Source: Streptococcus massiliensis DSM 18628
GTDB taxonomy: Bacteria; Bacillota; Bacilli; Lactobacillales; Streptococcaceae
Direction: 5' to 3'
Length of the DNA stretch: 39,576 nt
Assembly: GCF_000380065.1 (NCBI RefSeq)
Contig: NZ_KB904368.1
Span: 1-39,576 of the forward strand
Shown: positions 1 through 39,576 of the stretch, piece by piece
Numbering within the stretch: position 1 is the first letter of the stretch
Layout: each line of letters begins with the position of its first letter
Program-made: the position numbers and the translations under genes
The notes under the pieces: generated by a model
What the model saw: the letters and a program-made list of their open reading frames with translations, nothing else
What the model was told of the DNA's origin: nothing
Database searches by the model: none

Positions 1-144
1 AAAGGCATGATAGAAGGCGTGGAAGTGACAATCCTCCAAAGTATTCACCACTTTTTCAATCGTAAAGACGAGATGGTCTTGTGGCAAGAAAGAACTGATT
101 TCTAGTGGTAAAGTTGTTTGATTTGTGTTATAGTGAATATGCAT
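1..144 (-). CDS. IS1182-type transposase, N-terminal end only (partial)
   Basis: The first 48 codons of a transposase run leftward off the window edge. The ATG is at 144-142, preceded by an AAAGG ribosome binding site 7 bases upstream. The residues LPQDHLVFTIEKVVN and then FHAFYHAFG-like text match, from memory, the N-terminus of IS1182-family (DDE) transposases. No stop interrupts the visible part, so an intact insertion sequence may lie to the left. The element's outer end should fall between 145 and about 290; no terminal repeat can be defined without the other end. The assignment rests on motif recognition. Confidence 0.8.
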   Translation of the reverse strand, partial: MHIHYNTNQTTLPLEISSFLPQDHLVFTIEKVVNTLEDCHFHAFYHAF

Positions 145-207
145 GGGATAGCCTTTCTAAATGGTTTATTGTGCAATTCTATTTTACCAAGACTATCGCA
201 ACCATGC

Positions 208-238
208 AAAAAAGCAACGGATTTGCCGTTGCTTTTTT
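208..238. terminator. Bidirectional terminator beside the transposase gene
   Basis: A 13-bp perfect stem (208-220 with 226-238) has GCAACGG as its GC part, a 5-base loop, and A and T runs on its two flanks. It can stop transcription in either direction and would insulate the transposase gene from outside transcription. Confidence 0.85.
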
Positions 239-288
239 TGGAGATAAGGGACTATTGTCCCAGGCTCTGTTGGGTGGGATTTCAAAAC

Positions 289-310
289 AAAAGCCCTTCA
301 AGGGCTTTTT
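289..310. terminator. Terminator downstream of tRNA-Cys
   Basis: The stem AAAAGCCC (289-296) pairs with GGGCTTTT (302-309) around a 5-base loop. It lies 14 bases past the 3' end of the minus-strand tRNA-Cys and ends its transcript. Confidence 0.85.
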
Positions 311-323
311 GCGTAACTATTAG

Positions 324-394
324 AGGCGGTAGACGGATTTGAACCGACGATCAAGCTTTTGCAGAGCCGTGCCTTACCACTTGGCTATACCGCC
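324..394 (-). tRNA. tRNA-Cys (GCA)
   Basis: The 71-nt cloverleaf has a perfect acceptor stem GGCGGTA/TACCGCC, D loop AGTGGTAA, anticodon loop CTGCAAA with anticodon GCA, T loop TTCAAAT and discriminator U. The CCA end is not encoded. Two stem positions do not pair: C27-U43 in the anticodon stem and U50-U64 in the T stem. G28-U42 is a wobble. Confidence 0.93.
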
Positions 395-406
395 ACAACT
401 TTTACT

Positions 407-435
407 ATTTTACCCTAAAAAATGCTTTTCGTCAA
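407..435 (-). promoter_or_regulatory. Promoter of tRNA-Cys
   Basis: On the minus strand TTGACG (435-430), a 17-base spacer and TAAAAT (412-407) form a strong SigA promoter. The -10 box ends 12 bases before the mature tRNA 5' end. Confidence 0.8.
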
Positions 436-532
436 GAGGAGAAAGCTCTTTGAGCTGTTTTATTTTGCGGAGAAAGGTCTTGAAAATCGCTCTGCCATTT
501 TCCAAAATAATCAAAAAACTAGCCGCAAGACC

Positions 533-561
533 TTGTCAAAAGGGCGGAAATCTGGTACAAT
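533..561 (+). promoter_or_regulatory. rpsB promoter
   Basis: TTGTCA (533-538), a 17-base spacer and TACAAT (556-561) make a near-consensus SigA promoter. It leaves a 5' leader of about 110 bases before rpsB. Confidence 0.85.
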
Positions 562-591
562 AAGGGTTGTCGTGTAAACGGCAAATACTCA

Positions 592-649
592 TTTTAGATG
601 AATCGTGGTGCTGTTGCCCAAGGGTTGCCCTGCGAGCTGAAATCTAAAA
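592..649 (+). promoter_or_regulatory. Structured rpsB mRNA leader, probable ribosomal-protein leader
   Basis: TTTTAGAT (592-599) pairs exactly with ATCTAAAA (642-649) and closes a region of about 42 bases that contains smaller GC helices such as GGGTTGCCC (622-630). The rpsB ribosome binding site starts 15 bases after the closing stem. A closed structure between promoter and the S2 gene suggests feedback control by S2, as known for other ribosomal protein leaders. I cannot match it to a named family by eye. Confidence 0.55.
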
Positions 650-679
650 GAGGAAAAAAACAAAAAGGAGACATTACTC

Positions 680-1465
680 ATGGCAGTAATTTCAATGAAA
701 CAACTTCTTGAGGCTGGTGTTCACTTTGGTCACCAAACTCGCCGCTGGAACCCTAAGATGGCTAAGTACATCTTCACTGAGCGTAACGGTATCCACGTTA
801 TCGACCTTCAACAAACTGTAAAATATGCAGACCAAGCCTACGACTTTATTCGTGACGCTGCTGCAAACGATGCAGTTATCTTGTTTGTTGGTACCAAGAA
901 ACAAGCTGCTGAAGCGGTCAAAGACGAAGCAGAACGTGCAGGTCAATACTACATCAACCACCGTTGGTTGGGTGGAACGCTTACTAACTGGGAAACAATC
1001 CAAAAACGTGTTCGTCGTTTGAAAGAAATCAAACGCATGGAAGAAGAAGGAATTTTCGATGTGCTTCCTAAGAAAGAAGTTGCTCTTCTTAACAAGCAAC
1101 GTGCTCGTCTTGAAAAATTCTTGGGTGGTATCGAAGAAATGCCACGCATTCCAGATGTGATGTATGTGGTTGACCCACATAAAGAGCAAATCGCTGTTAA
1201 GGAAGCTAAGAAACTTGGTATCCCAGTGGTTGCTATGGTCGACACCAATACTGACCCAGACGATATTGACGTTATTATCCCAGCGAACGACGATGCTATC
1301 CGTGCTGTTAAGTTGATTACAGCGAAAATGGCTGACGCAATTATCGAAGGACGTCAAGGTGAAGACAATGTTGAAGCAGTAGAAGCTGAATTGGCTTCAG
1401 CTGAAGCATCTGCAGAATCAATCGAAGAATTGGTTGAAGTTGTAGAAGGTTCAAACGAAGATTAA
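680..1465 (+). CDS. rpsB: 30S ribosomal protein S2
   Basis: S2 is a structural protein of the small ribosomal subunit that helps recruit S1 and mRNA. The 261-residue length is typical of streptococci. The start [20 protein letters not shown] and the segment [13 protein letters not shown] are S2 signatures, and the C-terminal tail is acidic and rich in Ala and Glu. AAGGAG lies 10 bases before the ATG. The gene is first in the rpsB-tsf unit and has its own promoter and structured leader. Its codon use is that of a highly expressed gene. Nothing odd is visible. Confidence 0.98.
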
Positions 1466-1572
1466 GTTAGGATAGATTATCTATTTTTCAAGTTTTTAGT
1501 CCGAATACAATTCTAAGTAATGAGGACGTGAAGAACGCCTAACTACAATCATTAAGTAAATAAAAAAATCCT

Positions 1573-1600
1573 AAAGGGCAGGGCTTAGCCCTCCCTTTTT
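1573..1600 (+). terminator. Hairpin between rpsB and tsf, partial terminator or attenuator
   Basis: AAAGGG-C-AGGGC (1573-1584) pairs with GCCCTCCCTTT (1588-1598) with one bulged C, followed by a short T run. The 159-base gap holds no clear second promoter, so tsf probably depends on read-through and the hairpin would set the S2 to EF-Ts ratio. Confidence 0.7.
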
Positions 1601-1624
1601 ATCATCATTTGGAGGAAATCAAAA

Positions 1625-2665
1625 ATGGCAGAAATTACAGCTAAGCTTGTAAAAGAATTGCGTGAAAAAACGGGTGCTGGTGTCATGGACGCTAAAAAAG
1701 CCCTGGTCGAAGTAGAAGGAAATATCGAAAAAGCGGTTGAATTGCTTCGCGAAAAAGGTATGGCTAAGGCAGCTAAGAAAGCTGACCGTGTCGCTGCTGA
1801 AGGTTTGACAGGTGTTTATGTAGACGGAAATACGGCTGCAATCGTTGAAGTCAACTCTGAAACAGACTTCGTTGCTAAAAATGCTCAATTTGTTGACTTG
1901 GTAAACGAAACTGCAAAAGTTATCGCAGAAAAGAAACCTGCAAACAATGAAGAAGCGCTTGCTTTGACCGTTGCTTCAGGCGAAACTTTGGAAGCGGCTT
2001 ATGTCAATGCAACAGCGACTATCGGAGAAAAAATCTCTTTCCGTCGTTTTGCGGTGGTTGAAAAATCTGACGACCAAGTCTTCGGTGCTTACCAACATAA
2101 CGGTGGACGTATCGGTGTAGTGACAGTTCTTTCAGGAAGCGACGAAGCGCTTGCTAAGCAACTGGCTATGCACGTTGCTGCCATGAAACCAACCGTTCTT
2201 TCATATAAAGAATTGAGCGAAGAGTTTATCCACGATGAATTGGCACAACTCAACCACAAGATTGAACAAGACAACGAAAGCCGTGCTATGGTTGACAAAC
2301 CAGCCTTGCCGCTTCTTAAATACGGTTCAAAACTTCAGTTGACCGACCAAGTGGTGGCTCAAGCAGAGGAAGACATCAAGGCTGAGCTTGCTGCTGAAGG
2401 CAAACCAGAAAAAATCTGGGACAAAATTATTCCAGGTAAAATGGATCGCTTCATGCTTGACAACACCAAGGTTGACCAAGCCTACACACTCCTTGCACAA
2501 GTCTACATCATGGACGACAGCAAGACTGTTGAAGCCTTCCTTGAAAGCCAAGGCGTAGAAGTTGCTGGCTTCACTCGTTTTGAAGTAGGTGAAGGAATCG
2601 AAAAAGCAGCTAACGACTTTGAATCAGAAGTTGCTGCAACAATGGCTGCTGCTTTGAATAACTAA
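1625..2665 (+). CDS. tsf: Elongation factor Ts
   Basis: EF-Ts is the guanine nucleotide exchange factor that recycles EF-Tu-GDP. The protein is 346 residues, the streptococcal length, which is longer than the E. coli form. The N-terminal UBA-like domain begins [21 protein letters not shown] and contains the invariant [12 protein letters not shown] region. The core has [12 protein letters not shown], a standard EF-Ts signature. GGAGG lies 9 bases before the ATG. The gene follows rpsB as in most bacteria and ends at a strong hairpin. No anomalies. Confidence 0.98.
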
Positions 2666-2673
2666 GAAAATAG

Positions 2674-2700
2674 AAACCATCGCTGTGAGCGATGGTTTTT
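2674..2700. terminator. Terminator shared by tsf and the convergent small gene
   Basis: AAACCATCGCT (2674-2684) pairs with AGCGATGGTTT (2688-2698), loop GTG, T tract on the plus side. It sits between tsf and the convergent gene at 2716-3087. Confidence 0.9.
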
Positions 2701-2715
2701 GTATTTCAAAAAAAG

Positions 2716-3087
2716 CTATTTTTCGTGTTTTCCCCGCATTTTCCAGTTTTTAAAAAAAGAGCGGTGTTGGTAAAGGGTAATGAGGCTGAGTAGGGAAATG
2801 ACGAGCCACATACCTAGATAGTTGATAGATATTCCCTTGTTAACAGAAAATGATAAAATCGCTCCGAAGGCGAGTCCTAAAGAGATGTATAGGAGAAAGC
2901 GATAGCGGAACTTGAGTTGATAATTTCCATATAAAAGTGGAATAAGTAAAAGAAGGGTGATACTTGCAGGTTTTAGGATAACAGTGGAAGTTTTTAAGAT
3001 ACAGGCAGACGCGAGCGTGTGAAAAAATAAGAGAATAGGGGTCATCATGAGAAATTGTAGAAAGTACTGCTTTAGAAAATTTTTCAT
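2716..3087 (-). CDS. Small membrane protein, unknown function
   Basis: I do not recognise the family. The 123-residue protein has about four hydrophobic segments, roughly residues 8-28, 36-54, 64-83 and 88-106, and ends in a basic cytoplasmic tail (KNWKMRGKHEK). The layout resembles DUF3021-type four-helix proteins, but no motif decides it. The ATG at 3087 has AGGAGG seven bases upstream and a good promoter in front, so the gene is probably expressed alone. It converges on tsf and diverges from ctsR. Intergenic DNA on both sides is AT-rich. Confidence 0.75.
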   Translation of the reverse strand: MKNFLKQYFLQFLMMTPILLFFHTLASACILKTSTVILKPASITLLLLIPLLYGNYQLKFRYRFLLYISLGLAFGAILSFSVNKGISINYLGMWLVISLLSLITLYQHRSFFKNWKMRGKHEK

Positions 3088-3107
3088 AGAAAATCCTCCT
3101 TTTATTT

Positions 3108-3136
3108 ATTATATCTATTAAATATTTTCAAAGCAA
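3108..3136 (-). promoter_or_regulatory. Promoter of the small membrane protein gene
   Basis: On the minus strand TTGCTT (3136-3131), a 17-base spacer and TATAAT (3113-3108). The ribosome binding site starts only about 8 bases past the -10 box, so the untranslated leader is short. Confidence 0.65.
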
Positions 3137-3193
3137 GCGATGACACGAGTAGAATTTTTATAGCTTTTACTTTCAAAAATGTTTGTTTTTCGG

Positions 3194-3219
3194 TATAATA
3201 AAAGTCAAAGTTAGTCAAA
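3194..3219 (+). promoter_or_regulatory. ctsR-clpC -10 box with tandem CtsR operator
   Basis: TATAAT at 3194-3199 is followed by AGTCAAA (3203-3209), three bases, and AGTCAAA (3213-3219). This is the tandem heptamer of the known CtsR operator (consensus RGTCAAA NNN RGTCAAA). It covers the transcription start, so CtsR bound here would block its own operon until heat or protein damage inactivates it. The -35 region (TTTCAA, 3171-3176) is weak. Confidence 0.92.
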
Positions 3220-3235
3220 GTAAGAGGGCAGGGTC

Positions 3236-3694
3236 ATGAATTGTAAAAATACATCAGACATTATTGAAGAATATATCAAACAGTTGCTAGCTCAAGCTGG
3301 AATTGCTGAACTTAAACGAAGCGAAGTAGCTGATATTTTTCAAGTAGTTCCAAGCCAGATTAACTATGTGATCAAGACGCGCTTCACGGAAAGTCGCGGT
3401 TATGTTGTGGAGAGTAAGCGTGGTGGGGGGGGCTATATCCGTATCGGGAAAGTTCAGTTTTCAGATCACCACCAGATGTTGCGAGATTTACTCGCCAGTA
3501 TTAAAGAGCAAATTAGTCAGCAGGTTTTTACAGATATTTTACAAATGCTCTTTGAAAAAGGGTTGATAACTGGGCGTGAACTTGATCTGTTTTGGGTAAC
3601 TACGACAGATAGCGTCTTAGGAAGTGATGCAGCACGTATTCGAGCGCGACTTTTACAGCAATTACTAAAACAACTAGATAGAAAAGGAAATTAA
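3236..3694 (+). CDS. ctsR: Transcriptional repressor CtsR
   Basis: CtsR is the repressor of class III heat-shock genes (clp genes) in Firmicutes. The 152-residue protein begins NTSDIIEEYIKQLL. The DNA-binding part contains the CtsR wing segment VESKRGGGGYIRI near residues 60-72, including the glycine-rich RGGGGYI turn that acts as the heat sensor in B. subtilis. The ribosome binding site (AGAGGGCAGGG) is imperfect. The stop codon directly abuts the clpC ATG, so the two are translationally coupled. The operator upstream shows autoregulation. Confidence 0.97.
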   Translation: MNCKNTSDIIEEYIKQLLAQAGIAELKRSEVADIFQVVPSQINYVIKTRFTESRGYVVESKRGGGGYIRIGKVQFSDHHQMLRDLLASIKEQISQQVFTDILQMLFEKGLITGRELDLFWVTTTDSVLGSDAARIRARLLQQLLKQLDRKGN

Positions 3695-6127
3695 ATGAAA
3701 TATTCAACGGCATTGGCAGATAGTATAGAGGGTGCACAGCTTTTAGCGGGTCATTTTGAGGGAGATTTTTTAGAAAGTTGGCATTTGTTGGTAGCTATTG
3801 CCAACAATCCTTTCAGCGTAGGTGGGGCGGCTCTGAGTGATTATCCCCTTTTGGTTGATGAATTGGAAAATGCTTCTGCCATAGTGGTAGGAAAAATCTA
3901 TCAAGAAAGTCCAAAGGCTGCTTATTTTCCTTACTCTAGGCGACTAAATGGACTTATTGAACAGGCAGAGGGGCTAGCAGAGGCACTTCATGCAAAAGAG
4001 TTGGGGACAGAGCACGTTTTATTAGCCATTATCTTTGATCGAACAACTTTAGCGGCGCGTGTGCTTGAGCAGGCAGGTTTTAGTTATGAAGAAAAAAGTG
4101 AGGCTGCACGCATGGCTGATTTGCGTAAAAGTTTAGAGCGTCGTGCAGGTTGGGGAAAAGAGGATATTAAGGCGATTCGACAATATTTGCGTGGTCAAGT
4201 TACTCCTTCGCCTAGTTCAATGGCCAACATGATGGGCATGCCAGCCTCAACCAGCGGCGGCTTAGAAGACTATACGCGGGATTTGACGGAAATGGCGCGC
4301 AATGGTCTTCTGGAGCCTGTTGTCGGGCGCGACCAAGAGATTTCACGTATGATTCAAATCCTCAGCCGCAAAACCAAGAACAATCCTGTCTTGGTTGGAG
4401 ACGCGGGTGTCGGAAAAACGGCACTGGCTTTGGGACTGGCTCAGCGTGTGGCAGCAGGCGATGTTCCCAATGAAATTGCCAAAATGCGCGTGCTGGAGCT
4501 TGACTTGATGAATGTAGTGGCAGGGACGCGTTTTCGCGGGGACTTTGAAGAGCGGATGAATAATATCATCAACGATATTGAAGAAGATGGGCATGTCATT
4601 CTCTTTATCGACGAGCTGCACACCATTATGGGTTCGGGCAGCGGGATTGATTCGACGCTTGATGCGGCAAATATTTTGAAACCTGCTTTGGCACGGGGAA
4701 CTTTGAGAACGGTCGGGGCGACAACTCAGGAGGAATACCAGAAGCATATCGAAAGAGATGCGGCTCTCTCGCGGCGTTTTGCCAAGGTCAGCATTGAAGA
4801 ACCAAGCGTGGCACACAGCATTGCTATTTTACAAGGGCTAAAGAAGGGCTACGAAAGTCATCATAAGGTGGTCATCACCGACCAAGCGATTGAGACGGCG
4901 GTCAAGTACGCTCATCGCTATCTGACCAGCAAAAACCTGCCAGATTCAGCGATTGATTTGCTAGATGAGGCGAGCGCGACGGTGCAAAATCAACATCCGC
5001 AAATCCACGTGAAAAAGGAGTTGAGCCCAGCTGATGAGGCGCTCATGGCTGGAAATATGGCAAAGGTGGCGACTTTGCTAGCCAAGGAGGAGGCAACGCC
5101 GACCTTTAAGCTGAAAGTTCAAGAAACTGATATTTTGGTGACTTTGAGCCGTTTGTCAGGCATCCCTGTGCAAAAACTGACCCAGACTGATGCCAAAAAA
5201 TATCTTCATTTGGAGCAGGAATTGCACAAGCGGGTCATCGGGCAGGAAGAGGCGATTTCGGCTATCAGCCGTGCCATTCGTCGCAATCAATCTGGCATTC
5301 GGACCAGCAAGCGTCCGATTGGTTCCTTTATGTTCTTAGGGCCGACCGGTGTCGGCAAGACCGAGCTGGCAAAAGCCTTGGCTGAGACCCTTTTTGATGA
5401 CGAATCTGCTCTTATTCGCTTTGATATGAGCGAGTACATGGAGAAATTCGCAGCTTCTCGTCTCAATGGGGCGCCGCCAGGCTATGTTGGCTACGAAGAA
5501 GGCGGCGAATTGACCGAAAAAGTCCGCAACAAGCCCTATTCTGTCCTGCTTTTTGATGAGGTGGAAAAGGCGCATCCAGACATTTTCAACGTTCTCTTGC
5601 AAGTCTTGGATGACGGTGTGTTGACCGACAGCAAAGGACGCAAGGTTGACTTTTCAAATACCATTATCATCATGACCAGCAACCTCGGGGCGACTAGCCT
5701 GCGCGATGACAAGACCGTTGGCTTTGGGGCGCGGGATCTTCGCTTTGACCACGAAAATATGGAAAAACGGATATTGGAAGAGCTGAAAAAAGCCTATCGT
5801 CCAGAGTTTATCAATCGGATTGATGAGAAGGTTGTCTTCCATAGCTTGACCAGCAGCGACATGCAAGAAGTGGTCAAGATTATGGTTAAACCGCTGATTG
5901 CGAGCCTAGCTGAGCAGGACATTGAACTCAAGTTTCAAGCTAGTGCGCTAAAACTTTTAGCACAAGAAGGCTACGACCCAGAAATGGGGGCGCGTCCTCT
6001 GCGTAGAATGCTGCAAACCAAGGTGGAGGACAAGCTGGCAGAATTGCTCTTGTCTGGCGATTTATCAGCAGGGAGTCTCCTCAAAATCGGCGTCAAAGGC
6101 GGAGAGCTGAAGTTTGAGGTGGTATAA
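3695..6127 (+). CDS. clpC: ATP-dependent Clp protease ATP-binding subunit ClpC
   Basis: ClpC is the hexameric AAA+ unfoldase that feeds proteins to ClpP and acts in heat tolerance, competence and protein turnover. The 810 residues contain an N-terminal Clp repeat domain (about 1-150), a first AAA+ module with Walker A GDAGVGKT at 235-242 and Walker B VILFIDELHT, a short middle linker, and a second AAA+ module with Walker A GPTGVGKT at 549-556, Walker B VLLFDEVEKA, and the C-terminal ARPLRR sensor. No ClpE-type zinc finger is present. It is coupled to ctsR with no gap and ends at a terminator. Confidence 0.97.
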   Translation: MKYSTALADSIEGAQLLAGHFEGDFLESWHLLVAIANNPFSVGGAALSDYPLLVDELENASAIVVGKIYQESPKAAYFPYSRRLNGLIEQAEGLAEALHAKELGTEHVLLAIIFDRTTLAARVLEQAGFSYEEKSEAARMADLRKSLERRAGWGKEDIKAIRQYLRGQVTPSPSSMANMMGMPASTSGGLEDYTRDLTEMARNGLLEPVVGRDQEISRMIQILSRKTKNNPVLVGDAGVGKTALALGLAQRVAAGDVPNEIAKMRVLELDLMNVVAGTRFRGDFEERMNNIINDIEEDGHVILFIDELHTIMGSGSGIDSTLDAANILKPALARGTLRTVGATTQEEYQKHIERDAALSRRFAKVSIEEPSVAHSIAILQGLKKGYESHHKVVITDQAIETAVKYAHRYLTSKNLPDSAIDLLDEASATVQNQHPQIHVKKELSPADEALMAGNMAKVATLLAKEEATPTFKLKVQETDILVTLSRLSGIPVQKLTQTDAKKYLHLEQELHKRVIGQEEAISAISRAIRRNQSGIRTSKRPIGSFMFLGPTGVGKTELAKALAETLFDDESALIRFDMSEYMEKFAASRLNGAPPGYVGYEEGGELTEKVRNKPYSVLLFDEVEKAHPDIFNVLLQVLDDGVLTDSKGRKVDFSNTIIIMTSNLGATSLRDDKTVGFGARDLRFDHENMEKRILEELKKAYRPEFINRIDEKVVFHSLTSSDMQEVVKIMVKPLIASLAEQDIELKFQASALKLLAQEGYDPEMGARPLRRMLQTKVEDKLAELLLSGDLSAGSLLKIGVKGGELKFEVV

Positions 6128-6135
6128 TAAGTGAT

Positions 6136-6162
6136 AAAACGACTAGTTCAGCTAGTCGTTTT
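6136..6162 (+). terminator. clpC terminator
   Basis: AAAACGACTAG (6136-6146) pairs perfectly with CTAGTCGTTTT (6152-6162), loop TTCAG, followed by a T-rich run. Confidence 0.9.
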
Positions 6163-6192
6163 TCTTTCTTTTAAAACTTTTTTATATTTTTT

Positions 6193-6240
6193 AATAAAAA
6201 TGTTTGACAAAATAAAAATATAGTTTATAATAAAAATATA
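6193..6240 (+). promoter_or_regulatory. nadR operon promoter with 18-bp-spaced AT repeats
   Basis: TTGACA (6204-6209), a 16-base spacer and TATAAT (6226-6231) form the promoter. AATAAAAAT occurs at 6193, 6211 and 6229, exactly 18 bases apart; the last two copies extend to a 12-base identity (AATAAAAATATA). They flank and overlap the promoter boxes, so they could be operator half-sites, possibly for the Nudix/winged-helix protein of the same operon. AT bias could also produce part of this. Confidence 0.75.
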
Positions 6241-6281
6241 AAATTGATTTTATAAAGAATAATAAAAAGGTAGAAATAAAC

Positions 6282-7340
6282 ATGAAAGAAAAAATTGCGG
6301 TGGTTTTTGGGACATTTGCCCCCTTGCATCAGGGTCATATTGACTTGATTCAAAAGGCTAAGCGGCAGTTTGAACAGGTGCGCGTGGTCGTTTCGGGCTA
6401 TGAGGGCGACAGGGGTGAGACGGTCGGGCTTAATTTGCAGAAGCGTTTTCGCTATATTCGCGAAGCCTTTGCGGATGATGATTTGACGCAGATTTATCAG
6501 CTGGATGAGAGTGATTTGGCTCGCTATCCTAAAGGCTGGGATACTTGGTTGACACAGCTTTTGCAGCTTGTCCATTACCAAGAGAAGCAGGAAGAATTGA
6601 CTTTCTTTGTCGCTGAAAAAGAATACTGTAAGGAGCTAGAAAAGCGGGGTTTTGCCAGTGTCTTGGAGGAGCGGCAGTTCGGGATTTCGGCCAGCATGAT
6701 TCGACAAAATCCTAGCAAATATTGGAAATACATCGCTCAGCCATTTCGGCGCCAGTTTACCAAGAAAGTTTTGATTATCGGCAGTGCCAGCAATGGAAAG
6801 ACGACCTTGGCTAAGGATTTGGGGCGCTTTTACGACGCGCCGGTTAGCCTTGAGTATGCGCGGGAATATCAAATTCAAAACAATGTGCGAGACGACGAGC
6901 TGACCGCTAAGGACTACTATTATCTCCTCTTGGGGCAATACGCTCAGACCTCTCAGCTGATTGACAGTTCGGTCAACCGCGGCTTAGTTGTTGCGGACAC
7001 CAATTCGCTGGTGACCAAGGGTTATTATGATTATTATCTCAAGGAGGACGCCAGCCAGTTGGATGAGAGACAGACCTTTGACCACCTTTTCTTGAGTATT
7101 TTGTCCAAGGAAAAGTGGGATTTGATTCTCTTTATCAAGCCCAACGGTAGCTATGTCAATGACGGATTTCGCGATATGACTATGGCAGATGAGAAAATTC
7201 GGGCGGATTTTTCCAACTATCTGGAGCAACTCAAAGAGCAATATTTGCCAGACATTCCGCTGGTTTATCTGGCTAGTGATTATCTGGGAAATTATCAGGC
7301 GGCGAAAGCGGCTATTAACCAAATTTATCAAGCAGATTAA
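6282..7340 (+). CDS. nadR: Bifunctional NMN adenylyltransferase / ribosylnicotinamide kinase NadR
   Basis: NadR converts nicotinamide riboside to NMN and NMN to NAD. The 352-residue protein has the nucleotidyltransferase signature FGTFAPLHQGH (H16-x-G18-H19) near its N-terminus and ISASMIRQNP as the second nucleotidyltransferase motif. A C-terminal kinase domain carries the P-loop GSASNGKTT at 167-175. The helix-turn-helix repressor domain found at the N-terminus of enterobacterial NadR is absent, so this form is an enzyme only. The next gene, pnuC, imports the substrate. The pair forms a complete nicotinamide riboside salvage route. Confidence 0.95.
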   Translation: MKEKIAVVFGTFAPLHQGHIDLIQKAKRQFEQVRVVVSGYEGDRGETVGLNLQKRFRYIREAFADDDLTQIYQLDESDLARYPKGWDTWLTQLLQLVHYQEKQEELTFFVAEKEYCKELEKRGFASVLEERQFGISASMIRQNPSKYWKYIAQPFRRQFTKKVLIIGSASNGKTTLAKDLGRFYDAPVSLEYAREYQIQNNVRDDELTAKDYYYLLLGQYAQTSQLIDSSVNRGLVVADTNSLVTKGYYDYYLKEDASQLDERQTFDHLFLSILSKEKWDLILFIKPNGSYVNDGFRDMTMADEKIRADFSNYLEQLKEQYLPDIPLVYLASDYLGNYQAAKAAINQIYQAD

Positions 7341-7360
7341 AGAAGAAAGTGGTAAAATAG

Positions 7361-8140
7361 ATGTTGAACATAAAAGAAAAACTACACAGATTTCAAAGTA
7401 ATTACAGAAACGTTCATCAGGCGGCGAAAAAAGCAGGGCTGACAGGCATTTTACGCCTCCTCTGGCAGGATTTGTTTGAGGGGCGGAGCTTGGGACAGTG
7501 GCTCTATCTGCTGGTTCTCTCTAGCATTCCTTTTGTCCTTGAGTTTACCAATCAAGCAAGCCAACATGATTGGGTGGGACTCTTTGCTTCTTGGACAGGC
7601 ATTGTCTGCGTCATCTTAGTAGCAGAAGGGCGAGCCAGCAACTATCTCTTTGGGGCGATTAACTCTGCTATCTATCTGATTTTATCCTTCGAGGCAAGTT
7701 TTTATGGAGAAGTGCTGACAACCATTTATTTCTTTATCATGCAGCCAATTGGCCTTTACACTTGGTTGTCCAATCGGATAAATGGGCAGGATCAGGCAGA
7801 AGAAAGTCATTTTGAAGCGAAGAAATTGCGGCTTTTTGACTGGGTCAAATATCTGGCGCTGACGGCCTTGATTTGGATTGGTATGGGCTTTGCCTACCAA
7901 AGCATTGGCAGCCACAGACCTTTCCGCGATAGTGTAACGGACGCCACCAACGGTGTTGGACAGCTCCTCATGACCCGTCTTTACCGCGAGCAATGGATTT
8001 TCTGGATTGCAACCAATCTCTTCAGTATTTACCTCTGGTGGGGCAGTAATGTCAATATTCAAGGCATGTACTGGGTCTACACAATCAATAGTCTGGTCGG
8101 TTGGTATCAATGGACTAAGGCTTTAAAAAGAAAGGACTGA
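7361..8140 (+). CDS. pnuC: Nicotinamide riboside transporter PnuC
   Basis: PnuC is a facilitator for nicotinamide riboside uptake; intracellular phosphorylation by NadR traps the substrate. The protein has 259 residues with about seven membrane segments, and the family landmarks NYLFGAINSAIYLIL and QPIGLYTWL, plus the aromatic C-terminal portion with FWIATNLFSIYLWW. It starts 20 bases after nadR with a modest ribosome binding site (GAAAGTGG), and is followed 5 bases later by the Nudix gene, so all three form one operon. Confidence 0.95.
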   Translation: MLNIKEKLHRFQSNYRNVHQAAKKAGLTGILRLLWQDLFEGRSLGQWLYLLVLSSIPFVLEFTNQASQHDWVGLFASWTGIVCVILVAEGRASNYLFGAINSAIYLILSFEASFYGEVLTTIYFFIMQPIGLYTWLSNRINGQDQAEESHFEAKKLRLFDWVKYLALTALIWIGMGFAYQSIGSHRPFRDSVTDATNGVGQLLMTRLYREQWIFWIATNLFSIYLWWGSNVNIQGMYWVYTINSLVGWYQWTKALKRKD

Positions 8141-8145
8141 ACTCA

Positions 8146-8925
8146 ATGACCAAGCGTGACCTTCCCTCAGGTATGTCAGAAAAAGAGTATTACGAAACCC
8201 AAGCTAGCGAAGCAGAATTTTTGGACTGGTACCAAAAGCAGGATTTGCTCAAATATGAAACGCCAAGTGTGACGGTGGATATGGTGGCTTACTGCTTTGT
8301 GGACGGACAGATGAAGCTGCTTGTCATCAAGCGAAGAGCGCACCCTTATCAAAATCGCTTTGCCTTGCTTGGTGGTTTCGTAGAAAAGACAGAGGATGCC
8401 TATGAGGCTTGTATTCGCGAGATCAAAGAAGAGGCTAATCTCACTATTCCCAGAGAAAATGTCGAGCAACTGATGACGGTGTCAAGCCCTAATCGTGACC
8501 CACGTGGCTGGGTAATCACGATTGCCCACCTGGTTTATCTGCCCAAGGAAGCCATGGAGCAGGTAAGAGCGGGCGATGACGCCAAGGAAGTGTATTTTCT
8601 GGATGTGGATTTTAAAAAGGCAACTTGTCAGCTCAATGGTCAGGTTTTGAGCGCGGAGGATTTTGCCTTTGACCATTATCAGATTATCCAAGAGTCTATC
8701 AAGCGTATCCAAGGGCGGCTGGACTGGAACCCGACCTTCCTCTATCTCCTAGAGGAGCCTTTCACGGTTTATGAAGGCACGGATTTGGTCAATACCATTA
8801 GCCCCCGTCGTCCCATTGTCAGCAATAATTTTCTTGTAAAATATAAGGGATTTGTTGAGGAAGCAGGCGTCAAACGCGTTCCCAAGAAAAAACCGAAAAA
8901 AGTTTATCGGTTGAAAAGATCGTAA
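8146..8925 (+). CDS. Nudix hydrolase with C-terminal winged helix, NrtR-like
   Basis: The 259 residues comprise a Nudix domain and a C-terminal segment resembling the winged helix of NrtR regulators (FLVKYKGFVEEAG followed by a basic tail KKKPKKVYRLKR). The Nudix box runs from G77 to L99: G77-x5-E83-x7-R91-E92-I-K-E95-E96-A-N98-L. The catalytic REUxEE residues are present; only the usual glycine is Asn98. NrtR proteins are known repressors of NAD genes that sense ADP-ribose or related nucleotides. Its place after nadR-pnuC fits such a regulator, but it could equally be an active ADP-ribose or nucleotide pyrophosphatase, or both. AAAGGA precedes the ATG. Confidence 0.85.
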   Translation: MTKRDLPSGMSEKEYYETQASEAEFLDWYQKQDLLKYETPSVTVDMVAYCFVDGQMKLLVIKRRAHPYQNRFALLGGFVEKTEDAYEACIREIKEEANLTIPRENVEQLMTVSSPNRDPRGWVITIAHLVYLPKEAMEQVRAGDDAKEVYFLDVDFKKATCQLNGQVLSAEDFAFDHYQIIQESIKRIQGRLDWNPTFLYLLEEPFTVYEGTDLVNTISPRRPIVSNNFLVKYKGFVEEAGVKRVPKKKPKKVYRLKRS

Positions 8926-8927
8926 AT

Positions 8928-8957
8928 AAAAAGACTTCCGTATTTGGAAGTCTTTTT
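8928..8957. terminator. Bidirectional terminator between the Nudix gene and dusB
   Basis: AAAAAGACTTCC (8928-8939) pairs with GGAAGTCTTTTT (8946-8957), loop of six. The right arm overlaps the dusB stop codon. It serves both convergent units. Confidence 0.9.
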
Positions 8958-9942
8958 AGCGTACAGATTTCTCAATCTGCAAGAGTTCTTCAATTTCGGC
9001 TAGGGATTGGGCTTGGGAAATGGTGCCGCGGAGTTTGGCTGCGCCCGCTGTTCCCCGCAGATAGTGAGGAGCCAGTCCGCGAAATTCTCGAATGGCGACA
9101 TATTCGCCCTTGAGATTGACCAGCCGAGTCAAATGCTCGTAAGCAATCTTCATCTTGTCCTCAAAGCTGAGGTCAGGCAGCACCTCGCCGGTCTCCAGAT
9201 AGTGATTGATTTGGTTGAAGATATAAGGGTTGCCCATAGCTGCGCGCCCGACCATGACTGCGTCCGCACCTACTTCCTCAATTCGCTGCTTAGCGTCTTG
9301 AACCGTGCGAATGTCTCCGTTGGCAATAAAAGGAATTTTAGTCAGGGCTTGTGCAACATCGTGCAGGGTTTCAAGGTCAGCATGCCCCGTGTACATCTGC
9401 TCCCGCGTCCGCCCGTGCATAGCAAGAGCCGCGACACCGGCGCTTTCTGCGGCCAGTGCATTCTCAACAGCCAGCGAGCTATCTGCCCAGCCAGTCCGCA
9501 TCTTGACCGTCAGTGGAATATCGAGCACCGACTGCACCTTGTTGATAATGGAGTAAATTTTGTCAGGGTCCTTGAGCCATTTGGCACCTGCTTCATTTTT
9601 GACAATTTTGTTGACAGGGCAGCCCATGTTGATGTCTACGATGTCGGTACGGGTATTTTCTTGGATAAATTCGGCTGCGCGTGCTAAGCTATCCGCATCG
9701 CTTCCAAAAAGCTGAATGGAGACGGGATTTTCCCCCTCGTCAATATGGAGCATGTGGAGCGTTTTTTCGTTATTGTACTGGATTCCCTTGTCAGACACCA
9801 TTTCCATAACGACCAGCCCCGCGCCTAGCTCCTTAGCAATGGTGCGAAAGGCCGAGTTGGTCACGCCCGCCATAGGAGCAAGCACGGTGCGATTGGGAAT
9901 TTGAATCTTGCCAATCATAAAAGGGGTGTTAAGATTTGTCAC
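8956..9942 (-). CDS. dusB: tRNA-dihydrouridine synthase DusB
   Basis: DusB is an FMN-dependent flavoenzyme reducing uridine to dihydrouridine in the tRNA D loop. The TIM-barrel part has the family landmarks [24 protein letters not shown] (with the catalytic Cys), KMRTGW and AMHGRTR. I place the start at the GTG at 9942: the translation then begins (M)[10 protein letters not shown] as in other streptococcal DusB proteins, and GGAGG lies 9 bases upstream. An ATG at 9972 would add ten residues that are mostly the ribosome binding site translated. The GTG start overlaps the end of hslO by 14 bases, so the two genes are coupled. The length is 328 residues. Confidence 0.93.
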
Positions 9943-10801
9943 GAATGAGTTCCTCCAAGTCGTTTTGGTCAAATGTATAGGTAGTCTGGCAGAATTGACA
10001 GGTGATTTCAGCGCCCTTATCTTGGTCGCGCATCTCTTCTAGGTCTACTTTGGGCAGGCTAGCCAGTGCATTCATGAAGCGCTCCTTACTGCAATCGCAC
10101 TGGAAGCGGATTTCTTCTTCGGACAGGCGTTTGTAAGGCTCGTCCCCATAAATAGCCGCTAGCAGGGCTTCAATATGGTCGTCGGATTCCAGTAAAGTTG
10201 AGATGGCGGGCATGTTTTGAATGCGTTTTTCAAAGCGAGTGATGTCTGCTTCTTTAGCTCCCGGCAAGACTTGCAGCAGAAAACCTCCTGCAACCTTGAC
10301 CTTGTCCTCTTCATCTAAGAGTACATTGAGTCCGACCGCTGACGGTGTTTGCTGGCTTTCAGTCAGATAAAAAGCCAAGTCTTCGCCAATTTCCCCAGAA
10401 ATCAAAGGCGTCATCGAATGATAGGGATTGCCCGTGCCATAGTTGGTGATGACGAGAAATTCGCCCTGACCGACAAAAGGCCCAACCACTACTTCGCCTG
10501 TCGCTGTCTTTTTGATGTCAACGCCAGGATTTTGCACATAGCCTTTGACCTTGCCCTTGGTGTCTGCCACCGTGATAATGGCGCCGAGCGAGCTCGTTCC
10601 CAAAACTTTGACCGTAATCTTGGTGTCGCCTTTTTCATTAGCAGCTAGGATTTGGCTGGCAATGAGGGTGCGTCCCAGCGCAACAGTCGAGCTGGCTTTT
10701 GTTTGGTGTTTTTCCTGCGCGGTCCGAACGGTCTCGGTGCTATCTAGCACAAAGGCGCGAAAATAACCGCTTTCTGATATTGTTTTAATAATCTTGTCCA
10801 T
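9929..10801 (-). CDS. hslO: Redox-regulated chaperone Hsp33
   Basis: Hsp33 is a cytosolic holdase chaperone switched on by oxidation. The 290-residue protein has the substrate-binding core ([22 protein letters not shown]) and the C-terminal zinc site with CDC and, about 30 residues later, CQFC (the CxC...CxxC redox switch). All four cysteines are present, so the redox switch is intact. It lies upstream of dusB on the minus strand and overlaps its start. The region in front of the ATG has no good ribosome binding site and a -10-like box very close. Confidence 0.97.
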
Positions 10802-10808
10802 GCCTACT

Positions 10809-10837
10809 ATTTTAACACAAAAAAAGAAACAAGCGAA
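10809..10837 (-). promoter_or_regulatory. Possible near-leaderless hslO promoter
   Basis: On the minus strand TAAAAT (10814-10809) ends 7 bases before the hslO ATG, which would put the transcription start at or next to the start codon. The -35 match at 17 bases (TTCGCT, 10837-10832) is weak. This is tentative. Confidence 0.4.
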
Positions 10838-10909
10838 GACCTGTGCTTGGTTTCAAATAAAAATTGTTCATTGGATCGTCCTGCAAGTAAAATTTATTTT
10901 CCAAGACCC

Positions 10910-10938
10910 TTGACAAATAAGGGATAATCCGATAGAAT
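10910..10938 (+). promoter_or_regulatory. rpmH promoter
   Basis: TTGACA (10910-10915), a 17-base spacer and TAGAAT (10933-10938), a strong SigA promoter. The leader of about 70 bases contains AGCCGGCT (10967-10974), a short palindrome. Confidence 0.85.
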
Positions 10939-11012
10939 TGTAAGGTATGTTTAGTAACTGATCACATATAGCCGGCTAAACGAATACAAGAGTCTAAGAG
11001 GAGGTATTCAAA

Positions 11013-11147
11013 GTGAAACGTACTTATCAACCAAGTAAAATCCGTCGTGCACGTAAACATGGTTTCCGTCATCGTATGTCAACTAAAAACGGACGCCGCG
11101 TGCTTGCAAGCCGTCGTCGTAAAGGACGTAAAGTTTTGGCTGCATAA
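11013..11147 (+). CDS. rpmH: 50S ribosomal protein L34
   Basis: L34 is a small, very basic protein of the large ribosomal subunit. The reading frame has 44 codons, begins with GTG and translates as (M)[17 protein letters not shown], followed by the standard L34 pattern [21 protein letters not shown] lies 8 bases before the GTG. It has its own promoter and terminator, so it is a single-gene unit here. The usual rnpA neighbour is absent, as in many streptococci. The gene is easily missed because of its size and GTG start. Confidence 0.97.
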
Positions 11148-11169
11148 TCCAAACGAAGATAAAATAGAT

Positions 11170-11203
11170 AAACCAGTAGAAACTCGAGTCTGCTGGTTTT
11201 TTC
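11170..11203 (+). terminator. rpmH terminator
   Basis: AAACCAGTAGA (11170-11180) pairs with TCTGCTGGTTT (11189-11199) with one G-U pair, then a T run. Confidence 0.9.
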
Positions 11204-11215
11204 TTGTCTAAGATA

Positions 11216-11224
11216 TGGTATAAT
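11216..11224 (+). promoter_or_regulatory. Extended -10 promoter of tatD-rnmV-rsmA
   Basis: TGG directly before TATAAT (11219-11224) gives an extended -10 element; no convincing -35 box exists because the rpmH terminator T run occupies it. It lies 27 bases before the tatD start. Confidence 0.7.
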
Positions 11225-11251
11225 GAAAAAAGCAATAAAAAGGTGAAGAAC

Positions 11252-12043
11252 ATGAAGATTTTTGATACGCATACACATTTGAATGTGGAAGAGTTTGCGG
11301 GGCAAGAGTTAGAAGAAATCAAGCTGGCGCAGGACATGGCGGTGACCAAGATGAATATCGTTGGTTTTGATAAGCCGACCATTGAGCAGGCGCTGGTTTT
11401 GGCGGAAAAATATCCGCAGCTCTACGCAACGCTTGGCTGGCATCCGACGGAAGCGGGCTCTTACAATGACGCAGTAGAAACCTATCTCCTAGACAAGCTC
11501 AAACATCCCAAGGTGGTAGCGCTGGGGGAAATCGGGCTGGATTATCACTGGATGACCGCGAGCAAGGAAGTGCAGGAAGCTGTTTTTCGGCGGCAAATCA
11601 ATCTTTCTAAGGAGCTAAATCTACCCTTTGTCGTCCATACGCGCGACGCGCTAGAAGACACCTACGACATCATCAAAAGCGAGGGTCTGGGTGCGCGAGG
11701 CGGAATTATGCACTCTTATTCGGGCACGCTTGCTATGGCTGAGAAATTTATGGATTTGGGCATGAGCATTTCCTTTTCTGGCGTGGTGACGTTCAAGAAA
11801 GCGCTGGATATTCAGAAAGCAGCGCAGCATTTGCCTCTAGAAAAAATACTGGTCGAGACGGACGCCCCCTACTTGGCGCCCGTGCCTAAGCGAGGTCGGC
11901 TCAATCACCCGGCTTACACTCGCTATGTCGTTGAGAAAATCGCAGAGCTCCGCCAGCTGAGCCTGGAGGAAGTGGCAGCGACGACCTACGCTAATAGCCT
12001 GCGGATTTTTGGATTGGAAGAAGAGCATGAAGGAAAAAATTAG
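11252..12043 (+). CDS. tatD: TatD family metal-dependent DNase/hydrolase
   Basis: TatD-type proteins are two-metal TIM-barrel hydrolases with 3'-5' DNase activity in studied members. From the chosen ATG the protein has 263 residues and begins MKIFDTHTHLN, placing the metal-binding HxH at 7 and 9. ALGEIGLDYH supplies the conserved Glu, and VETDAPYLAP the conserved Asp. The in-frame ATG upstream at 11204 lies before the -10 box and is not used. The ribosome binding site is AAGGTG. The 3' end overlaps rnmV by 17 bases. Confidence 0.95.
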   Translation: MKIFDTHTHLNVEEFAGQELEEIKLAQDMAVTKMNIVGFDKPTIEQALVLAEKYPQLYATLGWHPTEAGSYNDAVETYLLDKLKHPKVVALGEIGLDYHWMTASKEVQEAVFRRQINLSKELNLPFVVHTRDALEDTYDIIKSEGLGARGGIMHSYSGTLAMAEKFMDLGMSISFSGVVTFKKALDIQKAAQHLPLEKILVETDAPYLAPVPKRGRLNHPAYTRYVVEKIAELRQLSLEEVAATTYANSLRIFGLEEEHEGKN

Positions 12044-12587
12044 TCAGGTTATCGTGGTGGAAGGGCGAGATGATACCGCTAATCTCAAGCGTTATTTTGA
12101 GGTGGAGACTTACGAGACGAGGGGGTCTGCCATTGATGCGGCTGACCTTGAGCGGATTAAGCAGCTCCACGATTTGCACGGGGTTATCGTTTTTACCGAC
12201 CCAGATTTTAATGGGGAGCGGATTCGGCGCCTGATTATGGAAGTCGTTCCTAGTGCCCAGCATGCTTTTTTAAAGCCGGATGAAGCGGCGCCCAAGTCCA
12301 AGACCAAGGGACGCTCGCTCGGGGTCGAGCATGCTTCTTATGAGGATTTAAAAACCGCTTTGGAGCAGGTGGTGGGACAAGCAAAGGCGCAAGCGGACTT
12401 TGATATTTCCAAAAAGGACTTGATTCGTTTGGGACTGCTTTTGGGAAATGACAGCCGCAAGCGACGGGAATTTTTAGGTCAAGAGCTCCGCATTGGCTAC
12501 ACCAACGGCAAACAACTTCTCAATCGACTAAAAATGTTTGGGGTGGAGTTGGCAGAGGTGGAAGAAGCCATGAAAAAATATCAATAG
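12027..12587 (+). CDS. rnmV: Ribonuclease M5
   Basis: RNase M5 matures 5S rRNA in Firmicutes using a TOPRIM domain. The start at the ATG inside tatD gives [17 protein letters not shown] and 186 residues, the family length. The TOPRIM glutamate motif is VVEGRDD and the DxD motif is [13 protein letters not shown]. The C-terminal half ([20 protein letters not shown]-like text) matches the family. The overlap with tatD and the short gap to rsmA show one operon; rnmV-rsmA pairing is widely conserved. Confidence 0.96.
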
Positions 12588-12601
12588 AAAATGAGAACAA
12601 A

Positions 12602-13474
12602 ATGAGAATTTCAGATTACAGCGTGACGCGGGCGATTTTGGAGCGTCATGGTTTTACTTTTAAGAAGTCTTTCGGGCAGAATTTTTTGACCGATAGCAAC
12701 ATTTTGCAGAAGATTGTCGACACGGCAGAGATTGACAAGGATGTCAATGTCATCGAGATTGGGCCGGGGATTGGCGCTTTGACCGAATTTTTGGCGGAGA
12801 GCGCAGCCGAGGTCATGGCTTTTGAAATCGACGAGCGCCTCCTGCCGATTTTGGCGGATACGCTGGCAGATTTTGACAATGTGCGCGTGGTCAATCAGGA
12901 CATTCTCAAGGTGGATTTGAGCCAGTACGTAAAGGAGTTCAAAAATCCTGACCTGCCCATTAAAGTTGTCGCAAATCTTCCTTACTACATCACGACGCCC
13001 ATCCTCATGCACTTGATTGAGAGTGGCATTCCCTTCAGCGAGTTTGTTGTTATGATGCAAAAGGAAGTGGCCGACCGCATTTCGGCTGAGCCCAAGACCA
13101 AGGCTTACGGCAGTCTTTCGATTGCCGTCCAGTATTACATGACCGCAAAGGTTGCCTTTGTCGTGCCACGGACGGTCTTTGTGCCCGCCCCCAATGTAGA
13201 TAGTGCTATTTTAAAAATGGTACGTCGCGAGCAGCCAGCCGTTGACGTGCACGATGAGAAGTTTTTCTTCAAGCTGACCAAGGCTAGCTTTACCCACCGC
13301 CGCAAGACCCTCTGGAACAACTTGATTAACTATTTTGGCAAGAGCGAGGAAAGCAAGGACAAGCTGACGCGGGCTTTGGAAATGGCTCAGCTGTCTCCTA
13401 GCCTGCGCGGGGAAGCCCTGACGCTTGCTGATTTTGCCCGACTGGCAAATAGTTTGGAGGAAGTAGGGATTTGA
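12602..13474 (+). CDS. rsmA: 16S rRNA (adenine1518/1519-N6)-dimethyltransferase
   Basis: RsmA (KsgA) dimethylates two adjacent adenines in helix 45 of 16S rRNA late in small-subunit assembly. The 290 residues contain SFGQNFL at the N-terminus, the SAM-binding motif [12 protein letters not shown], the acidic FEID and the catalytic NLPYYI motif, then an RNA-binding C-terminal domain with FTHRRKTL. Loss of the enzyme gives kasugamycin resistance in other bacteria. It follows rnmV by 14 bases. The stop codon lies just before the relBE promoter. Confidence 0.97.
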
Positions 13475-13499
13475 CAAAAAGAGTGAAAATGCTAGCTCC

Positions 13500-13533
13500 T
13501 TAACACTATCGGCGATTCGTAATACAATGTATT
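13500..13533 (+). promoter_or_regulatory. relBE promoter with palindromic operator
   Basis: TTAACA (13500-13505), a 17-base spacer and TACAAT (13523-13528). The 13-base perfect palindrome AATACA-A-TGTATT (13521-13533) covers the -10 box, the expected place for autorepression by RelB or the RelBE complex. Confidence 0.75.
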
Positions 13534-13552
13534 CAAAAGGAGGCCTTCTTTT

Positions 13553-13774
13553 ATGGCAACAATGACTGTCAGAATGAACAATGAGGATTCTGAACTGATT
13601 AGAAATTACATCAATATGCATGGGCTCACGATTTCCGAGTTTGCCCGTCAGTCCATGTTGGAACGGATTGAAGATGAATATGATTTAGAAATATTGCGAA
13701 AAGCGACGGCTGAAGATGAAAGTAGCCGATGTAGCATGCCTGAAGTAGCTAAGGAGCTACGCTTTGACTTATAA
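13553..13774 (+). CDS. relB: RelB/DinJ family antitoxin
   Basis: This is the antitoxin of a type II toxin-antitoxin pair. The 73 residues begin with a ribbon-helix-helix DNA-binding region (MATMTVRMNNEDSELI, then LTISEFARQSMLERI) and end in an acidic, flexible tail (DLEILRKATAEDES) that would wrap the toxin. AAAAGGAGG precedes the ATG. The gene has its own promoter and a palindrome over the -10 box. The toxin start codon overlaps its 3' end. The pair separates rsmA from rsgA, which are neighbours in S. pneumoniae as I recall. Confidence 0.92.
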   Translation: MATMTVRMNNEDSELIRNYINMHGLTISEFARQSMLERIEDEYDLEILRKATAEDESSRCSMPEVAKELRFDL

Positions 13775-14027
13775 AGTGACTTTTACCAAGCACGCTTTGA
13801 AGCAGTTGAAAAAATTGGATCGTTACACCTCGAGAAGTATCTACGAATGGATTATGAAACATCTTGAAGGAACGGACGATCCTCGTAGGTATGGTAAGTG
13901 CTTGACGACTAACCGTTCAGGAGAATGGTATTACCTAAACGGTAATTGTCGAGTATTAGCGAATATTTTGGACGATAAAATTGTGATTGAGGTCTTTGCG
14001 GTCGGACATCGCAGGGACATCTATTGA
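13764..14027 (+). CDS. relE: RelE family mRNA interferase toxin
   Basis: RelE toxins cut mRNA in the ribosomal A site. The protein has 87 residues, the family size, with a lysine-rich first helix (TKHALKQLKKLD), GEWYYLNGNCRVL in the core and a C-terminus VGHRRDIY. Arg63, Arg83/84 and Tyr87 correspond in position to catalytic residues of the family, so it looks intact. I start it at TTG 13764, seven bases after AAGGAG (13751-13756); it overlaps relB by 11 bases. GTG at 13776 is an alternative. The TTG start may keep toxin synthesis low. Confidence 0.92.
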   Translation: MTYKVTFTKHALKQLKKLDRYTSRSIYEWIMKHLEGTDDPRRYGKCLTTNRSGEWYYLNGNCRVLANILDDKIVIEVFAVGHRRDIY

Positions 14028-14038
14028 ATGGATATAGC

Positions 14039-14066
14039 AAAAACGACCTCATCTGAAGTCGTTTTT
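14039..14066. terminator. Terminator between relE and tRNA-Leu
   Basis: AAAAACGAC (14039-14047) pairs with GTCGTTTTT (14058-14066) around a 10-base loop. A and T runs make it usable for both relE and the convergent tRNA-Leu. Confidence 0.85.
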
Positions 14067-14074
14067 TGTCTCTA

Positions 14075-14157
14075 TGCGGAGGAAGGGATTTGAACCCTCA
14101 CACCCGTACGGGCACATGCGCCTGAAGCATGCGTGTCTGCCGTTCCACCACCTCCGC
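14075..14157 (-). tRNA. tRNA-Leu (CAG)
   Basis: This 83-nt class II tRNA has acceptor stem GCGGAGG/CCTCCGC, anticodon stem CATGC/GCATG with loop TTCAGGC (anticodon CAG), a long variable arm (TGCCCGTACGGGTGT), T loop TTCAAAT and discriminator A. The CCA is not encoded. It lies on the minus strand between relE and rsgA. Confidence 0.95.
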
Positions 14158-14173
14158 GTGATGCACTATATCT

Positions 14174-14201
14174 ATTATACCTTTTTTTTGAAATTTGCCA
14201 A
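14174..14201 (-). promoter_or_regulatory. Promoter of tRNA-Leu
   Basis: On the minus strand TTGGCA (14201-14196), a 16-base spacer and TATAAT (14179-14174), 17 bases before the mature 5' end. Confidence 0.8.
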
Positions 14202-14228
14202 GAGGAAAAAGCAAAAAGTCTCATTTTT

Positions 14229-14237
14229 TGTTATAAT
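14229..14237 (+). promoter_or_regulatory. Extended -10 promoter of the rsgA operon
   Basis: TGT followed by TATAAT (14232-14237) is an extended -10 element 28 bases before the rsgA start; no good -35 box is visible. It gives the rsgA operon a start independent of rsmA and relBE. Confidence 0.65.
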
Positions 14238-14264
14238 AAATTCATCAGAATTAAAGGAGCAGCT

Positions 14265-15143
14265 TTGCAAGGAAAAATTATAAAAGCTTTGGCGGGCTTC
14301 TACTATGTGGAAAGCGACGGTCAAGTCTACCAAACGAGAGCCAGAGGAAATTTTCGCAAAAAAGGACAGACGCCCTATGTCGGGGACCAAGTCGAGTTTT
14401 CAGCGGAAAAAGACTCGGAGGGATACATTTTAAAAATAGGAGAGCGAAAGAACAGCTTGGTGCGCCCACCGATTGTCAACATTGACCAAGCTGTGGTCAT
14501 CATGAGTGCGCGCGAGCCGGATTTCAATCCCAATCTCTTAGACCGATTTCTGGTCTTGCTGGAACACAAGAAGATTGAACCCATTATTTATTTGAGTAAG
14601 TTAGACCTTTTGGAGACAGGGCGGGAGCTCGACGACTATGTGGCAGTCTACCGCTCTATCGGCTATAAGCTGGCTTTGTCGGTGGAAGAATTGCTGCCGC
14701 TTTTGCCTCATAAAATCACGGTTTTCATGGGGCAGACAGGTGTGGGGAAGTCCACTCTGCTCAATAAAATCGCCCCTGACTTGGCGCTGGAAACGGCTGA
14801 AATCTCAGAGAGCCTCGGTCGCGGACGCCACACAACGCGGGCGGTCAGCCTCTACAATCTCTATGGTGGAAAAATCGCCGACACGCCGGGCTTTTCTTCC
14901 TTGGATTATGAGGTGAGTACGGCTGAAGACCTCAATTTTGCCTTTCCAGAGATTGCTAAGCTAAGCCAAGCCTGCAAGTTTCGGACTTGTACTCACACGC
15001 ACGAGCCTGATTGTGCGGTCAAACTAGCCCTTGAAGCAGGTGAGCTTGCGCCTTTCCGTTTTGAGAATTACTTGCAAATGCTAAGCGAAATCGAAAATCG
15101 CCGCGAAACCTATAAAAAAGTAGCTAAGAAAAATCCTAAATAA
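14265..15143 (+). CDS. rsgA: Ribosome small-subunit biogenesis GTPase RsgA
   Basis: RsgA is a circularly permuted GTPase that checks maturation of the 30S decoding centre. The start is TTG at 14265, with AAAGGAG six bases upstream, giving (M)[19 protein letters not shown] and 292 residues. An OB-fold comes first, then the GTPase motifs in permuted order: SKLDLL, the P-loop [12 protein letters not shown] and DTPGF. The zinc site is [14 protein letters not shown] near the C-terminus. In-frame codons upstream of the TTG lie in the promoter and tRNA and are not part of the gene. It heads the rsgA-rpe-thiN-rmuC-yhaM operon. Confidence 0.96.
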
Positions 15144-15156
15144 AAAGGAGTAAAAA

Positions 15157-15816
15157 ATGAACACATATAAAATTGCCCCCTCTATTTTGAGTGCCGATTA
15201 CGCTAATTTTGAAGCAGAGCTGAAAAAGCTGGAAACAACTGGCGCTGAGTATGTTCACATCGATATTATGGACGGACATTTTGTGCCGAATATTAGTTTT
15301 GGTGCGGGCGTGGTAGCAGCTATGCGCCCCCACAGCAAGCTGGTTTTTGATTGTCATCTCATGGTGTCCAATCCTGAACATCACATCGAGGATTTCGCCC
15401 GCGCAGGTGCCGATATTATCAGTATCCATGCCGAAGCAACGCTGCATATTCATGGCGCTCTGCAAAAAATCCGTGCGGCTGGCGTCAAGCCCAGCGTGGT
15501 TATCAACCCCGGCACGCCTGTCGAAGCAGTGAAAAATGTTTTGAATTTGGTCGACCAAGTGCTAGTGATGACGGTCAATCCCGGTTTTGGTGGTCAGGCC
15601 TTTTTGCCAGAAACCATGGACAAGATTCGTGAGTTGGTTGTGCTGCGTGAAGTCAACGGCTTGAACTTTGATATTGAAGTTGACGGCGGTATTGACAATC
15701 AAACGGTTGGGCTTGCCAAGGAAGCGGGCGCCAATGTTTTCGTAGCTGGAAGTTATGTTTTCAAGGGCGATGTCAAGGCTCAGGTTGCGACTTTGAAGGA
15801 CGCTTTAAATGCCTAG
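15157..15816 (+). CDS. rpe: Ribulose-phosphate 3-epimerase
   Basis: Rpe interconverts ribulose 5-phosphate and xylulose 5-phosphate in the pentose phosphate pathway. The 219-residue TIM barrel has SILSADYANF, the metal-site HIDIMDGHFVPNISFG, the histidine in CHLMV and the phosphate-binding EVDGGI plus VAGSYVF. AAGGAG lies seven bases before the ATG. Its last 8 bases overlap thiN, so translation is probably coupled. The rsgA-rpe-thiN order is usual in Firmicutes. Confidence 0.97.
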   Translation: MNTYKIAPSILSADYANFEAELKKLETTGAEYVHIDIMDGHFVPNISFGAGVVAAMRPHSKLVFDCHLMVSNPEHHIEDFARAGADIISIHAEATLHIHGALQKIRAAGVKPSVVINPGTPVEAVKNVLNLVDQVLVMTVNPGFGGQAFLPETMDKIRELVVLREVNGLNFDIEVDGGIDNQTVGLAKEAGANVFVAGSYVFKGDVKAQVATLKDALNA

Positions 15817-16444
15817 AGTTGCAGTGCTGGCAGGTGGTCAGCTAGGGATAGATTTGCCAAAAAACATGGATATTTATGTTGGAGTAGACGCAGGAGCGCT
15901 AGCTATTTTGCAAGAAGACCTACCCTTGGACTATGCGGTCGGTGACTTTGACTCGGTCTCTGGGCAAGAATGGCAGCGGATAAAAGAAGAGGCGCAAGTC
16001 TTGGTGACAGCCCAGCCTGAAAAGGACGACACGGATATGGAGCTGGCGCTACTAACGATTTTCGAGCGATTTCCCGAAGCCGAGGTCAGCGTCTATGGGG
16101 CTTTTGGTGGGCGGCTAGACCACACCTTGGCAAATATTTTTCTGCCAAGTAACGACAAATTGGCTCCTTTTATGCAGCAGTTGACTCTTTTAGACGAGCA
16201 GAATATTGTGACCTATCTGCCAGCTGGCAGGCATCAAGTTTCTCCTCAAAAAGGAATGGCATACGTCGCTTTTTTACCCGTTCAAGACCAGTTTTTGAGC
16301 ATCACTGGCGCCAAGTATCCTTTGGACGAAAAAAATTATTTTTTCAAAAAAGTTTACGCTTCTAACGAATTTATAGATGAGCCCCTATTTGTCAAATTTC
16401 ATGAGGGTTACCTTGTCATCATTTACAGTAAGGATAGGAGTTGA
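15809..16444 (+). CDS. thiN: Thiamine pyrophosphokinase
   Basis: ThiN transfers pyrophosphate from ATP to thiamine, giving the cofactor TPP directly from imported vitamin. The 211 residues include GVDAGALAIL near the N-terminus, the conserved YAVGDFDSV aspartates (substrate and Mg binding), KDDTDMELAL, and GGRLDHTLAN. The length matches the family. It overlaps rpe by 8 bases and is followed one base later by rmuC, within the same operon. Confidence 0.95.
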   Translation: MPRVAVLAGGQLGIDLPKNMDIYVGVDAGALAILQEDLPLDYAVGDFDSVSGQEWQRIKEEAQVLVTAQPEKDDTDMELALLTIFERFPEAEVSVYGAFGGRLDHTLANIFLPSNDKLAPFMQQLTLLDEQNIVTYLPAGRHQVSPQKGMAYVAFLPVQDQFLSITGAKYPLDEKNYFFKKVYASNEFIDEPLFVKFHEGYLVIIYSKDRS

Positions 16445-16445
16445 T

Positions 16446-17711
16446 ATGGAATTTATCATTGTTCTTTTGCTCTTGGTCAATCTTGCGCTCAGCTACCTTC
16501 TTTGGCAAAAAAGTAGCAGCCAAGCTCAGCAAGTGCAGAAGGTTCTAGAAGACCAAGCGGACAATTTGTCAGAGCAGCTTGACTATCGCTTGAAAGAAGA
16601 GCGGCAAGAAGCCCTGATTAGGCAGCAGCGATTAGAATTGGCGCTGAGTGACCGTTTGGTAAAAGTAGAGACAGATTTGCACCGCAATTTGACCGAGCTA
16701 CGCGCAGAAATCACGGAGAATTTAACGAAAAATCGTGATAAGACGGACGAGCGTATGCAAAAAATTCAAGAGTCCAACGAGCAGCGTTTGGAGCAGATGC
16801 GTCAGACGGTGGAGGAAAAGCTGGAGCAGACCTTGCAAAGCCGCTTGCAGACTTCTTTTGCGACGGTATCCAAGCAGCTGGAATCAGTCAATCGTGGGCT
16901 GGGTGAAATGCAGACGGTGGCGCGTGATGTCGGAACGCTAAACAAGGTCTTGTCCAATACCAAAACGCGCGGGATTATGGGTGAGTTGCAGCTGGGGCAA
17001 ATTATTGAGGACATCATGACGCCCAGCCAGTACGAGCGCGAGTTTGCGACGGTGGCAGGCTCTAGCGAGCGGGTCGAGTACGCCATAAAATTGCCGGGGC
17101 AAAGCGAGCAGGATTATGTTTATCTGCCGATTGATTCTAAGTTTCCGCTGGCTGATTATTATCGGCTGGAGGACGCCTATGAAGCGGGCAATCGCGATGA
17201 CATTGACCTTTACCGCAAGGCGCTTTTGGCTAGCGTTAAGCGTTTCGCCAAGGACATCAAGAAAAAATATCTGGCACCGCCTGCAACGACCAATTTTGCC
17301 ATTATGTTTTTGCCGACAGAGGGGCTTTATTCAGAGGTCGTGCGCAATCCAGAATTTTTTGATAATTTGAGGCGGGAAGAGCAGATTGTGGTAGCTGGGC
17401 CGTCGACCTTGTCAGCCCTGCTCAATTCGCTGTCGGTCGGCTTTAAAACCTTAAATATCCAAAGAAGTGCAGACGACATCAGCAAGGTTTTGGCTTCGGT
17501 CAAGACAGAATTTAACAAATTTGGCGGGGTTCTCTCAAAAGCGCAGAAACATTTGAAAAATGCTTCGGGCAGCATTGATGAGCTCATGACACGCCGGACA
17601 AATGCGATTGAGCGGACGCTCCGCCATATCGAGCTGTCGGATGATGATGTTTCCTTAGGCATTTTAGATTTTCAAGAAGAAGGACAAGAAGGGATAGAAG
17701 ATGAAAATTAA
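16446..17711 (+). CDS. rmuC: RmuC family DNA recombination protein
   Basis: RmuC proteins are predicted nucleases linked to limiting inversions at repeats in E. coli; the exact activity is poorly defined. From the ATG at 16446 (AGGAG five bases upstream) the protein has 421 residues: an N-terminal membrane anchor (MEFIIVLLLLVNLALSYLLW), a long charged coiled coil to about residue 150, and the RmuC domain with GELQLGQIIED, PIDSKFPLADY and NFAIMFLPTEGLY. The gene overlaps the end of thiN context closely and itself overlaps yhaM by 11 bases. Confidence 0.93.
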   Translation: MEFIIVLLLLVNLALSYLLWQKSSSQAQQVQKVLEDQADNLSEQLDYRLKEERQEALIRQQRLELALSDRLVKVETDLHRNLTELRAEITENLTKNRDKTDERMQKIQESNEQRLEQMRQTVEEKLEQTLQSRLQTSFATVSKQLESVNRGLGEMQTVARDVGTLNKVLSNTKTRGIMGELQLGQIIEDIMTPSQYEREFATVAGSSERVEYAIKLPGQSEQDYVYLPIDSKFPLADYYRLEDAYEAGNRDDIDLYRKALLASVKRFAKDIKKKYLAPPATTNFAIMFLPTEGLYSEVVRNPEFFDNLRREEQIVVAGPSTLSALLNSLSVGFKTLNIQRSADDISKVLASVKTEFNKFGGVLSKAQKHLKNASGSIDELMTRRTNAIERTLRHIELSDDDVSLGILDFQEEGQEGIEDEN

Positions 17712-18645
17712 CCAAATGAAAAAAGACGAGCTCTTTGAAGGTTTTTACCTCATCAAGTCAGCAGAAGTTCGTCAGACCAGAGCTGGAAAGAATTATCTGG
17801 CTTTCACATTTCAAGATGATAGCGGCGAAATTGAGGGCAAGCTCTGGGACGCCCAGCCTCACAATGTCACAGAATTTACGGCAGGCAAGGTTGTCCACAT
17901 GCAGGGACGCCGCGAGGTTTACAACAACACGCCCCAGGTCAATCAAATTGTGCTGCGTCTGCCTAAGGCGGGCGAGCCAAACGACCCAGCGGACTTCAAA
18001 GAGAAGCCCCCTGTTGACCAAAAAGAGCTGCGCGATTACTTGGCGCAGATGATTTTCAAGATTGAAAATCCCATTTGGCAACGCTTGGTGCGCTCGCTCT
18101 ATTCTAAGTACGACCATGAATTTTACACCTATCCTGCTGCCAAGACCAATCACCACGCTTTTGAAGCAGGACTGGCTTTTCACACGGCGACCATGGTCAA
18201 GCTGGCGGACGCGATTGGCGACATTTATCCCCAGCTCAATAAGAGCCTGCTCTTTGCGGGGATTATGTTGCATGATTTGGCTAAGGTCTTGGAATTGACC
18301 GGGCCAGAAGGTACGGAGTACACGGTGCGGGGCAATCTCATCGGTCATATCGCTCTTATCGATGAGGAAATTACCAAAGCGCTGCTCGAGCTCAAGATTG
18401 ACGATAGCAAGGAAGACGTCATCGTGCTGCGTCATGTCATCCTCAGCCACCACGGGCTTTTGGAGTACGGCAGCCCCGTGCGCCCCAAAATCATGGAGGC
18501 TGAAATTATCCACATGATTGACAATTTAGATGCGGAAATGATGATGATGATCTCGGCTCTAGCCAAGATTGGTGCGGGCGAGATGACCAATCGCATCTTT
18601 GCCATGGACAATCGCTCTTTCTACAAACCGAATTTTAAAAATTAA
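17701..18645 (+). CDS. yhaM: 3'-5' exoribonuclease YhaM (Cbf1)
   Basis: YhaM is a Firmicute 3'-5' exonuclease; the S. pneumoniae homologue (called Cbf1) trims single-stranded RNA tails such as those left after terminators. The 314-residue protein has an N-terminal OB-fold (residues about 1-90, with GEIEGKLWDA) and an HD hydrolase domain with HTATM, the metal-binding HD in MLHDLAK, GHI and LSHHG. It overlaps the end of rmuC by 11 bases and ends this operon. No clear terminator follows; the 145 bases to uppS are AT-rich. Confidence 0.95.
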   Translation: MKINQMKKDELFEGFYLIKSAEVRQTRAGKNYLAFTFQDDSGEIEGKLWDAQPHNVTEFTAGKVVHMQGRREVYNNTPQVNQIVLRLPKAGEPNDPADFKEKPPVDQKELRDYLAQMIFKIENPIWQRLVRSLYSKYDHEFYTYPAAKTNHHAFEAGLAFHTATMVKLADAIGDIYPQLNKSLLFAGIMLHDLAKVLELTGPEGTEYTVRGNLIGHIALIDEEITKALLELKIDDSKEDVIVLRHVILSHHGLLEYGSPVRPKIMEAEIIHMIDNLDAEMMMMISALAKIGAGEMTNRIFAMDNRSFYKPNFKN

Positions 18646-18750
18646 ATACAAAAATAAAAGTCAGAAAACGGAAAAGTTTTTTGATTTTTTTGATAAAAAG
18701 CAGCAATGCCAAGCCTTGACAGCTATCCTTTCGCATTTTTAATCATTTTA

Positions 18751-18759
18751 TGATATAAT
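18751..18759 (+). promoter_or_regulatory. Extended -10 promoter of uppS-cdsA-rseP-proS
   Basis: TGA followed by TATAAT (18754-18759) lies 31 bases before uppS. No good -35 box is seen at 17 bases; a TTGACA at 18716-18721 is too far away to serve it. Confidence 0.65.
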
Positions 18760-18790
18760 AAACTGATTTGATACAAACGAGGAAATAGTT

Positions 18791-19540
18791 ATGTTCTCAT
18801 TTAGGAAAAAAGAGAAATCTGAGATGCCTTTGCAGGTGCCTAAGCACATTGGTATTATTATGGATGGAAATGGTCGTTGGGCAAAAAAACGTATGCAGCC
18901 ACGTGTCTTTGGGCATAAGGCAGGCATGGAAGCCTTGCAAAATGTCACAATCGCAGCAAAAGAAATGGGCGTGCAGGTTTTGACTGTTTACGCCTTTTCG
19001 ACGGAAAATTGGTCACGACCAGAAAAAGAAGTAAAATTCATTATGAATTTGCCTGTAGAATTTTACGAGCGCTATGTGCCGGAATTGCACAGAAATAATG
19101 TAAAAATTCAGATGATTGGAGATGTGGCAAAGCTGCCTAAGGAAACGCTCGAGGCTCTGAACAAGGCTCAGGACTTAACACGACTGAACACTGGTTTAAT
19201 TTTAAACTTTGCTCTCAACTACGGAGGTAGAGCAGAGATTGTCCAAGCAGTTAAGAATATCACTAAGGATGTGCTGGATGCGAAATTCAGCCCAGAGGAT
19301 ATCAACGAGGATGTGATTGCTAACTATCTTTATACTAATAGCCTGTCGCGTATTTTACGAGATCCAGATCTTGTCATTCGCACCAGTGGAGAGTTGCGCC
19401 TCAGTAATTTCCTGCCTTGGCAAAGTGCTTATAGTGAATTGTATTTTACAGACATTTTATGGCCAGATTTCGATGAGAATGCTTTGAATGCAGCAATTGT
19501 GGCTTATAATCGTCGCAATCGACGTTTTGGAGGAGTTTAG
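18791..19540 (+). CDS. uppS: Undecaprenyl pyrophosphate synthase
   Basis: UppS is a cis-prenyltransferase that makes the C55 lipid carrier for peptidoglycan and teichoic acid precursors from farnesyl pyrophosphate and eight isopentenyl units. The 249 residues contain the first family motif HIGIIMDGNGRWAKKR with catalytic Asp25, the FSTENW motif and the C-terminal DLVIRTSGELRLSNFL. GAGGAAA precedes the ATG. It heads a four-gene operon; cdsA starts 3 bases after its stop codon. Confidence 0.97.
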   Translation: MFSFRKKEKSEMPLQVPKHIGIIMDGNGRWAKKRMQPRVFGHKAGMEALQNVTIAAKEMGVQVLTVYAFSTENWSRPEKEVKFIMNLPVEFYERYVPELHRNNVKIQMIGDVAKLPKETLEALNKAQDLTRLNTGLILNFALNYGGRAEIVQAVKNITKDVLDAKFSPEDINEDVIANYLYTNSLSRILRDPDLVIRTSGELRLSNFLPWQSAYSELYFTDILWPDFDENALNAAIVAYNRRNRRFGGV

Positions 19541-19543
19541 TAG

Positions 19544-20347
19544 ATGGATAAAGAATTGCAAAAACGAGTTATTTTCGCTGGAATTGCGTTAGCAATTTTC
19601 TTGCCTTTGCTTTATCTTGGAGGGGTTGCTTTTCAGGTCGGTGTAGGGCTTATTGCTATGCTGGGTGTGCATGAATTGTTGCGTATGCGTGGTCTTGAAA
19701 CGGCTAGTCTTGAAGGCGGACTTGCTATGTTGGCAGCCTTTGTCTTTACGGTTCCAATTGAGAATTATTTGAAATTTTTACCGATGGACGGCAGTCTCAC
19801 AGCCTACGGAATTGTTGTTTTCCTGCTTTTAGGAGCTACTGTTTTAGGGAAAAACTATACTTACAACGATGCTGTTTATCCGATCGCTTCAAGTTTCTAC
19901 GTTGGCTTTGGTTTTCATGCCCTGGTGTCTGCACGTTTGGCGGGGTTTGACAAGGTATTGCTTGCTTTGTTTATCGTTTGGGTAACGGATTCAGGGGCTT
20001 ATTTGATTGGTAAGAAATATGGACGTCGGAAATTGATGCCAGCTGTGTCACCCAACAAGACCATTGAGGGAAGTTTAGGTGGAATTCTGGCAGCAGTGCT
20101 AGTAACATTCATTTTTGTGCTAGTTGATCGTCACGTGGCTAGTTCTCACAATCTTTTTACGATGCTTATTTTTGCTGTGATTTTTAGCAGCGCAGGGCAA
20201 TTTGGTGACCTAGTAGAAAGTGCCATCAAGCGTTACTTTGGAGTGAAAGACTCAGGGAAATTTATTCCGGGGCACGGTGGAGTCTTAGATCGCTTTGATT
20301 CGCTACTTTTTGTCTTTCCACTGATGCACCTACTTGGCTTAATTTAA
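19544..20347 (+). CDS. cdsA: Phosphatidate cytidylyltransferase
   Basis: CdsA makes CDP-diacylglycerol from phosphatidic acid and CTP, the branch point for phosphatidylglycerol and cardiolipin. The 267-residue membrane protein has about eight hydrophobic segments. The cytoplasmic loop TDSGAYLIGKKYGRRKLMP with SPNKTIEG, and the C-terminal signature SAIKRYFGVKDSGKFIPGHG...DRFDS, are diagnostic. GGAGGAG lies in the end of uppS. The gene sits in the envelope-lipid operon in the standard order. Confidence 0.97.
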   Translation: MDKELQKRVIFAGIALAIFLPLLYLGGVAFQVGVGLIAMLGVHELLRMRGLETASLEGGLAMLAAFVFTVPIENYLKFLPMDGSLTAYGIVVFLLLGATVLGKNYTYNDAVYPIASSFYVGFGFHALVSARLAGFDKVLLALFIVWVTDSGAYLIGKKYGRRKLMPAVSPNKTIEGSLGGILAAVLVTFIFVLVDRHVASSHNLFTMLIFAVIFSSAGQFGDLVESAIKRYFGVKDSGKFIPGHGGVLDRFDSLLFVFPLMHLLGLI

Positions 20348-20370
20348 ACTAGAGAAAGAGGGGACAGCCT

Positions 20371-23504
<3,134 letters not shown>

Positions 23505-23508
23505 AATG

Positions 23509-23532
23509 AAAAGAGCCCTAAGGCTCTTTTTT
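23509..23532 (+). terminator. proS terminator
   Basis: AAAAGAGCC (23509-23517) pairs with GGCTCTTTT (23522-23530), loop CTAA, followed by more T. Confidence 0.9.
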
Positions 23533-23535
23533 AGT

Positions 23536-23667
23536 GGTCTATTATGCATAGACAAGGACAGGAGTGTTCGTTTAGCTTTTCCCAAAGAAAATTCGCAAGC
23601 TAGAATTTTTTGGACAAAAAATGGCTTTAAAAAACAGGAGAAGAAAAAGATATGGGAGCCTACATAG
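23536..23667 (+). pseudogene. Decayed GNAT acetyltransferase C-terminal fragment
   Basis: This stretch has no start codon but reads open as DKDRSVRLAFPKENSQAR followed by IFWTKNGFKKQEKK, then meets a TAG at 23665. The pattern E-N-x-x-A-R-x-F-W-x-K-N-G-F is the acetyl-CoA-side C-terminal motif of GNAT acetyltransferases. The part before 23536 is the proS terminator, so the N-terminal domain is missing. Coding may have continued past 23667 in another frame. I read it as a gene remnant; function is not expected. Confidence 0.5.
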
Positions 23668-23756
23668 CGATTTTGATACAAAGGATTTGTTGATCTTAGA
23701 CGAGTAAAATTAAAATCTTTCATCAAAACTTCAATTCAAATTTTTGTTAAAAACGC

Positions 23757-23787
23757 TTGACTTGGAGTGCACTCCAAGGGATATAAT
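23757..23787 (+). promoter_or_regulatory. MerR-type promoter and operator of the adh operon
   Basis: TTGACT (23757-23762) and TATAAT (23782-23787) are 19 bases apart, the over-long spacing typical of MerR-activated promoters. The spacer holds a perfect 18-base palindrome, CTTGGAGTGCACTCCAAG (23761-23778). This matches the known NmlR/AdhR operator pattern. The MerR gene of the same operon (24867-25262) is the likely ligand. Confidence 0.93.
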
Positions 23788-23817
23788 AGTCTTAAAATAA
23801 TGAAAGTAGGAAATCGG

Positions 23818-24858
23818 ATGAAAGCAGCAATTTTTGTAGAGCCAGGTAAAATGGAAATGCGCGAGGTTGAGAAAGTTCGTCTTGAGAAACCGACGGATGC
23901 TCTGATTCGTATCGTTCGGGCTTGCGTTTGTGGCTCAGATTTGTGGTGGTTCCGCGGTATCTCTCAGCGGGAGGGCAATACGCCTGCTGGTCATGAGGCG
24001 ATTGGAGTGGTAGAAGAAGTCGGCTCAGAAGTGACAGACATCCAAGTTGGCGATTTTGTCATCGTTCCTTTTACCCACGGTTGCGGTCATTGTGCGGCCT
24101 GTCGCGCGGGCTTTGACGGGAATTGTCTCAATCGTGAAGCAGGGCTTGTGGGCTACCAAGGCGAGTATCTGCGCTTTAGCAATGCTAACTGGGCGCTGGT
24201 AAAAATTCCGGGGCAACCTAGTGATTATTCGGATGCTATGCTCAATTCGCTCTTGACCCTGTCTGATGTCATGGCGACGGGCTACCATGCGGCTAAGACA
24301 GCTGAGGTCAAGAGCGGTGATACGGTGGTCGTTATGGGCGACGGAGCTGTGGGTCTGTGCGGCGTCATCGCAGCTAAAATGCTGGGCGCCGGGCGCATTA
24401 TTGCTATGAGCCGGCATAAAGACCGTCAGGCTTTGGCGCGTGAATTTGGTGCGACAGATATTATCGCTGAGCGAGGCGATGAAGCGGTGGAAAAAGTTTT
24501 GGCCTTGACCAATCAAGCTGGTGCAGACGCCATTTTGGAATGTGTAGGTACCGAGCAATCCGTTGAAACAGCCGTCAAAATTGCTCGTCCAGGAGCTCTT
24601 ATCGGTCGGGTCGGTGTGCCGCAGAAGGCGGAAATGAACACCAACGAACTGTTCTGGAAGAATATCGGTTTGCGCGGTGGGATTGCTTCGGTGACGACTT
24701 ATGATAAGGAAGTTTTGCTGCAAGCTGTACTTAAGGGCGAAATTGAACCGGGCAAGGTCTTCACGCAGCGCTTTGACTTGGAGCACATCCAAGCGGCTTA
24801 CGACGCTATGGATCAGCGCACAGCCATTAAATCCTTGGTTCTGGTCAGCGAAAATTAG
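23818..24858 (+). CDS. Zinc-dependent alcohol dehydrogenase (medium-chain)
   Basis: This is a medium-chain zinc dehydrogenase of unknown substrate; MerR control suggests aldehyde or other carbonyl stress. The 346 residues have catalytic zinc ligands Cys38, His59 and Glu60 (in GHEAIG) and a complete structural zinc site Cys89, Cys92, Cys95 and Cys103. The nucleotide-binding fold contains VVMGDGAVGLCGV. The start is ATG 23818 with AGGAAA in front; an in-frame ATG at 23800 lacks a ribosome binding site. It resembles, but is not clearly, the AdhC formaldehyde/nitrosoglutathione class. First gene of the operon adh-merR-akr. Confidence 0.93.
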   Translation: MKAAIFVEPGKMEMREVEKVRLEKPTDALIRIVRACVCGSDLWWFRGISQREGNTPAGHEAIGVVEEVGSEVTDIQVGDFVIVPFTHGCGHCAACRAGFDGNCLNREAGLVGYQGEYLRFSNANWALVKIPGQPSDYSDAMLNSLLTLSDVMATGYHAAKTAEVKSGDTVVVMGDGAVGLCGVIAAKMLGAGRIIAMSRHKDRQALAREFGATDIIAERGDEAVEKVLALTNQAGADAILECVGTEQSVETAVKIARPGALIGRVGVPQKAEMNTNELFWKNIGLRGGIASVTTYDKEVLLQAVLKGEIEPGKVFTQRFDLEHIQAAYDAMDQRTAIKSLVLVSEN

Positions 24859-24866
24859 GTGAGCCC

Positions 24867-25262
24867 ATGAATATTAAAAAAGTAAGTGAAGAGACGGGAA
24901 TATCGGCTGACACCATTCGCTATTATGAGCGGATTGGGCTCATTCCGCCTGTGACACGCAACCAGTCGGGTATTCGCGACTTTAGTGAACGAGAAATTGC
25001 AATTTTGAAATTTGTTCGGTATTTTCGCAGGGTAGGGCTGTCGGTCGACAGCCTGATTGCCTATATCGGGCTTATGGATAAAGGCGATGAGACCATTCCA
25101 GCTCGAATCGCGATTTTTCAGGAAGAAAGAGCCAAGCTGCAAGAACGGATTGACCAGTTGCAGGAGGCTTTGACTCGGCTCGACTACAAAATCGAAAACT
25201 ATGAAAATAAGGTGCTGCCGCGCGAGCGGGAGCTATTTGAGGACAAGGAGGAAAGTAAATGA
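24867..25262 (+). CDS. MerR family regulator, NmlR/AdhR type, without cysteine
   Basis: The 131 residues contain a MerR winged helix (VSEETGISADTIRYYERIGLIPPV), a second part GIRDFSEREI, and a C-terminal dimerising coiled coil (EERAKLQERIDQLQEALTRLDYKI). This is the NmlR/AdhR subfamily, which regulates adh genes under aldehyde and nitrosative stress. AdhR of B. subtilis senses with a single cysteine in FIKC; here the segment is FVRYF, with Tyr52 at that place, and the protein contains no cysteine at all. It follows adh by 8 bases and overlaps the next gene by 4 (ATGA). Confidence 0.94.
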   Translation: MNIKKVSEETGISADTIRYYERIGLIPPVTRNQSGIRDFSEREIAILKFVRYFRRVGLSVDSLIAYIGLMDKGDETIPARIAIFQEERAKLQERIDQLQEALTRLDYKIENYENKVLPRERELFEDKEESK

Positions 25263-26134
25263 AAGCAGTCACTCTATCCAATCAAGTTACCATGCCTCTC
25301 TTAGGTTTTGGCGTTTACCAAGTACCAGATTTGGCAGAATGCGAGCGGGTTGTGTCCGACGCTATTGCGGTCGGCTACCGCTTGATTGACACCGCGCAAG
25401 CCTATCTCAATGAAGAAGCCGTCGGCAATGCCATTAGAAAATCAGGAATTGACCGTCAGGAATTTTTCATCACCAGCAAAATCTGGGTCAGCAATTTCGG
25501 CTATGAAAAAGCCAAAGCCTCAATCGAAAAAAGTTTGGCGCGCCTACAAACGGACTATCTGGACTTGATGCTCGTTCACCAGCCTTTCGGTGACTATTAC
25601 GGAGCCTATCGGGCGCTGGAGGAATATTACAAGGCAGGAAAAATCAAGGCGATTGGCGTCAGCAATTTTTCACCAGACCGCCTCGCCGACATCTCTCTGT
25701 TCGCTGAAATCACCCCTATGGTCAATCAGGTGGAAACCCATGTCTTTCATCAGCAGCTGAAAGCGCGCGAAACCATGAAAAAATACGATGTTCAGATTGA
25801 GTCTTGGGGGCCTTTTGCAGAAGGGCGCAGCGATTTCTTTAGCAATGAAACCCTGACCAAAATCGGTCAAAAATACGGCAAATCAGCTGCCCAAGTTGGC
25901 CTGCGCTATCTCATCCAGCAGGATATTATCGTCATTCCAAAGACGGTGCACAAGGAGCGCATGGAGCAGAATTTTGCAGTCTTTGACTTTCAGTTGTCCG
26001 ATGAGGATATGGCGGAGATTTTGCTCTTAGACCAAGAACAGAGCCAGTTCTTCTCGCATTTTGACCCTGAGACGGTGGAGCGCATTGCAAACTATTCCGC
26101 TCAGTACAGCGCTTTAGAAGTAGAGCAAGGTTAA
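25259..26134 (+). CDS. Aldo/keto reductase
   Basis: This NADPH-dependent aldo/keto reductase has 291 residues, a TIM barrel and an intact catalytic tetrad Asp44, Tyr49, Lys74 and His107 (contexts DTAQAYLNE, ITSKIW, LVHQP). GVSNF and the cofactor-binding IPKTVHKERMEQN are also present. The family reduces aldehydes such as methylglyoxal; here its substrate is unknown. The ATG overlaps the MerR stop codon (ATGA), so it is translationally coupled and probably induced with adh by the MerR protein. A bidirectional terminator follows. Confidence 0.95.
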   Translation: MKAVTLSNQVTMPLLGFGVYQVPDLAECERVVSDAIAVGYRLIDTAQAYLNEEAVGNAIRKSGIDRQEFFITSKIWVSNFGYEKAKASIEKSLARLQTDYLDLMLVHQPFGDYYGAYRALEEYYKAGKIKAIGVSNFSPDRLADISLFAEITPMVNQVETHVFHQQLKARETMKKYDVQIESWGPFAEGRSDFFSNETLTKIGQKYGKSAAQVGLRYLIQQDIIVIPKTVHKERMEQNFAVFDFQLSDEDMAEILLLDQEQSQFFSHFDPETVERIANYSAQYSALEVEQG

Positions 26135-26160
26135 AAGGTTGCCTTTGGGCAACCTTTTTT
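26133..26160. terminator. Bidirectional terminator of the aldo/keto reductase and glutathione synthase genes
   Basis: AAAAGGTTGCC (26133-26143) pairs with GGCAACCTTTT (26148-26158), loop TTTG. The left arm begins at the aldo/keto reductase stop codon and the right arm ends at the stop codon of the convergent gene. Confidence 0.9.
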
Positions 26161-28411
26161 ATAATTCCGGAAAGAGTTTGGCGAGGATTTTCGGCGTGAT
26201 TTCTTGCCCCGGCCCTTCCGCACAATAGGTGTGCATATACATAGAGGGATTGAAGTTGAGCTCAATGCAGGTACAGTTGGGATTTTCCTTGGTGGAAATA
26301 GCAGAGCTGTCAGGGATAATCAAATCAACGCCGCAAGCCCAAGTGCCCATAGCGAGGGCCATCTCCGCTGCCAAGTCCTTGTAGGATGGGTGCATGGTCT
26401 CGGTCACATCAATCGAATCGCCCCCTGTAGAGATATTGGAGTTTCGCCGCAGCTCGACCTTGGTGCCTTGAGGCAAGATGTCGTCTGGCTGGTAGCCTTG
26501 CTGGGCAAGCATGAGCAGCTCAATCTCACCCAGCTGGATTTTTTCCAGAGGCGAGCGGTGGTCGCGTCCGCGCAAAGGATTATCATTTTTTTGCGCGACT
26601 AATTGACGAATGGTGTGAATGCCGTCACCGACCACATTTGCAGCGACGCGCAGCAAGACCGCTTCACACTTGCCGTCCAAAACAAAGAAGCGATACTCGG
26701 TTCCTGCGATAAATTCTTCTACTAGGACGGAGGAGTCCTCAGAAAAAGCGAGCTCTAGCGCTTTTTGGTAGGCAGCGTAGCTGGTCGGTTCTTGGAAAAT
26801 GGAAATGCCCAGACCAAAATTGGTTGATTTTGGCTTGACCACGATTTGCTTGCCTTTGATGTGGGAAAAGTAGTCTAGCCCTGCTTGGAGGCTGGTAAAT
26901 TCCGCCCCGTCTGGAACTGAAAAACCAGCTGCAGCAAGGATTTTCTTGGTCACGGTTTTATTTGCCATGGCCAGTGGCATAACATAGTTATCCTTGGAAG
27001 TCATATTGCCGTTTTTAACATATTCGACATGGTCGCCATGCCAGAGCTTGAGGAACTGGTCGTTTTCATCTAAAATCTCAACCTGCAGCCCTTTTTGAAG
27101 GGCATCAAAGAGCAGCATCTGAGTGGAGAGTTCCATATTTTCATAGCCCTTGAGCGCGTAGGGAGCCGTCCAGGCGTAGTCGCGGTATTCTTGCGCCTTG
27201 GCTAAGCCAAAAGCCTGCAAGGATTGCTGCTCAATGTAAGGCAGGAGCTGTCCTGCGATAGTCAGCTGCGGGTCAAGCAGAGCTGCCTGCACTTTTTCTA
27301 CTAATCCTTGATAGTAAGCTCCTAGCTGGAAATACTGGATTAGGTTTTGCAGCGCCGCTAGGATAGGCTGAGCATCTGCCTCTTTAGGCAAATTGGTCAA
27401 GGGATGAGCCAGCGCCACTTGGTTGTTCAAGTCGTGGGCAGCAGCCAGTTCTTGGTCAATATTCTCCTCCTTATCATCCAGCCAGAGCAGAGCCAGCAGC
27501 AGGAGCTGCACGGTGTCCATGGTTTCCTGACTGATACCTAAGGGCTCAAAGGGATTGAGGTCGAAAGAGCGAAATTCCAGATAGGTCACCCCTTTTTCTA
27601 AGTAAGCACGATTCTGATTTTGCCCACGAAAACGCACAGCCGCGTAGCATTCTTTCTCTGCAATCAAGTCGCCCTGCTCGACATAGCGCTCAATATCAGA
27701 GACATATTTTTCCAAGGAAGTGTAAGAAAAATGAATATGATCCTCATTGACATAGCCAAAGTCGCTGTTGCGAAAAGAGCGGACAGGCTGGCTTACTTCT
27801 TCTGGCAGAAAACCTGCTTCTGCAATCGGCGCAGCCCCGTAGAGATAGGTCAAAAGCCAGCGATAACGCAGGAAATTGCGCGCCAGTTTGAGATAGAGGG
27901 CGTTTTTGAAATCAAGTAAAGAGCTGTAGTCGCTCGCCTTAAAGAGGGCAGCGGTCAAATCCGCGCCCAGCTCCATATTGTAATGAATACCAGAAATGGC
28001 TTGTAGCTTTTTACCGTATTTTTCAGCCAGCTGCTCCCGATAGTGAAACTCAAAATCATCTTCCAAGGCGGCGATTTGAATGTCCTTTTCATCTAGCTGA
28101 GGCGGCATGGAAAGAGGCCAGATCAGCTCCTCAGGCTCCAACGAGCGCTCTGCCACATCAGTGATAGCTCCTAGCAAGCGCCGCGCTTCCTTGGTAGAAT
28201 GAGCAATGGGCGTGATGAGCTCAAGCTGTTGCTCGCTAAAATCCGTCTGGATATAAGGATGAAAATTACGCGAACCAAATTTTTGAGGGTGGCTTGTTTG
28301 CGCCAAGTCGCCGTTTTCTGTCACGCGCAGCCCCTCGCGCTCTATGCCAAAAGTCGCTTGGAGGACAGGCGCTTCTCGGTCTAATTTTTGCAGAAGTTGA
28401 TTGATTTTCAT
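26159..28411 (-). CDS. gshAB: Bifunctional glutamate-cysteine ligase / glutathione synthetase
   Basis: The fused enzyme (also called GshF) makes glutathione from Glu, Cys and Gly in one chain, giving oxidative stress protection. The 750 residues begin with a glutamate-cysteine ligase domain (GIEREGLRV, FDLNPFEPLGIS; about residues 1-450) and end in an ATP-grasp domain (IVVKPKSTNFGLGISIF, FRFFVLDG-like text EYRFFVLDGKCEAVLLR, then EVTETMHPSY and CIELNFNPSMYMH). The length is standard for streptococci. It converges on the aldo/keto reductase gene. The ribosome binding site is weak and the promoter is not strong by eye. Confidence 0.97.
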   Translation of the reverse strand: MKINQLLQKLDREAPVLQATFGIEREGLRVTENGDLAQTSHPQKFGSRNFHPYIQTDFSEQQLELITPIAHSTKEARRLLGAITDVAERSLEPEELIWPLSMPPQLDEKDIQIAALEDDFEFHYREQLAEKYGKKLQAISGIHYNMELGADLTAALFKASDYSSLLDFKNALYLKLARNFLRYRWLLTYLYGAAPIAEAGFLPEEVSQPVRSFRNSDFGYVNEDHIHFSYTSLEKYVSDIERYVEQGDLIAEKECYAAVRFRGQNQNRAYLEKGVTYLEFRSFDLNPFEPLGISQETMDTVQLLLLALLWLDDKEENIDQELAAAHDLNNQVALAHPLTNLPKEADAQPILAALQNLIQYFQLGAYYQGLVEKVQAALLDPQLTIAGQLLPYIEQQSLQAFGLAKAQEYRDYAWTAPYALKGYENMELSTQMLLFDALQKGLQVEILDENDQFLKLWHGDHVEYVKNGNMTSKDNYVMPLAMANKTVTKKILAAAGFSVPDGAEFTSLQAGLDYFSHIKGKQIVVKPKSTNFGLGISIFQEPTSYAAYQKALELAFSEDSSVLVEEFIAGTEYRFFVLDGKCEAVLLRVAANVVGDGIHTIRQLVAQKNDNPLRGRDHRSPLEKIQLGEIELLMLAQQGYQPDDILPQGTKVELRRNSNISTGGDSIDVTETMHPSYKDLAAEMALAMGTWACGVDLIIPDSSAISTKENPNCTCIELNFNPSMYMHTYCAEGPGQEITPKILAKLFPEL

Positions 28412-28449
28412 AGTATGTATCCATTTTTTTAATTTATTAATGTTAGTCT

Positions 28450-28455
28450 ATTATA
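28450..28455 (-). promoter_or_regulatory. -10 box of the glutathione synthase gene (tentative)
   Basis: On the minus strand TATAAT (28455-28450) lies 39 bases before the ATG. No convincing -35 box is found 17 bases upstream. This is the only candidate in the 146-base gap between the two minus-strand units. Confidence 0.4.
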
Positions 28456-28543
28456 AAAAAGCTAGGAAAACAAATTTTCGCTACGTTTGTTCGTGATTTT
28501 TTAAAAAGGGTGAATGCGGATTAGACGAGTAAGAGGTAAATAG

Positions 28544-28568
28544 AAAAACAGAGAAAATTACTTCTCTG
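28544..28568 (-). terminator. telA terminator overlapping the stop codon
   Basis: On the minus strand CAGAGAA (28568-28562) pairs with TTCTCTG (28555-28549) around a six-base loop, followed by five T. The stop codon lies in the loop. Confidence 0.8.
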
Positions 28569-29841
28569 CTTCTTTTTCAGTGTTTGTCTCGTCGGTCGCT
28601 TCTTTTTGTGCCTCTTTTCCTTCATCAAGAAGAGCTTGGATGATTTTTTGATCCCGCAATTTTACAGAATCGTTGATGGTTTCGGCTGACTTGACAATGG
28701 TTTGTTCTAGTTGGGCGCGTTTTTTACGACCAGTTTCGATAGCCGCTACGATACTTTGATTTTGAGCGACTAGACTTTCTGCCAATTTTGTAACAGACTC
28801 AATAGCCACTGTAGGACTTTGGGCAGTTTTCTCCAGCTGAGGAATCGCCTCTTTGCTTGTTTCAGCTAGCAGTTGCAAAGCAGCGTTATTAGCATTAGCA
28901 ATAGCATCTGCCGTCATGCCTGATTTTACGGACTGCTGGAGCATGCCAAGCTGAGCGATAGAGAGTTTCATAGTTGGAATGGTATTACGACGAAGCATGC
29001 CCAGTTTTTGGCGCATATCAGAAGAGACCTTAACTAAATTGCGCATCTGTGGAGTTGTAGCCCAAGCGACATAGAGTCGACTGATGTACTCAGTGTGTTG
29101 TTGCTCAAGAGTATTGACAACCTCGGTCATGCGAGCAAGTTCTTGAGATTTTACTTGATAATCAACAGATGAAGTATCAAGACTAGCGATTTCATTTTGT
29201 AAAGCTTGAGCTCGTTGGCTAGACTCTTTTTGAGTTGCCTCAATAAAGGCAATGACCCCGACCAAGTTTTCGATTGATTTAGTGTTGTCTTCAATCAACA
29301 TCTCGGCAGAAACAATATTACGTGCCAGAACATCTTCTTGTTTGACAATAGTAGCAGCCATGCTATCCATTTTTTGTTCCACATTTTGTGAGTCAAAATA
29401 AAACTCTTGCAGCGTATTTTTTCCTTGTTTAAAGAGTTTTTGGAAGAAGTTCGGTTTCTTCTCTAACTCGGCTGGGCTGGCATCTTTATATTTGGCTACA
29501 AAACCATTTAGCTCACGGTTGGTTGCCAGTAAAAGCTCATCGACTTGTGGAATTTCTAATTTTTTCTGCTCGGAGAGAATGCGGTTTACAGTAGCATTTA
29601 CTTCCTCAACAGCCCCTTGCCCAAAATCCAGCAAGGCATTTTGATCTTCGACAAAATTGGTGACTAGTGCGGGCACTTTTGCTTCAATGGCACTTTGTTG
29701 TTCAGGACTCAGTTTTTCTAGAAATGTCAACTGTCCATTAGCGCTAGTTGGATTTGCTTCGATAATCTCCGTTGTTTTATCAGTTTTTTGTAAGGCGTTA
29801 TTAGCAATGCCGTCAATATCAAAATTAAATGTGTCTGCCAT
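28558..29841 (-). CDS. TelA family toxic anion resistance protein
   Basis: TelA-family proteins were named for tellurite resistance, but their molecular action is unclear. The 427 residues are mostly alpha-helical: low-complexity N-terminus, long charged helices and the family stretch around LARNIVSAEMLIEDNTKSIENLVGVIAFIE, DMRQKLGMLRRNTIPTMKL and NAALQLLAETSKEAI. There is no membrane segment or nucleotide-binding motif. The ATG shares one base with the stop codon of the xpaC-like gene (TAATG), so the two are translated together. Such xpaC-telA pairs occur across Firmicutes. No other resistance genes adjoin it. Confidence 0.9.
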   Translation of the reverse strand: MADTFNFDIDGIANNALQKTDKTTEIIEANPTSANGQLTFLEKLSPEQQSAIEAKVPALVTNFVEDQNALLDFGQGAVEEVNATVNRILSEQKKLEIPQVDELLLATNRELNGFVAKYKDASPAELEKKPNFFQKLFKQGKNTLQEFYFDSQNVEQKMDSMAATIVKQEDVLARNIVSAEMLIEDNTKSIENLVGVIAFIEATQKESSQRAQALQNEIASLDTSSVDYQVKSQELARMTEVVNTLEQQHTEYISRLYVAWATTPQMRNLVKVSSDMRQKLGMLRRNTIPTMKLSIAQLGMLQQSVKSGMTADAIANANNAALQLLAETSKEAIPQLEKTAQSPTVAIESVTKLAESLVAQNQSIVAAIETGRKKRAQLEQTIVKSAETINDSVKLRDQKIIQALLDEGKEAQKEATDETNTEKEAEK

Positions 29842-30689
29842 TAGATCTGTTCTCCCTTGCTATTGCTTTTTTTCATAGATTCATTAGTGATGATTCGTAG
29901 GCTAATATCAAAATCTCGCATATCAGCTTCATTTAGCTCCTTGAGTGTATCATCTAGGTCAATATCAAACTGCTCCATGGCAGCCTTAGCCTTTTCAAGG
30001 CGTTCCTCAGCATTATGAAAATCCTTTGGTGAAGCCTTGATTTTCAAGTAACCTTGCAAAACATCTTCAAAACGCTCCATCTGTGACTGGTGAACCGCCG
30101 TCAATTCTTCCTTGTTGCCACTATCAGACTGAGCGATTTTTTCCAAAATCGCCTCATGGTCCGTTTGAATATTTTGGACGGTTTGGACAATTTCAGGCGC
30201 CAACTCTTCCAATATTTTTGGGCTAGAGTGTGACGGATAGCCTGTTTTTATAACTTGCGCTCGGCTCTCAACTTGCCTAAGTTGTTCCTTAATATCATCC
30301 TGTGAAATACGGATTCGATCCATGATCCGACGGTAGATATTGTTATCCAAGTAGTTTGCTAGTGCCTGAGTTTCTGCATCGATTTGTCTCAATCTAGGTA
30401 AAACTTCTAGAGATAATTGTTGATACTGGGCGTCCTGTTCAGGATTTTTATAACCATCTAATTGCTTAAGTTGGCCGTCTGTTTCGCGAATCAGTTGCTT
30501 TAACTGACTGATTCGTTGCTGAATTTGTGAAGCGGAAAGCCTTTTTTGCGATTTACGATAAGTATAAATACCGTACCCACCTGCAATTAAAAAAGCTAAA
30601 GGCACGATATAATGCAGATTTGTTATAAGGAAAACAACTAATATAATATAGGCAAAAATTTTCCAATTAAATGATTGTTTATTTCTCAT
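29841..30689 (-). CDS. xpaC: XpaC-like protein
   Basis: XpaC proteins were originally reported as 5-bromo-4-chloroindolyl phosphate hydrolysis proteins; the real function is unknown. The 282 residues start with a short basic stretch and one or two membrane segments (residues about 11-37, hydrophobic with a GGYGIYTY turn), followed by a long coiled-coil region to the C-terminus. The length fits the family. It lies directly upstream of telA and overlaps it by one base, which suggests the two act together at the membrane. The ATG has no good ribosome binding site; CCTCCTTT directly precedes it. Confidence 0.85.
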   Translation of the reverse strand: MRNKQSFNWKIFAYIILVVFLITNLHYIVPLAFLIAGGYGIYTYRKSQKRLSASQIQQRISQLKQLIRETDGQLKQLDGYKNPEQDAQYQQLSLEVLPRLRQIDAETQALANYLDNNIYRRIMDRIRISQDDIKEQLRQVESRAQVIKTGYPSHSSPKILEELAPEIVQTVQNIQTDHEAILEKIAQSDSGNKEELTAVHQSQMERFEDVLQGYLKIKASPKDFHNAEERLEKAKAAMEQFDIDLDDTLKELNEADMRDFDISLRIITNESMKKSNSKGEQI

Positions 30690-30729
30690 AAAGGAGGTAA
30701 ACTCTTTTCAGTAAAAATCTCTTGTCTCT

Positions 30730-30738
30730 ATTTTATCA
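30730..30738 (-). promoter_or_regulatory. Extended -10 promoter of xpaC-telA
   Basis: On the minus strand TGA followed by TAAAAT (30735-30730) is an extended -10 element about 40 bases before the xpaC ATG; no good -35 box. The DNA from 30740 to 30895, up to the purA promoter, is AT-rich and shows no gene. Confidence 0.5.
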
Positions 30739-30897
30739 TAAAGATTGAATAAAGTGGAAACAGAAATAAAAATCATTAAATTTAGAGGGGAATGCAACAA
30801 ATAGACGAACTTTGTTTTAAATATATGCTTTAAAATGCGTAAAAAATGAACTTTATTTTTTTAACTTTTGTAATTGTTGATAAAATCCGTTCTTTAC

Positions 30898-31003
30898 TTG
30901 AAGTTTTTCCTGAATTTTCTTATAATGAAGTGTAAGATATGCTTGCGGGTGAGATTCCTGCCCTGCATTTCAGAAAGGAAGAGCGAAAAGCTCAATTGAA
31001 ATC
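30898..31003 (+). promoter_or_regulatory. purA promoter and leader
   Basis: TTGAAG (30898-30903), a 17-base spacer and TATAAT (30921-30926). The leader of about 70 bases contains ATGC (30939-30942) to GCAT (30965-30968) as a closing stem over GCGGG/CCTGC, then AAAGGA (30974-30979), then a small hairpin GAGC-GAAAA-GCTC (30981-30993) between the ribosome binding site and the ATG. The purA gene has no better ribosome binding site closer to its start. Confidence 0.6.
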
Positions 31004-32290
31004 ATGACATCAGTTGTAGTTGTAGGAACCCAGTGGGGAGATGAAGGCAAGGGGAAGATTACAGACTTCCTGTCTGCCAATGCCGAAGTCATTGCGCGCT
31101 ACCAAGGCGGTGACAATGCGGGGCATACGATTGTAATCGACGGAAAAAAATATAAATTGCACCTCATTCCTTCAGGAATTTTCTTTCCTGAAAAGATTTC
31201 GGTCATCGGAAATGGCATGGTGGTCAATCCCAAATCCTTGGTTCAGGAATTAGACTATTTGCATGGTGAGGGCGTCAGTACGAAAAATCTGCGGATTTCT
31301 GACCGGGCGCACGTCATTTTGCCTTACCACGTCAAGCTCGACCAGCTGCAAGAAGACGCCAAAGGCGTCAATAAAATCGGTACGACCATTAAGGGGATTG
31401 GACCGACTTATATGGACAAGGCTGCGCGGGTTGGCATTCGGATTGCGGATTTGCTGGACAAGGATATTTTCAGAGAGCGTTTGGAGCGCAATTTAGCCGA
31501 GAAAAATCGTCTCTTTGAGAAATTGTACGACAGTGAAGCCATTAGCTTTGACGAGATTTTTGAAGAATACTACGAGTACGGTCAGACAATCAAGCAGTAT
31601 GTGACCGATACATCGGTGATTTTGAATGATGCGCTGGACCACGGTAAACGCGTGCTTTTTGAGGGCGCGCAAGGGGTCATGCTGGACATTGACCAAGGAA
31701 CCTATCCTTTTGTCACGTCGTCCAATCCAGTCGCTGGTGGTGTGACTATTGGCTCTGGCGTGGGGCCAAGCAAGATTGACAAGGTAGTCGGGGTTTGCAA
31801 GGCTTACACCAGCCGTGTGGGAGACGGTCCGTTTCCGACGGAGTTGTTTGATGAAGTCGGCGACCGCATTCGCGATGTTGGTCATGAGTATGGAACGACG
31901 ACAGGACGTCCGCGTCGCGTAGGTTGGTTTGACTCGGTTGTCATGCGCCATAGTCGCCGCGTGTCAGGGATTACTAATCTCTCGCTCAATTCGATTGATG
32001 TTCTGACCGGGCTTGATACCGTCAAGATTTGTGTTGCTTACGATTTGGACGGGGAGCGGATTGACCATTATCCTGCCAGCCTAGAGCAGCTCAAGCGTTG
32101 CCAGCCGATTTATGAAGAATTACCGGGCTGGTCAGAGGACATCACAGGCGTTCGCAGTCTCGAAGACCTGCCAGAAAATGCCCGCAATTATGTACGCCGC
32201 GTTTCAGAGCTAGTCGGCGTCCGCATTTCCACCTTCTCAGTCGGACCCGACCGCGAACAAACCAATATCCTGGAAAGCGTGTGGGGTTAA
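31004..32290 (+). CDS. purA: Adenylosuccinate synthetase
   Basis: PurA makes adenylosuccinate from IMP, aspartate and GTP, the first committed step to AMP. The 428 residues have the P-loop [11 protein letters not shown] at 8-18 with catalytic Asp13, GGDNAGHT with His41, and the later signatures [19 protein letters not shown] (in fact read as [16 protein letters not shown]) and [12 protein letters not shown]. The length is standard. It has its own promoter and leader and ends in a hairpin that begins inside its stop codon. In S. pneumoniae, as I recall, tadA follows directly; here 276 bases and a nuclease gene intervene. Confidence 0.97.
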
Positions 32291-32311
32291 AACAGTCCTG
32301 TGGACTGTTTT
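32289..32311 (+). terminator. Terminator at the end of purA (H1)
   Basis: AAAACAGTCC (32289-32298) pairs perfectly with GGACTGTTTT (32302-32311), loop TGT. The left arm begins in the purA stop codon. It is the first hairpin of the array described below. Confidence 0.75.
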
Positions 32312-32316
32312 AATCT

Positions 32317-32347
32317 GCGGATAAGAAGTCACATTAGTGACTTTACA
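32317..32347 (+). repeat. Hairpin repeat, copy 1
   Basis: The unit GATAAGAAGTCAC (32320-32332) plus ATTAGTGACTTTACA (32333-32347) carries a 7-base inner stem AAGTCAC/GTGACTT and tetraloop ATTA. It differs from copy 2 at two of 28 positions, both inside the hairpin. Confidence 0.85.
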
Positions 32348-32369
32348 AAAGAGCCTGAAGGCTCTTTTT
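32347..32369 (+). terminator. Terminator-like hairpin in the array (H3)
   Basis: AAAAGAGCC (32347-32355) pairs with GGCTCTTTT (32360-32368), loop TGAA, T run. It separates copies 1 and 2. Confidence 0.8.
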
Positions 32370-32374
32370 AAGTT

Positions 32375-32405
32375 GTAGATAAGAAGTCGCGTTAGTGACT
32401 TTACA
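32375..32405 (+). repeat. Hairpin repeat, copy 2
   Basis: The unit (28 bases at 32378-32405) has inner stem AAGTCGC/GTGACTT with a G-U pair and tetraloop GTTA. TGTA (32375-32378) pairs with TACA (32402-32405) across a one-sided internal loop (ATAAG). It starts 58 bases after copy 1. The short hairpin AGGTAC-AGT-GTACCT (32415-32429) follows it. Confidence 0.85.
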
Positions 32406-32438
32406 TTTTTAGCGAGGTACAGTGTACCTTATCAATCG

Positions 32439-32471
32439 GCGGATGAGAAGTCTCGGTAGCGACTTGTCCGC
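32439..32471 (+). repeat. Hairpin repeat, copy 3 (divergent)
   Basis: Inner stem AAGTC/GACTT with loop region TCGGTAGC, one-sided internal loop TGAG, and outer stem GCGGA (32439-32443) with TCCGC (32467-32471). It starts 64 bases after copy 2. The sequence has diverged, but the two-stem layout is the same, and its outer stem is different from that of copy 2 yet still pairs. Confidence 0.75.
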
Positions 32472-32490
32472 TTCTAAGCAAAAAATTCCC

Positions 32491-32518
32491 AAGTCATTGA
32501 TACTTCAATGGCTTTTTT
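32491..32518 (+). terminator. Terminator at the end of the hairpin array (H7)
   Basis: AAGTCATTGA (32491-32500) pairs with TCAATGGCTT (32505-32514) with one G-U pair, loop TACT, then T run. It lies just before the mrr-like gene promoter region. Confidence 0.85.
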
Positions 32519-32531
32519 GTTAGAAATTTTT

Positions 32532-32537
32532 TATAAT
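32532..32537 (+). promoter_or_regulatory. -10 box of the mrr-tadA unit (tentative)
   Basis: TATAAT lies 30 bases before the ATG in very AT-rich DNA; no clear -35 box at 17 bases. The upstream terminator H7 implies that a promoter is needed here. Confidence 0.5.
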
Positions 32538-32566
32538 AATTATAGTAAATAAAAAAGAGGAATAAA

Positions 32567-33469
32567 ATGAAAGAATTCGGTAATATGTCACGAAGCGAAC
32601 AAGAGCAGATTATGATTGTAGAGATTATTCAACATTTAAAAGAGTTGGGTGGCTATGCAACTAGAAAAGAGCTGATAGACTCGATAAAATTAGCTGATAA
32701 TAGGATTTCTGAGACATTTTTTGATGAAGTTAAAATCTCAGGAAGAAGTGGAAATGAATATCATCCTAGCCACTATGTATTTAACTTCGCAATAAAAAAT
32801 CTAATTCTTTTAGGTTATGTCAATAAACCTAGTCTTGCAAATTTTGAATTGACAGATTTAGGACGAAAAGTACAAATCTCTCCAGATTTTGGTAAGCAAG
32901 TACAATTTGAGGCGAGACCACTATGGAAAAACGTAAAAAATACAAACAATAAACCGAATGGAGCAGTGCAAGAAGTTATTTCTGAAATGAAAGATGACAA
33001 AGAAGCGGACTGGCGTATCCAATTATCAGACGCTTTAAAGGCTATGTCTCCTGAGAAATTTGAAGAGTTTTCTCGAGCACTGGTTAAGGAAATGGGAGTG
33101 AAAATTGATAATAAAATCGGAGTAAGCTATACTAATGATGGTGGCTTGGATGGTTTTGGGTATATCACTAGTAAAGATGACTTTCGAACAAATAGAGTTG
33201 CTATTCAGGCTAAAAAATGGGAGAGAAATATTCAAGCAGAAATTGATAAGTTTAGAGGAGCTATGGATAAACATAATGCGGAGTATGGAATTTTTATAAC
33301 TACTTCTGATTTTAGCAAGGGGGCTGTGGAAGCATCTCGCCTTGGAACACGTGTTATTACTCTTATCAATGGAGACGATATTTGTGATTTAGTGGCTCGT
33401 TATAAGTTACATGTTAGAGAAGTTGTGACTTACGAGCTGGGTGATTTTTATCAATCAGAAAGTAAATAA
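32567..33469 (+). CDS. Mrr-type restriction endonuclease
   Basis: The 300 residues have a Mrr N-terminal winged helix (EIIQHLKELGGYATRKELI, then FNFAIKNLILLGY and FELTDLGRK; about 15-105) and a C-terminal Mrr catalytic domain with the PD-(D/E)xK-like residues D191-GGL-D195-G and Q214-A-K216. Mrr-type enzymes cut methylated DNA, and no modification gene adjoins it, which fits a type IV solitary nuclease; the real target is unknown. The gene is AT-rich compared with its neighbours. It has an AGAGG ribosome binding site and ends 2 bases before tadA, so tadA may be co-transcribed with it. M7 (32585) is an alternative start. Confidence 0.88.
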   Translation: MKEFGNMSRSEQEQIMIVEIIQHLKELGGYATRKELIDSIKLADNRISETFFDEVKISGRSGNEYHPSHYVFNFAIKNLILLGYVNKPSLANFELTDLGRKVQISPDFGKQVQFEARPLWKNVKNTNNKPNGAVQEVISEMKDDKEADWRIQLSDALKAMSPEKFEEFSRALVKEMGVKIDNKIGVSYTNDGGLDGFGYITSKDDFRTNRVAIQAKKWERNIQAEIDKFRGAMDKHNAEYGIFITTSDFSKGAVEASRLGTRVITLINGDDICDLVARYKLHVREVVTYELGDFYQSESK

Positions 33470-33471
33470 TT

Positions 33472-33942
33472 ATGAACTACACACAAGAAGAAAAAGAAGC
33501 CTTCATGCGCGAGGCTTTGCGTGAGGCGGAGCGGGCGCTGAAAAATGACGAAATTCCCATTGGCTGTGTCATTGTCAAGGACGGCAAGATTATCGGGCGC
33601 GGGCACAATGCGCGTGAGGAGCTGGAACGAGCGGTTATGCACGCGGAGATTATGGCCATTGAGGCGGCAAATGCTCATGAAAATAGCTGGCGCTTGCTGG
33701 ATACGACCCTCTTTGTGACCATTGAGCCTTGTGTCATGTGCAGCGGTGCGATTGGCCTAGCTCGCATTCCGCAGGTCGTCTATGGCGCTAAAAATCAAAA
33801 ATTTGGTGCGGCAGGCAGCCTCTATGATATTTTGACCGATGAGCGACTCAATCACCGCGTGGCAGTCGAAACTGGGATTTTAGAGGAAGAATGCGCCAAA
33901 ATCATGCAAGATTTTTTCCGAAATCGGAGGAAGAAAAAATGA
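33472..33942 (+). CDS. tadA: tRNA(adenine34) deaminase
   Basis: TadA converts A34 to inosine in the tRNA wobble position (tRNA-Arg ACG) and is usually essential. The 156 residues have the zinc site HAE (His57, Glu59) and PCVMC (Cys87, Cys90). The ribosome binding site (GAAAG) is poor and lies in the end of the nuclease gene. It starts 2 bases after the mrr-like stop codon, and its own stop overlaps the next ATG (ATGA). The tadA to SRP RNA order is also seen in B. subtilis. Confidence 0.97.
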   Translation: MNYTQEEKEAFMREALREAERALKNDEIPIGCVIVKDGKIIGRGHNAREELERAVMHAEIMAIEAANAHENSWRLLDTTLFVTIEPCVMCSGAIGLARIPQVVYGAKNQKFGAAGSLYDILTDERLNHRVAVETGILEEECAKIMQDFFRNRRKKK

Positions 33943-34493
33943 AACCAAAAAAGAACCACATCATAATTGCAAGTTGCTTCTTGCTTTTAAGTTTACTATT
34001 TGCCCTATTTTTAGTCAAAAATATCCCCTTTCAAACTTGGGCTTTTGAGCGTCATCAGAATTTGTTGAGCTGGTATATCCGTCCCATTCTGATTGTTCCA
34101 ATCATGTATTTTTCTTACAAGAGGCAGCTCGTCGGCATAACAGCCAGTATTTTTGCGCTCTTGACCAGCATGATTTGGTTTCCAGTGCCGAGTCAAACTC
34201 CTGCCTTGGTGAGGGAGTTTTTGACCTATGAGCGCCAGTTTCTGCAAGCGACTTGGGGCCTGAAAGAATATCTTTTCGCCTTTCTCGTTGTTAGCTTTTT
34301 TGTCCTGATCGTGCGAGCAACCTGGCTGCATAGCTGGAGGTTGGTCGGCTTGATTTTGATTGCGACGGCCTTTTTGAAAATGATTTGGTCTTACTTGGAT
34401 AGCGGAAATGCGGGCTTGACCATTGCTTTGCCTGCAATGCTGGGTTTGATTATCTGTCTGCTCGTCGTGGCTTTTTTGAAAAGGGGAAAATAA
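33939..34493 (+). CDS. Membrane protein of unknown function
   Basis: I do not recognise the family. The 184 residues have about six membrane helices: approximately 8-28, 45-62, 66-84, 103-124, 131-150 and 159-180. They begin MKPKKNHIIIASCF and end in a basic tail. No motif is evident. The ATG overlaps the tadA stop codon, with GGAGG ten bases in front, so it is strongly coupled to tadA. An upstream in-frame ATG at 33891 lies within tadA and is not used. The SRP RNA promoter begins right after its stop codon. Confidence 0.85.
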   Translation: MKPKKNHIIIASCFLLLSLLFALFLVKNIPFQTWAFERHQNLLSWYIRPILIVPIMYFSYKRQLVGITASIFALLTSMIWFPVPSQTPALVREFLTYERQFLQATWGLKEYLFAFLVVSFFVLIVRATWLHSWRLVGLILIATAFLKMIWSYLDSGNAGLTIALPAMLGLIICLLVVAFLKRGK

Positions 34494-34496
34494 AAC

Positions 34497-34525
34497 TTGG
34501 CTTCATTCCCTTTTTATGTTATAAT
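34497..34525 (+). promoter_or_regulatory. Promoter of the SRP RNA
   Basis: TTGGCT (34497-34502), a 17-base spacer and TATAAT (34520-34525) with a TG extension. The RNA begins about 7 bases later. Confidence 0.75.
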
Positions 34526-34531
34526 AACAGT

Positions 34532-34607
34532 GGAGCAACAGTTCTGCGTGAAGTGGGTCAGGGGAGGAATCCAGCAGCCCTAAGCGAGTGTGGATTGTGT
34601 GCTCTTT
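34532..34607 (+). ncRNA. ffs: Signal recognition particle RNA, small bacterial type
   Basis: The conserved SRP domain IV is GGGTCAGGGGAGGAATCC followed by AGCAGCCCTAAGC (34555-34585), the Ffh-binding hairpin; only the small-type sequence is present (about 76 nt). GAGCA (34533-34537) pairs with TGCTC (34600-34604) to close the molecule, and a T run follows. With Ffh it targets nascent membrane proteins to the membrane. Exact ends are estimated. It lies after tadA and its coupled membrane gene. Confidence 0.92.
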
Positions 34608-34629
34608 TTATTTTGCAAAAAATTCTCTG

Positions 34630-34643
34630 TGTAAGCGCTTAAT
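34630..34643 (+). promoter_or_regulatory. Possible CcpA cre site upstream of pgi
   Basis: TGTAAGCGCTTAAT fits 12 of 14 positions of the consensus TGWAANCGNTNWCA. It lies 14 bases upstream of the pgi -35 box, where CcpA often activates. Carbon control of pgi is inferred. Confidence 0.5.
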
Positions 34644-34656
34644 AGAAAAAAATCAC

Positions 34657-34685
34657 TTGCTAAAATGCGCCTAAAGCGTTATCAT
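34657..34685 (+). promoter_or_regulatory. pgi promoter
   Basis: TTGCTA (34657-34662), a 17-base spacer and TATCAT (34680-34685), 29 bases before the ATG. Confidence 0.7.
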
Positions 34686-34714
34686 AAGAAAGAAGAAAAA
34701 ACGGAGGATAGAAA

Positions 34715-36064
34715 ATGACTCATATTAAATTTGATTATTCAAAAGTTTTGGGAAAATTTGTAGCACCACATGAAGTGGACTATATGCAAGCACAAGTGAC
34801 TGTGGCGGACGAATTGCTGCGCCAAGGAACGGGTGCGGGAAGTGACTTCCGCGGCTGGCTTGACTTGCCAGAAGACTATGACAAGGAAGAATTTGCTCGC
34901 ATTTTAAAGGCTGCTGAGCAAATCAAAAAAGACAGCGATGTCTTGGTGGTTATTGGTATCGGCGGTTCTTACCTCGGTGCCAAGGCAGCCATTGATTTCT
35001 TGAACAATCACTTTGCCAACCTGCAAAGCAAGGAAGAGCGCAAAGCGCCACAAATTTTGTACGCTGGAAATTCTATTTCATCTACTTATTTGGCAGACTT
35101 GGTTGACTATGTGGCTGACAAGGATTTCTCGGTCAACGTCATTTCCAAATCAGGAACGACGACTGAGCCAGCGATTGCTTTCCGCGTTTTCAAAGAATTG
35201 CTGCTGAAGAAGTACGGGCAAGAAGAAGCTAACAAACGGATTTATGCGACGACAGACCGCGTCAAGGGTGCTGTCAAGGTCGAAGCGGACGCTAACGGCT
35301 GGGAAACTTTTGTTGTGCCCGATGATGTCGGTGGACGTTTCTCTGTGCTGACGGCTGTGGGCTTGCTGCCGATTGCAGCTTCTGGTGCGGACATCAAGGC
35401 GCTTATGGAAGGTGCCAATGCAGCGCGCAAGACTTACACTTCAGATAAAATTTCTGAAAATGAAGCCTACCAATATGCAGCCCTGCGCAATATCCTTTAC
35501 CGCAAAGGCTATGCGACCGAGATTTTGGTCAACTATGAGCCGTCTCTCCAATATTTCTCAGAATGGTGGAAGCAGCTGGCTGGTGAGTCAGAAGGAAAAG
35601 ACCAAAAAGGCATCTACCCAACTTCTGCTAACTTTTCTACCGACTTGCACTCGCTGGGACAATTCATCCAAGAAGGTGCCCGCATCATGTTTGAAACGGT
35701 TGTCCGTGTAGACAAGCCACGCAAAAATGTGATCATTCCTGAATTTGAGGAAGATTTGGACGGTCTTGGCTATATCCAGGGCAAGGATGTGGACTTTGTC
35801 AATAAGAAAGCAACGGACGGTGTGCTTCTCGCTCATACCGACGGTGATGTGCCAAATATGTTTGTGACGCTGCCTGAGCAGGACGCTTTCACGCTTGGCT
35901 ACGCCATTTACTTCTTTGAGCTGGCAATCGCCATTTCAGGCTATCTCAATGCAATCAATCCATTTGACCAACCAGGTGTCGAAGCCTACAAGAAAAATAT
36001 GTTTGCCCTCCTAGGCAAACCTGGCTTTGAAGACCTGAGCAAAGAACTCAACGCACGGTTGTAA
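34715..36064 (+). CDS. pgi: Glucose-6-phosphate isomerase
   Basis: Pgi interconverts glucose 6-phosphate and fructose 6-phosphate in glycolysis. The 449-residue protein has the phosphoglucose isomerase signatures [13 protein letters not shown] and [28 protein letters not shown], and the catalytic segments [16 protein letters not shown] with [12 protein letters not shown]. Codon use is that of a highly expressed gene. CGGAGG precedes the ATG. A single-gene unit between its own promoter and terminator. Confidence 0.98.
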
Positions 36065-36089
36065 AAAAGAGCCCCACAAGGGCTTTTTT
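36063..36089 (+). terminator. pgi terminator
   Basis: AGCCC-type arm (36070-36074) pairs with GGGCT (36080-36084), flanked by six A and six T that extend the stem; loop CACAA. Confidence 0.85.
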
Positions 36090-36179
36090 GTATTTGATGA
36101 AACTAACTTTTTATATCATGAAAAACTAAATCTACTATTATACTATTTCAGTTTAACTAAAAAAGAAATCTGGAATATT

Positions 36180-36208
36180 CTGACAATTTACTGTTTTTAT
36201 GCTATAAT
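36180..36208 (+). promoter_or_regulatory. dapH promoter
   Basis: CTGACA (36180-36185), a 17-base spacer and TATAAT (36203-36208) with a TG extension at -15. Confidence 0.85.
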
Positions 36209-36240
36209 AAGATAAATTTTTTACAAGTAAGGAGAAATCT

Positions 36241-36939
36241 ATGTCAGCAACCAAAATGAACGCGCAGGAAATTATTCAATTTATCGCAAATGCCAAGAAG
36301 CAGACGGCGGTCAAGGTCACCTTTGAGGGCAAGTTAGCAGCCGACGTGCCTAGCTCGGTTCTCCAATTGGGGAATGTGCTCTTTGGTGATTGGGCTGAAA
36401 TTGAGCCTTTGCTTGCAGGTCTGACGGAAAACAAGGACTATGTCGTGGAGCAAGATGCTCGTAATTCGGCAGTGCCTTTGCTGGACAAGCGAGCAATCAA
36501 TGCGCGGATTGAGCCGGGGGCGATTATTCGTGACCAGGTCGAAATTGGCGACAATGCGGTCATCATGATGGGGGCTGTCATCAATATCGGTGCGGAAATC
36601 GGTGCGGGCACCATGATTGATATGGGTGCCATTTTGGGCGGCCGTGCCATTGTTGGGGAAAATAGTCATGTCGGCGCTGGTGCGGTGCTGGCAGGTGTGA
36701 TTGAGCCAGCTAGTGCGGATCCTGTTCGCGTTGGTGACCATGTCCTTATCGGTGCCAATGCGGTCGTTATCGAGGGCGTTCAAATCGGAAATGGCTCTGT
36801 GGTGGCAGCGGGCGCCATTGTCACTCAAGATGTGCCAGAAAATGTGGTCGTTGCAGGCGTTCCAGCTCGCATTATCAAAAAAATTGACGAAAAAACACAG
36901 CAAAAAACAGCGCTGGAAGATGCGCTTCGTACGCTATAA
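36241..36939 (+). CDS. dapH: Tetrahydrodipicolinate N-acetyltransferase
   Basis: DapH acetylates tetrahydrodipicolinate with acetyl-CoA on the acetylated-intermediate branch of lysine synthesis. The 232 residues have an N-terminal domain and a left-handed beta-helix of hexapeptide repeats ([48 protein letters not shown]). AAGGAG precedes the ATG. The deacetylase of the same branch begins 12 bases after its stop, so the pair forms an operon. Streptococcal walls use L-lysine, so this supplies lysine for wall and protein. Confidence 0.97.
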
Positions 36940-36951
36940 TAGGATAGGACT

Positions 36952-38088
36952 ATGATTGATTATCTGAAAATTCGTCGTGATTTACACCAAATTCCCGAGA
37001 TTGGACTGGAAGAATACAAGACCCATGCTTACTTGATGAAAGTGATTGATGAGCTGACGGCGGGGCTGGACTATGTGGAAATTCGGACTTGGAAGACAGG
37101 TATTTTGGTCTTTTTCAAGGGCTTTTCTCCCAACAAAACCATTGGTTGGCGAACGGATATTGACGGTTTGCCTATCGTGGAGGAGACCGGTCTGGAATTT
37201 TCTAGCCAGCATGAAGGCAGAATGCATGCCTGTGGTCACGATATGCACATGACCGTGGCACTGGGGCTTTTGGAGCAATTCACCCAAGAGCGTCCGAAGA
37301 ACAATCTGCTCTTTTTGTTCCAGCCGGCAGAGGAAAATGAAGCGGGCGGTATGCTCATGTATGAAGACGGTGCCTTTGGCGACTGGCTGCCTGACGAATT
37401 TTACGGCTTGCATGTGCGACCAGATTTAAAAGTGGGCGATATTGCGACCAATACAGGCACCCTGTTTGCCGGGACTTGCGAGGTCAAATTGACCTTTAAG
37501 GGCAAGGGAGGTCATGCGGCTTTTCCGCATCAGGCCAACGATGCTTTGGTGGCGGCTAGCTACTTTATCACGCAGGTGCAGACTATTGTCAGTCGAAATG
37601 TTGACCCTATTGAGGGGGCGGTGGTGACCTTTGGCGCTATGCAGGCGGGGACGACCAACAATGTCATTGCAGAGACCGCTTTTCTGCACGGAACTATTCG
37701 CACTTTAACCATGGAAATGAATCTGTTGACGCAAAAGCGTTTAACCGCGATTGCTGAAGGTGTCGCCCAGTCCTTTGACTTGGAGCTGGATTTGGAGCTG
37801 AAGCAAGGTGGTTATCTGCCAGTGGAAAATCAGCCCGATTTGGCACGGGACTTAATGGACTTTTTCGCAGCAGAAGAAGGGGTCAATCTGATTGACATTC
37901 TGCCTGCTATGACTGGTGAAGACTTCGGCTATCTGCTCAGCAAGGTGGACGGTGTCATGTTCTGGCTGGGCATTGATAGTCCTGCACCCCTGCACAGTCC
38001 ACAGATGACGCCCGATGAGGCAGCTCTGCCATTTGCAATTGAAAAAATCGGGAAATTCCTTGATTTCAAAGTTAATGCAATGATTTAA
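36952..38088 (+). CDS. N-acetyl-diaminopimelate deacetylase
   Basis: This M20-type deacetylase removes the acetyl group from N-acetyl-LL-diaminopimelate, next in the pathway after DapH and the aminotransferase. The 378 residues have the metal-binding [11 protein letters not shown], the catalytic PAEENEAGG, and the dimerisation/catalytic portion around [13 protein letters not shown], with TGEDFGYLL later. It is called ykuR or dapL in Bacillus; I leave the symbol empty because dapL is also used for an aminotransferase. The aminotransferase of the pathway is not in this window. Confidence 0.94.
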
Positions 38089-38114
38089 AAGTAAAATTTG
38101 AGAAAGGCTGGCGC

Positions 38115-38645
38115 GTGAAGAAAGATTTGAGGCAGGCTGTTTTGGCGCGGATGAAAGCCATGACAGAGCCAGAAAAAAAGCGAGCGGACGCTTGGTTGAC
38201 AGATGCTTTTCTAGCGTCGAGCTCTTATAAAAATGCAAAAGTCCTTGCGACCTATTTATCCATGCCGCATGAGTTTGATACCCAACGTTTGATTGAGCGG
38301 GCGTTTTCTGACGGCAAGCGCCTTTTGGTACCCAAGACTTATGGGCAAGGGCGGATGATTTTTGTTGATTATGACCCCCAAGATTTGCAGTTGAGCCGAT
38401 TTGGACTGCTAGAGCCAATGAGTGAAGCGGCTGTGGACAAATCTATCCTTGATTTGATTCATGTGCCGGGTGTCGCTTTTAATGCGGCGCACTATCGGAT
38501 TGGCTACGGTGGGGGCTACTATGACCGCTATTTGGCGGATTTTCAGGGCGCGACTATTAGCACCATTTACAGCCAGCAAGAGGCTGATTTTTTACCGACG
38601 AAATATGATGTAGCTGTGAAGGAGGTTTTTGTTTTTGAAGAATAA
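38115..38645 (+). CDS. 5-formyltetrahydrofolate cyclo-ligase
   Basis: The enzyme (5-FCL, MTHFS; yqgN/fthC) uses ATP to convert 5-formyl-THF to methenyl-THF, recycling folate. The start is GTG at 38115 after AAAGG, giving 176 residues and (M)KKDLRQAVLARMKAM. The C-terminal substrate/ATP motif GYGGGYYDRYL is clear. It follows the deacetylase by 26 bases and overlaps the rhomboid gene by 11 bases. The rhomboid-5-FCL pair is common in streptococci. Confidence 0.95.
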   Translation: MKKDLRQAVLARMKAMTEPEKKRADAWLTDAFLASSSYKNAKVLATYLSMPHEFDTQRLIERAFSDGKRLLVPKTYGQGRMIFVDYDPQDLQLSRFGLLEPMSEAAVDKSILDLIHVPGVAFNAAHYRIGYGGGYYDRYLADFQGATISTIYSQQEADFLPTKYDVAVKEVFVFEE

Positions 38646-39219
38646 TTTTATCAGGCACTATCCTGTAACGACAGGATTACTTTTTGTAACGACAGTCGTT
38701 TTTCTTCTCATGTTTTTAACATATGGTTTTGATTATAGCAGCAGCGAAGCAGTTTTCACATTTGGCGGGGTTTATGGGGAGGTAATTAAAATGTCTCCTC
38801 TGAACCAAGGTTGGCGGCTACTAGCTGCAAGTTTTGTTCATATAGGTCTTGAGCATTTCTTGATTAATACGCTAACACTATACTTTATAGGGCAACAAGC
38901 TGAAAGTATTTTTGGCTCTGGAAGGTTTCTACTTCTCTACCTCCTATCAGGAGTTAGTGGTAATCTCTTTGTTTTGATTTTTACTCCTAACATTCTGGCA
39001 GCAGGGGCATCAACTTCGCTTTTTGGAATCTTTGCAGCCATCATTGTTTTACGATTCATAATTCACAATCCTTATATCCAAACACTCAGCAAAACCTATA
39101 CACGACTCTTACTACTCAATCTTCTTTTTAGCTTTCTTCCAGGGATTAGCCTAGCCGGCCACTTAGGAGGAGCAATAGGAGGGGCACTAACAACTTTACT
39201 GATTTTTAAGAAGAGCTAA
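38635..39219 (+). CDS. Rhomboid family intramembrane serine protease
   Basis: Rhomboids cut membrane proteins within or near transmembrane helices. From the TTG at 38635 (GGAGG nine bases upstream) the protein has 194 residues and about six helices. The catalytic motif GASTS has Ser126, and His176 is in LAGHLGG; HFLIN supplies the conserved HxxxN. The TTG at 38629 lies only 3 bases from GGAGG and is less likely. It overlaps 5-FCL. Its codons are more AT-rich than those of the preceding genes. No clear terminator follows before the rRNA promoter. Confidence 0.92.
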   Translation: MKNNFIRHYPVTTGLLFVTTVVFLLMFLTYGFDYSSSEAVFTFGGVYGEVIKMSPLNQGWRLLAASFVHIGLEHFLINTLTLYFIGQQAESIFGSGRFLLLYLLSGVSGNLFVLIFTPNILAAGASTSLFGIFAAIIVLRFIIHNPYIQTLSKTYTRLLLLNLLFSFLPGISLAGHLGGAIGGALTTLLIFKKS

Positions 39220-39269
39220 AATTATGCTTTAAGAAGTAGGGTAAATGCTCATGTGCATATGTTTTTCAC

Positions 39270-39337
39270 AAAATTTAAAATAAAAAATAAAAAAAACATC
39301 AGAACCCCTTGACAAGTTGTTTATGTGATGATATACT
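39270..39337 (+). promoter_or_regulatory. rRNA operon promoter with AT-rich UP-like element
   Basis: TTGACA (39309-39314), a 17-base spacer and TATACT (39332-39337) form a very strong promoter. About 27 bases of almost pure A/T (39270-39297) lie just upstream, in the place of an UP element. It drives the 16S gene that begins about 150 bases later. Confidence 0.9.
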
Positions 39338-39364
39338 GATATAGTTGTCCCTGAGGCAGCAGTA

Positions 39365-39382
39365 GACCTTTGAAAACTGAAC
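39365..39382 (+). promoter_or_regulatory. rRNA leader, boxA-type antitermination segment
   Basis: GACCTTTGAAAACTGAAC is the conserved piece found before Firmicute 16S genes that carries the antitermination and processing signals. It lies about 105 bases before the 16S gene. The rest of the leader (39383-39487) holds no gene. Confidence 0.7.
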
Positions 39383-39487
39383 AAGACGAACCAATGTGCG
39401 GGGGGTTATACTGAGAGGTATGACTCGTCAAACAAAAGAAAAACAATAAATCTGTCGGTGGACAGAATGAGTGTAGACTCAAACTAA

Positions 39488-39576
<89 letters not shown>

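Follow-up and report, generated by a model that had tools for sequence, protein, structure and literature searches.

BOX repeats were discovered in the early 1990s, and whether they are parasites or regulators is a long-standing debate. REP/BIME palindromic repeats are hairpins with a conserved short 5′ flank that cluster at gene ends; the array described here, located behind purA, resembles them in all these respects, and differs in having two hairpin types per module. A closer relative is the BOX of S. pneumoniae and S. mitis, organised as boxA-boxBn-boxC, where each of the tandem boxB subunits is made of a T hairpin, a GGTTGYRGATAGAA linker and an R hairpin, the same organisation as that of the array. 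Croucher 2011 (PMC3049150) places BOX in S. pneumoniae and S. mitis, and related families (boxA-boxF) in S. suis, describes it as nearly absent from S. sanguinis, and states that other species had not received a thorough de novo search. The same paper counts 36 cases in which BOX provides a stop codon, and argues that pneumococcal BOX is parasitic.

The array lies in a 39,576-nt stretch of the genome of Streptococcus massiliensis DSM 18628 (hereafter the window), between the purA stop codon and a gene for a Mrr-type nuclease. It consists of three copies of a 58-59 nt module (32288-32468), followed by a separate terminator, T4. Within each module, a conserved linker with the core TGYRGATRR leads from a terminator-like hairpin, T, to a second one, R. 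We read the array, with a probability of roughly 0.6, as three boxB-like modules, related to BOX and arranged in tandem at the 3′ terminus of purA, with the stop codon provided by the first hairpin and one or two terminators among the structures. The features are as follows:

31004..32290, + strand: purA (adenylosuccinate synthetase), 428 aa; Pfam PF00709, E 3.8e-192, and C-terminus compared with relatives.
32285..32315, + strand: first hairpin including its base; the last Gly codon GGT and the stop TAA pair with TTA ATC.
32288-32312, + strand: T1, an 11-bp hairpin, terminator-like in sequence (UUUU).
32288..32346, + strand: module 1 (T1 32288-32312, linker 32313-32325, R1 32326-32343), from covariance models.
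32347..32404, + strand: module 2 (T2 32347-32368 with U tract, linker to 32383, R2 hairpin 32384-32401), from covariance models.
32410..32468, + strand: module 3 (T3 32415-32429 without U tract, linker to 32447, R3 32448-32465), from covariance models.
32472..32482, + strand: TTCTAAGCAAA, a possible remnant of an ancestral purA end, from its likeness to array-less purA ends of the same genus.
32491..32514, + strand: T4, an ordinary intrinsic terminator 3′ of the array and outside any module; fold −11.3 kcal/mol, flagged by the terminator scan.

The seven hairpins counted between purA and the nuclease gene in the initial annotation were all recovered, within 32288-32514, and the strand from 32285 to 32530 folded at −97 kcal/mol, compared with −54.6 ± 4.7 kcal/mol for shuffled versions (z = −9.1; 0 of 200 as good). 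Three of the hairpins had been recognised as copies of one unit; this was borne out, since all three R copies matched the 24-base pattern GATRAGAAGTCNNNNTAGNGACTT exactly, with 0.00 matches expected in the window. No exact R copy was found elsewhere in the genome, the purA unit thus being single-site as an exact pattern; when three mismatches were allowed, one extra genome match appeared, and a backward control pattern likewise rendered one. Near-exact matches (one or two mismatches) in other genomes, of the form GATAAGAAGTCTTGGTAGAAACTT, were discarded as looking like chance; the only one inspected (L008) falls inside a coding region, which we take to be carA. The inner stem, given as AAGTC/GACTT, was real but longer than described, reaching 7 bp in copies 1 and 2 (AAGTCAC/GTGACTT and AAGTCGC/GTGACTT). 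As for the four alternating hairpins regarded as unrelated to the unit, only the fourth (32491-32514) turned out to be separate; the first three each form the T half of a module and keep a constant spacing to R.

The extent of the unit was found by a DNA search of relatives, which led to arrays located 3′ of other genes. The same T-linker-R order, with fixed distances, was present in arrays behind sufB in three genomes (L029-L031); the order was also found behind an ABC-transporter gene in a fourth (L036), and 11 units aligned gap-free over 59 columns. Two covariance models were used, R1 and R2. Module 1 scored 78.5 bits with the R1 model and 72.4 bits with the R2 model; the values were 57.9 bits with R1 and 52.4 bits with R2 for module 2, and 63.1 bits with R1 and 50.2 bits with R2 for module 3, all three units being within the training set of R1. 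An unfitted MAFFT alignment of the 11 units had 90.9% of its cells paired, with changes on both sides in 10 of the 16 pairs, while the slid controls had 33-51% paired and 0 of 500 shuffles reached the observed values. Among 125 distinct rows, drawn from the best 150 of 263 matches, 93.6% were paired (98.3% in the R helix) and changes on both sides occurred in 15 of the 16 pairs; this second alignment is biased towards the model to which it was fitted, and each of the two alignments consists of related sequences from which the structure itself was derived. Both stems covary strongly over the genus, compensatory changes preserving their pairing. The same does not apply to the outer stem of R, which had been proposed to be conserved as RNA structure on the basis of copies 2 and 3. 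Outer pairs can indeed be written in those two copies, but at least four were possible in 80 of 119 distinct units compared with a mean of 80.6 when tails were swapped (without G-U pairs, 20 compared with 22.9 in the permutation), i.e. no better than chance across the family.

A mobile repeat was one of the origins suggested in the initial annotation, and the BOX-type identity of the module supports it. Genome G029 carries BOX with tandem boxB (L042, L351); the boxB of L351 reads TCAAAACACTGTTTTGAGGTTGTGGATAGAACTGACGAAGTCAG, has the same layout as the purA module and, over the length of the probe, is one base off the BoxB consensus probe printed in PMC2444020. The modules at purA are of the tandem boxB type (T hairpin, GNTGYRGATARRA linker, R hairpin) by layout and linker, while their stem sequences differ. 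They also provide a gene with its stop codon, as some copies of pneumococcal BOX do (Croucher 2011, PMC3049150). In contrast to BOX, the array has no boxA or boxC around it, its module is 58-59 nt rather than 45 nt long, its T hairpin has a U tract, and it sits at the stop codon of a few genes. On inspection by eye, boxA and boxC were not seen beside the array, which has the purA coding sequence on one side and 32469-32490 plus T4 on the other; the flanks were, again by eye, unlike those of BOX copies L347-L356, and neither terminal inverted repeats nor a target-site duplication were seen at 32288 or at about 32471. With no boxA or boxC seen, the purA array is not BOX in the strict sense; it is built from the same kind of module and occupies an unusual, recurrent position. 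The BOX-type families of S. suis (boxA-boxF; PMC3049150) offer a further likeness: genome G115 has tandem modules of the same layout with a 60-nt spacing, although their match to the S. suis families is a guess and, unlike the purA array, the G115 copies are interspersed and lie in either orientation.

At E ≤ 0.01 per genome, a threshold at which about 3 chance matches are expected, the R1 model found the module in 248 of the 284 genomes of Streptococcus, many of the best E-values being weak, near 1e-3. In an order-wide sample, matches were obtained in 17 of 118 genomes, 16 of them Streptococcus and the other at E 0.0055; counted by genus, 2 of 42 matched. Genome G115 had 96 matches at E ≤ 0.05, several of them in tandem with 60-bp spacing. 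The genome under study had 13 at the same threshold, including weaker copies (C2, C4, C8, C13, C35, C39 and C45) that belong to a sequence type other than that of the purA array. These BOX-like copies (L338-L344, corresponding to C13, C45, C8, C39, C2, C4 and C35) form a second, interspersed type; four of them (L338-L341) have the T hairpin TCCAATAGTCTGGGAGACTATTGGA, and several interspersed copies lie near GGGAGTGGGACAG ... TCCCACCCCC. The T-type palindrome AACAGTCCNNNGGACTGTT was present in 12 of 36 genomes of the same genus and in 0 of 23 sampled genomes outside it, with 30, 17 and 11 copies in G020, G014 and G016, respectively.

The position of the arrays relative to genes was then compared between two sets of loci. 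The best 150 of the 263 matches formed 91 arrays in 91 of 95 sources, and the nearest upstream frame was on the same strand in 91 of 91. The upstream genes were livF (56), sufB (20), purA (7), prfC (4) and others (4); these are presumed identities, assigned from the sequences, Pfam having been run for the purA of the window only. The first module found began at the stop codon in 84 of the 87 arrays at livF, sufB, purA and prfC. With G-U pairs allowed, all three bases of the stop paired with the distal end of T1 in 83 of these 84 anchored arrays (TAA/TTA, TGA/TCA or TAG/CTA), and the last base of the codon before it was also paired in 79; the five exceptions comprised four prfC cases and one array that the script had placed in another register. 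The 87 arrays contained 35 distinct T1 sequences, 31 of which were free of mismatches; hairpin length was optimised by the script, a procedure that favours pairing, and orthologues do not count as independent. When each distinct sequence was counted once, four or more consecutive T occurred in 29 of the 36 first T hairpins of anchored arrays and in 35 of 43 internal ones, compared with 5 of 42 interspersed ones (three genomes).

The interspersed set comprised 40 chosen loci from three genomes (20 from G115, its purA and livF arrays being left out, 7 from the genome under study and 13 from G029). Matches were found in 39, one of which was a livF array, in register, and was set aside. In the remaining 38 the upstream gene was on the same strand in 20 cases and on the opposite strand in 18, and none started at a stop codon, one copy overlapping the last 23 nt of a frame. 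Both sets were picked by the score of a model trained on purA and sufB units, so that the first is enriched for anchored arrays. The solid part of the comparison is that four gene ends carry arrays in register across genomes. Anchoring at stop codons as a general property of T palindromes was rejected: in a check covering 41 AACAGTCCNNNGGACTGTT palindromes at 40 loci of G014, G020 and G022, and the stops of frames of at least 80 codons, only 3 of the 41 copies started exactly at a stop, and 6 of 41 had any such stop nearby, compared with 9.4% at random positions. The covariance-model search that had been proposed with the initial annotation returned many matches, compensatory changes and a recurrent position near terminators.

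The frames downstream of the arrays fell into 22 clusters, which indicates that the array goes with the upstream gene. The connection with the nuclease that had been suggested did not hold, since a nuclease lay downstream in the window only, and among the seven purA-linked arrays that of the window alone precedes one. The nuclease gene (32567-33469; Pfam Mrr_cat, weak Mrr_N) is located between purA and a gene that we take to be tadA, ending 2 bp before it; in the S. mitis record L060, tadA directly follows purA with no nuclease gene between them. Elsewhere, the window includes the Streptococcus sRNA SpF25 (141-243), the bacterial small SRP RNA (34522-34616) and the start of a 16S rRNA gene (39488-39576) at the contig end. 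The sequence TTTTGTTGTAGAAAAAA recurs near many contig ends of this genome, which suggests a repeated element that breaks the assembly.

A scan of purA covered 45 loci besides the window, 34 of them from this genus (partly from the same species). Modules were present in one of the 34 (G010) and absent from 33. In the window the PurA C-terminus reads ...ESVWG-stop, the stop codon being triplet 1 of the array, and all seven carriers of a purA array end in ESVWG. The 33 array-less proteins of the same genus were two residues longer in 18 cases, one longer in 5, and of the same length but ending in ESVWS in 10; the best named match of the PurA of the window was that of S. cristatus (95%). The TTCTAAGCAAA that follows the array resembles TTATAAGCAA[AG] at the purA end of 4 of the 33 array-less loci (L058, L263, L264 and L271). 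A first-order Markov simulation put the chance of a similar word at 0.0019 for a distance of up to 20 nt and at 0.018 for up to 100 nt, for a word that was picked after the fact and has one further near-match elsewhere in the window. The longer array-less ends and the possible remnant would fit, without proving it, an insertion that brought its own stop codon. Homology of the 3′ flank of the array (98 nt, including T4) to the purA 3′ flank of 14 relatives was not established: the observed score was reached by 1 to 23 of 300 shuffles, and the sole printed alignment lay outside T4. In the genome under study no module was found at the ends of livF and sufB, the two genes checked. Arrays therefore come and go, and their absence from these two ends and from 33 of 34 purA loci implies that the element is dispensable at each site.

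Tandem intrinsic termination at the gene end is the best-supported function predicted for the array. Read by sequence, T1, T2 and T4 have a U tract and would fit the pattern of a GC stem followed by such a tract, which T3, lacking it, does not. In 32150-33600 the terminator consensus scan flagged two sites, T4 and, unexpectedly, the R hairpin of module 2, with 1.1 expected by chance; T1 and T2 were not among them, which may be due to the pairing of their U tract. By a looser measure (at least 5 T in 7 nt) 114 of 119 T hairpins were positive, as were 38 of 119 R hairpins, so that some of the latter, including that of module 2, could resemble terminators. The suggestion that these are terminators with a conserved RNA structure gained support from the genus-wide covariation and from the recurrence at gene ends with U tracts. 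T1 and T2 may act as intrinsic terminators right after the stop codon, with T4 serving as a further one, while the R hairpins may protect or process the 3′-end of the transcript, or may be a leftover of the mobile origin of the module. The number of modules varies between arrays, as if these grew and shrank by whole modules, and similar arrays capping a few other genes probably help to end the transcript of the gene.

Intrinsic terminators near stop codons are associated with runaway transcription in Firmicutes, and the array shares with them a GC stem and a U tract at the gene end. It is unlike them in that the stop lies inside the stem and covaries with it, and in that the terminator is repeated together with a second hairpin type. 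In B. subtilis, terminators are reported to follow stop codons at a distance of a few nucleotides (Johnson 2020, cited in the review PMC7858274). According to PMC4824070, an E. coli terminator that sits several base pairs beyond a gene is subject to almost complete repression; termination at the array would thus require RNA polymerase to run ahead of the ribosome in streptococci, which we infer to be the case.

The main rival to this interpretation is persistence without function, i.e. that the array is a purely parasitic BOX-type repeat, tolerated near gene ends, whose hairpins have a part in transposition or in the recognition of single strands and are of no use to purA. The interspersed copies of the same module, which disregard the orientation of the upstream gene (20 on the same strand and 18 on the opposite one), are what such an element would leave, some of those in the genome under study sitting between GGGAGTGGGACAG-like and TCCCACCCCC-like flanks; the lack of an array at 33 of the 34 further purA loci scanned within the genus, and at both livF and sufB in the genome under study, points the same way, as does the case made for pneumococcal BOX in Croucher 2011 (PMC3049150), with its 36 stop codons. 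It does not, however, account well for U tracts that are present in anchored arrays and missing from most interspersed copies, for the start at the stop codon in 84 of 87 four-gene arrays with compensated stop-codon changes, or for the livF arrays at 56 of 91 loci, which imply that the livF site has been kept for long. We therefore regard a purely parasitic array as rather unlikely.

The linker raises a different possibility, namely a trans-acting or protein-bound RNA in which linker and R hairpin bind a streptococcal RNA-binding protein or processing enzyme and the T hairpins set the 3′-ends. The linker is unpaired in the model, has a length of 15 nt in 115 of 119 distinct units (16 nt in two, the other two being script artefacts) and is conserved, with the consensus TARKYTGYRGATRRR over the 119, while the stems change and yet pair. 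No Rfam family, however, matched the array above its gathering score (the best sub-threshold one was ncr1015, E 1.4), and linker conservation could stem from a mobile origin, which makes a bound RNA improbable. Very improbable is that DNA processes alone (template switching between arms, which could keep palindromes perfect without selection on RNA, and gene conversion between modules) mimicked compensatory change with no RNA function behind it: the 31 mismatch-free T1 stems of 35 are near-perfect palindromes and modules within one array are similar, but the linker is conserved though non-palindromic, and the difference in U tracts between anchored and interspersed copies is left unexplained.

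The reading of the purA array as boxB-like modules that supply the stop codon and terminators can be extended to a genus-wide 3′-end RNA device of Streptococcus, in which a terminator stem containing the last sense codon and the stop is followed by linker-R repeats that bind a common factor, BOX being its mobile offspring; we consider this extension speculative and unlikely. If true, boxB would have a conserved core that acts as an RNA-recognition module rather than as selfish filler. The covariance model found the boxB-type module in most sampled genomes of the genus, whereas PMC3049150 reported hardly any BOX beyond S. pneumoniae, S. mitis and, for a related form, S. suis. The model also separates interspersed copies from the arrays that begin at the stop codon of a small number of genes and that account for most of the U tracts, and livF, sufB, purA and prfC are concrete loci at which a function of BOX-type modules can be tested.
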